64,000 nucleotides of DNA. Source: Ruania albidiflava DSM 18029. Its GTDB lineage: Bacteria; Actinomycetota; Actinomycetes; Actinomycetales; Beutenbergiaceae. The translations under genes and the position numbers were made by a program. The notes beneath the pieces were generated by a model that was given only the letters and a program-made list of their open reading frames with translations, was not told the DNA's origin and made no database searches. The stretch is taken from positions 124,001 through 188,000 of the forward strand of contig NZ_ATWL01000006.1 of assembly GCF_000421225.1 (NCBI RefSeq), read 5' to 3'. Numbering within the stretch: position 1 is the stretch's first letter; each line of letters opens with the position of its first letter. Positions 1 through 64,000 of this stretch are shown here, piece after piece.

Positions 1-50
1 AGCCGGGCGCCGCGCACGGTCCCTGGCGTGCGATCGACTGACCAGCCCAC

Positions 51-88
51 GGTGCTGGGTCCCCGACAGCGGCCGGGGACCCAGCACC
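51..88. terminator. Strong hairpin terminator ahead of the araM-like gene
   Basis: A perfect 15-bp stem (GGTGCTGGGTCCCCG at 51-65 paired with 74-88) closes an 8-base loop. There is no T-tract, which is usual for actinobacterial terminators. In one frame the preceding 41 bases could be the end of an upstream gene, with a TGA at 39-41, but too little is present to identify it. Confidence 0.7.
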
Positions 89-141
89 TCTGACCAGCCA
101 GCCGCACCCAGCTGACGACGCGCTCTGAAGGACACCTATCG

Positions 142-1512
142 ATGTCTGCCCTGCTCGACCACGCCCTGACCACCGCCGACGAGACCAGGGCGATCGCTCT
201 CGGTCCGGGTGCCGTGCACCGCACCGGAAGCATGTTCGCCGACCTGTTCCCCGGCCAACCAGCGCTGGTCGTCGCAGACGAGAACACCTTCGCCGTCGCC
301 GGCGCAGCGGTCCTCGCCTCGCTCGAGCAAGCCGGTGTACCGCTGGCGGACGAACCGTTCATCTTCCCGGGAAGCCCCACGCTCTATGCCGACTACCCGA
401 ACGTGCAGGTGGTGCGGGAGCAGCTCGCGACACTGCCTGCAGCGGTGGCATGCTCGATTGCCTCCGGAACGCTCAACGACATCACCAAGCTGGCCTCCGG
501 TGAGCTGGACCGGCCGTACCTGAACGTGTGCACAGCCGCCTCCGTGGATGGATACAGCGCATTCGGCGCCGCGATCACCGTCGATGGTTTCAAGATCACC
601 CGCACCTGCCCGGCCCCTGCCGGGCTCGTGGCCGACCTGGACCACCTGGTCGCCGCACCGGCGCGGCTGACCGCCACCGGCTACGGCGATCTGCTGGAGA
701 AGATCCCGGCGGGTGCGGACTGGTTGCTCGCCGACGCTCTGGGGGTCGAACCTGTGCACGAGGTCGCCTGGCAGCTGATCCAGCCGACCGTACGGGACGT
801 GCTGGACCGGCCCGAGCAGATCGCAGCCGCCGAGCCGGAGGCGATCGAACAGATGGCGGAGTGCCACTTCCTCTCCGGTCTGGCGATGCAAGCGACCAAG
901 TCCTCCCGGCCCGCATCCGGCGCCGGCCACCAGTTCTCGCACACGTGGGAGATGGAGGGGCACGGGCTGGACTGGGAACCACCGCTCTCGCACGGGTTCA
1001 AGGTGGGCATCGGTACGGTCGCATCGTGCGCCCTGTGGGAAGAGGCACTCGCGATGGACGTCGCCGCCCTCGATGCGGAGACGATCGTCGCTGACGCGCC
1101 GAGTGCCGAACAGGTGGAGGCCGCGGTACGAGCCACGCTGCCGGCGGCGATGGCCGACGAATGCGTGGCGCTCACCCTGGCCAAACGAGCGGAGGGCGAT
1201 GCCCTGCGTGCCCGGGTCGCACGGATCCAGGAGGTCTGGCCGTCCCTGCGGGAGCGGTGCCGCGAGCAGCTGGTCTCCGCCCGTGGGGCCGCGACCATGC
1301 TGCAGCGGGCCGGCGCCCCGCACCATCCGGAGCAGATTGGCATCGGCATGGACCACTTCCGCCGAACCCATCTGGCAGCGCAGCGGATCCGCAGCCGCTA
1401 CACCGTGCTCGATCTGCTCGCGGACCTGGGGATGCTCGAGGCGGTGGTCGACCGACTGTTCGCTCCGAGCGGGTTCTGGGGTCGACGCCCTTCGCCGGAC
1501 ACAGGCAGCTGA
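142..1512 (+). CDS. araM: Glycerol-1-phosphate dehydrogenase (AraM/EgsA-like)
   Basis: This 456-aa protein belongs to the iron-containing alcohol dehydrogenase superfamily, in the branch of sn-glycerol-1-phosphate dehydrogenases (dihydroxyacetone phosphate to glycerol 1-phosphate with NAD(P)H). A glycine-rich nucleotide-binding segment (SGTLNDITK) lies near residue 110. The three expected metal ligands are visible: Asp136 in SVDGY, His263 in GAGHQFSH and His284 in LSHGF. GAAGGA precedes the ATG. The C-terminal 80 residues are extra compared with short family members. In bacteria AraM is often found next to pentose genes, and a sugar importer follows 4 kb downstream, but the true substrate here is unproven. 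Confidence 0.8.
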   Translation: MSALLDHALTTADETRAIALGPGAVHRTGSMFADLFPGQPALVVADENTFAVAGAAVLASLEQAGVPLADEPFIFPGSPTLYADYPNVQVVREQLATLPAAVACSIASGTLNDITKLASGELDRPYLNVCTAASVDGYSAFGAAITVDGFKITRTCPAPAGLVADLDHLVAAPARLTATGYGDLLEKIPAGADWLLADALGVEPVHEVAWQLIQPTVRDVLDRPEQIAAAEPEAIEQMAECHFLSGLAMQATKSSRPASGAGHQFSHTWEMEGHGLDWEPPLSHGFKVGIGTVASCALWEEALAMDVAALDAETIVADAPSAEQVEAAVRATLPAAMADECVALTLAKRAEGDALRARVARIQEVWPSLRERCREQLVSARGAATMLQRAGAPHHPEQIGIGMDHFRRTHLAAQRIRSRYTVLDLLADLGMLEAVVDRLFAPSGFWGRRPSPDTGS

Positions 1513-1521
1513 AACCAAGCC

Positions 1522-1550
1522 CTGTCCTGGCCCGGGTACAGGCAGGACAG
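1522..1550. terminator. Inverted repeat between convergent genes
   Basis: CTGTCCTG (1522-1529) and CAGGACAG (1543-1550) form an 8-bp stem with a 13-base loop. It lies in the 49-base gap between the ends of the araM-like gene and the E2 gene and could end transcripts from both sides. There is no T-tract. Confidence 0.45.
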
Positions 1551-1561
1551 CGGCACAGCGA

Positions 1562-3085
1562 TCAGCCCCAGACCAGGCCGCGCTCCGGGTGCTCCATGAT
1601 CACCGCGACGTCGTGCAGCACCCGGGAGCCGAGCTCACCGTCCACCAGCCGGTGGTCGAAGGAGAGCGCCAGCTGGGTGACCCAGCGCGGTTTCACCTTG
1701 CCCTTGTGCACCCACGGCCGCTGCGAGATCGCACCGAGCGCGAGGATGGCCGACTCCCCGGGGTTGAGGATCGGGGTGCCGGTGTCGATGCCGAAGATGC
1801 CGACGTTGGTGATCGTGACGGTCCCGTCGCTCATCGCCGCCGGCTGGGTCTTGCCGGCCCGGGCGGTGGCGGTCAGCTCGGCGATCTCCTGGGCGAGCTC
1901 GAGCATCGAGAGCCGGTGCGCGTCCTTGATGTTCGGCACCACCAGCCCGCGGGGGGTCGCCGCAGCGATGCCCAGGTTGATGTAGTGCTTGTAGACGATC
2001 TCCTGGGTCTCGTCGTCCCAGGACGCACTGATCATCGGGTGCCGCCGGATCGCCAGCGTCAGGGCCTTGGCCGCGATCAGCAGCGGGGTCACCCGCACGT
2101 CGGCAAAGTCCGGGTCGGACTTGAGCCGTTCGACCAGGCGCATGCTCTTGGTCACGTCCACGGTGACGAACTCGGTCACGTGCGGGGCGGTGAACGCCGA
2201 GGCCACCATCGCATCAGCGGTCCGCGCGCGCACGCTGCGCACCGGCACCCGGGTCTGCCGCCCGTCGGCCGAGACGGTGCCGCCGTCCAGCCAGGGCCGG
2301 TCGTCGTCAGCCTTCTTCACCAGCTTCTCCGGGGCGGACCGCTCCGCGGCGGCGAGCACGTCCGCGCGGGTGACGATCCCACCCGGTCCGGTCGCCGGCA
2401 CCCGGCTCAGGTCGATGCCCAGGTCCTTGGCCAGCTTGCGCACCGGCGGTTTGGCCAGCACCCGCACGTCGACGGCGGGACTCGCCGGGGCCGGTTCACC
2501 CGCCTGGGCAGCAGCGTGGGCAGGCGGGGCGGGCGGCTCCGGGGACGGCGCCGCCTCAGCAGCAGCATCCGCTCCCACCTCGACACCCGCCTGCACGGCC
2601 TCGGTGGCTGGTGCGGTCGAGCCCGCACGGGCCGCTCCGGCGGCGCCGCCGGCCGGTGCACCGGCAGAAGACTGCCGCCGCGGCCGGCGCGTGGCCGCGG
2701 CACGGGAGGTGCCGTAGCCGACCAGCACGTCCCCGCTGCCCTCCGGCTCGGGCGACTGCACAGCGGCAGGAGGCTCCGCCGTCGACGACGTGGCCCCGAC
2801 CTCGCCACTGCCACCGCCCTGCCCGCTGGGACCGCCGGTACCGTCGGTGTCGATCCGGATGATCGGGGTACCGACCTCGACGGTGTCCCCGCTGCCCACG
2901 AGCAGCTCGGTGACCACCCCGGCGTACGGGCTGGGCAGCTCGACCAGGCTCTTGGCGGTCTCGATCTCCACGATGTTCTGGTTCACCGTGATGGTCTCGC
3001 CCACGCTGACCAGCCACTCGACGATGTCGGCCTCGGTCAGGCCTTCACCCACATCGGGCAGGCGGAACTCGACGTGCTGCGGCAT
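1562..3085 (-). CDS. bkdC: Branched-chain 2-oxoacid dehydrogenase E2 (dihydrolipoamide acyltransferase)
   Basis: This 507-aa E2 core protein transfers the acyl group from E1 via a swinging lipoyl arm to CoA. The N-terminal lipoyl domain carries Lys45 in IETAKSLVE. An Ala/Pro-rich linker follows (about 85-200), then a peripheral-subunit-binding domain (KPPVRKLAKDLGIDL, about 210-250), then the catalytic acyltransferase domain with the active-site motif DHRLVDG (His478, Asp482). GAGGAG precedes the ATG. It is the last gene of an E1 alpha-E1 beta-E2 operon. A pyruvate-specific complex is possible, but the separate alpha/beta E1 and single lipoyl domain favour branched-chain substrates. Confidence 0.9.
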   Translation of the reverse strand: MPQHVEFRLPDVGEGLTEADIVEWLVSVGETITVNQNIVEIETAKSLVELPSPYAGVVTELLVGSGDTVEVGTPIIRIDTDGTGGPSGQGGGSGEVGATSSTAEPPAAVQSPEPEGSGDVLVGYGTSRAAATRRPRRQSSAGAPAGGAAGAARAGSTAPATEAVQAGVEVGADAAAEAAPSPEPPAPPAHAAAQAGEPAPASPAVDVRVLAKPPVRKLAKDLGIDLSRVPATGPGGIVTRADVLAAAERSAPEKLVKKADDDRPWLDGGTVSADGRQTRVPVRSVRARTADAMVASAFTAPHVTEFVTVDVTKSMRLVERLKSDPDFADVRVTPLLIAAKALTLAIRRHPMISASWDDETQEIVYKHYINLGIAAATPRGLVVPNIKDAHRLSMLELAQEIAELTATARAGKTQPAAMSDGTVTITNVGIFGIDTGTPILNPGESAILALGAISQRPWVHKGKVKPRWVTQLALSFDHRLVDGELGSRVLHDVAVIMEHPERGLVWG

Positions 3086-3112
3086 CAGGCACTCTCCTCG
3101 TGGTCGCTTCGC

Positions 3113-4135
3113 TCAGTGTGCCAGCACGTCGTCGACGGCGTGCAGCACCCGGTCCAGGTCCGGCAGGTACTCGTGCTCCAGCTTGGACACCGGGTAGGGC
3201 GCGTGGAACCCGCCCACGCGGGCCACCGGCGCCTCCAGGTGGTAGAAGCACTCCTGACTGATCCGGGCAGCGATCTCTGCGCCGGCACCGAAGAAGACCG
3301 GAGCCTCGTGCACCACCACCAGGCGGCCGGTGCGGTGGACCGAGTCGGCGATGGTGCCGAAGTCGATCGGGGAGATCGTGCGCAGGTCCAGCACCTCGAG
3401 GCTGTGCCCTTCCGCCTCCGCAGCGGTGGCGGCACGCAGGGCCGTGGCCACGCTCGGCCCGTAGGCGGCCACAGTGACGTCACTGCCCTGGCGCACGACG
3501 CGGGCCGTGTTCAGACCTGCCTGGCCACCGGCCACCTGGTCTGCAGCGGACACCTCGACGTCCGCCTTGTCCCAGTACCGGGCCTTCGGCTCCAGGAACA
3601 GCACCGGGTCCGGGCAGGCGATCGCCTGCTGGATCATGGTGAACGCATCCGCGGGGTTCGCGGGGCTGACCACCCGCAGGCCGGCGGTGTGCGCGAACAG
3701 TGCCTCGGGGGACTCTGAGTGGTGCTCCACGGCGCCGATGCCGCCACCGTAGGGCACCCGGATCACCACCGGCACCTGCACGGCACCGCGGGAGCGGTAG
3801 TGCAGCTTGGCCAGCTGGGTGGTGATCTGGTCGTAGGCGGGGAAGATGAACCCGTCGAACTGGATCTCGCACACCGGTCGGTAGCCGGCCACGGCGAGCC
3901 CGATGGCGGTGCCCACGATGCCGGACTCGGCCAGGGGGGTGTCCACCACCCGGTCGCCACCGAAGTCCTTCTGCAGACCGTCGGTGACCCGGAAGACGCC
4001 ACCGAGGGCGCCGATGTCCTCCCCCATCAGCAGCACCTTGGGGTCGCGTTCCATCGCCCGCCGTAACCCGAGGTTGATCGCCTTGGCCATCGCGAGCCGC
4101 TGGGTGTCGGGCGCGGGGGTCGTGCTGGTGCTCAT
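3113..4135 (-). CDS. bkdB: Branched-chain 2-oxoacid dehydrogenase E1 beta
   Basis: This 340-aa transketolase-like subunit pairs with E1 alpha to decarboxylate branched-chain 2-oxoacids with thiamine diphosphate. Hallmarks are the GEDIGALGGVF segment near the N-terminus, DTPLAESGIVG and the cation-binding PYGGGIGAVEHHSES region. The start was set at MSTSTTP because this ATG overlaps the E1 alpha stop as ATGA (4132-4135), giving translational coupling. A longer reading frame upstream (to 4183) lies inside E1 alpha. Twenty-seven bases separate it from E2. Confidence 0.92.
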   Translation of the reverse strand: MSTSTTPAPDTQRLAMAKAINLGLRRAMERDPKVLLMGEDIGALGGVFRVTDGLQKDFGGDRVVDTPLAESGIVGTAIGLAVAGYRPVCEIQFDGFIFPAYDQITTQLAKLHYRSRGAVQVPVVIRVPYGGGIGAVEHHSESPEALFAHTAGLRVVSPANPADAFTMIQQAIACPDPVLFLEPKARYWDKADVEVSAADQVAGGQAGLNTARVVRQGSDVTVAAYGPSVATALRAATAAEAEGHSLEVLDLRTISPIDFGTIADSVHRTGRLVVVHEAPVFFGAGAEIAARISQECFYHLEAPVARVGGFHAPYPVSKLEHEYLPDLDRVLHAVDDVLAH

Positions 4136-5283
4136 CGTGCCACCTCCTCGGTGAGGAACCCTTCGGAGTACTCGGTGAACCACTCCCGCTCGGTGCTGAC
4201 CAGCGCGTTCTCGGTGGCGTAGACGTTCTCGAACATCCGGCTGGCCGGTGGTACCGGGATGGCCCGGCAGTAGCTGCGGACGTCCTCGCCGAGCTCGTCG
4301 GCCTCGGCGTCCAGGGCGGTGAAGAACTCCTCACCGGTGCCCTCGGCGCGCAGCAGCACCTCGAGCCGGTCGATCGGGTCGCGGCGGCGCCACACCTCCT
4401 CGTCCGCCTTGGTCCGGTAGCGGGTCGGGTCGTCGGAGGTGGTGTGCGCACCCATCCGGTAGGTCACTGCCTCGACGAAGGTGGGCCCGCCGCCGCTGCG
4501 GGCGCGTTCGAGCGCCTCGGTGGTCACCGCGTAGCAAGCGAGCACGTCGTTGCCATCCACCCGTACCGAGGGGATGCCGAAGCCGCGACCCCGGTGGAAC
4601 AGCGGCACCCGGGACTGGCGCGTGGTGGGTTCGGAGATCGCCCAGTGGTTGTTCTGGCAGAAGAACACCACCGGCGAGTCGTTGACGGCGGCGAAGGTCA
4701 GTGCCTCGTTCAGGTCACCCTGAGCAGTGGCACCGTCGCCGAAGTAGGCGACCACGGCACGGTCCCGGTCCGGGTCGCCGGTGCCGACGTCGCCGTCGCG
4801 CTGGATGCCCATCGCGTACCCGGTGGCGTGCAGCGCGTGCGAGCCGATCACCAGGGTGTACAGGTGGAAGTTGTGCTCCGCCGGGTCCCAGCCGCCGTGG
4901 TCCTCACCGCGGAACTGGTGCAGCACCTTGCGCAGGTCCACACCGCGGGTCCAGGCCACACCGAGCTCTCGGTAGGACGGGAAGGCGTAGTCCTGACGCG
5001 CCAGGGCTCGGCCCGAGCCGATCTGGGCGGCTTCTTGACCTAGGCACGGGGGCCAGAGGCCGAGTTCCCCATGGCGCTGCAGGGACGTGGCCTCGGTGTC
5101 GAACCGTCGAACCAGGACCATGTCGCGGTAGAGACCTTCGAGCGCCGCGCGGTCGAGGTCCTCGATCCGCGGCGTGTAGGCCTCGTGGTACACGCGTTCG
5201 CCTTCGGGGGTGAGCAGCTGGATGAGGTCGTCATCCGTTTCTCCGACTGGGGGGATCGCCCCGGTGGTGTCGGTAGTGATCAC
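4132..5283 (-). CDS. bkdA: Branched-chain 2-oxoacid dehydrogenase E1 alpha
   Basis: This 383-aa thiamine-diphosphate-binding subunit has the motif GDGATAQGDLNEAL at 182-195, ending near NN at 211-212, and the phosphorylation-loop-like YRMGAHTTSDDP region. The GTG start at 5283 was chosen because AAGGAG lies six bases upstream; the open frame continues to 5604 but that extension is low-complexity and unlike the family. It is the first gene of the operon. E3 is not in the operon; the lpd gene at 46.8-48.2 kb is the likely partner. Palindromes upstream (5322-5352) suggest repressor control. Confidence 0.92.
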   Translation of the reverse strand: MITTDTTGAIPPVGETDDDLIQLLTPEGERVYHEAYTPRIEDLDRAALEGLYRDMVLVRRFDTEATSLQRHGELGLWPPCLGQEAAQIGSGRALARQDYAFPSYRELGVAWTRGVDLRKVLHQFRGEDHGGWDPAEHNFHLYTLVIGSHALHATGYAMGIQRDGDVGTGDPDRDRAVVAYFGDGATAQGDLNEALTFAAVNDSPVVFFCQNNHWAISEPTTRQSRVPLFHRGRGFGIPSVRVDGNDVLACYAVTTEALERARSGGGPTFVEAVTYRMGAHTTSDDPTRYRTKADEEVWRRRDPIDRLEVLLRAEGTGEEFFTALDAEADELGEDVRSYCRAIPVPPASRMFENVYATENALVSTEREWFTEYSEGFLTEEVAR

Positions 5284-5321
5284 ACCGAACTCCTTCTGGT
5301 GGGGATGGCTTGCGCGGAAGC

Positions 5322-5352
5322 AACCTACGCCAGCGTAGGCTACGGAACCGTA
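5322..5352 (-). promoter_or_regulatory. Paired palindromes in the bkd promoter region
   Basis: Two perfect dyads lie side by side 39-70 bases upstream of the E1 alpha start: CCTACGC-CA-GCGTAGG (5324-5339) and TACGG-AA-CCGTA (5341-5352). On the minus strand TAGGTT (5327-5322) could act as the -10 box, so the dyads would overlap the promoter. The TACGG/CCGTA form resembles operators of TetR-family repressors. The regulator is not encoded nearby; its identity is unknown. Confidence 0.5.
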
Positions 5353-5506
5353 AGTTGCCGCACAAGAGATGCCATCACTTCTGGGGTGGTCGTTTGTGGG
5401 AAACCTCCAACTCTGCGTCGATGAAGAGCGTCGAATGAGGCGCACTAGCGCGCTTCCAGGGTGACACCTTCGACAACTTCTCGCCACGGAACGCGCTCGG
5501 CGGGGC

Positions 5507-5564
5507 GCAGATCCGGACGGGGGCCGGGGTGCAGATCCGGACGGGGGCCGGGGTGCAGATCCGG
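5507..5564. repeat. 24-bp G-rich tandem repeat, 2.4 copies
   Basis: The unit starts GCAGATCCGGACGG and continues with a G/C-rich tail; copies run 5507-5530 and 5531-5554, identical, then ten bases of a third (5555-5564). It sits in the non-coding region between bkd and chvE. No function is evident. Confidence 0.8.
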
Positions 5565-5804
5565 CGGATGGCCGGACGCACATCCGAAGAGGGCCAGGGC
5601 GCACACCCGGACACGACCGGGACGAGAACAGCGAGCCCGACGGCAGCTCTGCCTTTGTGGCTCAAACTCAATCCGCTGCCCCGCCCGCACTCCGACCACC
5701 CTCTGACCGGCACGCGATGGGCGCGCTCACATTGGCACAATGCCAACGAAACACGACTCCGGAAGCGACGTTTCGCCGTCGTGATCGAATCGTGACCACC
5801 AAAT

Positions 5805-5836
5805 CCTTGACTTCGAGGCTCGAACTCAAGGACAGT
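5805..5836 (+). promoter_or_regulatory. chvE promoter with 27-bp palindromic operator
   Basis: TTGACT (5807-5812) and GACAGT (5831-5836), 18 bases apart, form a sigma-70-like promoter. Superimposed is a 27-bp palindrome, 5805-5831, built from CCTTGA, TTCGA, GGC, TCGAA and TCAAGG with single mismatched bases between arms. Its position over the -35 and spacer is ideal for repression. The obvious candidate regulator is the ROK protein encoded at 9991 in the same locus; a related core (TCGAGGGTCGA, 9937-9947) occurs upstream of that gene. Confidence 0.65.
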
Positions 5837-5940
5837 GGGGCTGCTCGCCAAGGAACGCATCATGCTTCGGCGAGATCACCACACCACCACCGCGGCACCT
5901 CGTGGTGGGCCGACAGATTGACGGAGCGAAGGAGCCCAGG

Positions 5941-7101
5941 ATGCGCAAGTACCCATTCGTCGCGCTCGGCATGGCGGGGATGCTCGCCCTGTCCGCGTGC
6001 GCGGGCGAAGGTGCCGGCAGCAGTGCAGAGGACCCGGCCGGAGAGAGCCAGGCACCCGAGGACGTGCTCGTCGGGGTCTCGATGCCGACCCAGACCTCGG
6101 AGCGATGGATCGCCGACGGCGACGCCGTCCAGTCCGGTCTGGAAGACGCCGGATACACCGTGGACCTGCAGTTCGCGAACGACGACATCCCCACCCAGTC
6201 GCGGCAGATCGACCAGATGATCACCAGCGGGGCCGACCTGCTGATCATCGCCTCGATCGACGGCACCGCGCTGTCCAGCCAGCTGGACGCTGCCGCAGCC
6301 GCGGACATCCCGGTCATCTCCTACGACCGGCTGATCCGCGACAGCGAGCACGTGGACTTCTACGTCACGTTCGACAACTACCAGGTGGGCGTCGCCCAGG
6401 CCACCTCCGTGCTGCACGGCCTCGGCCTGGTCGACGAGGCGGGCGAACCTGCCGAGGACGCCCCCGAGGGCCCGTTCACCATCGAGCTGTTCGCCGGGTC
6501 GCTGGACGACAACAACGCCCACTTCTTCTGGCAGGGCGCGATGGAGACGCTGCAGCCGTACTTCGACGACGGCACGCTGGAGGTCCCGTCCGGGCAGATG
6601 GACATCGAGCAGGCGGCGATCCTGCGCTGGTCCCAGGAGACCGCTCAGGAGCGGATGGAGAACCTGCTCACCTCCGCCTACAGCGACGGCACCGAGCTGG
6701 ACGCTGTGCTCTCCCCGTTCGACGGCATCTCCCGTGGCGTGATCACCGCGCTGCAGAACGACGGCATGGGCCCGACCATCGAGGAGGGACTGCCGGTCAT
6801 CTCCGGGCAGGACGCCGAGATCGCCTCGGTGCACCTGATCGACGAGGGAGTGCAGTACTCCACGATCTTCAAGGACACCCGCAAGCTGGCCGACCAGGCC
6901 GTGGTGACCGCGCAGGCCTTCCTCTCCGGCGAGGAGCCCGAGGCCAACGACACCGAGACCTACGACAACGGTGTGAAGGTGGTGCCCTCCTACCTGCTGG
7001 AGATCGACACCGTCTATGCGGACAACATCCAGGAGCTCCTCGTGGACTCCGGCTACTGGACCGCTGAAGAGGTCGAGTCCGGCGTCTCGGACTCGGAGTA
7101 G
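5941..7101 (+). CDS. chvE: Periplasmic-type sugar-binding lipoprotein (ChvE-like)
   Basis: This 386-aa solute-binding protein belongs to the periplasmic binding protein family 4 (ribose/xylose type). A lipoprotein signal ends at LSACAGEG (Cys near residue 20), so it should be anchored outside the membrane. The mature part starts [15 protein letters not shown], close to the multiple-sugar binder ChvE. The start ATG has GAAGGAG upstream. It is followed by the matching ATPase and permease. Xylose, arabinose, galactose or glucose are typical ligands of this subgroup; the actual sugar cannot be read from sequence. Confidence 0.88.
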
Positions 7102-7165
7102 TCAGTGGCGGGGTGTGCTGCCGGCGGGAGGCACACCCCGTCCCTGCCCGATCAACGGAGGATTC

Positions 7166-8707
7166 ATGAGCGAGCCCATCCTCGAGATGCGCAACATCAC
7201 CAAGGCCTTCCCCGGGGTCAAGGCGCTGCAGGATGTGGACCTGAGCGTCCAGCCCGGAGAGATCCACGCGATCTGCGGTGAGAACGGCGCAGGCAAGTCC
7301 ACCCTGATGAAGGTGCTCTCCGGCGTCTATCCGCACGGCAGCTATGCCGGCGAGATCGTCTTCGACGGCCGGCCGATGTCGTTCGGCTCCATCAACGACA
7401 GCGAGGCCGAAGGCATCGTCATCATCCACCAGGAGCTGGCACTCATCCCGCACCTGAGCGTGGCGGAGAACATCTTCCTCGGCAACGAGCGCCGTGGCAC
7501 CGGCCGGTTCATCGACTGGAACAGGGCGAACGCCGAGGCCGCCGGGCTGCTCGCGCAGGTGGGCCTGCAGGAGAACCCGGTGACCCCGATCAACCAGCTC
7601 GGTGTCGGCAAGCAGCAGCTCATCGAGATCGCCAAGGCACTGTCGAAGGACGTGCGCCTGCTCATCCTGGACGAGCCGACCGCGGCCCTGAACGACAACG
7701 ACTCCGAGCACCTGCTCGGTCTGATCCGGGAGCTGCAGGGCCGGGGCATCACCTCGATCCTGATCTCCCACAAGCTCGGTGAGATCGCCGACATCGCCGA
7801 CCGGACCACGATCATCCGGGACGGGCAGACGATCGAGACCATCGACATGTCCGACCCCACATCCACCCAGGACCGGATCATCCGCGGCATGGTCGGACGC
7901 GACCTGTCGCACCGGTTCCCCGAGCGCACACCGCAGATCGGCGACGAGGTGCTCCGGGTGGAGGACTGGACCGTCTACCACCCCACCCAGGTGGGCCGGG
8001 TGATGGTCGACTCGGTGAACGTGAACGTGCGTGCCGGTGAGGTGGTCGGCATCGCCGGCCTGATGGGCGCCGGGCGCACCGAGTTCGCGATGAGCCTGTT
8101 CGGGCGCACCTACGGCAGGGAGATCACCGGTCGGGTGCTGATGCACGGCCGGGAGGTCTCCACGGCGACCGTCTCCGATGCGATCCGGGCCGGCATCGCC
8201 TACGCCACCGAGGACCGCAAGTACTACGGGTTGAACCTCATCGAGGACATCCGCCGGAACATCTCCGCAGCCGGTCTGCGTCAGCTGTCCTCCCGGGGGT
8301 GGGTGAACGGCAACGAGGAGCTCCGGGTCGCTGAGGAGTACCGGGCGAGCCTGAACATCAAGGCACCGAACGTGCTCACCCCGGTCGGTCAGCTCTCCGG
8401 TGGGAACCAGCAGAAGGTCGTGCTGAGCAAGTGGATCTACACCGACCCCGAGGTGCTCATCCTCGACGAGCCGACCCGCGGTATCGACGTGGGTGCCAAG
8501 TACGAGATCTACACGATCGTGAACCGGATGGTCGCCGACGGCAAGGCGGTGCTGATCATCTCCTCCGAGCTGCCCGAGCTGCTCGGGGTCTGCGACCGGA
8601 TCTACACCCTCGCCTCCGGCCGGATCACCGGTGAGCTGACCGCTGCCGAGGCCACCCAGGAAGACCTCATGCACCTCATGACCACTGAAAAGGAGCTCGT
8701 GTCATGA
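7166..8707 (+). CDS. gguA: Sugar ABC transporter, double ATPase (GguA/MmsA-like)
   Basis: This 513-aa protein has two fused ABC ATPase domains, as usual for monosaccharide importers. The first has Walker [10 protein letters not shown] (38-46) and a non-canonical signature LGVGKQQ; the second has the family-typical degenerate Walker [10 protein letters not shown] and a good LSGGNQQ signature with Walker [14 protein letters not shown]. The start at 7166 has ACGGAG upstream; a longer frame overlaps chvE and is not credible. Its stop overlaps the permease start as ATGA. Confidence 0.92.
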
Positions 8708-9882
8708 CCGGAATCGCCAACGTGTGGGAGCTCGCCACCCGCAACATGCGCCAGAGCGGGATCGCGGTGGCCTTCGTGGCGATCGTGGCGCTGTTCTCGG
8801 TGCTGAACTCCAACTTCCTCTCCCCGGGGAACATCACCAACATCGTGCTGCAGTACTCCTACATCCTGATCCTGGCGATCGGGATGGTGCTGGTGATCAT
8901 CGGTGGGCACATCGACCTGTCCGTCGGCTCGTTGGTAGCGCTCACCGGGGCGGTGGCCGCGGTCGTGGTGATCAAGGGCGGCCAACCGTGGTGGGTCGGG
9001 GTGCTCGCCGCGATCGGCGTGGGGCTCCTCGCCGGTGCCTGGCAGGGGTTCTGGGTGGCCTACGTGGGCATCCCGGCGTTCATCGTGACGCTGGCCGGCA
9101 TGCTGCTGTTCCGCGGCCTGACCTGGGTGGTGCTGGACTCCATCTCGCTGTCCCCCTTCGGCGGCACCTACTACCAGATCGCCAACGGCTTCCAGAACGG
9201 GCTGCTCGGCGGGATGGGCTTCGACGTGTTCACCCTGGTGATCTTCGCGATCGCGGTGGTCGGCTACGCGGTGATGCAGTGGCGCTCCCGGATGGCCAAG
9301 CTGCGCTACCAGCAGGTGGTGGAGTCCCTCCCTCTGTTCGTGGTCAAGATCGTGATCGTCGCCGCGATCGTGATGTGGTTCGCCTGGCAGCTGGCGCACA
9401 GCCGCGGCCTGCCGAACGTGCTGATCCTGCTGGCGATCCTGATCATCGGCTACAGCGTGATCGCACAGCGGTCGGTGTTCGGCCGGCACATCTACGCCAT
9501 CGGCGGCAACCTGCACGCGGCCCAGCTCTCCGGGGTGAAGGTGAAGACGGTGAACTTCTGGGTGATGGCGAACATGGGCTTCCTGTCCGCCGTGGCCGGC
9601 ATCGTCTACTCCTCCCGGATGAACGGCGCCCAGCCGGGAGCCGGGAACATGTTCGAGCTGGACGCGATCGCCGCCTGCTTCATCGGCGGGGCAGCGGTCA
9701 CCGGCGGGGTCGGCCGGGTCACCGGGGCGATGATCGGTGGCCTGATCATGGCGGTGATGAGCAACGGCATGCAGCTGATGGGTGTGGACCAGTCCGTGCA
9801 GCAGGTGGTCAAGGGCCTGGTGCTGCTGCTGGCCGTGGCCTTCGATGTGTACAACAAGAAGCGCGCCGGCGTCGCCCGCTGA
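8704..9882 (+). CDS. gguB: Sugar ABC transporter permease (GguB-like)
   Basis: This 392-aa inner-membrane permease of the BPD_transp_2 (RbsC/XylH) family has about ten membrane segments. It shows the conserved [10 protein letters not shown] motif after the third segment and [13 protein letters not shown] in the middle. A long loop near residues 195-215 is typical of the XylH/GguB subgroup. It is translationally coupled to gguA by an ATGA overlap and ends the importer operon ahead of a terminator-like double hairpin. Confidence 0.92.
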
Positions 9883-9894
9883 GCGCCGCTGCCA

Positions 9895-9961
9895 CAGGTG
9901 GCCCAGCACCACCTGGTGCCCGCCCACCGACACCGGTCGAGGGTCGACCGGTGCGGTGGGC
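9895..9961. terminator. Double hairpin between gguB and the ROK regulator
   Basis: Hairpin one pairs CAGGTGG (9895-9901) with CCACCTG (9909-9915). Hairpin two is long: GCCCACC then CACCGGTCGA (9922-9940), loop GGG, TCGACCGGTG then GGTGGGC (9944-9961), with a small internal bulge. The second also contains TCGAGGGTCGA, similar to the core of the chvE palindrome, so it may be terminator and operator at once. Confidence 0.6.
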
Positions 9962-9977
9962 CGTACCCTCGTCCCGG

Positions 9978-9983
9978 CTAGAC
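9978..9983 (+). promoter_or_regulatory. -10 box of a leaderless promoter for the ROK gene
   Basis: TAGACT ends seven bases before the GTG start at 9991. There is no purine-rich ribosome site, so transcription probably begins at or next to the start codon. The same geometry recurs at many genes in this window. Confidence 0.6.
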
Positions 9984-9990
9984 TCCAGCC

Positions 9991-11169
9991 GTGAGCCGCC
10001 TGACCGCGGGATCCCAGTCCTCGCTGCGTGAAGCCAACAAGGGCCTGCTCGTCGACACGATCAAGCAGTTCGGCGGACTCACCCAGGTGGAGCTCGCCGA
10101 TGCCACCGGACTGTCCGCGGCCACGGTGTCCACACTGGTCAAGCAGCTCACCGAGAGCCGGCTGGTCGAGGTCCGGCCCACCTCGCGCAGCGGGCGCCGC
10201 GCCCAGCTGGTCACCCTGGCCCGCGCCACCGGTCTGGCCGCCGGGGTACACGTGGGCCACCGCTCGCTGCGGGTGCTGCTCAGTGACTTCAACCGGGAGA
10301 TCGTGGCCGAGCAGAGCATGCCGCTGCCCCGGGAGCACCCGATGGACACCGTGCTGGACCGGGTGGCGCTGCTGATCGTGGACATGCTGGAGCTGGTCGC
10401 CTCCAGCCTGGACGAGCTGGCCGGAATCGCGCTCGGGCTGCCCGCCCCGGTGGACGTCTCCACCGGGATGCTCTCGGTGCGGGGCGTGCTCCCGGGCTGG
10501 GACTCCGAGCACATCGGTGAGGTGATGGGCAAACGGCTCGGCCGACCGGTGTACGTGGAGAACGACGCGAACCTCGGCGCCCTGGCGCAGATGACCTTCG
10601 GCGCCACCCACCCGTATGCGGACAGCGTCTACGTGCGCGCCTCCTACGGCACCGGTGCCGGGGTGATCCTGGGTGGGCGGCTGCACCGCGGGTTCGGCGG
10701 CACCGCTGGAGAGATCGGGCACGTGCAGGTGGACCCGTACGGACACATCTGCCGGTGCGGGCGGCGCGGCTGCCTGGACACGGTGGTCGGCGCCGAGGCG
10801 CTGCTGGCCTCGCTGCAGACCAGCCACGGTCCGCTCACCCTGCGGGACGTGATCACCCGGGCCGTCGACGGCGACCCCGGCTGCAGCCGGGTGCTGGCCG
10901 ACGCGGGCCGTACGATCGGCCGGGTGGTGGCCGGGGTGTGCCAGGCGGTCAACCCGCAGGCAGTGTGCGTGGGCGGTGAGCTGGCCGACGCCGGATCCGT
11001 TTTTCTGGCACCCTTGGCCGAAGCAGTGCAGGAGCACATCCTGCCCAACCGGGTGGCCCCGATGGAGGTGCTCGCCTCCCCGTTGCGCGGGGACGAGGTG
11101 GCCAAGGGCGCCCTCGTCCAGGTGCTCGACTCCACAGACCTCTTCGCTCAAGGTGGTGACGGACAATGA
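9991..11169 (+). CDS. ROK-family transcriptional regulator of sugar uptake
   Basis: This 392-aa protein has an N-terminal winged helix (LTQVELADATGLSAATVSTLVKQL, shown in part: TQVELADATG) and a C-terminal ROK/sugar-kinase fold. The zinc motif CRCGRRGC (Cys254, Cys256, Cys261) is intact. The first phosphate motif reads GVHVGHRSLR, without the DxGGT needed for catalysis, so it should sense sugar rather than phosphorylate it, like XylR or NagC. It lies directly downstream of the importer and overlaps the next ATPase gene by ATGA. It probably represses the chvE promoter. Confidence 0.85.
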   Translation: MSRLTAGSQSSLREANKGLLVDTIKQFGGLTQVELADATGLSAATVSTLVKQLTESRLVEVRPTSRSGRRAQLVTLARATGLAAGVHVGHRSLRVLLSDFNREIVAEQSMPLPREHPMDTVLDRVALLIVDMLELVASSLDELAGIALGLPAPVDVSTGMLSVRGVLPGWDSEHIGEVMGKRLGRPVYVENDANLGALAQMTFGATHPYADSVYVRASYGTGAGVILGGRLHRGFGGTAGEIGHVQVDPYGHICRCGRRGCLDTVVGAEALLASLQTSHGPLTLRDVITRAVDGDPGCSRVLADAGRTIGRVVAGVCQAVNPQAVCVGGELADAGSVFLAPLAEAVQEHILPNRVAPMEVLASPLRGDEVAKGALVQVLDSTDLFAQGGDGQ

Positions 11170-12002
11170 CGAACCGACCACTGACCCACCCTGCGCACCC
11201 GCCGGCAGCCCTACCGCCACCGTGCCCGCCGTCTCCGCCGGGCCAGCCGCCGCTGCCTCGCACACCGGTGCTCTGCCTGCAGGGCATCACCAAGCGGTTC
11301 GGGGCGGTGGAGGCGCTGCTGGACGTGTCCGTGCAGGTGCACGAGGGTGAGGTCGTCGGGCTCGTCGGAGACAACGCCGCCGGCAAGTCCACGCTGGCGA
11401 AGGTGATCGCCGGTGCGCTGCAGCCGGACACCGGCCTGATCGAGCTGGGCGGCGAACCGGTGCAGATCGGCTCCCCCTCGAGTGCGCACGCCCTGGGCAT
11501 CGCCACCGTGTTTCAGGACCTGGCGCTGTGCGAGAACCTGGACGTCACCGCCAACCTGTTCCTCGGCCGCGAGCTGAAGCGCAGCGGACTGATGCACGAC
11601 GGACAGATGGAGGCGCACACCCGCTCGGTGCTGCACGACCTGCGCGCGAACATCCCGTCCATCCACACACCGCTGAACCAGCTCTCCGCCGGCCAGCGCC
11701 AGGCCGTGGCGATCGCCCGGACGCTGATCGGCCGACCCCGGCTGGTGGTGCTGGACGAACCGACGTCCTCGCTCTCCGTGGCACAGACCGCGGAGGTGCT
11801 CACCCACATCGAACGCCTCCGGGACCTGGGCCTCGGCGTGATCTTCATCAGTCACAACCTCACCGACGTCCGTGCCGTCGCCGACCGGATCGAGGTGCTG
11901 CGGCACGGGCAGAACAACGGCACGTTCGGCCCGGATGCGGCACAGAGCGACCTGATCGGCGCGATCACCGGTGCCACCAGGTTCGGCGGACTGGGAGGAT
12001 GA
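11166..12002 (+). CDS. Orphan single-domain sugar-type ABC ATPase
   Basis: This 278-aa protein has one ABC domain of the carbohydrate-importer type (FrcA/RbsA-half-like): Walker A GDNAAGKST, signature LSAGQRQA, Walker B LVVLDEPTSSLSV. A Pro/Ala-rich segment fills residues 5-35. It is coupled to the ROK regulator (ATGA) rather than to a permease, and neither permease nor binding protein follows. It may serve the ChvE/GguB system as an alternative ATPase, or have a regulatory role with the ROK protein. Both ideas are inference. Confidence 0.8.
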   Translation: MTNRPLTHPAHPPAALPPPCPPSPPGQPPLPRTPVLCLQGITKRFGAVEALLDVSVQVHEGEVVGLVGDNAAGKSTLAKVIAGALQPDTGLIELGGEPVQIGSPSSAHALGIATVFQDLALCENLDVTANLFLGRELKRSGLMHDGQMEAHTRSVLHDLRANIPSIHTPLNQLSAGQRQAVAIARTLIGRPRLVVLDEPTSSLSVAQTAEVLTHIERLRDLGLGVIFISHNLTDVRAVADRIEVLRHGQNNGTFGPDAAQSDLIGAITGATRFGGLGG

Positions 12003-12014
12003 GACGATAGGGCG

Positions 12015-12428
12015 ATGCGCTTCGTCATCAAGGTCCTGATCAACGGGATCGCCCTGTGGCTGACCTCGTTGTGGGTCAGCGGCGTGGACTTCATCACCGA
12101 CCACGACCTGACCACGAGCCCGGTGCTGAACACGGTGATCGTGGTGGCGATCGTCGCGGCGGTCTTCACCCTGGTGAACGCCATCGTCAAGCCGATCGTG
12201 AAGGTCGTCTCGTTCCTGTTCTACATCCTCACCCTGGGCCTGTTCTTCCTGGTGGTGAATGCGCTGATGCTGATGCTGACCAGCTGGATCACCGGCTTCA
12301 CCGACTACGGGCTGCGGGTGGACGGGTTCTGGACGGCGGTGCTCGCCGCGCTGATCATCTCGATCATCTCGCTGATCCTCACCGTCATCCTGCCGGACGG
12401 GAGGCGGCGCGAGCACTCCCGCCGCTGA
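12015..12428 (+). CDS. Small four-helix membrane protein (phage-holin-like, PF04020 type)
   Basis: This 137-aa protein has four hydrophobic segments at about 5-25, 40-60, 65-95 and 105-130, with the pattern NAIVKPIVK typical of the actinobacterial 4-TM holin-superfamily proteins. Despite the name these are housekeeping membrane proteins of unknown role, not prophage lysis genes; no phage gene surrounds it. GACGAT ends six bases before the ATG, suggesting a leaderless start. It follows the orphan ATPase by 12 bases. Confidence 0.7.
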   Translation: MRFVIKVLINGIALWLTSLWVSGVDFITDHDLTTSPVLNTVIVVAIVAAVFTLVNAIVKPIVKVVSFLFYILTLGLFFLVVNALMLMLTSWITGFTDYGLRVDGFWTAVLAALIISIISLILTVILPDGRRREHSRR

Positions 12429-12468
12429 CGCCGCCGACGGCTGCTGACCACTGGCGGCGGTGGCGCCC

Positions 12469-13959
12469 TCACCACTCCTCCCGCCGGAGCACGTAGTAGT
12501 ACGTCTCCACAGTGGCGGTGTCACCGGCGAGCACGTCCGCTGACTGCGCCCGCCAGGAGGTGATCGGCCCCTGGTCGGAGCTGTCGATCATCTCGGCCGT
12601 GCGCTGGTAGGCGGGCAGGTCGTGCGCCTGGGTCACGGAGACCACCCCGGCGTCCTCCGGGTCGTCGGAGGCGGCGATGTCGCGGCGCACGGTGGTCCGG
12701 TTCGGCTCCACCGGGTTGGCCTCGTTCTCCAGCCCGGGGGTCAGGTCCCCCTCGTGCTCCACGTTCAGCGTGGCCGCTCCTTCCGGGGTGCGCATGTGCC
12801 CGACCGGTCCGCCGAACGTGACGACCGAGCGGACGTCGTAGCTCCGGCGCACCACCGGGCTGTTCGCCACCGCCATCGCCACCATCGCGCCCTGGGAGTG
12901 CCCGGCGAGCAGCACCGGCTCACCTGCCCCCACCCCTGCCGCGCCGAGCGCCGCGATCACCCCGTTCTGCACCGGGTTCTCCTGACCGGTGAACACCTGG
13001 AGGTTGGTCGCCCAGTCCTGCGGCACCTCGTTGGCGACCGCCGCGCCGAAGGGTCCACCGGTGTCCGGATCCCCCAGCTCCCGCTGCGTCTGGGTGCCAG
13101 GGATGTACACCTGCCAGAACACCTCACCGTTGGCTCCGGTCACCCGGTCCAGCCGGATCGTCCCGGCCGGCACACCCGCCCCGTAGTAGAGGTCGGAGAT
13201 CCCAGCGTTCAGGTCGCCGACGTCCGCTGCGCCATGGGCGTTCACCGGCCCGGACCGGACTCCGGCCAGGTCGTAGCCGCGCCACATCCGCTCCAGCTGC
13301 ACCCCGGTCGGGGTGAACCCTCGCTGCACGGTGATGTTGCCCGTGACGATGGCGCTGGTCACCGTCGCGAGGAGCTGGATCCGGTCCTCAGCCATCGGCG
13401 CCCAGTCCGGGTAGAGCGGTCCCCCGGTGAAGGTCCAGGACATCTCCTCCAGGAAGTAGCCGAACTGCGGGTCGCTCGGCGTCCACTGACCGCGCACCAG
13501 CATGTTCAGGCCGGTCAGGTTGGCCACGACGAGCGTTCTGTACGGATCGGGCACGAACCACCGCGCAAGACCCGGCATCTGCAGCACGAACCTGTTCCGG
13601 GCCGCTGCCTCCGCCTCGGCATAGGCCTCAGCGGCCGCCCGGAGCCGGTCGACCACGTCGTCGGCCTGCCTGCTGGCGTCCAGCACCGCCGACTGTGCCA
13701 CCCGGCAGGCCAGCTGCGCCTGCCGCCCGGAGGTGGGTGCCCAGCTCGTGGAGGCCGCCACGGCCTGCCGTGCCACGGCGACCCGCCCGGCGGCGTCCCG
13801 CAGCGCGTCACCCACCCCCTCCAGGAGTGCGGCCAGATAGGTGAGCTCACCGGTGTCGGCGTCGATCGAGGAGCCGATCACCTGCAGCTGGCTGTCGTCG
13901 TAGGCGGGCCGGCCGTGCCCCACCGGACCGTCGGGGACCGGTGCGATGCCCCGGCTCAC
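12469..13959 (-). CDS. Alpha/beta hydrolase with WXG100-like N-terminal helical region
   Basis: This 496-aa protein begins with a helical region (about 20-125, rich in Ala, Arg and Gln) like the N-terminal domains of WXG100-associated actinobacterial effectors. It ends in an alpha/beta hydrolase domain with nucleophile elbow GHSQG (Ser355); EHEGDLTPG and AHDLPAY later in the chain are candidate Asp and His parts of the triad. There is no signal peptide. The gene overlaps the small WXG-like gene upstream by four bases, so the two are made together. The substrate is unknown; a lipase or esterase is plausible. Confidence 0.75.
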   Translation of the reverse strand: MSRGIAPVPDGPVGHGRPAYDDSQLQVIGSSIDADTGELTYLAALLEGVGDALRDAAGRVAVARQAVAASTSWAPTSGRQAQLACRVAQSAVLDASRQADDVVDRLRAAAEAYAEAEAAARNRFVLQMPGLARWFVPDPYRTLVVANLTGLNMLVRGQWTPSDPQFGYFLEEMSWTFTGGPLYPDWAPMAEDRIQLLATVTSAIVTGNITVQRGFTPTGVQLERMWRGYDLAGVRSGPVNAHGAADVGDLNAGISDLYYGAGVPAGTIRLDRVTGANGEVFWQVYIPGTQTQRELGDPDTGGPFGAAVANEVPQDWATNLQVFTGQENPVQNGVIAALGAAGVGAGEPVLLAGHSQGAMVAMAVANSPVVRRSYDVRSVVTFGGPVGHMRTPEGAATLNVEHEGDLTPGLENEANPVEPNRTTVRRDIAASDDPEDAGVVSVTQAHDLPAYQRTAEMIDSSDQGPITSWRAQSADVLAGDTATVETYYYVLRREEW

Positions 13960-14243
13960 CGCGGCACCTGGTCACCGTGGAGCAGGGCCTGCCGCACGTA
14001 CTCCAGCTCGGCGGCGTGCTGCTGGGCGGCCGCGACCGCCAGGTCGATCTGGTCAGCGGCACGGCGAGCACCGGCGACCAGCTCGCGCACCCGCTGCCGG
14101 TACTGCTCGGCCGACGGCGCACGCCAGTGCTCCGGGGAGAGGGTGGCGGCACGGGACGCGCTGCCACGTACGTCCTGGGCGGCAGCCAGCAGCGTGGCTA
14201 CACCGGGCCCCGCACCGGGCATCGGTGCTGGCAGACCATGCAT
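13956..14243 (-). CDS. Small WXG100-like protein paired with the hydrolase
   Basis: This 95-aa all-helical protein contains HWRAPSAEQYR near residue 40, which resembles the central W-x-G/S-x-x-A-x-x-F/Y turn of ESAT-6/WXG100 proteins in its actinobacterial variants. The start at 14243 was preferred because AGGAGG lies six bases upstream; an ATG at 14249 touches the AGGAGG directly. It lacks a signal peptide. Coupling to the hydrolase (ATGA at 13956-13959) suggests a chaperone or secretion partner. No EccC/EccD secretion gene is in the window. Confidence 0.65.
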   Translation of the reverse strand: MHGLPAPMPGAGPGVATLLAAAQDVRGSASRAATLSPEHWRAPSAEQYRQRVRELVAGARRAADQIDLAVAAAQQHAAELEYVRQALLHGDQVPR

Positions 14244-14352
14244 CGTCATCCTCCTTGCTCGTCCTCACCTCGACCCCGCTCACGCTAGGAACCTCGCCAC
14301 CGGCAGGCGCCCGGCGCCGGGGCGGGGTGTGGACAACGCGGCATCACAGCGG

Positions 14353-14380
14353 CTCTGGGCTCTGGGCTCTGGGCTCTGGG
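14353..14380 (+). repeat. Four CTCTGGG repeats just before purB
   Basis: Four perfect tandem 7-mers CTCTGGG end eleven bases before the purB ATG. They lie where the -35 to -10 spacer would be if GATGAT (14380-14385) is the -10 box of a leaderless transcript. Copy-number change would alter promoter spacing by seven bases. Confidence 0.85.
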
Positions 14381-14391
14381 ATGATGGAGCC

Positions 14392-15825
14392 ATGGAGCAT
14401 GCCGTCTCGCTGGCCACCCTCACCCCGCCGATCGCCCTCGGCCCGCTGGACGGGCGCTACCGCACTGTGGTGGCCCCCCTGGTGGACCACCTGTCCGAGG
14501 CTGCACTGAACCGCGCCCGGCTGCACGTGGAGGTGGAGTGGCTGATCCACCTGACCACCCAGCGTGTGCTGCCCGGCGCCCCGGAGCTGTCCGAGCAGGA
14601 GACCGGCTACCTGCGCCAGGTGGTGCGCACCTTCGGTGCCGACGAGATCGCGGAGCTGGCCGCGATCGAGGCGGAGACCCGGCACGACGTCAAGGCCGTG
14701 GAGTACTTCCTCAAGCGGCGTCTGGCCGCCGCACCGCAGGTGCTCGGCCCGGACACGGTGCTGCCCCAGGTGACCGAGATCGTGCACATCTTCTGCACCA
14801 GCGAGGACATCAACAACCTGAGCTATGCCACCACGGTGCGCGACGCCGTCGAGCAGGTGTGGTTGCCGGCGGCGACAGCAGCGGCTGACGCCGTGGCCGA
14901 CCTGGCCCGGGAGCACGCCGACGTACCGATGCTCGCCCGCACCCACGGGCAGCCGGCCACCCCGGTGACCCTGGGCAAGGAGCTCGCGGTGCTCGCGCAC
15001 CGGCTGCGCCGGCAGCTGCGCCGGATCACCGCCGCCGAGTACCTGGGCAAGATCAACGGTGCCACCGGCACCTACGGGGCGCACAGCATCTCGGTGCCCG
15101 GCGTCGACTGGCAGCAGGTGGCGCGCAGCTTCGTGGAGCACCTGGGCCTGGTCTGGAACCCGCTGACCACCCAGATCGAGAGCCACGACTGGCAGGCGGA
15201 GGTGTACGCGGACGTCGCCCGGTTCAACCGGGTGCTGCACAACCTGACGACCGACGTGTGGACCTACATCTCGCTGGGCTACTTCACCCAGCGCCTGTCC
15301 GCCCAGGGCTCGACCGGTTCGTCCACGATGCCGCACAAGGTGAACCCGATCCGGTTCGAGAACGCGGAGGCGAACCTGGAGGTCTCCTGCGCGCTGCTGG
15401 ACAGCCTGGCCAGCACGTTGGTGACCTCCCGGCTGCAGCGGGACCTGACTGACTCCACCACCCAGCGCAACATCGGGGTGGCGCTGGGTCACTCGCTGCT
15501 CGCCCTGGACAACGTGCGCCGCGGGCTGGCCGGCCTGGACGTGGACACCGAGGCGATGGCCCGCGACCTGGATGCGAACTGGGAGGTGCTCGGCGAGGCG
15601 GTGCAGTCGGCGATGCGCGCTGCCGGGATCGCGGGCGTGACCGGGATGGCCGACCCGTACGAGCGGCTCAAGGAGCTCACCCGTGGCCGGCGGGTGGACG
15701 CTACGGCGATGCGGGAGTTCATCTCCGACCTGGGGCTCCCGCAGGAGGTGGCCGCGCGGCTGCTGGCGCTGACCCCGGGCGACTACGTGGGTCTGGCCCC
15801 GGAGCTGGTGCGGCACCTGGACTGA
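14392..15825 (+). CDS. purB: Adenylosuccinate lyase
   Basis: This 477-aa fumarase/aspartase-superfamily enzyme cleaves fumarate from adenylosuccinate and from SAICAR in purine synthesis. The signature GSSTMPHKVNP lies at 309-319, with Ser310/Ser311 on the catalytic loop; the N-terminus LGPLDGRYR and ARTHGQPATPVTLGKE are characteristic of the E. coli-like long form. The reading frame continues far upstream but MEHAVSLATLTPP at 14392 is the natural start. GATGAT six bases upstream suggests a leaderless message. Confidence 0.94.
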   Translation: MEHAVSLATLTPPIALGPLDGRYRTVVAPLVDHLSEAALNRARLHVEVEWLIHLTTQRVLPGAPELSEQETGYLRQVVRTFGADEIAELAAIEAETRHDVKAVEYFLKRRLAAAPQVLGPDTVLPQVTEIVHIFCTSEDINNLSYATTVRDAVEQVWLPAATAAADAVADLAREHADVPMLARTHGQPATPVTLGKELAVLAHRLRRQLRRITAAEYLGKINGATGTYGAHSISVPGVDWQQVARSFVEHLGLVWNPLTTQIESHDWQAEVYADVARFNRVLHNLTTDVWTYISLGYFTQRLSAQGSTGSSTMPHKVNPIRFENAEANLEVSCALLDSLASTLVTSRLQRDLTDSTTQRNIGVALGHSLLALDNVRRGLAGLDVDTEAMARDLDANWEVLGEAVQSAMRAAGIAGVTGMADPYERLKELTRGRRVDATAMREFISDLGLPQEVAARLLALTPGDYVGLAPELVRHLD

Positions 15826-16080
15826 CTGCCCGGCCCCTGCCACACCCGCCCGGCCACATCCCCCCGCTGCACACCCGTCTGCGGCACGGGTGGCCTGCTG
15901 CGGTCGGGCAGGGAGCCGTGCAGGTGCCGAGAGGTCGTGCAGGCACCGGTCTGGCTCCGGGGCAGGAGCACGACGGCGGAGCGCGCCAGTCGCTGGCCCG
16001 TCGCCGCGCTCGCGGGGTCGGGTGGGGACCACATTAACCCCTGGCGATCCGCCGTCCCCCCTCTCTAGGCTGGAGCAGCT
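15826..16080. other. Intergenic region purB to ABC exporter
   Basis: No gene is supported in these 255 bases. Near its end TAGGCT (16066-16071) precedes a GGAG (16072-16075) and the exporter ATG, giving either a very short leader or a leaderless start. The rest is GC-rich without a convincing terminator. Confidence 0.5.
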
Positions 16081-18018
16081 ATGCAGGATTTCCCCCCGGA
16101 GGTCCCCGCGTACCCGACTTCTTCGGCCAGCGCCGAGGCCTCCGGGTCCCGCGGCCGCGATCGCTCCTTCCCGGACACCCGCTCCCCCGCACGGTTCCTG
16201 GTGTGGTTGCTCGGTCGCCAGCGGGACGTGCTGCTGGCGGTGTTCGCCACCGGCATCCTGGTGTTCCTGCCCGGTGCGCTCGGGCCGTACCTGGTGGGCC
16301 GAGCGGTGGACGAGGGGATTATTGCGGGCTCGATGTCCGGTCTGCTCACCTGGTCGCTGATCCTGCTCGGCGTGATCGCCCTCGGCGCTGGGGTCGGGGT
16401 GGCGATGCACACGTTCGCAGTGCGGGGTTGGTTGCTCGCGCTGTACCAGACCACGAAGCTGGTCACCCGCAAGTCCACGCAGATGGGGCACGTGCTCAGT
16501 CAGCGGCTACCCACTGGCGAGGTGCTGTCGGTAGCCTCCGGGGACTCGAACAAGTACGGGGCGCTCTCCGAGACCGTGGGTCGGGCCGCCTCGGCGTTCT
16601 TCGCCTTCGGTGTGGTGGTAGCCCTGGTGCTGCACACCTCGGTGCCGCTCGGGCTGCTCACCCTGGTGGCTGCCCCGGTGCTGGTGTTCGTGGCCACCCC
16701 GCTGCTGCGGCCGCTGCAGCGGCGCCAGGCGGTGGAGCGGTCCCGCACCTCGGACCTGACTTCGTTGGCCACGGACATCGTCGCTGGGCTGCGGATCCTG
16801 CGCGGGATCGGCGGCGAGCGCACCTTCGGCCGCAACTACGCGGCACAGTCGCAGCGGGTGCGTCAGGCGGGCGTGGCGGCCGGGATCTGGCAGGGTGCGG
16901 TGGATGCCACCGGGGTGCTGGTCTCCGGGCTGTTCCTGGTCCTGCTCACCTGGCTGGGGGCGCGCCAGGTGGTCGCCGGGGAGCTGTCCATCGGGCAGCT
17001 GATCTCCTTCTTCGGCTTCGCCACGTTCATGGTGATGCCGATCTACACGTTCTTCGAGCTGGCACAGAAGTGGATCCAGGCGCTCGTCTCGGCGCACAAG
17101 ACGATCGCGCTGCTGGAGACTGAGCCACCCTGGCGCGCCCCAGCCGAGCCGCGGGACCTGCCGAGGGACGCAGTGATCCACGACGAGGCTTCCGGCGCGC
17201 AGATCCACCCTGGTGAGCTGACCGTGGTGGTCTCCGCGCTACCGGACGACTCCGCTGCGCTGGCCGACCGGATCGGTCGGTACCTGCCTGCCGCGGCGGG
17301 GCCGGTGTCGACCGAGCTGGAGGAGGACGTCAAGGGTCGGACCGCCCGGCAGACCCGGGCACAGCGGCTGGCCCAGCGGCGCGAGCGCGCGGAGGCCGAC
17401 CGGGAGCGTGCCACCCGGCGGTGGGGGGTCACCGTGGGCGGGGTGGATCTGTCCGAGGTGCCGTTGGCCCGGGTGCGCGAACGCATCCTGGTCAGCGATG
17501 CGGCGAGCATGGTCTTCGGGGGCACCCTGCAGAGGGCGCTGGACCCGCACGGCCGGCTCAGCCGCACCGAGGCGGAGCAGGCGATGCTGGTCGCCTCCGC
17601 CGAGGACGTGTTCGAGGCGCTGCCCGGCGGCTGGCAGGGGTACCTGGACGAGCGTGGCCGGGGACTCTCCGGCGGTCAGCGACAGCGGCTGGTCCTCGCG
17701 CGGGCGCTGGCGACCGACCCCGAGGTGCTCGTGCTCGTCGAGCCGACATCGGCGGTGGATGCGCACACCGAGGCGCGGATCGCTGAACGGCTCGCCGAGC
17801 ACCGGCGCGGGCGGACCACAGTGGTCACCAGCGTCTCCCCGCTGCTCACCCGCTGGGCGGACCGGGTGGTGTTCCTGGTCGACGGGCAGCTGGCCGGATC
17901 TGGCACGCACGAGGAGCTGGTGGCCGACAACGCTGCCTACCAGCGCGTCGTGGTCCGCGCGATGGACGAGGACGAGGAGGCCAGCGATGTCCAAGACACC
18001 CGTGACCTCGCTCGATGA
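16081..18018 (+). CDS. ABC exporter half-transporter with degenerate ATP-binding site
   Basis: This 645-aa half-transporter has a six-helix exporter membrane domain (about 35-325) followed by a nucleotide-binding domain. The signature LSGGQ (529-533) is perfect, but the Walker A position reads VSALPDDSA (384-392) and Walker B reads LVLVEPTSAVD, with Val553 replacing the Asp. It therefore cannot bind ATP normally on its own, yet supplies the signature for its partner. This is the known asymmetry of heterodimeric exporters. Its stop overlaps the partner gene by 32 bases. The cargo is unknown; multidrug or peptide export is possible. Confidence 0.88.
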   Translation: MQDFPPEVPAYPTSSASAEASGSRGRDRSFPDTRSPARFLVWLLGRQRDVLLAVFATGILVFLPGALGPYLVGRAVDEGIIAGSMSGLLTWSLILLGVIALGAGVGVAMHTFAVRGWLLALYQTTKLVTRKSTQMGHVLSQRLPTGEVLSVASGDSNKYGALSETVGRAASAFFAFGVVVALVLHTSVPLGLLTLVAAPVLVFVATPLLRPLQRRQAVERSRTSDLTSLATDIVAGLRILRGIGGERTFGRNYAAQSQRVRQAGVAAGIWQGAVDATGVLVSGLFLVLLTWLGARQVVAGELSIGQLISFFGFATFMVMPIYTFFELAQKWIQALVSAHKTIALLETEPPWRAPAEPRDLPRDAVIHDEASGAQIHPGELTVVVSALPDDSAALADRIGRYLPAAAGPVSTELEEDVKGRTARQTRAQRLAQRRERAEADRERATRRWGVTVGGVDLSEVPLARVRERILVSDAASMVFGGTLQRALDPHGRLSRTEAEQAMLVASAEDVFEALPGGWQGYLDERGRGLSGGQRQRLVLARALATDPEVLVLVEPTSAVDAHTEARIAERLAEHRRGRTTVVTSVSPLLTRWADRVVFLVDGQLAGSGTHEELVADNAAYQRVVVRAMDEDEEASDVQDTRDLAR

Positions 18019-19942
18019 GCTGAGCGAGCAGCTGCTGCCGGGCTCCGCCAGCACCTGGCAGCCACCGAAGCACAGTCCCCCGGTCCCGGTCGAGCTGCGG
18101 CCGCCACGTCATGGCTCGCTGCGCCAGCGGCTGCGTGCCTGGCGCTCCCGGCACCTGCTCCGGGAGGAACGCGCCCGCGCGGAGTACCACCGGTCCCGGA
18201 ACCCGGAGCGCGGGCTGCCGGTCTCCGCGGGACGGGCCGCCTGGGAGTTCGTCCAGCGGCTGATCGGGCGCCGGCGCCCCCTGGTCGCCGGGGTGCTGGT
18301 GCTGCACGCCCTGGCTGCGATCGCCGGTCTGGTGGTGCCCCGGGTGCTCGGTCACCTGGTGGACGTGGCCTCGGTGACCGGCACGCTGGTCACCACGCTG
18401 AACACGCTCGCGCTGACCGTGGCGGGTGTGGTGCTGCTGCAGACGCTGCTCACCTTCGCCGCCCGGTGCAGCGCGGCCGTGTTCGGTCAGGACCTGCTCG
18501 CCGAGGCCCGCGAGTACGTGGTGCACACGGTCCTCGGGCTGCCGCTGAGCACCGTGGAGAGCGCCTCCACCGGTGACCTGGTCACCCGGGTGACGCGGGA
18601 CGTCTCGGCGATGAGCGACAGTGTGCGCTGGGCGCTGCCACAGGCGGTGATCGCCGCGGTCACCACTGTGCTGACCGTTGCGGCGATGGTGCTGAACTCG
18701 CCGCTGCTCGCGGCCCCGTTGCTGCTGTCCGTACCGGCGCTGGCGTTCGCGGTGAGCCGGTACCTGAGGCGGGCACCGGCCGGCTACATCACGGAGGGAG
18801 CCACATACTCGGCCATCAACACCACGCTCACCGAGACGGTCGAGGGTGCCCGGACAGTGGAGGCGCTCGGTCTGCAGGAGCGCCGGATCGCCGCCGGGGA
18901 CGATGACGTGGCGGTCTCCGCGCAGGCGGAGCGGTACACCATGTCGATCCGCAACCTGCTGTTCAGCGTGATCGACTTCGCCTACAACTCCCCGCTGGTG
19001 ACCACGCTGCTGCTCGGTGGTGTGGGCTACGCCAACGGCTGGGCGTCCCTCGGCCAGATCACCACCGCGGCGTTGTACATCCAGGCGGTGGTGGAGCCGC
19101 TGGACCGGTTGATCTACTCTCTGGACGAGCTGCAGGTCGGGGCGGCGTCCACCACCCGGCTGCTCGGCATCGCTGCCGTCCCGCCGGACCGGCAGGCGGG
19201 CCCGGACCGGCCCGCCGGCGTCCACCTGCAGGGCAGCGACCTGCGCTTCGCCTATCGCACCGGGCACGACGTGCTGCACGGTGTGCACGTGGACCTGCGC
19301 CCGGGCGAACGGCTCGCCGTGGTCGGGCCCAGCGGGTCCGGGAAGTCCACTCTCGGCCGGCTGCTGGCCGGGATCCACGGCCCGCGGACCGGGTCGGTGA
19401 CCGTGGGTGAGGTGGAGCTGACCGCACTACCGCTGGAGGTGCTGCGCACCGAGGTCGCTCTGGTCACCCAGGAGCACCACGTGTTCGTCGGCAGCGTCCG
19501 GGACAACATCGTCCTCGCCCGGGAGGACTCCCCGGACGAGGTGGTGGTCGAGGCGTTGCGCGCGGTCGGCGCCTGGGCCTGGGTGAAAGAGCTGCCCGAC
19601 GGTCTGGACACGCTGGTCGGCTCCGGGAAGCTTGCCCTCACCCCGGGGCAGGCGCAACAGGTCGCGCTCGCCCGGTTGATCGTCGCCGACCCGCACACCC
19701 TGGTGCTGGACGAGGCGACGTCGCTCATCGACCCGCGGACAGCGCGGACGCTGGAGTCCTCGATGGCGCAGCTGCTGGCGGGCCGGGCGGTGGTGGCCAT
19801 CGCGCACCGGCTGCACACGGCGCACGACGCGGACCGGATCGCCGTGGTGATCGACGGTCGGATCGCCGAGCTCGGCAGCCACGAGGAGCTGATCGACGCG
19901 GACGGCGAGTACGCCGCCTTGTGGCGTGCCTGGACCAGCTGA
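17987..19942 (+). CDS. ABC exporter half-transporter, ATP-competent partner
   Basis: This 651-aa partner has a long charged N-terminus, an exporter membrane domain (about 80-385) and a nucleotide-binding domain with intact Walker A GPSGSGKST (447-455) and Walker B TLVLDEATSLID. Its signature is degenerate, LTPGQ (551-555). Combined with the preceding subunit this gives one canonical site (Walker A/B here, LSGGQ there) and one dead site. The start at 17987 lies inside the end of the previous gene; the upstream frame to 17408 is only the shadow of that gene. Confidence 0.88.
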   Translation: MSKTPVTSLDELSEQLLPGSASTWQPPKHSPPVPVELRPPRHGSLRQRLRAWRSRHLLREERARAEYHRSRNPERGLPVSAGRAAWEFVQRLIGRRRPLVAGVLVLHALAAIAGLVVPRVLGHLVDVASVTGTLVTTLNTLALTVAGVVLLQTLLTFAARCSAAVFGQDLLAEAREYVVHTVLGLPLSTVESASTGDLVTRVTRDVSAMSDSVRWALPQAVIAAVTTVLTVAAMVLNSPLLAAPLLLSVPALAFAVSRYLRRAPAGYITEGATYSAINTTLTETVEGARTVEALGLQERRIAAGDDDVAVSAQAERYTMSIRNLLFSVIDFAYNSPLVTTLLLGGVGYANGWASLGQITTAALYIQAVVEPLDRLIYSLDELQVGAASTTRLLGIAAVPPDRQAGPDRPAGVHLQGSDLRFAYRTGHDVLHGVHVDLRPGERLAVVGPSGSGKSTLGRLLAGIHGPRTGSVTVGEVELTALPLEVLRTEVALVTQEHHVFVGSVRDNIVLAREDSPDEVVVEALRAVGAWAWVKELPDGLDTLVGSGKLALTPGQAQQVALARLIVADPHTLVLDEATSLIDPRTARTLESSMAQLLAGRAVVAIAHRLHTAHDADRIAVVIDGRIAELGSHEELIDADGEYAALWRAWTS

Positions 19943-19991
19943 GACCGCCGCCGGACCACGACACCCCATATCACCTCGGGCTCGAAATCTC

Positions 19992-20020
19992 TTTACCGAG
20001 ATGCGGAAGATGCCTAGACT
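19992..20020 (+). promoter_or_regulatory. Promoter of the purine-type permease
   Basis: TTTACC (19992-19997) and TAGACT (20015-20020) are 17 bases apart, giving a transcription start about 35 bases before the ATG. AAAGGAG precedes the start codon. No purine-riboswitch fold was recognised in the short leader. Confidence 0.6.
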
Positions 20021-20061
20021 CCCCGGGAGCGCACCACCAATCCGTGCAAAGGAGCACCCCT

Positions 20062-21495
20062 ATGACCACCGACGCGAAGCAGGATCCAGCGAAGACCCCT
20101 CCGCCACCATCGGACCCGGCCAAGCGCGGTGTGCTGGACCGCTACTTCGGCATCACCAAGGCTGGTTCGACCCTGCCGCGGGAGATCCGGGCCGGGCTGA
20201 CCACGTTCCTGGCGATGAGCTACATCGTGTTCGTCAACCCGGACGTGCTCAGCAACGCCATCGTCATCCCCGGTGTGGACAACGTGTTCACCCAGCTGAT
20301 CATGACCACCTGCCTGGCCGCTGCGGTCGGGTCGCTGGTGATGGGCATCGTCGCCCGCTACCCGTTCGCCCAGGCCCCCGGCATGGGGCTGAACGCGTTC
20401 TTCGCGTTCACCGTGGTGCTCAGCATGGGCTACACCTGGGAGGCGGCACTGGCCGCAGTGTTCATCTCCGGTGCCCTGTTCGTGCTGCTGTCCGTGATCG
20501 GCGCCCGGCGGGCGATCGTGCAGGCACTGCCCCTGACCCTGAAGCTGGCGATCACTGCGGGCATCGGTGCGTTCCTGGCATTCCTCGGCATGAAGAACGC
20601 CAGCATCATCGTGGCCGACGAGGCGACCTTCGTGGCCCTCGGTGACATGCGCTCCGCGCCAGTCTGGCTCGCACTGTTCGGACTGATGCTCACCGCAGTG
20701 CTGATGAATCTACGGGTCACCGGAGCGATCCTCTGGGGCATCCTGGCCAGCACCGCGGTGGCGATCGTCAGCCGGGCAGCGGTCTACACCGGACCGGACG
20801 GGCTGGTGCCGTTCCAAGGCTTCGCCGACGGCATCGTGGGCCTGCCGATGTGGCCCTCCGACCTGGCCTTCCAGATGGACTTCCACCACCTGCTGCGGGG
20901 CGAGAACCTGGTGGTGGGCATGCTCACCGTGGTGCTCACCTTCTTCGTGGTGGACTTCTTCGACGCCACCGGGACGCTCACCGGACTGGCCCAGCGGGCC
21001 GGCTACCTGGACTCCGACGGGAACATGCCGCGCGCCAAGACCGTGTTCTCCATGGACGGTCTGGCCGCGATGACCGGAGCCCTGCTCGGCACCTCCACCA
21101 CGACCGCCTACGTGGAGTCCGCGGCCGGGGTCGAAGAAGGGGGCCGGACCGGGCTGACGGCGGTCACCACCGGGGTGCTGTTCCTCGCCTCGATGTTCTT
21201 CTGGCCGCTGATCGGCGCCGTGCCGGGCGCCGCGACCGCCCCGGCGCTGATCCTGGTCGGCGCGCTGATGATGGCTGGGGTCAAGAACGTGGCGTGGGGT
21301 GACATCGGCGAGGCGCTGCCAGCGTTCCTGACCGTGGTGGCGATGCCGTTCACGTTCTCCATCGCCAACGGGGTGTCCCTGGGGATCATCAGCTATGCCG
21401 TCATCAAGCTGTGCAGCGGCCGGGTCAAGGAGGCCAGCTGGTTGCTGTACCTGCTCGCAGCGTTGCTGCTGGCCCGTTACATCTGGCTGTCCTGA
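20062..21495 (+). CDS. NCS2-family purine permease (AzgA/PbuG-like)
   Basis: This 477-aa permease has 12-14 membrane helices. The N-terminus RYFGITKAGSTLPREIRAG and FLAMSYIVFVNP match the AzgA-like subgroup that imports adenine, guanine or hypoxanthine by proton symport, as does GMGLNAFFAF and the STTTAYVESAAGVEEGGRTG loop. AAAGGAG precedes the ATG at 20062. Six kilobases from purB, it makes functional sense as the salvage counterpart, but the genes are not in one operon. Confidence 0.9.
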   Translation: MTTDAKQDPAKTPPPPSDPAKRGVLDRYFGITKAGSTLPREIRAGLTTFLAMSYIVFVNPDVLSNAIVIPGVDNVFTQLIMTTCLAAAVGSLVMGIVARYPFAQAPGMGLNAFFAFTVVLSMGYTWEAALAAVFISGALFVLLSVIGARRAIVQALPLTLKLAITAGIGAFLAFLGMKNASIIVADEATFVALGDMRSAPVWLALFGLMLTAVLMNLRVTGAILWGILASTAVAIVSRAAVYTGPDGLVPFQGFADGIVGLPMWPSDLAFQMDFHHLLRGENLVVGMLTVVLTFFVVDFFDATGTLTGLAQRAGYLDSDGNMPRAKTVFSMDGLAAMTGALLGTSTTTAYVESAAGVEEGGRTGLTAVTTGVLFLASMFFWPLIGAVPGAATAPALILVGALMMAGVKNVAWGDIGEALPAFLTVVAMPFTFSIANGVSLGIISYAVIKLCSGRVKEASWLLYLLAALLLARYIWLS

Positions 21496-21532
21496 CCAGC
21501 GCACCCGCTCCGACCGCGGCAGCCGGGACGTC

Positions 21533-22675
21533 TCAGCGCGGAGCGCTGTACTGCTGCTCTGGACGAGCACGGACCGGGTGCGGTGACGGGCCGAGGCGGG
21601 CTCCGCCGTCCCCGGCCGGAAGGCGACGGCGCACACCGACGTACGCCGCGGCGAGACCGACCAGCCCGAGCACCAGGAGGACCGGTCCGGCCGGGAAGCC
21701 GGCGATCATCCGCATCCGCGTCTGGGTGACCACCTGCTGGTAGTCGGCGGCGTCCGGAGCGCTGGCGAAGGTGAAGTCGGAGATGATCTGCCGTGCCGGG
21801 TCGTCGAACTCGTAGGCCATCACCGTCAGGTAGTCACCGGCCCCGGCCAGCTCGTCCCAGGTGGGACTGGTCCGCTGGCCCTCGGCGATCGGTCCTGCGA
21901 AGAGCAGCTCGCCCGGAGTGCTCGTGACCGTCGGGTCCGTGTGCCGGACCGGACCATCAGCGATCACATAGGTGGTCACGTGCTGGTCGGTCTCGGCCGC
22001 CGCGGAGATGCGCATCGGGTAGATCAGCGAGCTCGACGAGAAGCTCAGGTGCACCGGCTGGACCTCCCCGGCCAGCGTGCCCTCCTCGGCGACCATCCGG
22101 ATCGCGACGAAGTACCAGCCCTCGCTGACGTACGGGCTGAGCGCATCCGCCATCGGGTCGCTCATCACGTACTCGTGCTCACGCAGCCAGTCGGTCAGGC
22201 CGTCGGCGTCGGTGGCGGACAGGACTGTGGCCTCGAGCGGGCCGAGCGGTACCACGTCCAGCACCTCGACCCCACCCACCGGCGCAGCGCCGGCATCGGC
22301 ATCTCCTGCGCCGGCGGCCCCCTCCGGCCACCAGGTGTAGTCGTACTCCACCCGCGGTGCGGCCATCGCCTCCAGGTCGGCGAAGAAGGACGCGTCGGCG
22401 AGCTGGACGGCTGGTTCGGCCGGGGTGGGCATGATGACCGCAGCATCAGCGACATCGGTGCTCATGTCCAGCTGCATGACGATGTCCTCGGTGCTGCCGT
22501 CGAACGCCAGTGCCGCGACCTCCCGGTCGACGGTCAGCTCCGCACCTTCCGGAGCGACCGCTCCACCGCATGCGCACGCCTGCGCCGGCTCGGCCAGCAG
22601 CAGCCCTGCGAACGTGAGCAGGACGACGGCCGCTGCCGTCGCGACAGCGCGCCGCAGACGCACGAGCTCTCCCAT
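21533..22675 (-). CDS. DUF2330 membrane-anchored secreted protein
   Basis: This 380-aa protein has a signal peptide (about 1-33, ending AEPAQACACGG), a long extracellular domain and a C-terminal membrane helix (GPVLLVLGLVGLAAAYVGV) followed by an Arg-rich tail, so it should be anchored outside. The CACGG start of the mature part and its layout match DUF2330, whose function is unknown. The start MGELVRLRR was chosen because TACCGT ends seven bases upstream (leaderless). It diverges from the CsoR operon. Confidence 0.78.
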   Translation of the reverse strand: MGELVRLRRAVATAAAVVLLTFAGLLLAEPAQACACGGAVAPEGAELTVDREVAALAFDGSTEDIVMQLDMSTDVADAAVIMPTPAEPAVQLADASFFADLEAMAAPRVEYDYTWWPEGAAGAGDADAGAAPVGGVEVLDVVPLGPLEATVLSATDADGLTDWLREHEYVMSDPMADALSPYVSEGWYFVAIRMVAEEGTLAGEVQPVHLSFSSSSLIYPMRISAAAETDQHVTTYVIADGPVRHTDPTVTSTPGELLFAGPIAEGQRTSPTWDELAGAGDYLTVMAYEFDDPARQIISDFTFASAPDAADYQQVVTQTRMRMIAGFPAGPVLLVLGLVGLAAAYVGVRRRLPAGDGGARLGPSPHPVRARPEQQYSAPR

Positions 22676-22790
22676 GGCTGCCACGGTATGGGAGCCCCGA
22701 ACGCAGATCGGCCCCTGATACCGGATCGATATCGTGCAGCCCCAGATCGTGACCATTCCGTTGTCGTGCACACACGAGACGCACACAGAA

Positions 22791-22810
22791 ATACCCTCAG
22801 GGGGTATGAT
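22791..22810 (+). promoter_or_regulatory. CsoR operator overlapping -10 box
   Basis: ATACCC (22791-22796) and GGGTAT (22802-22807) form a GC-centred palindrome, the classical CsoR-type copper operator. TATGAT (22805-22810), a near-consensus -10 box, overlaps its right arm, so bound repressor would block RNA polymerase. Copper should release it and induce csoR and copZ. Confidence 0.8.
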
Positions 22811-22850
22811 GGACGGGATGTGCACGACGGCACCGGCACCAGGAGGATCG

Positions 22851-23162
22851 ATGACCACCCAGCAGACGCTCACCCATGCCGAGCACGGCTACACCCCCGA
22901 GAAGGATGCCTACCTGAAGCGGATGCGGCGGATCGAGGGGCAGGTCCGCGGGATCGAGCGGATGGTGGCCGAGGACGTCTACTGCATCGACGTGCTCACC
23001 CAGATCGCCGCAGTCACCAAGGCTCTGCAGGCCGTCGGCCTGGGCCTGCTGGAGGACCACCTGGGCCACTGCGTGGTGGACGCCGCCCGCACCTCCCACG
23101 AGGCCGGTGAGGAGAAGGTGAAGGAGGCCTCCGCCGCCATCGCCCGCCTCGTCCGGTCCTGA
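22851..23162 (+). CDS. csoR: Copper-sensing repressor CsoR
   Basis: This 103-aa all-helical repressor (DUF156) carries the Cu(I) ligand triad Cys45, His70 and Cys74 in YCIDVL and DHLGHC, the C-H-C pattern of true copper sensors, and the RRIEGQVRGIERM motif of the DNA-binding helix. The ATG at 22851 was chosen for its AGGAGG; in-frame ATGs at about 22806-22820 lie within the operator. It is followed at 31 bases by copZ. Confidence 0.92.
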   Translation: MTTQQTLTHAEHGYTPEKDAYLKRMRRIEGQVRGIERMVAEDVYCIDVLTQIAAVTKALQAVGLGLLEDHLGHCVVDAARTSHEAGEEKVKEASAAIARLVRS

Positions 23163-23193
23163 CCCCGACACCCGACCTGAGAAGGAGCCAGAA

Positions 23194-23415
23194 GTGACCA
23201 CCACCGTCATCGACGTCCAGGGCATGACCTGCGGCAACTGCGTCAAGCACGTGACCGAGGAGCTGACCGGTCTGACCGGCGTCAGCTCTGTGGAGGTGGA
23301 CCTGAACGCCGGCGGCATCTCGCCGGTGACCGTGACTTCCACCGACCCGCTGGACGAGGCGACGCTGCGGGAGGCCGTGGACGAGGCCGGCTACGAGGTC
23401 ACCGCGATCCGCTGA
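23194..23415 (+). CDS. copZ: Copper chaperone CopZ
   Basis: This 73-aa heavy-metal-associated domain protein has the metal-binding loop GMTCGNC (Cys13, Cys16) and a ferredoxin-like fold. It should carry Cu(I) to an exporter and to CsoR. The GTG start has GAAGGAG upstream. The P-type exporter CopA that normally completes the operon is absent here; a strong terminator follows directly. Confidence 0.92.
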   Translation: MTTTVIDVQGMTCGNCVKHVTEELTGLTGVSSVEVDLNAGGISPVTVTSTDPLDEATLREAVDEAGYEVTAIR

Positions 23416-23457
23416 GCCGGTCGTCGGCGAGCCAAGCACAGACTCCACGCCAGCAGC

Positions 23458-23495
23458 ACGATGGCCCGGGGACCGATCGGTCCCCGGGCCATCGT
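23458..23495. terminator. 38-bp perfect palindrome, bidirectional terminator
   Basis: Nineteen bases starting ACGATGGCCCGGGGACC are exactly mirrored, making a very stable hairpin between the convergent copZ and hsp20 genes. It ends 17 bases before the hsp20 stop codon. No T-tract is present on either strand. Confidence 0.85.
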
Positions 23496-23511
23496 CATAC
23501 CGCGGGAAGTG

Positions 23512-23982
23512 TCAGGCGACAGGTGTCGCCTCCGCACCGCTCTCGACCTCGGCGGCCTGCTCGGCGCCGGCCACGGCCGGGGCGTCGGCCGTCTGCACCG
23601 CGATCTTGCGCGGCTTTGCCGCTTCGGCGACCGGGATGCGCAGCGTGAGCACACCGTGGGCGTAGGACGCGCTGATCGCTTCGACGTCCAGCCCGTCGCT
23701 GAGGGTGAGCTGGCGGCGGTAGCCACCGGAGGGCCGCTCCTGGGCGAGCCAACGGCCGCCTTCCGGCTGAGCGATGGTGCGCTCGGCCTGGATGGTGAGC
23801 ACGCTGCCGTCCACGTCCAGGTCGATGCTCTCCGGGGCCACACCGGGCATGTCGATGTCGACGACGAACTCGTCGCCGGCCCGGTACAGGTCCATCGGCA
23901 TCCAGCGCGGTCCGCGCGCAGGGCCGGTGAGAGCGCCGGCCAGTCGGTCCATCTCACGGAACGGGTCAAATGTCAGGGCCAT
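23512..23982 (-). CDS. Small heat-shock protein (Hsp20/alpha-crystallin)
   Basis: This 156-aa holdase chaperone has the alpha-crystallin domain (about 28-120): ALTFDPFREMDR at the start, VDIDMPGVAPESIDLDVDG in the middle and the GVLTLRIPVAE C-terminal signature, followed by an Ala/Glu-rich tail. The start MALTFDP has AAGGAG upstream. A HAIR-like inverted repeat at 24101-24119 suggests control by the heat-shock repressor HspR. Confidence 0.92.
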   Translation of the reverse strand: MALTFDPFREMDRLAGALTGPARGPRWMPMDLYRAGDEFVVDIDMPGVAPESIDLDVDGSVLTIQAERTIAQPEGGRWLAQERPSGGYRRQLTLSDGLDVEAISASYAHGVLTLRIPVAEAAKPRKIAVQTADAPAVAGAEQAAEVESGAEATPVA

Positions 23983-24100
23983 CACAACTCCTTCCACTCG
24001 CGCGGCTCACCGCGAGCCGCTCGGCCGGTCCACGCGGTGGCGGACCGGAATCGGTCTGACATCTGGGTCAACGCGGGGTCGGTCCGGTTTGTTCCCAGAG

Positions 24101-24119
24101 TTGAGCGTAGGAGGCTCAA
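24101..24119. promoter_or_regulatory. HAIR-like HspR operator upstream of hsp20
   Basis: TTGAGC-N7-GCTCAA matches the known HspR element CTTGAGT-N7-ACTCAAG in arm sequence and in spacer length. It lies about 120 bases upstream of the hsp20 start, in the 219-base gap after the TPR-like gene. Confidence 0.7.
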
Positions 24120-24201
24120 GGCCCTGTTTCCGGCATGATGGTGCCGCTTTCCTCGTCTCGGTGATGGCTTGCCGGGGACCGGAGGCGGCGCAGCGGGCCG
24201 C

Positions 24202-24813
24202 TCACGTGGCGCGGCGGGCGGCAATGAGTCGCCGACCAGCAGCACGTACTGCCTGCCTGCTGGAATCGATCTGATCCTGCGGAGCGCCTGCAGCGAGGCG
24301 CAGTGCCAGAGCATGGGCAAACATGCCGAGCGCCTCGTCGTAGCGGCCTTGGTCGAACAAGGACTTGCCGCCGTGCTGCCGGGCGAAGTACCGCATCGCC
24401 ACGGCCACCCGATAGTCCCTTGTGCCCGCCCCCGCGCTGCGTGCCGTGGCATCTGCGCGCTCCCGCCCGGCGCGGAACAGTGCATCCGCAAGCTCGAACC
24501 GGCGCTGCCACTGCAGCACGTGCGCCAGCCGCAGTGCTGCGCCGACTGCTTCGATGGGCAGGTCCACCTCTGCTCTGGCCACCGGGACCTCAGCTGCAGT
24601 CCCTGGTCCCCCTGCAGCGGCGAGCGAGCACCAGCCGATCCGTTCGGCCTCGTCCAGGTCACCGAGCATCCGCAACCACCCGATGCGTTCGGCGTCACCG
24701 ACCGGTCCTTGCGCCCTCAGCTCGGCTGCCCGAGCACGCGCGGCGTCCGCGTCGTCGGGTACGTCCCGCAACGTGTCGTCGTCGATCGTGTAGGTGGGCG
24801 CAGGTGAAGCCAT
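24202..24813 (-). CDS. TPR-like hypothetical protein
   Basis: This 203-aa soluble protein is mostly alpha-helical. Segments around 75-180 look like tetratricopeptide repeats: ALRLAHVLQWQRRFELADALF and SLFDQGRYDEALGMFAHALAL share the A-x-x-x-x-x-G/R-x-x-x-x-A-x-x spacing. The start MASPAPTY was chosen because the frame above overlaps the divergent BNR gene, and GAGGAT ends six bases upstream. No enzymatic motif is visible. It may be a protein-protein scaffold; the role is unknown. Confidence 0.65.
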   Translation of the reverse strand: MASPAPTYTIDDDTLRDVPDDADAARARAAELRAQGPVGDAERIGWLRMLGDLDEAERIGWCSLAAAGGPGTAAEVPVARAEVDLPIEAVGAALRLAHVLQWQRRFELADALFRAGRERADATARSAGAGTRDYRVAVAMRYFARQHGGKSLFDQGRYDEALGMFAHALALRLAAGAPQDQIDSSRQAVRAAGRRLIAARRAT

Positions 24814-24889
24814 GCGGCAATCCTCGCTCGCCACAGCTCGTCGACACAATGCCTGGAAACCGCTATCCAAACATGGCAGGATCGTCGCC

Positions 24890-26194
24890 ATGTCACCGCA
24901 CGTGCCCACGGTCCACACGTTCAACGACAATGGCGCCTGGTGCTGGTTCCAGGACGAGCGGGCGCTCATCGACCCGGTGGCCAGCACGCTGCTGGTCGGA
25001 TCGATTGCCGCCCCCGAGGGCGTTGGCGGTGCGCACCGGGCCGGGAATGTGGAGCTTGCCGTGCACGATCTGGCCACCGGCCAGACCCAGGTGGTGGTGC
25101 TGCACCCGAACCTGGAGGCCGATGACCACAACGTGCCCGCGCTGTGGGTCCGTCCGGACGGGCGCTACCTGGCGATGTACACCAAGCACAAGACGGACAA
25201 CTTCACCCGCTGGCGGATCTCCACCCGGCCGCACGACGCCACCGAGTGGGACCCGGAGCAGACGTTCGACTGGACCGAGCTGACCGGTGGTCGGGGCGCC
25301 ACCTACTCGAACCTGCACCACCTCTCCGCCGAGGGCCGGCTGTACGCGTTCGCCCGCGCGGTCAACGACGACCCCTCGATCCTGGTCTCCACCGACGACG
25401 GCAGCACGTTCAGCTACGGCGGCAAGCTGTTCACCCGTCCGAAGGTCGGCTATGTGAACGGCTACACCCGGTACGCCTCGAACGGGACCGATCGCATCGA
25501 CCTGGTCACCACCGACCACCACCCGCGCGACTACGACAACTCGATCTACCACGGCTATATCTCCGGCGGCGCCCTGCACCGCAGCGACCACGCGGTGGTC
25601 GACGCGACCGTGCTCAGCGCCCAGGCCCCGTCCCAGGTGGAGCTGACCACGATCCTGCCCACCGGCACCGAGCTCGGCGGTGCGCGGCTCACCCACGCCT
25701 GGACCTGCGACCTCCGCCAAGGCCGCGGCGACCAGGCCGGTCAGCTGGCCGCAGTGCTCACCGCCCGCGCCGGGGACGAGCCGGAGGACTCCGACTTCAG
25801 CGACCACCGGTTCGTCTATGCCCGGTTCGACGGCGGCACCTGGCAGACCTTCCACCTCGCCCTGGCCGGGGCGAACCTGCTACCGCACGAGGAGGACTAC
25901 ACCGGGCTGGCCGCGATCGACCCCTACGACCTGGACTCGGTCTACCTGTCCGCCCCGTTCGACCCGCGCGACGGCCGCGCGCTCACCCACCACGAGATCT
26001 TCCACGGCCGCACCACCGACGGCGGTGCTACCTGGTCCTGGACGCCGGTCACCGAAGGATCAGGCGTGGACAACCTCCGCCCGATCGTGGTCCCCGGCGA
26101 CCCGGACACCCGGGCAGTGCTGTGGTTCCGCGGCACCATGACCGCCTCGCAGCACTACGACTGCGAGGTGGTGGGCCTGGTCGAGCCCCGCTGA
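24890..26194 (+). CDS. BNR-repeat protein, putative polysaccharide-active (BNR_4 type)
   Basis: This 434-aa beta-propeller protein starts FNDNGAWCWFQDERALID, a signature of the BNR_4 family, whose members include ulvan and rhamnogalacturonan-type lyases and sialidase-like proteins. Asp-box-like motifs STDDGSTFSY and TDGGATWSW are present at about 165 and 385. No signal peptide is visible, unlike most secreted family members. CAGGAT ends seven bases before the ATG (possible leaderless start). Neighbours give no clue to the sugar. Enzymatic activity is inferred only from family. Confidence 0.7.
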   Translation: MSPHVPTVHTFNDNGAWCWFQDERALIDPVASTLLVGSIAAPEGVGGAHRAGNVELAVHDLATGQTQVVVLHPNLEADDHNVPALWVRPDGRYLAMYTKHKTDNFTRWRISTRPHDATEWDPEQTFDWTELTGGRGATYSNLHHLSAEGRLYAFARAVNDDPSILVSTDDGSTFSYGGKLFTRPKVGYVNGYTRYASNGTDRIDLVTTDHHPRDYDNSIYHGYISGGALHRSDHAVVDATVLSAQAPSQVELTTILPTGTELGGARLTHAWTCDLRQGRGDQAGQLAAVLTARAGDEPEDSDFSDHRFVYARFDGGTWQTFHLALAGANLLPHEEDYTGLAAIDPYDLDSVYLSAPFDPRDGRALTHHEIFHGRTTDGGATWSWTPVTEGSGVDNLRPIVVPGDPDTRAVLWFRGTMTASQHYDCEVVGLVEPR

Positions 26195-26286
26195 CCCGCC
26201 CCTCCGCACCGCACCGCACGGCGCCGACCGCTCGATCGGAGGCAGCGCGCTGCGCCGCGGGGGAACAGGGTGCGATATAACGGGGT

Positions 26287-27084
26287 GTGCCCCACCAGCC
26301 CGCACCCCTGGAGAGGTCTCGGTCCCGCCGTCTGACCGCGGAGATCTGGATCGTGATGGGTCTCTCGCTGGGCAAGTCCGGGGTGTACGCGGTGGTGGCG
26401 ATCATCGCGGCCCTGACCCGCGGCCCGCTGGGCGAGCAGACCACCTCTCTGAACCCCTCGCAGTCGCCACGGCCGTATCTGGACCTGACCTACCAGCTGC
26501 TGTCCATCGCCTTCACCCTGGTACCGGTGGCCCTGGCGCTGTACCTGCTCTCCGACCGGGGTCACAACCCGTGGCGCCGGATCGGCCTGGATGCCCGCCG
26601 TCCGGGCCGGGACCTGCTCTGGGGCGTGGGCCTCGGCGCAGTGATCGGCATCCCGGGCCTCGGTCTGTACGTGGCCGGTCGTGCGCTCGGGATCACGGTG
26701 GCGGTGCAGGCCTCTGCGCTGGACCCGTACTGGTGGACCGTGCCGGTGCTGGTCCTCGCCGCCCTGAAGAACGGGCTGATCGAAGAGGTGGTGGTGGTCG
26801 GCTACCTGGCCGAACGCCTGACGGAGAAGCGCTGGTCACCGGTCGCGATCGTGCTGCTCTCCGCCGTCATCCGTGGTTCCTACCACCTGTACCAGGGCTG
26901 GGGGCCGTTCTTCGCGAACATGCTGATGGGTGTGATCTTCGCATCCTTCTACCTGTCCAAGGGTCGGCGGCGGGTGCTGCCGCTGGTGGTCGCGCACACG
27001 TTGCTGGACGTGACCGCGTTCGTCGGTTACCAGCTGCTGCCCGAGGAGTGGTTGACGGCGATCGGCGTGAGCGTCGCCGGCTGA
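26287..27084 (+). CDS. CPBP-family intramembrane protease (CAAX protease-like)
   Basis: This 265-aa membrane protein has about seven helices. The conserved Glu-Glu pair lies at 166-167 in LIEEVVVVGYL, and a His of the second motif at 200 in GSYHLYQG, both within helices as in CPBP/Abi proteases; a third motif VAHTLLDV carries another His. The GTG start has TATAAC ending five bases upstream. It is followed by the large membrane pseudokinase protein. Family members cleave peptides in the membrane or act in bacteriocin immunity; the target is unknown. Confidence 0.82.
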   Translation: MPHQPAPLERSRSRRLTAEIWIVMGLSLGKSGVYAVVAIIAALTRGPLGEQTTSLNPSQSPRPYLDLTYQLLSIAFTLVPVALALYLLSDRGHNPWRRIGLDARRPGRDLLWGVGLGAVIGIPGLGLYVAGRALGITVAVQASALDPYWWTVPVLVLAALKNGLIEEVVVVGYLAERLTEKRWSPVAIVLLSAVIRGSYHLYQGWGPFFANMLMGVIFASFYLSKGRRRVLPLVVAHTLLDVTAFVGYQLLPEEWLTAIGVSVAG

Positions 27085-27199
27085 CCGAGGTCGGCGCGGA
27101 GACGACCAGCTCCTCCGGCGAGTGAGCCAGGTCACCCGACGGTCCGCACCCGCCCGTCGCACCGGAGTGGGCAGCCACCTGTCGAATACCATCGAGACC

Positions 27200-29941
27200 A
27201 TGGCTGAGGGGACCGCCCAGGAACCGCCCGCAGGCGGCCGGGTGCGCACGACCACCGTGCTGGACATTCCCCTGGTCCGGGTACGCCGGCCGATCGACCT
27301 GGTGCTGATGCTGGCCACGGTCGCCGGGTTGGCGGCGGTGCTGGTGCTGTCGGTGTACGCCTACCGCACCACCACTGCGGTCACGCTGGACGTGCAGTCG
27401 GCGCTGGCCCGGGTGCTGCGGAACATCCTGCTGGTGCCGGTCAATGCGATCGAAAGCTTCCTCACCCTGATCCTGCCGATCGTGGTGATCGTGCAACAGC
27501 TGGTCCGCCGGCAGGTGCGCGCCGTGGTGGACGCACTGGCGGCAGCGCTGGTGGCGATCCTGGTGACCAGCGCAGCGGTATGGCTGTTGAACAGCTATGC
27601 ACCGGAGGCGATGCTGCGTGCGCTGCGGCTGCACAACGGTGTCGAGCTGGTGATGACCATCACCCCGATGGTGGCGGGCCTGGCGGCGTTCCTCACCGGC
27701 ACCGGCACCCGGGACGAGAGCCGACTGGTGGGCATCTCCTGGAACCTGCTCTGGGTGGTGCTGGTGGTCTCGGTGATCGCCGGTGACTCCACGCTGACCG
27801 GGGCGATCGTCTCCGTGCTGCTCGGCCGGGCGGTGGGCCTGGGGATGCGGTACGCCTCGGGCGTGCTCAGCCGCCGCGCGCACGGCCAGGTGCTGGTGGA
27901 GGGCATCCGCCGCGCCGGGGTCGATGCGGTGAGCGTGATCCGGATCGGTGACTCCACAGACACCGCCAGCCTGCAGAGCGAGTCCGTCGTGGCCGCCAAC
28001 CCGATCGGGTACGTCCCGGCCAGCGCACCGCAGAGCACGGTCGACGACGGCACAGCCAGCTTGCCCCACCAGCCCACCTCCAGCGATGGTGCTCGGGCAG
28101 GCGCGCCGCCGGCGGATGGGGGCCTACCGGCGCAGCAGGAAGCGCCCGGTCCGCGGCCAGCCGCAGCGCAGCGGGGCGCAGCAGCTGCGCAGCCGGCCCG
28201 CTCACCCGCACCGCTGATGACGGACGCGACACCGGACCACGTCCAGGAGTCGGCCACGGTCGCCACCGAACGCGAGGGCGCCAACCGGGTCTACGCCGTC
28301 ACCGACACCGACGGACGCCGCTGGGACGCCGTCGTGCTCGATGCCGACCGGCAGGTGATCGGCTGGTTGAACGGTCTGATCACCACCCTGACCCGGCGTG
28401 GTCTGGACCGGCGCACCTCGGTGAGCCTGCGGCAGAGTGCCGAACGTGCCTCGCTGATGTACTACGCGGCTGCGGCCGCGGGGGTGAACTGCCCGCGGTT
28501 GCACGGCATCGCTGAGGCCGGGGCGTCGGTGCTGCTGCTCGGCGAGCACGTGCCGGATGCCCGCCAGCTGGCCGACGTGCCCGACGCTGTGATCACCGAC
28601 GAGGTGATGATGAACGCCTGGGAGCAGCTGCGGATCGCGCACACCGCCGGGCTCGCACACCGGAACATCTCCGCCGACACGGTGTACGTGGTCACCTCCG
28701 GTACGGCGGAGAACCAGGTGTGGCTGAACGGCTGGGAGGAGGGCGAGATCGCCGCAACGTCGTTGGCGCGCCGGGTGGACCTGGCCCAGCTGCTCACCCT
28801 GTTCGCGCTCCGCGTGGGTCCGCAGCGGGCGATCGCGGCAGCCTCGCGGTCGCTGTCGATCGCCCAGCTGGCGGAGATCGCCCCGTTGCTGCAGCCGATC
28901 GCCCTGCCGGCGCAGACCCGCGCCGCCGCCCGGGCGAACAAGGCCGGCATGTCCACGCTGCGGGCACACCTGGTGGACTTCATCCCGACGGCGAGCGAGG
29001 TGGCGCCGATCCAACTGGCCCGGTTCAACGCGCGCACGGCGATCACGCTCACCGTGGCCGTGGTCGCCGGCTGGATCCTGCTCACCACGTTGAACTTCGA
29101 GACCATCGCCGAGGTGGTCGCAGACGCCAACCCGGTGTGGATGGTGGTGGCATTCGGCTGCGGGATGCTCACCTTCCTGGGTGCGGCGCTCGGGCTGGTC
29201 GGGTTCTCCCCGGACCGGCTCGGGCTGTGGCGCACTGTGGTGGTGCAGATGGCCTCATCGGTGATCACCCTCGTGGCACCGGCCGGGGTGGGTCCGGCGG
29301 CGCTGAACCTGCGGTTCATGCAGAAGCGTGGGGCTGCGACCCCGATGGCGGTGGCAACCGTGGCGCTGCTGCAGGTGTCCCAGTTCGTCACCACCGTGCT
29401 GCTGCTGGTCGTCATCGCGCTGCTCACCGGGTCCTCCGGACCGTTGCAGCAGGTGCCCTCCGGTGCGGTGCTCATCGGTGTGGGCGTGGTGCTGGTGCTG
29501 GCCGGTGTGCTGCTGGCGGTCGGTTCGCTGCGCCGCTGGGTGGTGGCCAAGGTGCGCCCCACGCTGCAGCAGGTGTGGCCGCGGCTGGTGTGGGTGATCG
29601 GGCAGCCGCACCGGTTGGCGATGGCGCTGGGCGGCAACCTGCTGATGACCGTGGGCTACCTGGCGGCGTTCGCCGCGTCCCTGGCGGCGTTCGGGCAGTC
29701 GCTGCCGCTGGCGTCGCTGGCGATCGTGTACCTCACCGGTAACGCGGTGGGGGCGGCAATCCCCACTCCCGGCGGTATCGGCACTGTGGAGCTGACGCTG
29801 TCCACCGGGCTGACCACCGCGGGCATCGCCACCGCGGCAGCGGCCTCGACCGCAGTGCTGTTCCGGGTGCTCACGTTCTGGATCCGGGTGCCGCTCGGCT
29901 GGTGGGCACTGCGCCACCTGCAGCGGCAGAACCTGCTCTGA
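27200..29941 (+). CDS. Membrane protein with embedded pseudokinase and LPG-synthase-type flippase domain
   Basis: This 913-aa protein has three parts. Residues 20-220 form about six membrane helices. After an Ala/Pro-rich linker (about 240-355) comes a kinase-like domain (355-600) in which the catalytic loop reads HRNISADTV (His487), with Asn where the catalytic Asp should be, and the metal loop reads LNGWEEG instead of DFG/DWE. Residues 610-910 form the eight-helix lysylphosphatidylglycerol-synthase membrane domain (PF03706/UPF0104; VAPAGVGPAALNLRF, GGIGTVELTLS). No aminoacyl-transferase domain is present. ATG 27200 has TACCAT ending seven bases upstream; a GTG at 27122 is an alternative. 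Confidence 0.78.
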   Translation: MAEGTAQEPPAGGRVRTTTVLDIPLVRVRRPIDLVLMLATVAGLAAVLVLSVYAYRTTTAVTLDVQSALARVLRNILLVPVNAIESFLTLILPIVVIVQQLVRRQVRAVVDALAAALVAILVTSAAVWLLNSYAPEAMLRALRLHNGVELVMTITPMVAGLAAFLTGTGTRDESRLVGISWNLLWVVLVVSVIAGDSTLTGAIVSVLLGRAVGLGMRYASGVLSRRAHGQVLVEGIRRAGVDAVSVIRIGDSTDTASLQSESVVAANPIGYVPASAPQSTVDDGTASLPHQPTSSDGARAGAPPADGGLPAQQEAPGPRPAAAQRGAAAAQPARSPAPLMTDATPDHVQESATVATEREGANRVYAVTDTDGRRWDAVVLDADRQVIGWLNGLITTLTRRGLDRRTSVSLRQSAERASLMYYAAAAAGVNCPRLHGIAEAGASVLLLGEHVPDARQLADVPDAVITDEVMMNAWEQLRIAHTAGLAHRNISADTVYVVTSGTAENQVWLNGWEEGEIAATSLARRVDLAQLLTLFALRVGPQRAIAAASRSLSIAQLAEIAPLLQPIALPAQTRAAARANKAGMSTLRAHLVDFIPTASEVAPIQLARFNARTAITLTVAVVAGWILLTTLNFETIAEVVADANPVWMVVAFGCGMLTFLGAALGLVGFSPDRLGLWRTVVVQMASSVITLVAPAGVGPAALNLRFMQKRGAATPMAVATVALLQVSQFVTTVLLLVVIALLTGSSGPLQQVPSGAVLIGVGVVLVLAGVLLAVGSLRRWVVAKVRPTLQQVWPRLVWVIGQPHRLAMALGGNLLMTVGYLAAFAASLAAFGQSLPLASLAIVYLTGNAVGAAIPTPGGIGTVELTLSTGLTTAGIATAAAASTAVLFRVLTFWIRVPLGWWALRHLQRQNLL

Positions 29942-30066
29942 ACCCGAGCTGACCGGGCGGTCCTGCGCACCCTCGTCACCTGCATCTGGGCAGGGTCGCG
30001 GGGTTGTAGGGTGAGGGTCGCAAGGGGCTGGCAACCGGTGGACGACACAATCTGAGGCGGTGGACG

Positions 30067-31215
30067 ATGGCGGTCAGTTTCCGCTACGCCGTGCGCACCG
30101 ATCTCGGCACCGTCCGCACCAACAATGAAGACTCCGCGTTCGCCAGCCCGCGGCTGCTGGTGCTCGCCGACGGTATGGGTGGGCATGCTGCGGGCGAGGT
30201 GGCCTCCGCCGTGGCGCTGCGGGTGTTCGCCGAGGTGGACCACCGCGAGGGAGCCGAGCTGGCGCCGGAGTTCCTCCGCGCCGGACGGCTGGCTCGCCGT
30301 GCCCTGTTCGCGATGTCCGAGGCGGACCCGCTGCTGGAGTCGATGGGCACCACGCTGGTCACCGTCGGCTCCGATGGTGACCGGGTCAGTGTCGGGCACA
30401 TCGGCGACTCCCGGGTGTATGCGCTGCGCGACGGTGCGCTGTACCAGCTCACCACCGACCACACCCACGTGCAGCGGCTGATCGACAGCGGTGAGCTCAC
30501 TCCCGAGCGTGCCCGCACCCACCCGTACCGGTCGATGCTGCTGAAGTCCTTGGACGATCAGCCGGCGGGGCCGGACCTGGACATCATCGAGGCACAGATC
30601 GAGCCCGGTGACCGGGTGCTGCTCTGCTCCGACGGGCTGTCGGACTACCTGGAGCCGGACGTCATCGGAGCCACGCTGATGGCACCCGACCGGGAGCAGG
30701 CGGCCGCAGACCTGATCGAGGCTGCGCTGTCCGTGGGCACCCGGGACAACGTGACCGTGGTGGTCGCCGACGTGGTCACCGATGACGAGCAGCCCGACGG
30801 CCGGCCCCCAGGCGGCGCACCGGTGGTCGTCGGTGCCGCTGAGGACGGGGTATCCCTGTCCGCTGAGGCGGCGGCTGCGCTGCGCGGCTGCCTGCCCGAG
30901 GTGCCGTTCGACGCCACAGCGCCGATGGCCGGCGTCCGCGGTCTTGCCGCAGCCAGCGGCGACGACCAGAGCAGCCACACCCCGGTGAGCGAGCAGACCG
31001 AGGAGGCTGCGCTGTCGTCAGCGACCTCACCGAAGACGAGGCCGACCGGACCGACCGGGACGGCCACGGCCCGCAGCGAGACCGCTGGTGCTCCCAGGGG
31101 CACCGACCCGGACGTCGTGCCGGTCCCGCAGACGCCCTCGAGCTCCCTCCCGGGTGTGCTGGCGGCTGCGGCGGTGGTGGTCCTGGTAGCGCTGCTCTAC
31201 CTGCTGCTCGGCTGA
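30067..31215 (+). CDS. PP2C-family Ser/Thr phosphatase, PstP-like
   Basis: This 382-aa phosphatase has the PP2C metal motifs RTNNEDSAF, LADGMGGHAAGE, GHIGDSRVY, LCSDGLSDYL and TRDNVTVVV (residues 15-235). A disordered segment follows and a C-terminal membrane helix (350-380), so the catalytic domain faces the cytoplasm. PstP normally opposes PknB-type kinases in cell-wall control, but this gene is not in a pknAB/ftsW cluster; it follows the pseudokinase protein by 125 bases. GAGGCGG precedes the ATG. Confidence 0.88.
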   Translation: MAVSFRYAVRTDLGTVRTNNEDSAFASPRLLVLADGMGGHAAGEVASAVALRVFAEVDHREGAELAPEFLRAGRLARRALFAMSEADPLLESMGTTLVTVGSDGDRVSVGHIGDSRVYALRDGALYQLTTDHTHVQRLIDSGELTPERARTHPYRSMLLKSLDDQPAGPDLDIIEAQIEPGDRVLLCSDGLSDYLEPDVIGATLMAPDREQAAADLIEAALSVGTRDNVTVVVADVVTDDEQPDGRPPGGAPVVVGAAEDGVSLSAEAAAALRGCLPEVPFDATAPMAGVRGLAAASGDDQSSHTPVSEQTEEAALSSATSPKTRPTGPTGTATARSETAGAPRGTDPDVVPVPQTPSSSLPGVLAAAAVVVLVALLYLLLG

Positions 31216-31252
31216 TCCCCGAGCGTGGCCCGGGGCGCCGACCGGTGGCTGC

Positions 31253-32434
31253 TCAGGCAGTGATCGCTGCGCTGCGCCCCACCAGCAGCCCGAGCGCTGC
31301 CGTCCCGGTGCTCACAGCCACGATCACCCCGAGCACCGCCGGGCCTCCGGCCACACCGTGCAGCACACCGGCGACCAGGAGCGCCACGGCAGCGATGAGG
31401 TAGCCGACCGACTGCGCCATCGCGGACAGCCGCGGCGCAGTGCGCAGGTCACCGGCCCGCACGGCGATGAGCGTCAACGAGACCACGAACGCCACCCCCA
31501 TGCCGAGGCCGAGGAGCACGATCCAGGCCACGGCGGCACCAGGCAGCAGCAGGAAGCCGACCGTGCCGCTGAGCACGCACAGGCCGGCCAGGGTGGCGGG
31601 GAAGCGTTCGTCACGGCTGCGGCGCATCAGCACCGGTGCGCCGAGGTTGCCCACCATGGACACGATCTGCAGCAGGAACATGTGCCAGCCAGCCACCTCC
31701 GGCAGGAAGCCCAGGTCTTGTTCCACGGTCGGCAGCCAGGTCAGCGCCACGTAGAAGGACGAGGACTGCAGCCCCATGTACACCGAGATCTGCCACGCGG
31801 CAGCGGTGCGCCACAGCGGGCCGCCAGCGGGCGCGTCCGTCCTGGCAGGGTCGGGTCGTGAGGTACGGTGCGCACGGGGCCACCAGACCAGCAGCCCGAG
31901 CAGGGTGAGCACCGCCCAGACGCCCAGGGCCAGGCGCCAGCCGAGGGTGCTGAGGTTCGCCAGCGGCACAGCGACCGCGGCGGAGAGGCCGGCGAAGAAG
32001 CCGAGCACGGCCACGTAGATGCCGGTGACACGGGCCGCGGCACCGGGGAAGTCCTGCCGCACGAGCACGGGCACGGTGACGTTGCCGACCGCGATCGCGG
32101 CGCCGACGAGCACGGTGCCGACCCAGAGGTTCGCCTCCGGGCCGGGCCACGAGCGCAGCAGGGTGGCGATGGTGAGCAGCCCGAGCGCGCCTGCGGTGGT
32201 GCGTTCCACGCCGAAGGTGTGCAGCAGCCGGTGCACCACGCTGGAGGCGACGCCGAACACCGCGACCGGGAGCGCGCCGAGCAGCCCGAGCGCCACACTG
32301 CCCACCCCGACGTCCGCGCCGAGCACCGGGAGCACCGGGCCGACGGCCGCGATCGCCGGGCGCAGGTTGATCGCCACCACCACGATGCCGACCAGCAGCA
32401 GCCAGCGCGGCAGCCGAGCAGGGGCGGACGTCAT
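31253..32434 (-). CDS. MFS transporter (CynX/NimT-like)
   Basis: This 393-aa protein has 12 predicted helices. The start PRWLLLVGIVVVAINLRPAIAAVGPVLP is characteristic of the cyanate permease CynX/NimT subgroup; in short, INLRPAIAAVGP. TAGGCT ends six bases before the ATG, so the message is probably leaderless. The substrate is not predictable. It converges on the PP2C gene with 37 bases between stops. Confidence 0.82.
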   Translation of the reverse strand: MTSAPARLPRWLLLVGIVVVAINLRPAIAAVGPVLPVLGADVGVGSVALGLLGALPVAVFGVASSVVHRLLHTFGVERTTAGALGLLTIATLLRSWPGPEANLWVGTVLVGAAIAVGNVTVPVLVRQDFPGAAARVTGIYVAVLGFFAGLSAAVAVPLANLSTLGWRLALGVWAVLTLLGLLVWWPRAHRTSRPDPARTDAPAGGPLWRTAAAWQISVYMGLQSSSFYVALTWLPTVEQDLGFLPEVAGWHMFLLQIVSMVGNLGAPVLMRRSRDERFPATLAGLCVLSGTVGFLLLPGAAVAWIVLLGLGMGVAFVVSLTLIAVRAGDLRTAPRLSAMAQSVGYLIAAVALLVAGVLHGVAGGPAVLGVIVAVSTGTAALGLLVGRSAAITA

Positions 32435-32498
32435 GGTCGCAGCCTACGACCGGCACGCACCGGTCCGAGACGTGCCCGGCCGTGCCCGGCGACTGCTG

Positions 32499-33860
32499 CT
32501 ATGAGCTGGGCCGTTGCCCCGTGGCCGGTTCTCGGGTGGTGGTGAAGATGCGGGCAGTATCACCGGAGAGCGCGAGCATCACCAGGATCTCCAGGGCAGA
32601 GCCGAACACCTGCGTGGCGAGCGTGGACTCCGGCGCACCGGTGATCCAGAGCACCACATACGTGCCGACGCTGATTGCGCTCAGGGTGAGGGTGAGCATC
32701 CGTGCTCGGTTCGCGCGCCGGAAGATGAACACGGAGAGCACCAGGTAGGCGAGCAGGTAGGCCGCCAGCACCGACCGCACCACCACGGAGAGGACATCCG
32801 GTGGCACACCGGCGTCGAGCAGTGGGCCCACCACCTTCAGGTCGGCGATCCCGAGAGTCGTCAACGAGGCCAGCCAGGACAGCGACACCACCCCCACTGC
32901 CACCCGCAGCAGCATCAGGAACAGTCCGAACGCCACGGTCAGCGGTACTGCGCGCCGGTGCCGGCCCTCCGCCTCGTCGGCCCGGATCGTCTCGAGGATC
33001 TCCGGTGTGGGCGGTCGGGTCTGCCGCAGGTCAACGATCGGCAGGTCGCCGTCGGTGCGGATCGCGTCGCCGCCGCCGTTGCGGTGGTGGTAGCCGGTGG
33101 AGAAGTTGCGCAGGTGGCGCACGGTGATGCCGTGGTTCCCGGAGCTGGGGGCGGTGAGCGTGCCGAGCACGTGGTCCCGCTCGGCGTCGATGTCCGCGTC
33201 GATCCGGTGGGTGAACTGCAGGGTGAAGTGGGACAGCCCGACCGAGCGGTCGTAGGTGCCGGCGGCGAGCCAGTCCACCTTCTTCCCGCCGGGCAGCCGC
33301 CAGCCCTGCGGGCACGCCCAGAACCGCACGTGGTGCCGCTGGGCGGGGTTCCCCTCCACTTCCTGCTGGTAGGTGAACGCCTGCCGGGAGCTGAACAGGA
33401 ACAGCGGACTCACCGGAGCGTCCGGGTAGCTGCGCCGCAGCAGGGTGGCCAGCACCATCCGGCGTCCGGACTCCAGGTTCACCTCGTCCGCCCGGTGCCA
33501 GCCAGCGCGGATCATCGCGGTGTGCAGCTGCTCCACCGTGCCGCGGAAGCCGAGGTTCACCGGGTCACCGAGCAGCCCCTCCCGGGTGCGGGACCGACCG
33601 ATGAAGTAGTTCGGCACGTACACGCGGGTCAGCAGCGAGTGCAGGCGGGGCAGCAGCAGGTAGGTGACGATCAGCCAGAACGGGATGAACGCCCACAGGT
33701 GCCGCCAGCCGGCGGTGACCAGCTGGTGGATGAGCAGGAACGCCAGCCAACCGGATGCGAGGGTCGCCAGGACGAAGAACACCTGGTCGGCGAACCGGAC
33801 CGGGTTCTCCTGCACCACTCCTACAGCGGCATGCGCGCGCTCGCTGAGCGTACGGGCCAT
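32499..33860 (-). CDS. LssY C-terminal-domain membrane protein
   Basis: This 453-aa protein has two helices near the N-terminus (25-70), a soluble LssY_C-type domain (about 80-275; FIGRSRTREGLLGDPVNLGF, RRSYPDAPVSPLFLF, DRSVGLSHFTLQFTHRID shown in part) and four to five C-terminal helices (295-430). LssY_C proteins are of unknown function, sometimes linked to phosphatase-fold membrane proteins. TACGGT ends seven bases before the ATG. The longer frame to 34403 lies over the divergent MmcQ gene. Confidence 0.72.
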   Translation of the reverse strand: MARTLSERAHAAVGVVQENPVRFADQVFFVLATLASGWLAFLLIHQLVTAGWRHLWAFIPFWLIVTYLLLPRLHSLLTRVYVPNYFIGRSRTREGLLGDPVNLGFRGTVEQLHTAMIRAGWHRADEVNLESGRRMVLATLLRRSYPDAPVSPLFLFSSRQAFTYQQEVEGNPAQRHHVRFWACPQGWRLPGGKKVDWLAAGTYDRSVGLSHFTLQFTHRIDADIDAERDHVLGTLTAPSSGNHGITVRHLRNFSTGYHHRNGGGDAIRTDGDLPIVDLRQTRPPTPEILETIRADEAEGRHRRAVPLTVAFGLFLMLLRVAVGVVSLSWLASLTTLGIADLKVVGPLLDAGVPPDVLSVVVRSVLAAYLLAYLVLSVFIFRRANRARMLTLTLSAISVGTYVVLWITGAPESTLATQVFGSALEILVMLALSGDTARIFTTTREPATGQRPSS

Positions 33861-33947
33861 GGGCACTACCGTATCCCGGTCCCGAAGCAGACCCGCCCCG
33901 CGGTTCTGCGCACGACGGGCAGCAGCTCTTGGCATCATGGGCACTCG

Positions 33948-34385
33948 ATGGCGCACCCACAGATGTTCGACGACGACGATCCCTACCTGGCCAGGGCCCG
34001 CCGGGTGGCGTTGGCGTTCCCGGACGCGACCGAGAAGGTGGCGCACGGCCGCCCGACGTTCCGGTCGCAGAAGGTGTTCGTCGTCTACGGCGGCGGCACG
34101 AAGGGTCCTGCCCGCAACCGGGTGCGCTACGACCACGCGCTGCTGCTCCTGCCAGATCCGGCGGAGCAGCCAGCCCTGGCCGAAGACCCCCGCTCGTTCG
34201 TGCCCGCCTACTACGGGCCGTACGGGTGGATCGGCTGGAACCTGGCGCACGACGGCACGGCGCCAGACCAGGTGGACTGGGCAGAGGTCTTCGAGCTGGT
34301 GGACTCCTCCTACCGGGCGCTGAGCAGCGCGGACCAGGTGCGCCGACTGGACGAGACCGGGCTGACGCCGTCGGACTTCGGATAA
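33948..34385 (+). CDS. MmcQ/YjbR-family protein
   Basis: This 145-aa protein matches MmcQ/YjbR (PF04237): ARRVALAFPDATEKVAHGRPTF at the start and the WIGWNLAHDG and VDWAEVFELVDSSYR C-terminal motifs. The fold resembles a DNA-binding double-wing but molecular function is unproven. It is divergent from the LssY_C gene with an 87-base gap. A region CATCAT lies nine bases before the ATG. Confidence 0.82.
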   Translation: MAHPQMFDDDDPYLARARRVALAFPDATEKVAHGRPTFRSQKVFVVYGGGTKGPARNRVRYDHALLLLPDPAEQPALAEDPRSFVPAYYGPYGWIGWNLAHDGTAPDQVDWAEVFELVDSSYRALSSADQVRRLDETGLTPSDFG

Positions 34386-34426
34386 CCTCTGACCATCATG
34401 CACAGGTCTCGTGGCACAATTCCTTG

Positions 34427-34915
34427 ATGGGTCAATCGTTCTCGGGTACGGGTGAGCCGCAGTGGCTCAGCCGGGACGAGCGCAATGCCTGGTTGGCGCT
34501 CACCGGGCTGCTGGTCCGGCTGCCGGGGGCGCTGGACAGCCAGCTGGAGCGCGATTCCCACCTCAGCTTCTTCGAGTACATGGTGCTGGCGATGCTCGCC
34601 GAGCACCAAGGGCAGACGCTGCGGATGAGCGCACTGGCCGAGCTGACCAACGGGTCGCTGTCCCGGCTCTCGCACGTGGTGCGGCGGCTGGAGAGCCAGG
34701 GGCTGGTCCGCCGGGAGACGTGCCAGGAGGACCGGCGGGCGACGAATGCGATCCTCACCGACGCAGGTCGTGAGCGCGTGGAGTCGGCTGCACCTGGTCA
34801 TGTGCGCCGGGCCCGGGAGCTGGTCGTGGATGCTGTGGCGCCGGAGGACCTGGCCACGTTCGGGAAGGTCGCCTGGCAGATCCTCGACCGGGTGGACGGG
34901 TGGCAGTCCAGCTGA
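34427..34915 (+). CDS. MarR-family transcriptional regulator
   Basis: This 162-aa winged-helix regulator has the recognition region MSALAELTNGSLSRLSHVVRRLE and wing VRRETCQEDRRATNAILT with the Asp-Arg-Arg typical of MarR. CACAAT ends six bases before the ATG (leaderless). Its neighbours are an MmcQ protein and a PPOX-like enzyme, so it may control the latter. No ligand can be named. Confidence 0.88.
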   Translation: MGQSFSGTGEPQWLSRDERNAWLALTGLLVRLPGALDSQLERDSHLSFFEYMVLAMLAEHQGQTLRMSALAELTNGSLSRLSHVVRRLESQGLVRRETCQEDRRATNAILTDAGRERVESAAPGHVRRARELVVDAVAPEDLATFGKVAWQILDRVDGWQSS

Positions 34916-34968
34916 GCATGCTGGTCCGCGGCGGGCGAGGCTGCACAGCAGTGGCAGGATGGACGGCA

Positions 34969-35445
34969 ATGCGGTTCGAGCAGGACGACACCGGCGAGGA
35001 CTTCTTCGCGCTGACCACGTACCGGCGCGACGGCACGCCGGTGTCCACGCCGGTCTGGATGGCGCCGGCCGACGGACGCTGGTACGTCTACACGGCGAGC
35101 CGGTCCGGGAAGGCGAAGCGGATCGCCCGCGACGGGCGGGTACAGGTGGCGCCGGCCGACGGACGCTGGTACGTCTACACGGCGAGCCGGTCCGGGAAGG
35201 CGAAGCGGATCGCCCGCGACGGGCGGGTACAGGTGGCGCCGTCGGACTTTCGCGGTGAGGCGATGGGCCCGTCGTGGCCGGCCACCGCACGGCTGCTGCC
35301 GGGGTCCCAGCTGCGGACGGCCACCAGTGCGCTGAGCGCGAAGTACGGTGCGAAGTTCCGCTTCTTCAGACTGGTCTCCTGGTTCGGCCGGTGGCGCAGG
35401 CGGGGCGGCCCGTCGGTCGGTCTGGAGATCACCCCGGCATCCTGA
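34969..35445 (+). CDS. PPOX-class F420/flavin-dependent protein with internal duplication
   Basis: This 158-aa split-beta-barrel protein resembles the Rv2061-type PPOX family (small F420- or FMN-using reductases): TYRRDGTPVSTPVW and the RWYVYTASRSGKAKRI motif followed by VAPSDFRG. Residues 32-60 and 61-89 are identical, from a perfect 87-bp DNA duplication, so a core beta-hairpin plus the cofactor-phosphate-binding SGKAKRI is present twice. The normal family has one copy. The fold may be disturbed or the extra strand pair looped out. CAGGAT lies eight bases before the ATG. Confidence 0.75.
   Translation: MRFEQDDTGEDFFALTTYRRDGTPVSTPVWMAPADGRWYVYTASRSGKAKRIARDGRVQVAPADGRWYVYTASRSGKAKRIARDGRVQVAPSDFRGEAMGPSWPATARLLPGSQLRTATSALSAKYGAKFRFFRLVSWFGRWRRRGGPSVGLEITPAS
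35061..35234 (+). repeat. Perfect 87-bp tandem duplication inside the PPOX gene
   Basis: Bases 35061-35147 are repeated exactly at 35148-35234, with six bases (GGCGCC) of a third copy. The GGCGCC at each junction is probably the microhomology used. The length is a multiple of three, so the frame is kept. Complete identity means a very recent event or a mis-assembly. Confidence 0.95.
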
Positions 35446-35455
35446 GGTGCCGCAC

Positions 35456-36049
35456 TCAGGCTGCTTCGAGTGCGAGCAGCGTCCGCTTGGCCTCGGGGCC
35501 GCCGAGATAGCCGCCGAGCGACCCGTCGGTGCGCAGCACCCGGTGGCAGGGCAGCACGACCGGCAACGGGTTGGTGGCGCAGGCGCTGCCCACGGCACGT
35601 ACGGCGCGCTCGGAGCCCGCCCTCCGGGCCATCTCGGCATAGCTCGCGGTACTGCCGTAGTCGATCGTCGGTAGCTGTTCGACCACGCGGCGGCGGAACC
35701 CGTGGGTCAGGCGCAGGTCCAGCGGCAGGTCGAACCGGCGCCGCTGGCCGGTGAAGTACTCCTCGAGCTCACGGGCCGCGGCGTCCAGCGGCGCGACGTG
35801 CGCCAGGATGCGCGGGCCGACCCGGTCGGCGAGCAGGCTGAGCACCTGGTCGAAGTCCTCCCGGGCGAAGGCGACCCGGACCAGGCCGACCTGGGTGGTG
35901 GCCAGCAGCAGCTCCCCCACGGGAGAGGCGACGGTGCGGTAGGAGACGTCGAGCAGCTGGTCCTGCTCGGCCCGCTGGGCAAGGTGAGCGTGCAGGTCGG
36001 CCAGGTGCGCGTCGTCGTCGGGGCGGTCCAGAGCCCTGGTGAGCCTCAT
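35456..36049 (-). CDS. ogt: Methylated-DNA-protein-cysteine methyltransferase (Ogt)
   Basis: This 197-aa suicide repair protein removes alkyl groups from O6-alkylguanine. The acceptor Cys168 sits in the canonical PCHRV motif, preceded by the Asn hinge and the helix-turn-helix TASYAEMARRAGSERAVRAVG with the arginine finger, and followed by GGYLGG. The start at 36049 overlaps the sigma-factor stop as ATGA. It is thus co-translated with an ECF sigma factor, suggesting damage-responsive or self-regulated expression. Confidence 0.92.
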   Translation of the reverse strand: MRLTRALDRPDDDAHLADLHAHLAQRAEQDQLLDVSYRTVASPVGELLLATTQVGLVRVAFAREDFDQVLSLLADRVGPRILAHVAPLDAAARELEEYFTGQRRRFDLPLDLRLTHGFRRRVVEQLPTIDYGSTASYAEMARRAGSERAVRAVGSACATNPLPVVLPCHRVLRTDGSLGGYLGGPEAKRTLLALEAA

Positions 36050-36528
36050 GGCGTCTCCTTGTAGATCGTTCGGAGCTTGGCGATACCGTCCGCGCCCGCG
36101 CGGCGCGCGGCCGCGGGGGTGCCGCCGAGCAGGTCCGCCACCTCGGAGTAGGGCAGTCCGGCCAGGTGGTGGGCGACGACGGCGGTGCGCTGCCGGTCGG
36201 TCAGCGCACCGAGCGCTTCGTGCAGGTCGTAGGTCCAACCGCCGATCTCCGGATCGGTGCTGCGGCGTTCCGGCAGCGGGTGGGTGGGGATCTGTCGGCT
36301 GCTGCGGCGGAGCAGGTCGATGCACTTGCGCTTGGCGATCGTCACCAACCAGGCGGTGACGTTCGCCTCTGCCGGTAGGCATGGGTAGGCGGTGAGCGCG
36401 GACAGGAAGGTCTCCGACCAGGCGTCGTCGGCCAGGTCCGGGCCGGTGAGGGCACGGCAGACCCGCAGCACGGTCACGGAGTGGTCGGCGACCACCTGCT
36501 CGAAGGGCGTCACACTCTGTAGACGCAC
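36046..36528 (-). CDS. ECF-type RNA polymerase sigma factor
   Basis: This 160-aa protein has sigma-70 region 2 (about 8-75; DLADDAWSETFLSALTAYP, VTAWLVTIAKRKCIDLLRR shown in part) and region 4 (105-155; LTDRQRTAVVAHHLAGLPYSEVADLL in part). No anti-sigma factor is adjacent; the small membrane protein at 36587 lies upstream on the same strand but does not resemble one. The GTG start at 36528 is taken; a GTG at 36513 is possible. Confidence 0.82.
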   Translation of the reverse strand: MRLQSVTPFEQVVADHSVTVLRVCRALTGPDLADDAWSETFLSALTAYPCLPAEANVTAWLVTIAKRKCIDLLRRSSRQIPTHPLPERRSTDPEIGGWTYDLHEALGALTDRQRTAVVAHHLAGLPYSEVADLLGGTPAAARRAGADGIAKLRTIYKETP

Positions 36529-36586
36529 GAGCTGAGCAGATCGTGAGGTCCGGTCTGCGACCGGATCGACCGGCGGTGGCGGCGCA

Positions 36587-37021
36587 TCAGCCGAGCACCT
36601 CGGCCGGGTCGGTGAGCTCGATCTCGGTACCGTCGGCGTCCCGCACTGTGCGGTCAGCCAGTGGTTCTTCCAGCCAGACCGTGCCCACCACGGAGTACAG
36701 GTCGTCGGTGCAGCCCTTGTTGACCACCCGGGTGCCGGTGGGGTCGACTGCTGAGCCGACGAGCGTGACCGTGTCCTCGGTCTCGGTCACCGTCACCTCA
36801 CCGGGCACCTGGCAGCTGGAGGAGCCGACCTGGTACCGCACGAGCAGCCCGTGACCGTCGTTGATGACGGCCGCGGCGGTGACGGTGGTCTGCGTGGACA
36901 CCGGGAAGCCGAGGAAGGCGGCATAGGCCGCGACCCCGAACCCGACCGCGACGACCGCGGCGATCAGCCACATCGCGGAGGCGCGGATCCGTGCGCGTCC
37001 CTCTTCCGGCAGCGTGCCCAT
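36587..37021 (-). CDS. Small membrane-anchored hypothetical protein
   Basis: This 144-aa protein has one N-terminal helix (about 17-38, MWLIAAVVAVGFGVAAYAAF) and a soluble domain of beta strands with two cysteines (SSSCQVPGE and NKGCTDDL) that could form a disulfide outside. An in-frame ATG at 37057 is an alternative start. It lies 58 bases upstream of the ECF sigma gene on the same strand and could be linked to it. No family was recognised. Confidence 0.6.
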   Translation of the reverse strand: MGTLPEEGRARIRASAMWLIAAVVAVGFGVAAYAAFLGFPVSTQTTVTAAAVINDGHGLLVRYQVGSSSCQVPGEVTVTETEDTVTLVGSAVDPTGTRVVNKGCTDDLYSVVGTVWLEEPLADRTVRDADGTEIELTDPAEVLG

Positions 37022-37060
37022 CCGGCCATCGTCCCGCGGAAGCGGTGCGCAGTCCACAGG

Positions 37061-37813
37061 TCAGATCAGCAGGTAGATCGCGCCGCCGATGGTGAGCAGG
37101 ACGACGAGCCGGTCGAACAGGCTCTGGTTCATCTTCGCCACCAGCGCCCGCCCGGCCAGCGCTCCGGCGACCACGGCGGGCAGGAGCACGGCATTGATGA
37201 GCAAGGTCTGGCCGGTGATCAGTCCCAGGCTCACCGAGAAGGGCACCTTCACCAGGTTCACCACGCAGTAGAACCAGGCGGCGGTGCCGAGGAACGTCTT
37301 CACCGAGAACCGGGAGGCGAGGAAGTACATCGACATCACCGGTCCGGCAGCGTTGGCGACCATCGTGGTGAAGCCGCCCAGGGTGCCGTAGATCCCGGAC
37401 TGCAGGTGCTGCCTGGCCTTGGTCTCCGGCTGCTCCTGCCGGTGCCGGGTGAGGTGGCGGCGCGCGAGGGTGAGCGCGATGACGGCGAGCAGGATCACGC
37501 CGATCACCCGCCGCACCTCGGCATCGGAGGCGACGGCGAGGAAGAGTGCGCCGAGCACCAGTCCAGCCAGCACTGTGGGCACCAGGCGCCGTAGCACCGG
37601 CCAGCTGGCGTGCCGGCGGTAGGACCACACGGCAAAGGCGTCGCCGACGATCAGCAGCACGAGCAGCGCGCCCGTGGACTCCTTCGCGGGCAGCAGCGCG
37701 GCGAAGATCGCCACGGAGATGGTGTTCGAGCCCGGCAGCGCGGTCTTGGAGAGACCGACGAGGAGGGCCGCGATCGCCAGCAGCAGCCACGCGAGCACAC
37801 TGAGTTCGGGCAT
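37061..37813 (-). CDS. TauE/SafE-family anion exporter
   Basis: This 250-aa membrane protein has about eight helices with the two internal repeats of the TauE/SafE (sulfite exporter-like) family: GLSKTALPGSNTISVAI near residue 20 and GGFTTMVANAAGPVMSMYF near 130. The start MPELSVLAW was chosen because TAGCGT ends seven bases before it (leaderless). Substrates of the family are sulfite, sulfoacetate and related organosulfur anions; which one applies is unknown. Confidence 0.87.
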   Translation of the reverse strand: MPELSVLAWLLLAIAALLVGLSKTALPGSNTISVAIFAALLPAKESTGALLVLLIVGDAFAVWSYRRHASWPVLRRLVPTVLAGLVLGALFLAVASDAEVRRVIGVILLAVIALTLARRHLTRHRQEQPETKARQHLQSGIYGTLGGFTTMVANAAGPVMSMYFLASRFSVKTFLGTAAWFYCVVNLVKVPFSVSLGLITGQTLLINAVLLPAVVAGALAGRALVAKMNQSLFDRLVVLLTIGGAIYLLI

Positions 37814-37911
37814 GCGGGACACGCTAATGACGGCGGAGCGCAGCTGGCGAAAGCTTCCACCAGTTGGCACATGGGTCGCTCATGCCGGTGGGCGACGTCC
37901 AGACCTCCGGA

Positions 37912-40122
37912 TCAGAACGGCGGTTCTGCCTCGGGCCAGGCGCTGGCAGTCGCCGAGTGCGCATGCTCGGGGCAGCGGGCGCGCGCGGGGGGCTGGCTGC
38001 GTGACGAGGACCGGCTGCGCTGGGCGGACCGGCTACCCCGGGTCCGCGGCGGGGACATCGGGTCGATCCAGTCCACCCCGGCCAGGAACGGGTTCGACCA
38101 CGCCTCGGACGCTGCCGCCAGCTGGGCGGCGGACTGCACACGCTTCGTCTGGGTCCGGGCGTAGCGCTGGGTGCAGCGGTTGGCGTCCAGGTCAGCGCGC
38201 AGGTGTGCTTCGAGTGCCACCAGGTCGGCCGGTTCTGGTCCCCGGATGTACATGTGCCCGGTGGGCGCGTGCCAGGTGGTCTGCCCGGTGCGTACATCCC
38301 GTTCCACCTGGAACAGGCCTGCGGTCTTCAGCTGGTGGTGGTGTGCGCAGAGGAGGTGGAGGTTGGTCTCCACCGTCTGCGCCCAGGCCGGCAGCTGCGG
38401 GTCGAAGGCCACGATGTGGTCCAGCTGGCACCGCCAGCCGGGCACCTGGCAGCCCGGGAACCGACACATCTGGTCCCGTTCGATGATGCGACGGCGCAGT
38501 CTGCGGGACGGTGCATAGGAATCAGCCGCGACCAGTCCCAGCTGCCGCTCGATCAGGGCACACCTGTCGTGGGTAGCGCGGCTCTCACCGGGTGGGGCCT
38601 GGTCGGAGCGGAGTCTGTGCTTCACCCAGGCGGCCAGTGCGAGCGGGTCAGTACCGTCGGGCAGGTGCGCCGGCCATGCTGGTGGTGCATACCGGAACAG
38701 TGGATCCCCGTCCGGCCCGACCCTCGGCCCGAACGGCAGCTCCGCCGGCGGGCTCGCAGCGCCGAGCACCCCTAGGTAACCGGTGGGGAACGCCGTGGAG
38801 CGGAAGGCATCGCCTGGGTCAGGGTGCGCATCGAGAAGGCTGTCGTCGCTGAGAAGGCTGTGGTCGTTGCGTGGCGCACCGACCAGACCACCGCTCTCTG
38901 CGCACCTCGTGGCGGCCGCCGCGCAGCCGCGCTCACCGATGAGCCGCCGAGCAGCGGGGGCGGTGATCGGACCGAAACCGTGCAGCAGTGCCGGCGTCTG
39001 GGCATCACCGGCGAGCACCGGTGCGGTGATGGTCAACCGCAGGTGTGCAGGCACCCCCTGGTGCAGCGGCAGCGTCTGGCCGCCGGGTGTGCGCCCGTGG
39101 GCGAGCGCCTCGGTGAAGATCTGCGTGAACGCGTCCGCACGGCGGGCCTCGATGCCACGCTCGTCTCCGTCCTTCCGGTGCGCTGCCATGCTGTCGATGC
39201 AGGTGAACGCGGCAGCGGCGTCCTCCACGGGCAGGTATGCGCCGAACCAGGCCATACCGTCCTCCACGGGCTGGCAGGACACGTGCCGCTGGGCTCGCTG
39301 TACCCGGTGCCGTTCCTCGGCTGCCTCTGGATCTGCCACCAGCACCGCGTCGGCCAGCTTCTTCTTCAGCTGGGAAGGAGTGTGCGTCGGCGCGATCTCC
39401 AGCGCGAGGTCCTCCACCACCTCCGCCTGCTCCTCCTCCAGACCGGCCAGCGCAGCGGTGATGATGTCCACCTTCCGCGGACTGATCAGTCCCTTGGACA
39501 GCGCATCGCTGACCCGCGGAAGGTCTGCGAGCGCCAGCGCACGGGTGACGACCTGTCCGCCGGCATAGCTGCTCACGCTCAGTCGCGCACCGATCTCGTC
39601 ACCCAAGGACTGCACCGTCCGCAACGTCTCCTGCCGCCGCTCGACGAGATCCTGTACGAACCTCGCCTGCAGCGCCACATAGTGGTGGACCATCCGCTGG
39701 CAGCCGGCCACCATCTCCACCAGCGTGCCGTCGTCCATCTCCGGCGGGAAGTCGGCCCCCGACCACGCGGAGACCGGGTCTGTCTCGGCTGCCAGCAGCT
39801 TCGCCAGCGACAGGCCCGGATCGGCAGCACCGACCACCAGAGAGGTCTGGGAGTGCGGGACGGACGGCCGCCACTTCGGGTGCCGCTGATCGGCGCGCTG
39901 CGCAGCCCGGACCAGCTCCACGAGTCCCTCGGGCTGATAGCTGGGCACGGTGAACGGCCCGGCCACCATGTGGTCGGTGCACAGGTCGGTCTCGTGCCCG
40001 AAGATGTCCCGACCGAGGCCACCGGGGCGGCGACCGTCAGCGTCCTGACCCGCAGCATCGGCGCGCGGGTCCTGGCCACCGGCGCCTTCGCCGGCAGCAG
40101 CGGAGCTGTCGTCTACCGTCAT
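37912..40122 (-). CDS. DUF222 / HNH endonuclease-domain protein
   Basis: This 736-aa protein belongs to the actinobacterial 13E12-repeat family: an N-terminal DUF222 region (about 60-400) and a C-terminal HNH nuclease domain with CRFPGCQVPGWRCQLDHIVAF (in part CQLDHIVAF; His569) and LLCAHHHQLKTAG. These genes are often multicopy in actinobacterial genomes and behave like selfish elements; this copy looks intact. The start MTVDDSS was preferred over an ATG 39 bases upstream. The C-terminus is Arg/Ser-rich. Confidence 0.85.
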   Translation of the reverse strand: MTVDDSSAAAGEGAGGQDPRADAAGQDADGRRPGGLGRDIFGHETDLCTDHMVAGPFTVPSYQPEGLVELVRAAQRADQRHPKWRPSVPHSQTSLVVGAADPGLSLAKLLAAETDPVSAWSGADFPPEMDDGTLVEMVAGCQRMVHHYVALQARFVQDLVERRQETLRTVQSLGDEIGARLSVSSYAGGQVVTRALALADLPRVSDALSKGLISPRKVDIITAALAGLEEEQAEVVEDLALEIAPTHTPSQLKKKLADAVLVADPEAAEERHRVQRAQRHVSCQPVEDGMAWFGAYLPVEDAAAAFTCIDSMAAHRKDGDERGIEARRADAFTQIFTEALAHGRTPGGQTLPLHQGVPAHLRLTITAPVLAGDAQTPALLHGFGPITAPAARRLIGERGCAAAATRCAESGGLVGAPRNDHSLLSDDSLLDAHPDPGDAFRSTAFPTGYLGVLGAASPPAELPFGPRVGPDGDPLFRYAPPAWPAHLPDGTDPLALAAWVKHRLRSDQAPPGESRATHDRCALIERQLGLVAADSYAPSRRLRRRIIERDQMCRFPGCQVPGWRCQLDHIVAFDPQLPAWAQTVETNLHLLCAHHHQLKTAGLFQVERDVRTGQTTWHAPTGHMYIRGPEPADLVALEAHLRADLDANRCTQRYARTQTKRVQSAAQLAAASEAWSNPFLAGVDWIDPMSPPRTRGSRSAQRSRSSSRSQPPARARCPEHAHSATASAWPEAEPPF

Positions 40123-40260
40123 GAAACATATGTACGATGCTGCGGTCCGCCGATCAAGCATCTGGTGCGGCGTGTCCCGAGACCGTTTCCTCTCTTCGAT
40201 CGTTGTTCCTTGGCTGTGACCAGCATCGCACCGACCTCTGACATTCGATCACGTCGAGGA

Positions 40261-40283
40261 CTTGACTCTGACGCTGCGTCAAG
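40261..40283 (+). promoter_or_regulatory. MerR-type operator/promoter upstream of the TipAS-like gene
   Basis: CTTGAC (40261-40266) and GTCAAG (40278-40283) form a 23-bp dyad that begins on the -35 box TTGACT (40262-40267). This arrangement, with the regulator on the spacer of its own promoter, is typical of MerR proteins. The -10 is poor, as expected for an activator-dependent promoter. The gene starts 65 bases downstream. Confidence 0.6.
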
Positions 40284-40347
40284 GTGGATGCTCGTCTAGC
40301 ACGCACGGAGAACACCGCGCAGACCACCGGCCACGGAAGGAGAAGCC

Positions 40348-41178
40348 ATGGCAACGACGACCGGGGCCGCCCGAGACGAGGCGGCCAGGACCCGAGGGGA
40401 GGGCACTGCGGCCACTGACGCTCCGCCGTCAGAATGGTCGATGCACGAGATCACCCGGCACACCGGCACCACCAGCCGCACCCTGCGGCACTACGACCAG
40501 GTCGGGCTGCTGCCGCCCTCGCGGATCGGCGCGAACGGCTACCGGTACTACGACACCGACGCGCTGCTCCGCCTGCAGCGGATCCTGCTGCTGCGGCGCC
40601 TCGGCCTCGGCCTGACGCAGATCGGCGAGATCCTCGACGCCCGGCTGGGCGAGCGCGAGGCGCTGCTCACCCACCTGGACCTGCTGCGGCTCGAACGTGA
40701 GCAGCTGGACCGGCGGATCGCCGCAGTGTCCACCACCCTCGACCACCGAGACGAAGGGACCCCCCTGATGCCAGAGACCATGTTCGACGGATTCGACCAC
40801 ACGATCTTCGAGGAGGAGGTGACCACCCGCTGGGGCCGCAGGGCCTGGCAGTCCAGCGACCAGTGGTGGCGTTCGCTGACCGCCGCGGAGAAGGAGTCGT
40901 TCGGCCAGGAGCAGAAGCAGATCCAGGCGGACTACGCCGCCGCCTACGAGGAGAGCCTGCAGCCGGGCGACGAACGGGTGCAGGCGGTCACGACCCGGCT
41001 GCACCGCTGGCTCAGCGGGCCCGTGCCGACCATCACCCGGGAGTACTTCCTCGGCCTGGCCGACCTCTACGTGGCCGACGACCGGTTCGCCGCCAACTAC
41101 GGCGGCACCGACGGCGCGAAGTACGTCCGCGAGGCGATGCGCGTCTATGCCGAGACCGCGCAGTTCGACCCGAGCTAG
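40348..41178 (+). CDS. MerR regulator with TipAS ligand-binding domain
   Basis: This 276-aa protein has an N-terminal MerR helix-turn-helix (about 32-100; TSRTLRHYDQVGLLPPSRIGANGYRYY in part), a dimerisation helix and a TipAS domain (145-270; FEEEVTTRWGRRAWQSSDQWW in part). TipAS proteins bind thiopeptide antibiotics or other drugs and activate their own promoter. A 30-residue Ala/Thr-rich N-terminus precedes the HTH. GGAAGGAG precedes the ATG. The upstream dyad supports autoregulation. Confidence 0.9.
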   Translation: MATTTGAARDEAARTRGEGTAATDAPPSEWSMHEITRHTGTTSRTLRHYDQVGLLPPSRIGANGYRYYDTDALLRLQRILLLRRLGLGLTQIGEILDARLGEREALLTHLDLLRLEREQLDRRIAAVSTTLDHRDEGTPLMPETMFDGFDHTIFEEEVTTRWGRRAWQSSDQWWRSLTAAEKESFGQEQKQIQADYAAAYEESLQPGDERVQAVTTRLHRWLSGPVPTITREYFLGLADLYVADDRFAANYGGTDGAKYVREAMRVYAETAQFDPS

Positions 41179-41243
41179 CACCGCACTGCTGGCCGGCGCC
41201 GGCTGGGGCTCAGGGCCCCGGTCGGCGCCGCTGCGCGGAGCAG

Positions 41244-41375
41244 GTCTCCCCGGGCGAGCATGCCGGTGGGCGTGGCGATCGCTACGGCCCGGTCGTCCGG
41301 CACGACGGCGGTCGCCGGACCTGCGTAGGCCCGTTCCCAACGGCTGTCCTTCTGCGCCTCAGCCTTCCTCGCGGA
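41244..41375 (-). pseudogene. Remnant of a YdeI/OmpD-associated family gene
   Basis: In a minus-strand frame, RWERAYAGPATAVVPDD reproduces the conserved C-terminal part of YdeI-family proteins and runs straight into GMLARGD, which in intact members lies about 35-40 residues later. The 5' two thirds are missing and there is an internal deletion. The remnant overlaps the end of the acyltransferase gene in another frame, implying a deletion joined the two loci. Confidence 0.6.
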
Positions 41376-41931
41376 GTCGCGGCTGCGTACCCAGGCCTGG
41401 TCGGACACCGGTCTTACCCTGGTAGAAGGACCGGATCCGGTCCATGTCCGCACGCACGTCGCCGGTGAGCCGGAACGTGGGTCCGAGCCCGGTGGTCATC
41501 GTGGTGCGGTCCACGTAGCCGAGCGTGACCGCGAGGTCGGCCTCGCGCGCGATCCGGTAGAATCCGGAGCGCCAGTGCGCACCGCGGCTGCGGGTGCCCT
41601 CAGGCGTGACCACCAGGAAGAACCGCTCCCCCGCCTCGAGCCGCGCAACGATCTCCGCAACCACCCGGGACGGGTCCCGCCGGTCCACCGGGATTCCCCC
41701 GAGCGCTCGCATCAGCGGACCGAGCGGGCCGGCGAACAGCTGGTGCTTGCCGAGGAACTTCACCCGGATCCCGAACTTCCAGCTCAGCGCGAGCATCAGC
41801 ACGAAGTCCCAGCTGGAGGTGTGCGGTGCGCCGACCAGGATGCCTGCGTCCTCGTCGGGTGCCTGCTCGAGCCGTGGACGCCAGCGACTGAGCGCCCAGT
41901 ACACGCTCGCCAACGCCCGACGTATCCTCAT
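41359..41931 (-). CDS. 1-acyl-glycerol-3-phosphate acyltransferase-like protein
   Basis: This 190-aa membrane-associated acyltransferase (PlsC fold) has a variant first motif HTSSWDF (His and Asp of HX4D), the FLGKHQLF region and the VTPEGTRSR motif for phosphate binding. It matches short glycerol acyltransferases of actinobacteria. TAGGTT ends six bases before the ATG at 41931; a GTG at 41934 is adjacent. The last dozen residues read into the YdeI-like remnant and may not be native. Confidence 0.8.
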   Translation of the reverse strand: MRIRRALASVYWALSRWRPRLEQAPDEDAGILVGAPHTSSWDFVLMLALSWKFGIRVKFLGKHQLFAGPLGPLMRALGGIPVDRRDPSRVVAEIVARLEAGERFFLVVTPEGTRSRGAHWRSGFYRIAREADLAVTLGYVDRTTMTTGLGPTFRLTGDVRADMDRIRSFYQGKTGVRPGLGTQPRLREEG

Positions 41932-41966
41932 CACCCCAACCTACGTCAGCCCGGTACCGGTAGCGG

Positions 41967-42872
41967 CTACCCCTTCACCGAGCCGGCGGTCAGCCCGCGG
42001 ACGAAGAACCGCTGCAGGGAGAAGAAGACCACGAGCGGCAGAGTCATGGACAGGAACGCTCCGGCGGTGAGCAGCTCCACACCCTGCCCCTGGGTGCCGA
42101 GCAGCTGCTGCAGCTGCACGATCACCGTGGTATTGCTCGGTCGCAGGAACAGCTTCGCGATCAGCAGGTCGTTCCACACCCAGAGGAACTGCAGGGTGGC
42201 GAACGCCGCCATCGCCGGCATCGCCATCGGCGCCACCAGCAGCCAGAACGTCTGGAAGTGGCTGGCCCCGTCGATCTTCGCCGACTCCACCACCGAGTAC
42301 GGCAGCGTTGCCATGTAGTTGCGCAAGATGTACACGCACAGCGGCATCCCGAACCCGGTGTGCAGCAGCCACACGGCGACGAACTGGCCGGAGATGCCGA
42401 TGCCGTTCGGACCGAGCAGGTTCAGCATCGGCTGGAACGACACCTGGATGGGCACCACCATCACGCCGATGATGACGGCGAACAGCGCCTCTTTGGCGGG
42501 GAAGTGCATGAACGTGAACGCATAGGCGGCGAACGCCGCGAACATCACCGGCAGGATCGTGGCCGGCACCGCCACGACGATCGTGTTCAGGAAGCCGATG
42601 GCCATGTCCGAGCCCTGGAGCACCCCGACGTAGTTGTCCAGGGTCCAGTCCTGGCCGAAGGGATTGAGGAGTGCGGTCCACCAGCCGCTGGAGACGACGG
42701 CGTCCCGACCGCGGAAGGAGTTCATCAGCAGACTGAGGGTCGGGACGGACCAGAGGATGACCAGCACCACCATGACGATGATCGACGTCCAGCTCCGCGG
42801 ACGACCGTCCCTCATGTACGACGGCTGCCGGCGAGCCCGGGGACGACGGACCGGCTGCGAGGCGATGGTCAC
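41967..42872 (-). CDS. Sugar ABC transporter permease (MalG/AglG-type)
   Basis: This 301-aa permease has six helices and the EAA loop ESAKIDGASHFQTFWLLVAPMA (in part ESAKIDGASH) near 205. It is the second permease of an importer for oligosaccharides. The GTG start overlaps the stop of the first permease as GTGA. No ATPase is encoded in the operon, so a shared MsmK/MalK-type ATPase elsewhere is expected. The binding protein and permeases resemble alpha-glucoside (AglEFG-like) systems. Confidence 0.88.
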   Translation of the reverse strand: MTIASQPVRRPRARRQPSYMRDGRPRSWTSIIVMVVLVILWSVPTLSLLMNSFRGRDAVVSSGWWTALLNPFGQDWTLDNYVGVLQGSDMAIGFLNTIVVAVPATILPVMFAAFAAYAFTFMHFPAKEALFAVIIGVMVVPIQVSFQPMLNLLGPNGIGISGQFVAVWLLHTGFGMPLCVYILRNYMATLPYSVVESAKIDGASHFQTFWLLVAPMAMPAMAAFATLQFLWVWNDLLIAKLFLRPSNTTVIVQLQQLLGTQGQGVELLTAGAFLSMTLPLVVFFSLQRFFVRGLTAGSVKG

Positions 42873-43990
42873 CGCACACCTTCCTTCCGGTACTGACGCA
42901 CCTGGTAGACCAGCACGGGGGTGACCAGCAGCAGCAGGACCACGACGATCGCTGACGCGATGCCGGCGCGCTGGAAGGTGAACAGCTCCTGGTAGAACAG
43001 GACCGCGATCACGTTCGTGCGCGCCTGGCCGTTGAGCAGGACGTACACGATGTCGAAGACCTTCAGCACGAGGATGATCACCGTGATCGCGACGGTGATG
43101 ATCGTGCCCTTGATCTGCGGGATGATCACCCGGAAGAACACCTGCCGCTCGTTCGCGCCGTCGATCCGCGCGGCCTCCAGCGTCTCCTCCGGCACCCCCT
43201 TGATCGCCCCGGAGAGCAGCACCATCGCGAACCCCGCCTGCATCCAGACGAGGATGACCATCATCAGGAAGGAGTTCAGCCGCGCGGTATCCACCCGGAT
43301 CCAGTCCTGAGCCTGCCCGCCGAAGGCGGTCACGATCGCATTCAGCAGACCCACGTCGGCGTCGGCGGAGTACATCTGGATGCCCCAGATGGTCGAGGCG
43401 GCGACGAAGGAGATGGCCATCGGCAGGAAGATCAGGCTCTTCGCGACGTTCTCCCCCTTGGCGGAGAGCCGGTCGGCGAACAGCGCTACGGCAATACCGA
43501 TGATCACGGTCAGGGTGGGCACCACGACCAACCACAGCACGTTGTTGGTGATGGACAGCCAGAACTCACCGTCGGTGAAGATGGCCCGGTAGGCGTCCAG
43601 GCCGACATAGGCGGTGCTGTCATCGTTGGCGAAGCTGTAGTTGATCGTCTGCACGGTGGGATACACCAGCATCAGGGCGATCAGGGCGAGCGCCGGCAGC
43701 ACGTAGGCGTACGGGATCAGGCCCTGGGAGAAGCGTTGCGGCAGCGCCTCGACGAAGACGTTGACGCAGTAGAACAGCAGCGCGGCCCCGCCCAGACCAG
43801 CGATGATGCCGACCACAGCCATCAGCACCCGGCTGTCGAAGAACCAGCCGGGGTAGTAGGACAGCGCCAGGAAGGTGTTCCCCATCAGCCAGGCGACCAG
43901 GCAGGTGCCGATGGCGCCGAGCACCAGCCGCACCGGTCGGGTCGACGTCCGCGCGGCGGTGCCCAGCGGGGCCGCCGTCACCGCGGTCAC
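42869..43990 (-). CDS. Sugar ABC transporter permease (MalF/AglF-type)
   Basis: This 373-aa protein has two extra N-terminal helices (20-80) and then the six-helix permease core starting SQGLIPYAYVLPALALI, with EAA loop EAARIDGANERQVFF near 270. The extended N-terminus is typical of the AglF-like group. Both ends are coupled by GTGA overlaps to the binding protein upstream and the second permease downstream. Confidence 0.88.
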   Translation of the reverse strand: MTAVTAAPLGTAARTSTRPVRLVLGAIGTCLVAWLMGNTFLALSYYPGWFFDSRVLMAVVGIIAGLGGAALLFYCVNVFVEALPQRFSQGLIPYAYVLPALALIALMLVYPTVQTINYSFANDDSTAYVGLDAYRAIFTDGEFWLSITNNVLWLVVVPTLTVIIGIAVALFADRLSAKGENVAKSLIFLPMAISFVAASTIWGIQMYSADADVGLLNAIVTAFGGQAQDWIRVDTARLNSFLMMVILVWMQAGFAMVLLSGAIKGVPEETLEAARIDGANERQVFFRVIIPQIKGTIITVAITVIILVLKVFDIVYVLLNGQARTNVIAVLFYQELFTFQRAGIASAIVVVLLLLVTPVLVYQVRQYRKEGVR

Positions 43991-45348
43991 GACGTGGCCT
44001 CCTCAGCAGTGGGCCAGCTGTTCTCGATGTCGGTGGTGACCTGCTCGGCGGTCCTGTCACCGCTGAGCCACTGGACCATGCCGGTCCAGAACGTCCCACC
44101 ACCGACCGCGTTCGGCATCAGGTCCGACCCGTCGTAGCGGAACACGTCCGCCGCCGAGACGATCTGCGCCGTCTGCCTGGTGATGTCGTCCGGGTACTGG
44201 TCGGTGTCGAAAGTGGTGTGCGGGGAGAGCCACCCGCCGCCGGCGGCCCAGGGCCCGCCGAACTCCGGTGAGGTGATGAACTGCATCACGGCGACCGAGT
44301 CCGGGTCGTTGCCGTTCATCAGTGCGGCAAGGTCACCGCCTCCGAGCACCGGTTGTCCGTCGTAGTCGCCGTCGGTGGACCGGGGGAAGACGAAGATGCC
44401 GACCTCCTCGTCCAGGTTCTCCTGGACGTCCTCGGGGAAGAACCCGGTGACGAAGTTGCCCTGCCGCTCCAGCAGACAGCCGGGCGGGTCCTCGAAGGCC
44501 GGAAGCATCGCCTCGCTGAACGATGTGGACAGGATCGCGCTGGTGCCGCCGTACACGTTGTCCGGGGTGTTCACCAGCTCGCCGTAGGCGTCGAACGCTG
44601 CGATCACCCGGTCGTCGTTGAACGGGATCTCGTGCGAGGTCCACTGGTCGTACACGTCCGGTCCCCAGAGCCGGAGCATGTACTCCTCGATCCAGTCGGT
44701 ACCCACCCACCCGGTGGCCTGGTCGGCGTTCCACCCCATGCACCAGGGGGTGGTGCCGGTGTCCCGGATCTGGGTTGCGATCTCGGCGAGCTCGTCCAGG
44801 TCGGCAGGATCGGTGTCATACCCGCCGTCGGTGTAGGCCTGCAGCGGGTACCAGACGATGGATTTCACCGCCATCCGCATCGGCGCACCGTAGATGCGGC
44901 CGTCCTGCGCAGTGGCGGCATCGAGGAAGCCGGGCACGAGCGTCTGGTCCAAGGAGTCCATGTCCAGGAACAGGTCGGCCGGCTGCACCGTACCGGCCTC
45001 CGCCTGCTCCAGCAGACCGCCCGGCTGGGGGAAGATCGCGATGTCCGGCGCCTGCCCGGACCCGACCCGCGCACGGATCGTGTTCGTGAAGTCCTGGTCC
45101 GAGGTGTACTGGACGGTGGTCCCGGTACGCTCGCTGAGCTCGGCGAGCGACTCGTTGAACAGGGTCGCCTCGTCACCACCGAAGGCACCTAGGATGGTGA
45201 CCACCCCGTCCGCATCGGTCTCCGCGTTGTCCGGACCGAACCCGCCCTCACCGGCTGTGCTGGGCGGTTGCAGGCAGCCTGCGAGCAGCAGGGTCGCCGT
45301 AGCGAGGCCGCAGCTGGCCGCCAGGGTGCGCCGGGGAGACACGCTCAT
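43987..45348 (-). CDS. Sugar-binding lipoprotein of ABC importer
   Basis: This 453-aa extracytoplasmic binding protein (SBP family 1) has a lipoprotein signal ending LLLAGCLQ (Cys25). The mature chain starts VVTILGAFGGDEATLFNESL and contains aromatic residues suited to stacking on sugars (WCMGWNADQATGWVG). Resemblance to AglE suggests alpha-glucosides, but no glycosidase or LacI regulator is adjacent to support that. GAAGGAG precedes the ATG. Confidence 0.88.
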   Translation of the reverse strand: MSVSPRRTLAASCGLATATLLLAGCLQPPSTAGEGGFGPDNAETDADGVVTILGAFGGDEATLFNESLAELSERTGTTVQYTSDQDFTNTIRARVGSGQAPDIAIFPQPGGLLEQAEAGTVQPADLFLDMDSLDQTLVPGFLDAATAQDGRIYGAPMRMAVKSIVWYPLQAYTDGGYDTDPADLDELAEIATQIRDTGTTPWCMGWNADQATGWVGTDWIEEYMLRLWGPDVYDQWTSHEIPFNDDRVIAAFDAYGELVNTPDNVYGGTSAILSTSFSEAMLPAFEDPPGCLLERQGNFVTGFFPEDVQENLDEEVGIFVFPRSTDGDYDGQPVLGGGDLAALMNGNDPDSVAVMQFITSPEFGGPWAAGGGWLSPHTTFDTDQYPDDITRQTAQIVSAADVFRYDGSDLMPNAVGGGTFWTGMVQWLSGDRTAEQVTTDIENSWPTAEEATS

Positions 45349-45397
45349 CAGGACTCCTTCATCCTGGCGCCGCGGGACCGACGCTCATGATGGCTGA

Positions 45398-45426
45398 ACG
45401 CTAGACCCGGCAGCCTGGTCCGGCAA
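45398..45426 (-). promoter_or_regulatory. Promoter of the sugar importer operon
   Basis: On the minus strand TTGCCG (45426-45421) and TAGCGT (45403-45398) are 17 bases apart, giving a start about 40 bases before the binding-protein ATG. No LacI-type palindrome was recognised in the short leader. Confidence 0.55.
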
Positions 45427-45444
45427 CAGGAACGGGGGCCAGGC

Positions 45445-46218
45445 TCAGCGCTCGGGGAGGGCTGCCTCGCCGCCGGCGCTGTCCTGGCCGCCGGCGCTGT
45501 CCTGGCTGGCGGCACTGTCCTGGCTGGCGGCACTGTCCTGGCTGGCGGCACTCGCCCGCTGCTGCGCCAGCCGACGCATCGTGAGCAGCACCGGGTCGGT
45601 GAGCAGCGTCCCGACCACCACGTGGCGCACCGCGGCGCCCGGATCGGCGGGCACAGCGGCGATGTCGGCGGCGGCCACTCCGTCAGCCGCCTGGGCCAAG
45701 GCGCCCAGATGGTCGTCGGTCAGGTCGATCCCGGCCGCGTCGGCTGCGCGGAGCTGGTCGGCGAGCCGGTGCACCAGCGGCTCGTCGGTGGTGCACCAGC
45801 CGCGACCCGCAGCCAGCTCTGCGGCGCGGGCTACCCAGGGGTCAGCCGATGCGGCCGCCGACGCCGCGGCCGGGTGGGCCCGCTCTCCGCAGGGCCCCTC
45901 CCCTTCGGCCTGCTCCCCGCCCGGCCGCAGGTGCCCGCCCTCATCGACGAGCAGCACGTCCTGGGCAGCACCGAGGAGCTCGTGCCGGGTGGCCGGCGGG
46001 TGGTCGAGGACCTCGAGCACGTCCCGGACAGAACCGAGACTCAGGCCCGCGGACTCGGTCAGCGCCCGGACCAGGCGGACCCGCTCGACGTGCGTACCGT
46101 CGTAGACGGCCTGGGTACGAGCGGTGGACCGCCCCGGGTGCAGCAGCCCTTCACGCAGGTAGTACTTCAGCGTGGCGAGCGGAACGGCGGTCTGCTCCGC
46201 CAGCTTCGAGATCCGCAT
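45445..46218 (-). CDS. MerR-family regulator with repetitive tail
   Basis: This 257-aa protein has an N-terminal MerR HTH (MRISKLAEQTAVPLATLKYYLREG in part: ATLKYYLREGLL) and a helical C-terminal domain. The C-terminus carries a six-residue repeat (SAASQD/SAGGQD) encoded by an 18-bp minisatellite. GAGGGAG precedes the ATG at 46218. It diverges from the DUF4188 gene across an 87-base region with two operator-like repeats, so it probably controls both. Confidence 0.82.
   Translation of the reverse strand: MRISKLAEQTAVPLATLKYYLREGLLHPGRSTARTQAVYDGTHVERVRLVRALTESAGLSLGSVRDVLEVLDHPPATRHELLGAAQDVLLVDEGGHLRPGGEQAEGEGPCGERAHPAAASAAASADPWVARAAELAAGRGWCTTDEPLVHRLADQLRAADAAGIDLTDDHLGALAQAADGVAAADIAAVPADPGAAVRHVVVGTLLTDPVLLTMRRLAQQRASAASQDSAASQDSAASQDSAGGQDSAGGEAALPER
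45469..45552 (-). repeat. 18-bp minisatellite in the MerR gene, 4.7 units
   Basis: Units at 45469-45486 and 45487-45504 are identical (GCCGCCGGCGCTGTCCTG), as are those at 45505-45522 and 45523-45540 (GCTGGCGGCACTGTCCTG), with twelve bases of a further unit. Each unit adds six residues, so copy changes keep the frame. Confidence 0.92.
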
Positions 46219-46239
46219 GCACTCTCCCTCGCTGAGCCC

Positions 46240-46289
46240 TTGACACTGGAGAGTGTAACTATCCATTATTGGAGAGTGACACTATCTAA
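46240..46289 (+). promoter_or_regulatory. Divergent promoter with repeated MerR-type operator
   Basis: TTGACA (46240-46245) and CATTAT (46264-46269) are 18 bases apart. Between them ACACT-GGAG-AGTGT (46243-46256) forms a dyad. A second copy of the surrounding sequence, GGAGAGTG followed by ACTATC, starts at 46271, 23 bases after the first at 46248, giving two phased sites. This suits a MerR dimer controlling the DUF4188 gene and itself. Confidence 0.6.
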
Positions 46290-46305
46290 TAATGGGAGAC
46301 GACCA

Positions 46306-46836
46306 GTGACGACACTGACCACCCACCGGCTGGAGGGCGACCTGGCGGTGTTCCTCATCGGCGCCCGGGTGCTCAGACCGTGGCGACCCGACGCCTGGTT
46401 CCCCGCGTTCGCTGCGATGGGACCGATGCTCGCCGAGCTGGCCCGCGAGCCCGAGGCCGGACTGCTGCACGCGCGTACGGCGATCGACGCGGACCTGCGC
46501 GGGGTCACCGTGGTGCAGTACTGGCGCAGCATCGAGGACATCTACCGCTACGCCAACGACCGGGAGCGCCAGCACCGGCCCGCCTGGCTCGCCTTCTACC
46601 GCCGCGCCCGCCGCGTACCAGGCGCCGTGCAGGTCTGGCACGAGTCCTACGCGGTGCCCGCCGGCGGCCACGAGAGTCTCTACTCCGACGCACCTCGGCC
46701 GTTCGGCCTCGCCCGGGCGACCGGCAGCATCGCCGCCGCCCGGCGCGGACGTACTGCGCGGGATCGGCTCCGGAACCCGGTGGCGCCGGGCCCCGCTGCA
46801 GCACAGCGCGAACCCTCGCCGGCGGAGCGGAGCTAG
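46306..46836 (+). CDS. DUF4188-family protein (monooxygenase-like)
   Basis: This 176-aa protein matches DUF4188, a dimeric alpha-beta-barrel-like family related to heme- or cofactor-independent monooxygenases: [21 protein letters not shown] near the start (in part [13 protein letters not shown]) and [15 protein letters not shown] in the middle. The GTG start has TGGGAG upstream. It is divergent from a MerR regulator, a pairing seen for stress- or drug-induced genes. Its stop overlaps that of lpd by two bases. Confidence 0.78.
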
Positions 46837-48233
46837 AGGTTGAGCATGTGCCCGGAGATCCCGTGCACGGCCTCCTTGATCGCCTCACCGAGGGTCGGGT
46901 GGGCGAAGATGTTCCGGGAGACCTCGTCTGCGGTGAGGTCCCAGCGCTGGGCGAGGTTGAGCACCGGCAGCAGCTCGGTGACGTCCGGGCCGATCATGTG
47001 CGCGCCGATGATCTCGTTGTACGTCGAGTCGGCCACGACCTTCACGAAGCCGACCGCCTCGCCCAGGCCCGCCGCCTTCCCGTTCGCGCTGAACGGGAAC
47101 TTGGCGGTCTTCACGTCGTAGCCGCGCTCCTTGGCCTGCTCCTCGGTGTAGCCGAAGGAAGCGATCTGCGGCTGGCAGTAGGTGGCGCGGGGGATGAAGT
47201 CGAACTCGATCTCCATCGTCTCCGCACCGGCGATCGTCTCCGCGGCCACCACTCCCATGGCCTCGGCGGTGTGGGCGAGCATCAGCTTGCCGGTCACGTC
47301 GCCGATCGCGTAGACGTTCTCCACGTTGGTGCGGCCACGGGCGTCCACCGCGATCGCACCGCGCTCGGTGGTCTGCACCCCGATGGTCTCCAGGCCGTAG
47401 CCCTCCAACCGCGGTGCGAACCCGATGGCGGAGAGCAGCCGGTCCGCCTCCAGCACCTGCGACTCACCACCGGCTGCGGGGCTCACGGTGACCTTCACCC
47501 CGGAACCGGTGTCCTCCACGCCCTCGACCTTGGTGGAGGTCATCACCTTCACACCGAGCTTCTTGTAGTGCCGGGCGAGCTCCTTGGAGACCTCCGGGTC
47601 CTCGGTGGGCACCATCCGGTCGAGGAACTCCACGATGGTCACGTCCACGCCGAAGTTCTTCAGGATGTAGGCGAACTCCACGCCGATGGCGCCCGACCCG
47701 GCGATGATGATCGAACCGGGGAGCTCGGCGTCGAGGATCTGCTCCTCGTAGGTGACCACGTTCTTGCTCACCTGCACACCCGGGAGCATCTTCGTGGTCG
47801 CACCGGTGGCGATGATCAGCTGGGAGAACTCGATGTCGGAGGTGGCGCCGTCATCGGCCTGGACCGACAGCGTCGTCGGCGAGGTGATCGTGCCCCAGCC
47901 GTCGATCTCGGTGATCTTGTTCTTCTTCATCAGGAAGTGCACACCCTTGACGATGCCGGCCGACACCTGCCGGCTGCGGGCGTGGGTCGGCTCGTAGGAC
48001 ATGGTGGCATCACCGGTGATACCGAACTTTTCCTTCTCGTGGGTGAGCACGTGCGCAAGCTCCGCGTTGCGCAGCAGCGCCTTGGACGGGATGCAGCCCA
48101 CGTTCAGGCAGACACCGCCCCAGTACTGCTTCTCCACCACCGCGACCGACTTGCCCAGCTGGGCCGCGCGAATGGCGGCGATGTATCCACCGGGACCGGC
48201 TCCGAGAACAACGACGTCATACTGTGCAGTCAC
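46833..48233 (-). CDS. lpd: Dihydrolipoyl dehydrogenase (E3)
   Basis: This 466-aa flavoprotein reoxidises lipoamide in 2-oxoacid dehydrogenase complexes. The FAD motif [11 protein letters not shown], the redox disulfide [13 protein letters not shown] (two Cys about residues 42 and 47), the NAD motif [10 protein letters not shown] and the C-terminal His-Glu pair in [11 protein letters not shown] are all present. The GTG at 48233 has TAGAGT ending seven bases upstream (leaderless). No other complex component is adjacent; it probably serves the bkd E1/E2 operon and others. Confidence 0.95.
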
Positions 48234-48478
48234 GGTGCCGACTCTACTGCCGCAGGCCGATCCGTGGCAGCGGGATCGGTGAGCCATTGGTCACACCCGT
48301 GGCCACACGCGTACTGCACGTGCCCTCCGGGTCGACGGCGTAGCTCACCGGGGCAGGTCAGGCTCACCGCGTCGGCGCTGTGGGTTGCAGTCGAGCTGCT
48401 GGAGCAGTCCAGCGTCCGTAGTCAAGCCGGCACAGCTAGCACATGGCACGTGGCGGCACGCCGCCCGGCTGTGCGCAG

Positions 48479-48543
48479 GTGACATCTGCACACCTCGGGC
48501 CTAGAGTTCGGGTAGCCGAAGTTTGGATCCCCGAACTTCGGCT
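48479..48543 (+). promoter_or_regulatory. mntH promoter and start-site dyad
   Basis: GTGACA (48479-48484) and TAGAGT (48502-48507) are 17 bases apart. Just downstream AGCCGAAGTT (48514-48523) and AACTTCGGCT (48534-48543) form a perfect 10-bp dyad with a 10-base centre, overlapped by TTCGG-GTAG-CCGAA (48507-48520). Placed at the transcription start, it could bind a metalloregulator such as MntR/DtxR family or form an RNA hairpin. It does not match the classical DtxR box. Confidence 0.65.
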
Positions 48544-48573
48544 CGTGGATGACCTGCTCAGGACCCGAAACAG

Positions 48574-49950
48574 ATGGAGCGAGACGACACAGTGACCGGT
48601 GAGGAGTCCCCCGCCCCGGGGCAGCCCGCGACCGTAGCCCCTGGCACTGCCGACACAGCTGGCACCCCGACATCGGGTGCGTGGGAGAACGATGGACAAA
48701 CGACCTCGGGCCACAGCTCCGGTCGCACGCGACGACCACGCCCGCACGGTCGTCTGGTGCCGCTGCTGGGTCCCGCGTTCGTGGCCGCGATCGCATATGT
48801 GGACCCCGGGAACGTCGCCGCGAACCTCACCGCTGGCGCCCGCTACGGCTACCTGCTGCTGTGGGTGCTGGTCGCAGCGAACGCGATGGCAGTGCTGGTG
48901 CAGTACCAGTCAGCGAAGCTGGGTCTGGTCACCGGGCGCACGATGCCTGAGCTGCTCCGGGACCGCCTGCGTCGCGGACCACGGCTGGCCTACTGGGCAC
49001 AGGCCGAGCTGGTCGCCGCGGCCACCGACCTCGCCGAGGTGATCGGTGGTGCGATCGCACTGCACCTGCTCTTCGGGCTGCCGCTGCTCTGGGGCGGGCT
49101 GATCGTGGCGGTGGTCTCCATGGCGCTGCTGCTGGTGCAGGACCGGCACGGTCAGCGGCGGTTCGAGCACGTGATCCTCGCCCTGCTCGCAGTGATCACG
49201 GTCGGTTTCGTGGCCGGCCTGTTCGTCGCCCCACCGGACCCGGCCGAGATGGCCGGGGGGCTGCTCCCCCGGTTCGCCGGCACCGACAGCGTGGTGCTGG
49301 CCGCCGGGATGCTCGGTGCCACGGTGATGCCGCACGCCATCTACGTGCACTCCGCCCTGGCCCGGGACCGGCACGGACACGCCCGCACCTCGCGGCTGCG
49401 CCGCCGGCTGCTCAGCGCCACCCGGTGGGACGTGATCATCGCGCTGGCAGTGGCCGGGTGTGTGAACATCGCGATGCTGCTGCTGGCTGCATCGAGCCTG
49501 CAGGGGGTGAGCGGGACGGACTCGATCGAGGGCGCCCACGCCGCAGTCACAGCAGCTCTGGGCCCCGGGATCGGCATCGCCTTCGCGATCGGGCTGCTCG
49601 CCTCCGGCCTGGCCTCCACCTCGATCGGCTGCTACGCAGGTGCCACGATCATGGCCGGGCTGCTGCACAAGCGGATCCCGGTGCTGGTACGGCGCGCGAT
49701 CACCGCGGTCCCGGCGCTCGTGCTGCTCGCCGTGGGGGTGGACGCTACCTGGGCGCTCGTGGTCTCCCAGGTGGTGCTCAGCTTCGGTATCCCGTTCGCA
49801 CTGGTGCCCCTGCTCCGACTGACCTCGGACCGGTCGGTGATGGGCAGCTCTGCCAGCGGCACCGGGGTGCGCTGGGTGCTGGCCGTCGTCGTGGTCGCAG
49901 TGGTGGCGTTGAACCTGGCCCTGGTGGTGCTCACGCTCGCCGGCGGGTGA
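48574..49950 (+). CDS. mntH: NRAMP-family Mn/Fe transporter
   Basis: This 458-aa proton-coupled divalent-metal importer has 11 helices after a 60-residue hydrophilic N-terminus. The metal site is conserved: DPGN at 77-80 in helix 1 (Asp77, Asn80) and MPH (252-254) in helix 6, with the usual Met giving selectivity for transition metals. The start could also be the GTG at 48592, which has GGAG upstream. A large dyad marks the promoter. Confidence 0.92.
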   Translation: MERDDTVTGEESPAPGQPATVAPGTADTAGTPTSGAWENDGQTTSGHSSGRTRRPRPHGRLVPLLGPAFVAAIAYVDPGNVAANLTAGARYGYLLLWVLVAANAMAVLVQYQSAKLGLVTGRTMPELLRDRLRRGPRLAYWAQAELVAAATDLAEVIGGAIALHLLFGLPLLWGGLIVAVVSMALLLVQDRHGQRRFEHVILALLAVITVGFVAGLFVAPPDPAEMAGGLLPRFAGTDSVVLAAGMLGATVMPHAIYVHSALARDRHGHARTSRLRRRLLSATRWDVIIALAVAGCVNIAMLLLAASSLQGVSGTDSIEGAHAAVTAALGPGIGIAFAIGLLASGLASTSIGCYAGATIMAGLLHKRIPVLVRRAITAVPALVLLAVGVDATWALVVSQVVLSFGIPFALVPLLRLTSDRSVMGSSASGTGVRWVLAVVVVAVVALNLALVVLTLAGG

Positions 49951-49961
49951 ACCGCACGTGC

Positions 49962-50001
49962 GCAGCGCCGCCCCGGGCACACCCGCTCGGACAGGCGCTG
50001 C
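49962..50001. terminator. Hairpin after mntH
   Basis: GCAGCGCC (49962-49969) pairs with GGCGCTGC (49994-50001) across a 24-base loop, 12 bases after the mntH stop. No T-tract follows. Confidence 0.45.
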
Positions 50002-50122
50002 ACGCGCACCTGCGCCTCCCCATGGTCAGTTACGGTGGATCTCTGCGGGCCGGGCACAGAACACGAACCGCTCCCGCCAATTCCAGGTAACGTTTCGTTC
50101 AACCGAGCGGATGGAGGACCGA

Positions 50123-50578
50123 ATGGTCGCGCTGGAGCGAGTCGAGTGGGCGAACCCCGACCTGCAGCGGCTGGTCGCGGCACAGAAGGCTGAGATCGAC
50201 GCCCGGTACGAGGACACAGAGGAGGTGCCCGACGTCGACCCGGCCACGGTCAAGGGCGCAGTGGTCGCCCGCGTGGACGAGCAGGTCGTGGCCTCCGGCA
50301 TCCTCACCCACCCGGTGCCCTCCTTCGCGGAGAACACTGCCGAGCTCGGCCGGATGTTCGTCGAGCCCGAGTACCGCCGTCGCGGCATCGCGAAGGAGCT
50401 GCTCCGCGAGCTGGAGGCGATCGCCGTCGAGCTCAAGCTGGAACAGCTGGTGCTGGAGACCGGTATCAAGCAGCCGGAGGCCATCGGCCTGTACACCTCC
50501 GAGGGGTACCGGATCATCGACAACTACCCGCCGTACGAGGACTCCCCGGACTCCCGCTGCTTCGCCAAGGCCCTCTGA
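50123..50578 (+). CDS. GNAT-family N-acetyltransferase
   Basis: This 151-aa acetyltransferase has the acetyl-CoA loop RRRGIAKELLRELE (motif Q/R-x-x-G-x-A) near 91-104 after the ELGRMFVEPEY strand, and the GLYTSEGYRIIDNYPPY C-terminal motif common to actinobacterial GNATs. GGAGGACCGA precedes the ATG. The acceptor substrate cannot be named. Confidence 0.88.
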   Translation: MVALERVEWANPDLQRLVAAQKAEIDARYEDTEEVPDVDPATVKGAVVARVDEQVVASGILTHPVPSFAENTAELGRMFVEPEYRRRGIAKELLRELEAIAVELKLEQLVLETGIKQPEAIGLYTSEGYRIIDNYPPYEDSPDSRCFAKAL

Positions 50579-50615
50579 CTCGGCACCGACGCCCGCCGAC
50601 CCACGGGCAAGGCGG

Positions 50616-51266
50616 TCAGCTCGGGTCCCGGAACGCGCTCTGGTGCGCTGCCAGCAGCAGCCAGAGCAGGCACGCCACGCGCGCCACAGTCGCCAGCGGA
50701 CTGAGCTCGCCGAACGCCAGCACCGCCATCGCGGCGACTGCGAACCAGCCCGCGAGCACACCGTAGACCCGCAGCGTCGGCGACCAGAACAGCGAGCGGG
50801 CCAGCCAGGCGACATACAGCCCGAGCGTGCCGATGTGCAGCACCCCGCCACAGAGCCAGGAGGCGGTGTGCAGCACGTGGATCACGCTGTCGCTGGCCAC
50901 CGGGGCGACCACTGCGAGCGCGAACCCGGCCAGCGCGGCCAGGGTCAGGGCCGCCACTGCCACCAGCAGCGCGAACCGTATCCGCCGCAGCGAGTGCACC
51001 ACGTGCGGCACGTACGCGCCATAGATGTACAGCGCAGCGGCTGCCACCAGGTCGCTGGCCGCCACCCCGAACACTGCGGCCACGTGCGTGGCAAGGTAGG
51101 CCGGGGCCTCCGGCAGACCGGGCTGGGGCACCGGGCTCTTGCTCAGTGGCCCCAGCAGCAGGGCGCCGACGGCTGAGGCAACGAGGAGCACCAGGCAGGC
51201 GAGCATCACCACAGCACCGGCACCTCCGCCGGCACGCTGCAGCGGCGGGGGCTCCGCCTCGTGCAT
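50616..51266 (-). CDS. Hypothetical multi-pass membrane protein
   Basis: This 216-aa protein has six hydrophobic segments (about 17-40, 57-82, 92-118, 125-148, 155-180 and 185-207). No family was recognised. GGAGG lies four bases before the ATG at 51266. It sits downstream of the response regulator on the same strand with a 102-base gap and may belong to that transcript. Confidence 0.6.
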   Translation of the reverse strand: MHEAEPPPLQRAGGGAGAVVMLACLVLLVASAVGALLLGPLSKSPVPQPGLPEAPAYLATHVAAVFGVAASDLVAAAALYIYGAYVPHVVHSLRRIRFALLVAVAALTLAALAGFALAVVAPVASDSVIHVLHTASWLCGGVLHIGTLGLYVAWLARSLFWSPTLRVYGVLAGWFAVAAMAVLAFGELSPLATVARVACLLWLLLAAHQSAFRDPS

Positions 51267-51368
51267 CACGCCTCCACGTCATCGGGTGACGACACGGTAG
51301 CCGGTGCTGCTTGCACAGGCCTGACGTGCGCACCCGCGCTGCGGCATGTCCGCCCGCGGGGGAGCCGG

Positions 51369-52028
51369 TCACTCTCCTGGCCGCACCAGCCCGGTCTCGT
51401 AGGCGAGCACCACCAACCCGGCACGGTCACGTACCCCGGTCCGGGCGAGCAGCCGGCTCACGTAGGTGCGTGCGGTGGCCGGGCTCAGATAGAGCTCGAC
51501 GGCGATCTCGTCGTTGGTCAGTCCCCGTCCGACCGCGGTGAGCACCTCCCGCTCCCGGTCGCTCAGCTGAGCCAGCGGCGTGGCGTCCACCACGGACGCC
51601 GAGTGCGCCGCAGCGGACCTGACCAGCGTGCGGGCCGCCGTCGGGGAGAAGATCGGCTCGCCGGCAGCCACCAGGCGCACCGACTCCCGCAACCGGCCCG
51701 GGGAGACGTCCTTGAGCAGGTAGCCGGCCGCCCCGGCGCGGATCGCGGCGAGGATCTCGGCGTCCTCGTCGAAGGTGGTGAGGATGACCACGCGCACGTC
51801 GGCAAGCTCCGGGTCGGCAGCGATCGCCTGGGTGGCCTCGATCCCGTCCAGCTCGGGCATGCGCAGGTCCATCAGCACCACGTCCGGGCGGGTGCGGCGG
51901 ACCTCGGCCAGGCCGGCACGCCCGGTGCCCGCCTCGGCGACCACCTCGATGTCGCCGTCGTGGGTGGCCAGGGCGCGCAGCCCGGTACGCACCACAGCAG
52001 AGTCGTCCACCAGCGCGAGGGTGATCAT
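51369..52028 (-). CDS. NarL/LuxR-type response regulator
   Basis: This 219-aa regulator has a receiver domain with acidic pocket VDDS (Asp8, Asp9), phospho-acceptor Asp54 in LMDLRMPEL and Lys at 105 region (LLKDVSPG), and a C-terminal LuxR HTH (LSDREREVLTAVGRGLTNDEIAVEL in part). Its ATG overlaps the kinase stop as ATGA, so the two are a cognate pair. Targets are unknown; the divergent multicopper oxidase operon is the obvious candidate. Confidence 0.92.
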   Translation of the reverse strand: MITLALVDDSAVVRTGLRALATHDGDIEVVAEAGTGRAGLAEVRRTRPDVVLMDLRMPELDGIEATQAIAADPELADVRVVILTTFDEDAEILAAIRAGAAGYLLKDVSPGRLRESVRLVAAGEPIFSPTAARTLVRSAAAHSASVVDATPLAQLSDREREVLTAVGRGLTNDEIAVELYLSPATARTYVSRLLARTGVRDRAGLVVLAYETGLVRPGE

Positions 52029-53161
52029 GGTCCCAGCCTGGCGGGAAGATCGGCGGACACCGCGTAGCCGCCCCCGGTCTGGGAACCTGCGATCACCGTT
52101 CCGCCGAGCAGCCGGGCCCGTTCCACCATGCCGGCGATACCGTGCCCCGCGGGTGCTGCACTTCCCCGGCCGTCGTCGCGCACCTCGATCCGGAGCCGGT
52201 CACCGGCCAGCCGCACGTGCACCCGCACCGTGGTCGCGGCAGCGTGCCGGAGCACGTTGGTCAGCGCCTCCTGCACGATCCGGTAGGCGGCCGCCTCGAT
52301 CGGGACCGACAGCCCGCCCTCCGGTACCCGCTGCTCCAGCTCGACGGCGATTCCCACCTCTCGTAGTGCGGCCGCCAGGGCAGGCAGGCCGGCCAGGCCC
52401 GGCGGGTCGGTGGTGACCGGGGCGTCCAGGTCGGTGTCGCTGCGCAACAGTCGGACGGTGCCGCGCAGGTCACGCATGGCGGGACCGATGACCTGCTGGA
52501 CCTGCTGGAGCGCACGGCGAGCTGCGCCGTCATCGACCCCGATCGCCTCCTCGGCCACGTGCGCGTGCACCGACACCACCGACAGGGTGTGCCCGATCAC
52601 GTCGTGCAGGTCGCGGGCGAGCTGCACACGTTCCGCCTGGGCACGGGTGCGCACCTGCTGCACAGCTGCCTCGGCGGTCAGGTCGGCGATCCGCTCGGCC
52701 TGCTGCCGCGCCTCCCGCCGCAGCCGCACGCTCACCCCGAGGGCGACGGCCGCGGCGATCAGTGCCACGTTGGTGATCACCTCGTAGGAGGCGAGGTAGG
52801 TGGTGGGCAGGCCTTCACGCACCCGGAAGAAGGCGGACACTGCGGTGAGCACGCTGCCGCCGACCACTGCGACGAGGGTGTGCCGCTGCTCCGCACAGGA
52901 GTACAGCGCTGCGACGGCGGGCAGGGCGATGCCGATCGGCGGGTAGTCGAGGGCGTAGTAGGCGAAGATCCCCAGCACGGTCAGGGCGAGCACCACCCGG
53001 GGTGCCTGACGCCGCCACACCATCGCTGCGCCGAAGCCGAGCGCGAACAGGTACGCCCACGGGCTCTGCGCGACCTGCTGCTGCCAGTCGGCGGCGATCA
53101 CCAGCGCGACGCCGAGGACGATCCCGGCACCGAGCAGCAGGTCCGTCACGCGAGGGTTCAC
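52025..53161 (-). CDS. Sensor histidine kinase (HisKA_3 type)
   Basis: This 378-aa membrane kinase has about five N-terminal helices (8-150) with almost no extracellular loop, a coiled linker, and the HisKA_3 box RDLHDVIGHTLS with phospho-acceptor His186, then an ATPase domain (QEALTNVLRHA, DDGRGSAAPAGHGIAGM). Such short-loop kinases usually sense membrane-level signals. The GTG start has TAGGCT ending six bases upstream (leaderless). It diverges from the 53340 gene by 178 bases. Confidence 0.9.
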   Translation of the reverse strand: MNPRVTDLLLGAGIVLGVALVIAADWQQQVAQSPWAYLFALGFGAAMVWRRQAPRVVLALTVLGIFAYYALDYPPIGIALPAVAALYSCAEQRHTLVAVVGGSVLTAVSAFFRVREGLPTTYLASYEVITNVALIAAAVALGVSVRLRREARQQAERIADLTAEAAVQQVRTRAQAERVQLARDLHDVIGHTLSVVSVHAHVAEEAIGVDDGAARRALQQVQQVIGPAMRDLRGTVRLLRSDTDLDAPVTTDPPGLAGLPALAAALREVGIAVELEQRVPEGGLSVPIEAAAYRIVQEALTNVLRHAAATTVRVHVRLAGDRLRIEVRDDGRGSAAPAGHGIAGMVERARLLGGTVIAGSQTGGGYAVSADLPARLGP

Positions 53162-53339
53162 ACCGGCAGCCTACGGACCGGTCCGTCCCGGCGGGATCGT
53201 CCCGGCGACGGAGACACAGGTCGCTCCGGGGCGACACCCGCCTCCTCAGCAGGCGACCGGTCGTTGCCGCAGCAGGCGAGGCGGATCGACGACAGCAGGC
53301 GGATGTGCCACCCGGGTGGCTGTTCCTAGCGTCGAGGAC

Positions 53340-53774
53340 ATGAACACACCACCTGTCCCGCACCCGCCCACCGGCTCCCCCGGAACGCGCCGCCCACCGA
53401 TCGTGTGGCAGGCGGTGCTCGGTCTCGGCGCCCTGGTGCTGCTCTGGCCGCTGACGAGCCTCACCGGGCTCGCCGACGTGATCGGCACCCCGGCCCGAGC
53501 ACTGCTGGTGGTCGCCCTCGTCGGTGCCGCGTGGATCGGGGTGGTCGGCTTCGGCCGGCTGCCTCGGCCGGTGCTCACCCTGACCCTGACCGGGATGGCG
53601 GGCGGCGGGTATCTGCTGCTCGCGGACCTGCTGGTCGGTACCGGGGCTTCCGGTGGCCTGGGGGCGGTGGCAGTACCGTTCCTGCTGCTCGACCTGGTCG
53701 GTGGCGGGGCGCTGTGGGGGGTGCTGGCCGGGCTGCTCGCCGCCGGCGTGCAGAAGCTGCGGGCCCCACGATGA
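53340..53774 (+). CDS. Small membrane protein coupled to the multicopper oxidase
   Basis: This 144-aa protein has a Pro-rich N-terminus and four hydrophobic helices (about 27-48, 52-72, 80-100 and 112-135). No family was recognised. TAGCGT ends seven bases before the ATG. Its stop overlaps the oxidase start as ATGA, so it is expected to work with it, for example in membrane assembly or copper delivery; this is inference. Confidence 0.65.
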   Translation: MNTPPVPHPPTGSPGTRRPPIVWQAVLGLGALVLLWPLTSLTGLADVIGTPARALLVVALVGAAWIGVVGFGRLPRPVLTLTLTGMAGGGYLLLADLLVGTGASGGLGAVAVPFLLLDLVGGGALWGVLAGLLAAGVQKLRAPR

Positions 53775-55288
53775 CGGGCCTCACCCGCCGCCAGCTGCTG
53801 GCCTCCGGTGCCGCCGGGGCGGCCGGTGCCGGGATCGCCGCCCTGGCAGGCTGCTCGGGCGCGAGCGTCACCGGCGTCAGCGAACCGGAGGCGTTCGACA
53901 CTCCGCTGCCCATCCCGCCGCTGGCGGACAGCCGCATGGTCGACGGGATCCGCACGTTCACCCTCACAGCGCAGGAGGGCAGCTGGCAGTTCCAGTCCGG
54001 ACAGCAGGCCACCACGTGGGGCTTCGACGGGCCGTACGGCGGCCCGACGTTGCGTGCGGCGGTGGGTGAGCGGGTCGCGGTCGAGGTGACCAACGAGCTA
54101 CCTGAGGCCACCTCCACGCACTGGCACGGGATGCACCTGCCGGCGGAGATGGACGGCGGTCCGCACCAGATGATCGAACCGGGTGACACCTGGCGGGCGG
54201 AGTGGGTGGTGCAGCAGGCGCCGGGCACGCTCTGGTACCACCCGCACCCGCACGGCGCCACCGAGCGCCACGTCTACCGCGGCCTGGCAGGGATGTTCCA
54301 GCTGGTCCCGGCGCCCGGGTCGGAGGCGGCGGCGATCGAGGAGCAGCTGCCGCACACCTACGGGGTGGACGACGTGCCGGTGGTGATCGCGGACAAGTCT
54401 TTCGACGAGGCTGGCGAGCTGGTGATCGACGACGGCGGCAACGAGGTGGGTCTCCTCGGTGATGTGGTGACCGTGAACGGGGTGGCCGGGGCGCGGCTGG
54501 AGGTGACCACCGGGCTGGTGCGGCTGCGGATCCTGAACGCGTCCACGGCCCGCACCTACTCGCTCGGGCTGCCGGAGCAGGAGATGGTGATCATCGCCTC
54601 TGACGGCGGACTGTTGCGTGCTCCGCTCAAGGTCACCCAGGTACGCCTCTCCCCGGGTGAGCGAGCCGAGGTGCTCGTGGCTCTCGAGCCGGGCCAGGAC
54701 GTGCGGCTGCACTCCTTCGCACCGGACCTGGGTCAGGTGGCGGCACCGTTCGCGGTCGGCGCCAATGATGCGTTCGACGTGCTCGCCCTGGTCGCTGCCG
54801 AGGAGCTCACCGCCTCGGCCGAGGTCCCCGAGCAGCTGGCCTCGTTCGGCCTGGACGCCGGCGCGGTGAGCGTCCGGCGCCGGTTCGAGCTGCAGGGCCG
54901 CCAGATCAACGGGGCGCGGATGGACATGGCACGCATCGACGAGACCGTGCAGGTGGGCAGCACCGAGCTGTGGACCGTGCGGAACCTGGACCTGTTCCCG
55001 CACAACTTCCATGTGCACGACGTGCAGTTCGAGGTGCATGCCATCGACGGCGCACCCCCGCCTCCGGAGCTGGCCGGCCGCAAGGACACGGTGTACACCG
55101 AACCGCACCGGGACTACGAGCTGCTGCTGACCTTCACCGACTACACCGACTCCCAGTGGCCGTACATGTACCACTGCCACCTGCTCCGGCACGAGGACGA
55201 GGGCTTGATGGGCCAGTTCGTGGTGGTCACTCCCGGCCAGGAGGCGGACCCGTCGCTCATCTCCGGTGCGGACCGCGAGCACGAGTAG
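53771..55288 (+). CDS. Multicopper oxidase, Tat-exported
   Basis: This 505-aa laccase-like oxidase has a twin-arginine signal (TRRQLLASGAAG) with a Cys at AGCSG that may also be lipidated. All copper motifs are present: HWHGMHL, YHPHPHG, the type-1 site HNFHVHDVQF and YHCHLLRHEDEGLMG. Substrates could be Cu(I), Mn(II), Fe(II) or phenolics; three-domain CueO-like enzymes are the nearest match. It is translationally coupled to a small membrane protein and divergent from a two-component system. Confidence 0.9.
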   Translation: MTGLTRRQLLASGAAGAAGAGIAALAGCSGASVTGVSEPEAFDTPLPIPPLADSRMVDGIRTFTLTAQEGSWQFQSGQQATTWGFDGPYGGPTLRAAVGERVAVEVTNELPEATSTHWHGMHLPAEMDGGPHQMIEPGDTWRAEWVVQQAPGTLWYHPHPHGATERHVYRGLAGMFQLVPAPGSEAAAIEEQLPHTYGVDDVPVVIADKSFDEAGELVIDDGGNEVGLLGDVVTVNGVAGARLEVTTGLVRLRILNASTARTYSLGLPEQEMVIIASDGGLLRAPLKVTQVRLSPGERAEVLVALEPGQDVRLHSFAPDLGQVAAPFAVGANDAFDVLALVAAEELTASAEVPEQLASFGLDAGAVSVRRRFELQGRQINGARMDMARIDETVQVGSTELWTVRNLDLFPHNFHVHDVQFEVHAIDGAPPPPELAGRKDTVYTEPHRDYELLLTFTDYTDSQWPYMYHCHLLRHEDEGLMGQFVVVTPGQEADPSLISGADREHE

Positions 55289-55338
55289 TGGGTCGGAACC
55301 CTCTCCACCCCGCAGCAGCGTTGCACTACTGTCCCGAC

Positions 55339-55686
55339 ATGGGGAAGTTCACGCGTGTCGCAGGGTGGGTGCTCGTCGCGGTCGGCCTGGTGCTGACGGT
55401 CATTGCCTTCGTGGACGGACCAGAGCTGCCGGACAACGCCGCGACGCTCCAGTTCGCGCCGCTGCTGGTCATTGCTGGTGCGGTGCTGGTGACCGCTGGG
55501 GTGCTGGCTCGCGGACCGGAGCAGCCCTCGGCTCCCGGGGCCGCGACGCCGCAGCCTCCAGCCGCTGGGCAGCAGCCCTACCCGGGGGCGCCGGGGCAGA
55601 GCTGGCCACAGCAGCCGGGGCAGCACCCGCAGCCGGGGGCGCCGGGGCAGACCTGGCAGCAGGCAGGCACCCCGTCCGGGAGCTAA
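55339..55686 (+). CDS. Small membrane protein with Pro/Gly/Gln-rich tail
   Basis: This 115-aa protein has two helices (6-26 and 40-60) and a low-complexity cytoplasmic or external tail with repeats of the type PGAPGQ(S/T)W and QQPGQ. TACTGT ends six bases before the ATG (leaderless). Function is unknown. The last four bases overlap the end of the convergent sufE gene. Confidence 0.65.
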   Translation: MGKFTRVAGWVLVAVGLVLTVIAFVDGPELPDNAATLQFAPLLVIAGAVLVTAGVLARGPEQPSAPGAATPQPPAAGQQPYPGAPGQSWPQQPGQHPQPGAPGQTWQQAGTPSGS

Positions 55687-56150
55687 CCGGCGGTCTTCTC
55701 CCGCACCTGGCGCTTGATCCGGCCGAGCATGCCGCCCATCCCGCGCAACCGCAGCGGACTGACCGCCTGCGCCAGTCCGAGCCGGTCGGAGACGTCCCCG
55801 GGCACGGCGAGCACCTCGGCGGCGGTCAGCCCGTCCAGACCCTCGTGCAGGATCCCGGCGAACCCACGGGTGGTGGGCGCCTCGGCCGGGGCGGAGAAGT
55901 ACAGGTGCACCACCGAGTCCGGGCCGGCGCCACCAGCGTCGTCCAGCTCAGCGATCAGGAAGATCGGCGACTGGCACTCCGGCACCGGCTCCAACAGCTC
56001 AGGGTGGTCGGTGTACCGCTCCGGCAGGTCCGGCAGCCCCTGGCTGAACTCCAGCAGCAGCTGCAGCCGGTCGGTCTGGGACAGCGCGGTGAAGTCCTCG
56101 ACGATCGCGGCCAGGGCCTCCGGCAGTTCGGCGGTGGCACCAGCAGTCAT
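55683..56150 (-). CDS. sufE: SufE-family sulfur acceptor
   Basis: This 155-aa protein accepts persulfide sulfur, with the conserved Cys59 in VPECQSPIF and the [12 protein letters not shown] region. It normally works with SufS; here it is coupled (ATGA) to a rhodanese, a known actinobacterial pair, suggesting sulfur relay from thiosulfate or 3-mercaptopyruvate. The start MTAGATAEL was chosen by this overlap. Confidence 0.9.
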
Positions 56151-57046
56151 CGGTTCGGGACCTCTCCGGGTTCGCTGCCCACAGCGATAGGCACGCGGAC
56201 CGTGTTCCCCCACTCGGTCCAAGATCCGTCGTAGTTGCGCACGTTCTCGAAGCCGAGCAGGTGCTCCAGCACGAACCAGGTGTGGCTGGAACGCTCCCCG
56301 ATCCGGCAGTAGGCGATCACCGGCTCCGCAGCATCCAGGCCCTTCTCGTGCCGGTAGATCTCCTCCAGCTCACCGCGGGAGCGGAAGGTGCCGTCCTCGT
56401 TCGCCGCGCGGGCCCACGGCACCGACTGCGCACCGGGGATGTGCCCGCCGCGCACAGTGCCCTCGTCCGGGTAGTCCGGCATGTGGGTGCGCTCCCCGGT
56501 GTACTCCGGCAGCGAGCGCACGTCCACGAGCTGACCGCCGAGGAAGTCCAGCACGTCCTCCTTGAAGGCCCGCAGCTTGGAGTCGTCCCGCTGCACCACC
56601 GGGTACTCGGTCGGCGCGGGGGTGGGTACCTCAGTGGTGAATTCCCGGCCCTCAGCCACCCACAGCGCGCGACCGCCGTCCAGCAGCCGCACGTCCTCGT
56701 GGCCGAACAGGGCGAACACCCACAACGCGTAGGCGGCCCACCAGTTGTTCTTGTCGCCGTAGATCACCACGGTGTCGGTGCGCTTGATGCCCTTGGCGGA
56801 CATCAGCTTCGCGAACCCTTCACCGTCCAGGTAGTCCCGGGTGACCGGGTCGTTCAGCTCGGTGTGCCAGTCGACCTTCACCGCACCCGGGATGTGCCCG
56901 GTCTCATACAGCAGCACGTCCTCGTCGCTCTCCACCACGACCAGCCCCTCGCTGCCCAGGTGCTCGGCCAGCCAGGAGGTGGAGACCAGCTTCTCCGGGT
57001 GGGCGTAGGCGGCGAACTTCGGGTCGTTGTCCTGGGGCAGGCTCAT
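56147..57046 (-). CDS. sseA: Thiosulfate/3-mercaptopyruvate sulfurtransferase (rhodanese)
   Basis: This 299-aa enzyme has two rhodanese domains; the N-terminal one is inactive and the C-terminal one carries the persulfide Cys247 in [14 protein letters not shown]. The RIGERS loop fits thiosulfate-type CysA/SseA enzymes of actinobacteria. GAGGAG precedes the ATG. It is the first gene of the rhodanese-SufE operon. Confidence 0.92.
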
Positions 57047-57218
57047 CGCAGCTCCTCATCAGCTGGGGCGAATGTCTCTGCCCCGATCCTCTCACCGGCG
57101 CCCGGCGTCTCGAAACCAGGCTCCGGACCGTCCATCATGTGAACCAGGTGGTGGGAACAACCCGGCACCACCGTTCGTTGGTATCCGAGTCCGTCCACAC
57201 TCAGGAGAGAGGGGCTCC

Positions 57219-59558
57219 GTGTCGAGACACGCCATCAGGCTCGAGCAGCAGTACCTGGACCGGCTGTACCAGCGGGTGGACGAGCTGCGCGCAGAGACCG
57301 CCGACCAGCTCGCCGAGATGCTGCGTGCCCCGGGCACCGACTCCACCGCACTGCTGGACCGGGACGCCCAGGTGGCCCGCCTGGAGCAGCGCACCGCTGA
57401 CCTGGCCCGCGCCGAGCAGGGGCTGTGCTTCGGTCGGCTGGACCGCACCGACGACTCGATCACCTACATCGGCCGGATGGGGCTGCGCGCGGTCGACCTG
57501 GAACCGCTGGTGATCGACTGGCGTGCCCCGGCCGCGGCGGACTTCTACACCGCCACTGCGGCCAGCGGCTCCGACGTGCGCCGGCGCCGGCACCTGCGCA
57601 CCCGCGGCCGGCAGGTGGTCGCCGTGAACGACGAGCTGCTCCAGCTCGATCATGACGGCGGAGCGCCCGTGGGCGGGTCCGCTCCCGCGCACGAGTTCGT
57701 CGGGGAGGCGGCCCTGATGCAGGCGCTCGCCGCCGAGCGCACCGGTCGGATGGCGGACATCGTCACCACGCTGCAGGCCGAGCAGGACGCGATCATCCGC
57801 ACCGGTCCGGAGGGCATGCTGGTGGTGCAGGGTGGTCCGGGTACCGGCAAGACCGCAGTGGCGCTGCACCGGGTGGCCTACCTGCTCTACACCTACCCGA
57901 CGATCGCCGAACGGGGGGTGCTGGTGCTCGGCCCCAGCCCGGCGTTCCTGGACTACATCGGGCAGGTGCTGCCCTCCCTCGGAGAGACCCAGGCGGTGAC
58001 GGCCACCCTGGAGACGCTGCTGCCCGGGGTGGTCGCCACCCGCACCGAGTCGGTGGCCGCCGCAGCGGTCAAAGCGCTGCCGGTGATGGCGGACGTGGTC
58101 TCCCGGGCGGTCCGGCGGCACCAGGGCAGCGACGTACCGGTGACCGTGACCTACCAGGGGGATGCGTACCGGCTCGGGGCCGACGTGCTCGCCCGGTGCA
58201 CCGAGCGGGCCCGGCTGACCGGGCTGCCGCACAACGAGGCGAGGCGCACGTTCGTGGCCGAGCTGCTCGACCACCTCACCGAGCAGGTGATCACGAACGA
58301 CCGACAGCTCTACGACGACGCCGACCGCGGCTTCGAGACGGAGATCGCGGCTCTGGATGCCGCCCTGGCCAGGGGCACCGACTCCCTGCCCGCGGCGGTG
58401 GAGGGTGGCGGTACCGAGGTGACCGGGCTGGCCGCGCGGCACGAAGCGCCCCGGATCCGGGGCGAGCTGGCTGCCGACGGTGCCGTGCGCCACCTGCTCG
58501 AGGACCTGTGGCCCCGGCTCAGCCCGACCGGGTTGCTGGAGGCCCTGTACGCCGAGGAAGGTCTGCTCGCCGAGGTGGCCCCGGAGCTGGACGACGAGCA
58601 GCGGGCCGCGCTGCGCCGTGCGCCAGGCGGGGGCTGGTCCAGCGGGGACGTCCCGCTGCTGGACGAGGCTGCCGAGCTCCTCGGAGCGGACGACAGTGCC
58701 ACCGAGCAGCAGCGCCAGGCCCGGCGGGAGGCGGGTCTGGCCTACGCTCGGCAGGTGATCGCCGCCAGCGGTGGCCTGGGTGTCTCCGCCGAGGAGCTCG
58801 CGGACCGCTTCACCGAGACCGACACCCGACCGCTGGCCGAGCGGGCCGCCGCGGACCGTACCTGGGCCTACGGGCACGTGATCGTGGACGAGGCGCAGGA
58901 GCTCACGCCGATGCAGTGGCGGATGGTGCTGCGCCGGGTGCCGACCCGCTCGCTGACCGTGGTGGGGGATGTGCACCAGACCGCTGCGGTCGCCGGCACC
59001 ACCGCCTGGGACCAGCTGGTGACCGACCACCCCTCCCTGCAGGTGCGCCAGGTGGAGCTGAGCATCAACTACCGCACCCCGGAACCGGTCATGGTGGCAG
59101 CCACCGAGGTGCTGCGCGCTGCGGAACCGGGAGCGCTGCTGCCCGAGTGCGCCCGCACCGAAGGAGCGCCGCCCTGGGTGCGCATCGCCCAGGGTGACCT
59201 CGCCGGAGAGCTGGCGAGCGCCGTCGTCGAGGAGCAGCAGCAGGTGACCGGCGGGACGTTCGCAGTGATCGCCCCACGCGAGCGGCTGGTGGAGATGGCG
59301 ATGACCGTCGAAGGTGCGCTGCCCGGTACCTCGTTCGGCTCCGAGGTGGACCTCACCGCCGCGTGCGTGGTGCTCACCCCGGAGCAGGCGAAGGGGCTGG
59401 AGTTCGACGGTGTGCTGGTGGTCGACCCGGCGACGATCCTGGCCGGTCGGCGCGGGGTGAACGGGCTCTACGTGGCGATGACGCGGGCGACCCGACGGCT
59501 CGGGCTGCTCTGCGACGGTCCGGTGCCCGAGGAGCTTGCCGGGGTTGCTGGCGGCTGA
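57219..59558 (+). CDS. HelR/HelD-type superfamily 1 ATPase
   Basis: This 779-aa UvrD-like ATPase has an N-terminal coiled-coil arm (1-80), Walker A GGPGTGKT (205-212), Walker B VDEAQELTPMQW and C-terminal motifs LTPEQAKGLEFDGV and YVAMTRATR. The combination is that of actinobacterial HelD/HelR, which dislodges RNA polymerase from stalled complexes and in some species confers rifamycin tolerance. GTG 57219 has CAGGAGAG upstream. No rifamycin-associated element was recognised upstream. Confidence 0.85.
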   Translation: MSRHAIRLEQQYLDRLYQRVDELRAETADQLAEMLRAPGTDSTALLDRDAQVARLEQRTADLARAEQGLCFGRLDRTDDSITYIGRMGLRAVDLEPLVIDWRAPAAADFYTATAASGSDVRRRRHLRTRGRQVVAVNDELLQLDHDGGAPVGGSAPAHEFVGEAALMQALAAERTGRMADIVTTLQAEQDAIIRTGPEGMLVVQGGPGTGKTAVALHRVAYLLYTYPTIAERGVLVLGPSPAFLDYIGQVLPSLGETQAVTATLETLLPGVVATRTESVAAAAVKALPVMADVVSRAVRRHQGSDVPVTVTYQGDAYRLGADVLARCTERARLTGLPHNEARRTFVAELLDHLTEQVITNDRQLYDDADRGFETEIAALDAALARGTDSLPAAVEGGGTEVTGLAARHEAPRIRGELAADGAVRHLLEDLWPRLSPTGLLEALYAEEGLLAEVAPELDDEQRAALRRAPGGGWSSGDVPLLDEAAELLGADDSATEQQRQARREAGLAYARQVIAASGGLGVSAEELADRFTETDTRPLAERAAADRTWAYGHVIVDEAQELTPMQWRMVLRRVPTRSLTVVGDVHQTAAVAGTTAWDQLVTDHPSLQVRQVELSINYRTPEPVMVAATEVLRAAEPGALLPECARTEGAPPWVRIAQGDLAGELASAVVEEQQQVTGGTFAVIAPRERLVEMAMTVEGALPGTSFGSEVDLTAACVVLTPEQAKGLEFDGVLVVDPATILAGRRGVNGLYVAMTRATRRLGLLCDGPVPEELAGVAGG

Positions 59559-59600
59559 GGCACGCCGCTGCACGGCACCCGGCTCGCCCTGTCCCGGATG

Positions 59601-60314
59601 TCAGTGGTCCTGGTGCGGCGGCGTGGCGGGTCCGAGCGCGCCGGCGATACGTTGCTCGATCGCGTCCGTGGTGGCCTCGGGGAGCACGATCAGGCCCTGC
59701 AGCTCGTGGGTGGCGCGCTTGTAGGCACTCTGCCGCTCCGCCTGGGTGGCACCGGAGTCCTCCGCCAGGGAGAGCAGCTTCTTCGCCCGCTCCAGGTGCT
59801 GGCGCTCCTCCGGGGAGAAGTCGGCCGCACGGCGCCGCTTGGCCTCCCGTTCGGCGATCTCGAAGGCGAGCGTGTACTCCCGGACCGCGTCGGCGTAGCG
59901 GGCGCGCAGGTCCGCATCGCGCAGCTCCTTGGGGTCCTCCGGGCGGAGCCGGTCTGCCTCCAGCTTGGCGCGGTGGAAGTCGACTGTGACCGGTTCGCGC
60001 ATGTCCGTCATCACCGGGAAGTCGATGAGCTTGCCGACGTCCAGCTCGTAGTCCAGCCAGCGGCGCTCGGTGTCGGTGTGCTCGGCGAGCAGCCGGTCGA
60101 TCTCGGTGCTGGTCGGAGCTGCCGGTGCAGCAGGGGTGGCCACGTCGCCAGCGGGTGGTCCGGGTGCTGCCGCCGCCTGGCCGTACTTGATCCGGGCGAG
60201 CTCGATCTTGTCCCGGCGCCGCTTCTCGTCCCACTTCTGGGCGCCCTTGATCCAGCCGCCGATGATCCCGCTGAGCGGGAAGATCAGCCACCAGAAGCCC
60301 CAGATGTGGTCCAC
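59601..60314 (-). CDS. Membrane-anchored hypothetical protein with coiled-coil
   Basis: This 237-aa protein has one N-terminal helix (2-22, IWGFWWLIFPLSGIIGGWI) and a charged, helical cytoplasmic body including EREAKRRRAADFSPEERQHLERAKKLL (in part). A similar layout occurs in actinobacterial proteins of unknown function next to PspC or HTH genes. TACGCT ends six bases before the GTG start. No enzymatic motif is visible. Confidence 0.68.
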   Translation of the reverse strand: MDHIWGFWWLIFPLSGIIGGWIKGAQKWDEKRRRDKIELARIKYGQAAAAPGPPAGDVATPAAPAAPTSTEIDRLLAEHTDTERRWLDYELDVGKLIDFPVMTDMREPVTVDFHRAKLEADRLRPEDPKELRDADLRARYADAVREYTLAFEIAEREAKRRRAADFSPEERQHLERAKKLLSLAEDSGATQAERQSAYKRATHELQGLIVLPEATTDAIEQRIAGALGPATPPHQDH

Positions 60315-60435
60315 ACGCCCAGCGTAGCCGCGGCCCTGCACATGTGAGGTACCTCATGCGCTTCGAGGTACGCGCGGACAGCCTCAGACCGCGCCGCTGA
60401 CCTCCGATGCCGAGCCGGGCGACCACCGACCGATA

Positions 60436-60453
60436 TAACAGCACTGTTACACT
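60436..60453 (+). promoter_or_regulatory. MarR operator overlapping a leaderless promoter
   Basis: TAACAG-CA-CTGTTA (60436-60449) is a perfect 14-bp palindrome. TACACT (60448-60453), the -10 box for the MarR gene, starts within its right arm and ends seven bases before the GTG. Binding by the encoded MarR protein would shut off its own operon. Confidence 0.7.
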
Positions 60454-60460
60454 CTCGTCG

Positions 60461-60973
60461 GTGTCCTCGATCTCCCGGCGCGCCGAACCGCCCTCCGAAC
60501 CGCCCAGCCCAGACCCGACCGTCCACCTGCACTGGGCCGGGCTGCGCGAGCTGCTCGCCCAGATGGACGACGACATCGCACACCTCTACCAGGACCGCGG
60601 GATCGAGGACCTCCGGCCCCGGTTCACCAAGCCTCTGATCAAGCTCGCACGCGGCGGGCCGATGACTATCCGAGCGCTGGCCGAAGCGATCGGCGGCACG
60701 CACTCGGCCACCAGCCAGACGGTCGCGGCGATGCGGTCCGCGGGCTATGTGCGCAGCACTCGCGGCACTGATGCCCGCACCCGCGAGGTGGTGCTCACCG
60801 AGAAGGCGGCTGCACTCGTGCCGTTCCTGGAGGAGGAGTGGCGCGCGACCGAGGCCGCCGTGGCCGAGCTGGACGCCGAGGTGCCCTACCCGATGACCCA
60901 GGTGGTCGCCGACCTGCAGCGGGCACTGGCCCACCGGTCCTTCGCCGACCGGGTCGCTGCCCGGCTGTCCTGA
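60461..60973 (+). CDS. MarR-family repressor of the MFS operon
   Basis: This 170-aa winged-helix protein has the HTH MTIRALAEAIGGTHSATSQTV (in part) and wing RSTRGTDARTREVVLTEKG-like strand. The GTG at 60461 is chosen from the leaderless promoter geometry. It overlaps the MFS gene by one base (TGATG). Together with the palindrome this makes an autoregulated drug- or metabolite-efflux operon. Confidence 0.85.
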   Translation: MSSISRRAEPPSEPPSPDPTVHLHWAGLRELLAQMDDDIAHLYQDRGIEDLRPRFTKPLIKLARGGPMTIRALAEAIGGTHSATSQTVAAMRSAGYVRSTRGTDARTREVVLTEKAAALVPFLEEEWRATEAAVAELDAEVPYPMTQVVADLQRALAHRSFADRVAARLS

Positions 60974-62226
60974 TGAGGCTCTCCTCGGCTGTGCTCGACC
61001 TGAGCCCGCTACGCGCCAGCCGGTCGTTCCGGGACCTGTGGCTGGGCTCCTCCGCCTCGGCACTGGGCGGGCAGTTCGTCACTGTCGCGGTGCTGTACCA
61101 GGTGTGGGAGCTGACCGGCAGCGCGTTCTGGACCGGCGCGATCGGGCTGGTCCGGGCGGTGCCGCTGATCGTGTTCGGCCTGGTGGGTGGCACGCTCGCC
61201 GATGCCACCGACCGACGGCGGATCGTGCGGTGGACCACCGCCGCCCAGCTGGTCACGGCCAGCGGTCTGGCCGCTCAGGCGCTGGCCCAGGTGCAGTCCC
61301 TGGTGCTGCTGCTTGCGCTGGTGGGGGCGCAGGCCACCTTCGGCGCCCTGGGCGTCCCCGCCCGCCGGGCGCTGCCACCGCGGTTGCTGCCGCTGGCGCA
61401 GGTGCCGGCCGGGATCGCGCTGCAGCACCTGAGCTTCCAGGTGTCCATGCTGGTGGGTCCGGCGCTGGCCGGGATCGTCATCGCCGAGCTCGGGCTGACC
61501 TGGGCGTTCGGCGTGCAGGCGGTCACCTTCGTGCTCGCTTGGCTCGGGGTGCTCCGGCTGCCGCACCTGCCGCCGGACGCCGGTGCGGACCGGCCCGGGT
61601 TGGCTGCGATGGTCGCAGGGGTGCGCCTGGTGCTGCGCCGCCCGGTGCTGCGCGGCTCGCTGGCCACCGACCTGTTCGCCACCATCCTGGCGATGCCGAT
61701 CTCGCTGTTCCCGCTGGTGAACGAGGTGAGGTTCGGTGGGTCGGCGAGCACGCTCGGCTTCTTCCTGTCGGCGGTGGCGGTGGGCGGGATCGTCGCCGGG
61801 CTGCTCTCCGGCACGGTCACCCGGGCTCGCCGGGCCGGGCTGGTGCAGCTGGCCGCGGCGGGCAGCTGGGGGTTGGCACTGGCCGGTTTCGGTCTGGCCG
61901 AGCCGTTGTGGCTGGCGCTCGGGCTGCTCGCCGTGGCCGGTGCCGCCGACACCATCTCGGTGGTGATCCGCGCGGCGATGGTGCAGCTGGACACCCCGGA
62001 CTCCCACCGGGGGCGGGTCTCCGCAGTGGAGTCGGTGATCGGGCAGGCCGGCCCGGATGTGGGGAACTTCCGTGGTGGTGTGGTGGCGGGGCTCACCTCC
62101 GCGCCGCTCGCCCTGGTCAGTGGCGGTCTGGCGTGCGTTCTCGGGGTGGCCTTCGTCGGCTGGCGCAACCGCGGGCTGCGCGACTACCGACCGCCGACCC
62201 CGCAGCTGCCGGGCGCTGGCGGCTGA
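60973..62226 (+). CDS. MFS exporter (MFS_3/enterobactin-exporter-like)
   Basis: This 417-aa transporter has 12 helices. The start RASRSFRDLWLGSSASALGGQF and the GTLADATDRRRI loop after helix 2 are typical of the MFS_3 group of drug and siderophore exporters. It is co-transcribed with its MarR regulator. The cargo is unknown. Confidence 0.87.
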   Translation: MRLSSAVLDLSPLRASRSFRDLWLGSSASALGGQFVTVAVLYQVWELTGSAFWTGAIGLVRAVPLIVFGLVGGTLADATDRRRIVRWTTAAQLVTASGLAAQALAQVQSLVLLLALVGAQATFGALGVPARRALPPRLLPLAQVPAGIALQHLSFQVSMLVGPALAGIVIAELGLTWAFGVQAVTFVLAWLGVLRLPHLPPDAGADRPGLAAMVAGVRLVLRRPVLRGSLATDLFATILAMPISLFPLVNEVRFGGSASTLGFFLSAVAVGGIVAGLLSGTVTRARRAGLVQLAAAGSWGLALAGFGLAEPLWLALGLLAVAGAADTISVVIRAAMVQLDTPDSHRGRVSAVESVIGQAGPDVGNFRGGVVAGLTSAPLALVSGGLACVLGVAFVGWRNRGLRDYRPPTPQLPGAGG

Positions 62227-62267
62227 CTGGCGAACGAGCGTCGAACCCTGCAGATGACCGATCGGCG

Positions 62268-62939
62268 CTACTGCTGAGCCGGGCCGTAGGTGTACTCGCC
62301 AGTCGTCCAGTTCACCGTCGATTCGTAGTAGTACCCCGACCACGTACCGTCATCGTTCTCCTCGGTCGATGCGAAGCACTGCACCGCGGTCGTCTCTTGG
62401 TCCAGGTCCCCGACCGACCCACCAGCGACCGGGGAGCAGCTGACGTCGGAGACCTCATCTCCCCCGATCAGGCCATCCTCGAGATCGCCTTCGGCCATGG
62501 TCTGGATAGCGGCCTCGATCTCCTCGACGACATCGTTGCGCCACTGCCGCGCTGCGTCCTCTTGCGCTGCTTCTTCACGTGCAGCAGCCTCGGTGGAGGC
62601 TTGCTCGGCCGCCGCTGCGCTCGCAGACTCCTCGGCAGCACGGGCGCTCTCCTCCTCAGCTGCCTGTCGGCTCTCCTCAGCGGCAGACGCCGCGGCAGCG
62701 GAAGCCTCAGCCGCCTCCTGCCGCGCCTCGCGTTGCTCGAGAAGGAGAGCGAGGCCACCACCGACGATGGCGGCGAGGACGAGCGTGGCGACAAACAGCA
62801 CGATCGTGCGCCGCCGCTTCGACGGCCCCGGACCGGGTTCCGGCGGCGGGATCGCCAACCACTGGCCACCGTCCCAGTAACGTTGGTGGCCGTCCGGCGT
62901 CGGATACCACCCAGGGGGACTGCTCGGTCCTTGGTTCAT
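62268..62939 (-). CDS. DUF2510 membrane protein with Ala/Glu coiled-coil
   Basis: This 223-aa protein starts with a DUF2510 motif (PPGWYPTPDGHQRYWDGGQW in part: GWYPTPDGHQRYWDG), then one helix (45-67), a 70-residue Ala/Glu/Ser coiled-coil and a C-terminal domain with two Cys (SCSPVAGG and QCFAS) that could be disulfide-bonded outside the cell. Function is unknown; such proteins are common in actinobacterial envelopes. Confidence 0.75.
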   Translation of the reverse strand: MNQGPSSPPGWYPTPDGHQRYWDGGQWLAIPPPEPGPGPSKRRRTIVLFVATLVLAAIVGGGLALLLEQREARQEAAEASAAAASAAEESRQAAEEESARAAEESASAAAAEQASTEAAAREEAAQEDAARQWRNDVVEEIEAAIQTMAEGDLEDGLIGGDEVSDVSCSPVAGGSVGDLDQETTAVQCFASTEENDDGTWSGYYYESTVNWTTGEYTYGPAQQ

Positions 62940-63180
62940 CGGTGCTCACGTTCCTACTACCAGCGGCCCACCTCGAGCCGAGATGCTCAGTCGGTTTGAA
63001 CACCCGTATGCGGTGTCCGTTGACAGCACTGTAGACCTCACGATCGGCACGTGTACCCGATTTCGGTGCACACCTCGCGGAGCGAGCAGATGACTCGCCA
63101 CCAACTCCTCTGGGCTTGCCTCCTCGTGCTGATGCCGCCAGGCTGGTAGCGGTTTTTTGTCAGTCGACGATGGAGGGCAT
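62940..63180. other. Intergenic region upstream of the BCCT gene
   Basis: No gene is supported. TTGACA occurs at 63020-63025 but has no convincing -10 at the right distance. A T6 run (about 63151-63158) is preceded only by a weak 4-bp stem, so it is not called a terminator. GGAGG at 63172-63176 serves the BCCT gene. Confidence 0.5.
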
Positions 63181-64000
63181 GTGAGTACCGACGGACACGA
63201 GACGTCGGAGCAGGGGGCGCAGTCCGGCACGGACAACCAGGCAGACGCGAGCACCGACAGCAGCACGAGCGGTGGCAACGGTGTGGCGCACGCACTGGCC
63301 ACCGATCTGCCGGATGACCTCCCGGAGACTGTGCACCTGCCCGGTGGGATGCGCATCGAGGACGAGGACGAGGACAAGGCGATCACCGCAAAGCTGCGCC
63401 GGCACGGTGCGAAGATCGGCAAAGGCCTGGTCGCACCCCGGGTGTTCTGGCCCGCACTGGTCGCGGTCCTCGCTGTGGTCGCGTTCGCGCTGATCGCCCC
63501 TGGCCTCACCGAGGACGTGTTCAAGGGCATGAACAACTGGATCGTGGCCGATCTCGGTTGGTACTACATGCTGGTGGTGGCCGTCTTCGTCGCCGTCGCG
63601 ATCGGTATCGGCGTCTCCCGGATGGGCAAGATCCGCCTCGGCCGGGACGACGAGGAACCGGAGTTCGGCCTGATGTCCTGGTTCGCGATGCTGTTCGCCG
63701 CCGGGATGGGTATCGGCCTGGTGTTCTATTCGGTAGGTGAACCGCTGAGCTATATCACCACCAGCGTCAAACCGGGCTGGTCCGGTAGCGAGGCGGACAT
63801 CGCCGGCCTGGCGATGGCACAGACGTTCATCCACTGGGGACTGCACCCGTGGGCGATCTATGCCGTGATCGGGCTCGCTCTCGCCTACGCCATCCACCGG
63901 CGGGGCCGGCCCGTGTCCATCCGGTGGGCGCTGGAACCGCTGCTCGGGGAGCGGGTCAAGGGCTGGGCGGGTGACCTCATCGACATCCTGGCAATCTTCG
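63181..64000 (+). CDS. BCCT-family betaine/choline/carnitine transporter (3' end outside window)
   Basis: The first 273 residues are present and the frame is open to the window end. A 90-residue acidic hydrophilic N-terminus is followed by helices, with the family landmarks GMGIGLVFYSVGEPL (about 180-194) and FIHWGLHPWAIYA (about 217-229). BCCT proteins import osmoprotectants with sodium or protons; the GMGIG core is that of sodium-coupled betaine-type carriers. The GTG start has TGGAGGG upstream. The long acidic tail may be an osmosensor, by analogy with BetP termini. Confidence 0.88.
   Translation, partial: MSTDGHETSEQGAQSGTDNQADASTDSSTSGGNGVAHALATDLPDDLPETVHLPGGMRIEDEDEDKAITAKLRRHGAKIGKGLVAPRVFWPALVAVLAVVAFALIAPGLTEDVFKGMNNWIVADLGWYYMLVVAVFVAVAIGIGVSRMGKIRLGRDDEEPEFGLMSWFAMLFAAGMGIGLVFYSVGEPLSYITTSVKPGWSGSEADIAGLAMAQTFIHWGLHPWAIYAVIGLALAYAIHRRGRPVSIRWALEPLLGERVKGWAGDLIDILAIF

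Follow-up and report, generated by a model that had tools for sequence, protein, structure and literature searches.

Why should a bacterium keep, within a single membrane protein, a kinase-like domain that has lost its catalytic residues next to a domain of the lipid flippase type, and what might such a protein do? The question is raised by a gene in the window, by which we mean the whole 64,000-nucleotide stretch that was analyzed (Ruania albidiflava DSM 18029, contig NZ_ATWL01000006.1, forward-strand positions 124,001 to 188,000).

Organization of the Fusion Protein

The gene is not a chance open reading frame, as it is present in all eight genomes of the genus (the source genome counted), the match being split into two pieces in two of them. 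Many actinobacteria encode such a fusion, and 102 loci of the family were examined; a scan of viral contigs for relatives found none. The parts of the protein, in window coordinates, are as follows.

27200..29941, + strand: 913-residue fusion of a putative pseudo-PAP2 bundle, a pseudokinase and an MprF-type flippase domain (open reading frame from ATG)
27284..27883, + strand: N-terminal helix bundle, residues 29-228, putative degenerate PAP2 phosphatase (hhalign, motif count, hydropathy)
27950..28249, + strand: fast-evolving linker, residues 251-350 (dN/dS)
28265..28987, + strand: kinase-like domain, residues 356-596, catalytic residues lost (profile comparison, motifs)
28658..28666, + strand: HRN replacing HRD, residues 487-489 (translation, alignment)
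29042..29899, + strand: PF03706 flippase domain, residues 615-900 (Pfam; eight helices by hydropathy)

In a Pfam profile search PF03706 was the sole family above cut-off (97.6 bits as against 33.4), and the protein ends 13 residues past this domain. A phmmer search of the PDB with the window protein gave no matches at E ≤ 1.

The Flippase Domain

With MprF, the lysyl- or alanyl-phosphatidylglycerol synthase-flippase, the window protein has in common PF03706, an acidic-arginine pair at the matching place, and an enzyme-derived domain in the same chain. It differs in that the NCBIfam MprF profile is matched only over positions 11-285 of 841 (41.1 bits, cut-off 600), so that no aminoacyl-transferase part is found; neither this profile nor Pfam detected a C-terminal aminoacyl-phosphatidylglycerol synthase domain. 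In its place, and N-terminal of the flippase, stand the PAP2-like and kinase-like domains, both of them dead here. These results, together with alignment to intact relatives, bear out an earlier note on this DNA, which had described a 913-residue reading frame joining a kinase-like part without the catalytic Asp to PF03706, with no aminoacyl-transferase. The flippase half of true MprF, sought in 149 actinobacterial genomes, gave four matches at E ≤ 1e-80, none of which began before profile position 317 or scored above cut-off, and a transmembrane profile had no matches in the PDB at E ≤ 10.

The inter-cavity gate of MprF contains a charged pair, Glu280-Arg304 in RtMprF and Asp254-Arg279 in SaMprF, according to PMC8131360. 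We take the following two residues to be its counterparts, an equivalence drawn from profile coordinates (residue 895 being position 285 of NF033480) and from the spacing in that source rather than from direct alignment to MprF.

29789..29791, + strand: Glu864, taken as RtMprF Glu280 or SaMprF Asp254
29864..29866, + strand: Arg889, taken as RtMprF Arg304 or SaMprF Arg279

The pair occurs together in 94 of the 96 flippase-bearing members, and its retention despite the loss of enzyme residues fits a working transport core.

Another MprF-type translocase without a synthase domain is the mycobacterial Rv0204c, which is reported to bind MmpL3 and MmpL11 on the evidence of a screen of the two-hybrid type (PMC6656915). 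The accessible portion of that source describes Rv0204c as a translocase domain alone and mentions no PAP2 or kinase part, in which respect it differs from the window protein.

The N-Terminal Helix Bundle

The earlier note had recognized a helix bundle at the N-terminus, and six helices are indeed predicted there from hydropathy, but the identity of the bundle as a putative degenerate PAP2 phosphatase had gone unnoticed and emerged from profile comparison. The window protein itself matches no PAP2 family in a Pfam search. When compared as profiles using hhalign, the window-type bundle matched the set of intact PAP2 domains at 81.5% (E 1.1e-5), and a Streptomyces-type set bridged the two at 99.7% and 97.5%; controls reached at most 1.7% against the intact PAP2 set and at most 3.5% against the bridging set. 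By these comparisons the bundle belongs to the PAP2 superfamily by descent.

Catalytic PAP2 enzymes are marked by the motifs KxxxxxxRP, SGH, and RxxxxxHxxxD. All three are present in one relative (L007, PAP2 match at 3.7e-20), and the N-domain profile of intact members matches the lipid phosphatases LpxE (7.2e-15), YodM (2.2e-10), and PgpB (4.1e-6). The window member differs from these enzymes in having only one of the nine motif residues left, and it fails as a catalytic PAP2 protein.

The Kinase-like Domain

The profile of dead kinase domains (A4) matched that of intact kinase domains (A5) at 100% (E 1.6e-48), from which we infer that the kinase-like part belongs to the protein-kinase superfamily by descent. 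Alignment to the intact relatives revealed Val for the beta-3 Lys, Asn for the HRD Asp, Thr for the catalytic-loop Asn, and Gly for the DFG Asp, leaving none of the four residues of an active kinase. Whether the ancestor was a Hanks-type signaling kinase is not clear, as intact or partly intact relatives match Kdo/WaaP, APH, and RIO1 as well as Pkinase, some of them above cut-off (one, L136, passes the cut-offs for both Pkinase and APH), and as a weak structure model of the domain was nearest to WaaP, PRPK/Bud32, and RIO2. From the Kdo/WaaP, APH, and RIO/Bud32 kinases the window domain differs in its lack of catalytic residues and in its fusion to membrane domains. A Foldseek search with the kinase model returned no match at E ≤ 0.001. 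The AlphaFold input alignment consisted of the window protein and two relatives (L002 and L003) only, and the resulting models were poor; the assignments of both the PAP2 and the kinase folds therefore rest on sequence profiles.

As described in PMC12599244, the ActPs2 pseudokinases are characterized by Arg for the beta-3 Lys, HRN, usual deletion of DFG, and, in some 90% of members, a pair of inserts. Compared with that description, the window domain has HRN in common, but its beta-3 residue is Val and it has no activation-loop insert of about 250 residues, and we rejected membership in this group.

Active Sites and Selection in the Family

Across the 102 family loci, neither active site is present in 86, both in six, the kinase site alone in five, and the PAP2 site alone in five. 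The earlier note had counted homologues with retained catalytic residues as evidence against its reading. Such homologues exist, all four kinase residues being kept in 11 of the 102 relatives, yet all 39 tree rows in the clade of the window are catalytically dead in the kinase part. Rare relatives have an intact PAP2 domain, an intact kinase, and the flippase in one chain, and in L136 PAP2, Pkinase, APH, and PF03706 each exceed the Pfam cut-off.

In six pairs from the family of the window, dN/dS was 0.13-0.27 for the kinase-like part, 0.15-0.24 for the flippase, and 0.46-1.07 for the linker; for the window protein and L081 the values were 0.133 for the dead kinase and 0.147 for the flippase. 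Outside this family, five of five pairs show faster evolution of the kinase-like part than of the flippase. The ratios indicate that in the family of the window the dead kinase is still maintained by purifying selection. Profiles, motifs, and dN/dS thus lend support to the earlier picture of a kinase-family domain, without catalytic residues and under purifying selection, fused to an MprF-type translocase.

Neighboring Genes

The fusion gene lies between two genes that the earlier note had placed correctly.

26287..27084, + strand: CPBP (Rce1-like) intramembrane protease, upstream partner (PF02517, 57.1 bits)
30067..31215, + strand: PP2C phosphatase, hydrophobic segment at its C-terminus, partner at the level of the family (PF13672; hydrophobic end from translation)

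A CPBP gene is found in the flank at 30 of 43 orthologous loci, at none of eight paralogues, and at none of 51 others, and its Glu-Glu, His, and His residues are retained in 30 of 30. CPBP is the deeper and broader partner. A PP2C gene follows the fusion at all 15 orthologous loci of the family of the window, which span six genera, and is a mark of that family. As a general partner PP2C was rejected; the fetched flanks of the other 87 loci held a single match, at L164, a distant PAP2-kinase locus without a flippase, and the pairing accordingly looks like a family-level addition.

In f1, f3, and f9 loci, genes for csoR, copZ, and P-type ATPases turn up repeatedly in the vicinity, and the L007 plasmid also carries P-type ATPases. 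Near the window gene there are csoR and copZ only. We have set aside a copper response as the function, as the linkage may reflect an old gene order that is shared.

A Proposed Transporter with Pseudo-enzymes

We consider it about an even chance that the protein is a lipid transporter of the MprF type, in which the two enzymes of the ancestor have given up catalysis and become regulatory or scaffold parts. Sequence comparison shows the descent of the three domains, the loss of both active sites, the retention of the gate pair, purifying selection, and conserved linkage to CPBP, and on this basis the following history may be proposed. The ancestor would have been a three-in-one machine that combined a lipid phosphatase of the PAP2 type, presumably facing outward, with a cytoplasmic kinase (perhaps from the lipid or sugar kinases or another atypical group) and with a flippase or scramblase; the rare relatives with all three parts intact hint at its former job. 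In the lineage of the window the catalytic residues of both enzymes would have been lost and the architecture of the chain retained. The flippase core would still carry a lipid through the membrane, and the pseudo-phosphatase and pseudokinase may have become lipid-binding, docking, or gating parts. Their presumed co-workers would probably be the adjoining CPBP protease and, in the family of the window only, PP2C.

An unlikely alternative is that nothing is transported and that the membrane domains serve just to tether a pseudokinase, which would in turn recruit proteins of the cell envelope. A precedent is mycobacterial MviN, a membrane protein required for peptidoglycan synthesis that carries an ActPs3 pseudokinase; the pseudokinase acts as a scaffold and recruits FhaA (PMC12599244). 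Like the window protein, MviN couples an actinobacterial pseudokinase to a flippase-type membrane protein. Purifying selection on the dead kinase would suit a scaffold, and the CPBP and PP2C neighbors could be partners. The near-universal gate pair speaks against it, but PaMprF, a promiscuous scramblase, transports without need of that pair (PMC11980842).

The flippase of the window protein belongs to a family other than that of MviN, which is a flippase of the MurJ type and is not known to have a PAP2 domain. With PF03706 alone above cut-off and no MurJ/MviN-type domain among its Pfam matches, the window protein was rejected as an MviN.

An unlikely further possibility is that intact members are ATP-driven lipid ratchets in one chain. 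The cytoplasmic kinase would phosphorylate a lipid on the inner side, the phosphorylated lipid would cross by way of a passive MprF-type scramblase, and the outward-facing PAP2 domain would take the phosphate off. Phosphorylation inside and dephosphorylation outside would thereby yield net one-way transport without a pump, and time and again one enzyme or both would have been lost, leaving scramblases under pseudo-enzyme control, the window protein among them.

Less probable still is a core unit along the lines of the earlier note, in which the dead kinase senses a phosphoprotein, PP2C resets it, and the flippase is gated. The constant place of PP2C after the fusion in the family of the window fits such a unit. 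So does the setting of the three PP2C matches in the source genome: each of the two besides this one has a Pkinase match no more than about 4 kb away, whereas the contig of the window carries none of the seven Pkinase matches. Against it are the rarity of PP2C at other loci and the resemblance, albeit weak, of the kinase part to WaaP, Bud32, and RIO. It is very unlikely that the dead domains are passive relics, retained solely for the sake of folding and insertion of the chain: the lack of both sites in most members, the fast linker, and the faster kinase-like part outside the family of the window would agree with this, but within that family dN/dS is low and near that of the flippase (the other pairs being less clear), and loss of a cytoplasmic domain would be expected to come more readily than its retention.

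The family offers a natural series that starts with chains whose three domains are all intact and ends with double pseudo-enzymes, and between them stand forms that have lost only the one enzyme or only the other; lipids of the envelope are important in this phylum. Two questions thereby become open to test: in what way pseudo-enzymes might control a lipid scramblase, and whether a passive scramblase can be driven by adding phosphate on one side of the membrane and removing it on the other. A preprint on PplT-domain proteins, cited in PMC11980842, may already describe such fusions. Finally, we note that gro4 and gro6 of the gromomycin clusters bear a similar product name (PMC13010261) and may belong to this family.

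The Fusion Gene and Its Domains

An earlier note on this DNA placed the gene for a membrane fusion protein between CPBP and PP2C genes, and this arrangement was confirmed, with all three on one strand:

26287-27084, + strand, CPBP gene
27200-29941, + strand, fusion open reading frame (913 aa)
30067-31215, + strand, PP2C gene

The sole Pfam domain above cut-off in the fusion is PF03706 (residues 615-900). The NCBIfam MprF profile scored 41.1 bits (cut-off 600) and aligned at positions 11-285 of 841 only, and so the synthase half is absent, in keeping with the note's flippase domain lacking an aminoacyl-transferase. Also upheld was the description of the kinase-like domain as lacking the catalytic Asp and the DFG Asp (HRN at 487-489; 0/4 kinase residues). 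Hydropathy gave six helices ahead of this domain and eight after it, and the even number before it would place the domain in the cytoplasm; the same crude count gave fewer helices in the relatives L007, L130, and L122. The gene is present in all eight Ruania genomes, own genome counted, and the nearest named record found was from Ruania rhizosphaerae (72%).

Similar fusions do exist in other actinobacteria, as the note stated. The six records returned by a plasmid search are all from actinobacteria (Actinomyces oris, Nonomuraea, Streptomyces, two Mycolicibacterium, and Nocardia), and genome matches extended across the order and the phylum. A profile (A1) built from six members matched 171 of 198 genomes of the order at E <= 1e-3, many only partially, the long matches among those listed falling in families f1 (the window's own), f3, f4, f9, f10, and f19; in the phylum, 45 of 296 genomes, own genome included, matched at E <= 1e-40. 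From near named relatives and gene content, f3 appears to be Actinomycetaceae-like, f4 Bifidobacteriaceae-like, f20 Streptomyces-like, and f21 Mycobacterium-like. We found no description of the fusion among the matches listed from an open-access library, but we do not claim priority because the PplT preprint lies outside that scope.

Active Sites Lost and Retained

We studied 102 loci: 96 stretches hand-picked (hence a non-random sample) from the order and phylum matches listed so as to cover families and paralogues, together with the window, L002, and L004-L007. Four pairs are >95% alike (L002/L078, L004/L089, L082/L083, and L141/L142). On a single alignment we scored nine residues of the PAP2 motifs and four of the kinase domain (beta-3 Lys, HRD Asp, loop Asn, and DFG Asp), calling PAP2 intact at >= 8/9 and the kinase intact at 4/4. 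Neither site was intact in 86 loci, among them the window's member (PAP2 1/9), L162 (a flippase-only protein without PAP2 and kinase domains), and L156 (N-bundle columns mostly gaps). Both were intact in six (L007, L130, L131, L136, L138, and L168), the kinase alone in five (L128, L129, L132, L135, and L139), and PAP2 alone in five (L148 and L163-L166). Since L168, in which HGD replaces HRD, lacks a PF03706 match, five loci rather than six keep all three parts, of which L130 and L131 are 91% alike.

In Pfam, L136 exceeded the cut-offs of PAP2, Pkinase, APH, and PF03706; L130 and L138 exceeded those of PAP2 and PF03706, with Pkinase slightly under. L007, a Mycolicibacterium vanbaalenii plasmid protein, matched PAP2 (3.7e-20), Pkinase (4.5e-6, under cut-off), and PF03706; a separate PAP2 gene (L007:4368-5000) lies directly upstream of it. 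The three dead members given to Pfam (L111, L122, and L142) exceeded the cut-off for PF03706 alone. L163-L166 and L168 are PAP2-kinase proteins in which the family match ends ahead of the flippase domain; PAP2 is intact in all five and the kinase residues are incomplete in four, with L164 over the Kdo/WaaP cut-off and L163 and L168 over that of RIO1. Kinase-intact and dead paralogues share a genome in G344 (L128, L129, and L140) and G445 (L134 and L135).

The N-terminal domain profile of the intact members matched LpxE (7.2e-15), YodM, and PgpB in the PDB. Compared with the intact PAP2 set, the N-terminal bundle gave 81.5% (E 1.1e-5) for the window-type set, 97.5% (E 6.8e-12) for the Streptomyces-type set, and 97.7% for the Mycobacterium-type set, and the window and Streptomyces types matched one another at 99.7% (E 2.2e-25). 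Controls (a reversed PAP2 profile, CPBP, and flippase-domain halves) reached at most 1.7% with the window type and 3.5% with the Streptomyces type. As counter-evidence, however, the f4-type (1.3%) and f10-type (6.5%) sets alone barely matched PAP2.

A flippase-domain tree with 90 rows (five near-copies, L162, and six loci with insufficient coverage of the domain excluded), which is unrooted, quickly made, and long-branched, placed the window inside a 39-row clade (f1, f3, f4, f9, f10, and f19; SH-aLRT starred 100) in which every row is doubly dead. The whole tree calls for at least two changes of PAP2 state and at least four of kinase state. Between the window and six f1 relatives, dN/dS was 0.13-0.27 for the kinase-like part, 0.15-0.24 for the flippase, 0.20-0.38 for the N-terminal bundle, and 0.46-1.07 for the linker between bundle and kinase-like part; for all five pairs taken from other families, the flippase had the lower value (0.12-0.24, against 0.21-0.32 for the kinase-like part). 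These values argue that the dead kinase is under constraint, most clearly in the window's family.

Neighboring Genes

A CPBP gene lies within the fetched flanks (about 7 kb, or up to the contig end) in 30 of the 43 loci that make up the window's ortholog group (f1 15/15, f9 6/6, f19 3/3, f10 4/5, f3 2/10, and f4 0/4), in 23 of them overlapping the fusion frame or <= 400 nt away; none was found in these flanks at paralogous (0/8) or other (0/51) loci. The usual CPBP motif, EExxxR, contains an Arg. All 30 neighbors, the window's included, conserve Glu-Glu, His, and His and have Val or Ala at the Arg position. The proposed PP2C linkage stood within the family, with PP2C downstream in 15/15 f1 loci, but not beyond it, the fetched flanks of the other 87 loci yielding a match in L164 alone. 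Three PP2C and seven Pkinase matches were counted in the own genome. The two PP2Cs outside the window, on contigs C4 and C7, each have Pkinase matches within ~4 kb, and the window's contig carries no Pkinase match.

The Flippase Core and a Possible Mechanism

Glu864 and Arg889 are both kept in 94 of 96 TM-bearing members, the exceptions being L148 (Asp/Arg) and L154 (Ser/Gln). Residue 895 corresponds to MprF profile position 285, and by profile coordinates and spacing, rather than direct alignment, we take the pair to match RtMprF Glu280/Arg304 and SaMprF Asp254/Arg279, which, according to PMC8131360, form a gate separating two lipid cavities. As described in PMC11980842 and PMC8131360, the MprF of P. 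aeruginosa acts as a promiscuous scramblase and withstands gate-pair changes, such changes raised activity in RtMprF, and the SaMprF losses may reflect destabilization; these results caution against over-reading conservation of the pair. The gate-pair results reduce our confidence in the reading we favor, to which we give an even chance: the fusion would be a lipid translocator that retains an ancestral kinase and phosphatase, their catalysis gone, as component parts, with CPBP acting as its partner. The intact form invites a speculative ratchet, in which the kinase would phosphorylate a lipid on the inner side, the phosphorylated lipid would cross the membrane, and it would be dephosphorylated on the outer side.

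Wider Gene Neighborhood

Gene order around the fusion is partly shared between families: purB occurs in the fetched flanks of f4, f10, f19, and f3 loci (3, 4, 2, and 2) and hup in those of f4 and f9 loci (3 and 3). Because purB adjoins the fusion in three f4 loci and lies 0.8 to 3.1 kb off in four f10 loci, its proximity suggests an old shared gene order. Further features of the window are:

14392-15822, purB-like gene, ~11 kb upstream of the fusion
22851-23159, + strand, csoR-like gene, named by eye from sequence
23194-23412, + strand, copZ/HMA-like gene, named by eye from sequence
32499-34403, minus strand, LssY_C-domain membrane protein

The csoR-like and copZ-like genes recur close to the fusion in f1, f3, and f9 loci, and the LssY_C protein is close to it in nine of the 102 loci, the window included, all nine of them f1.
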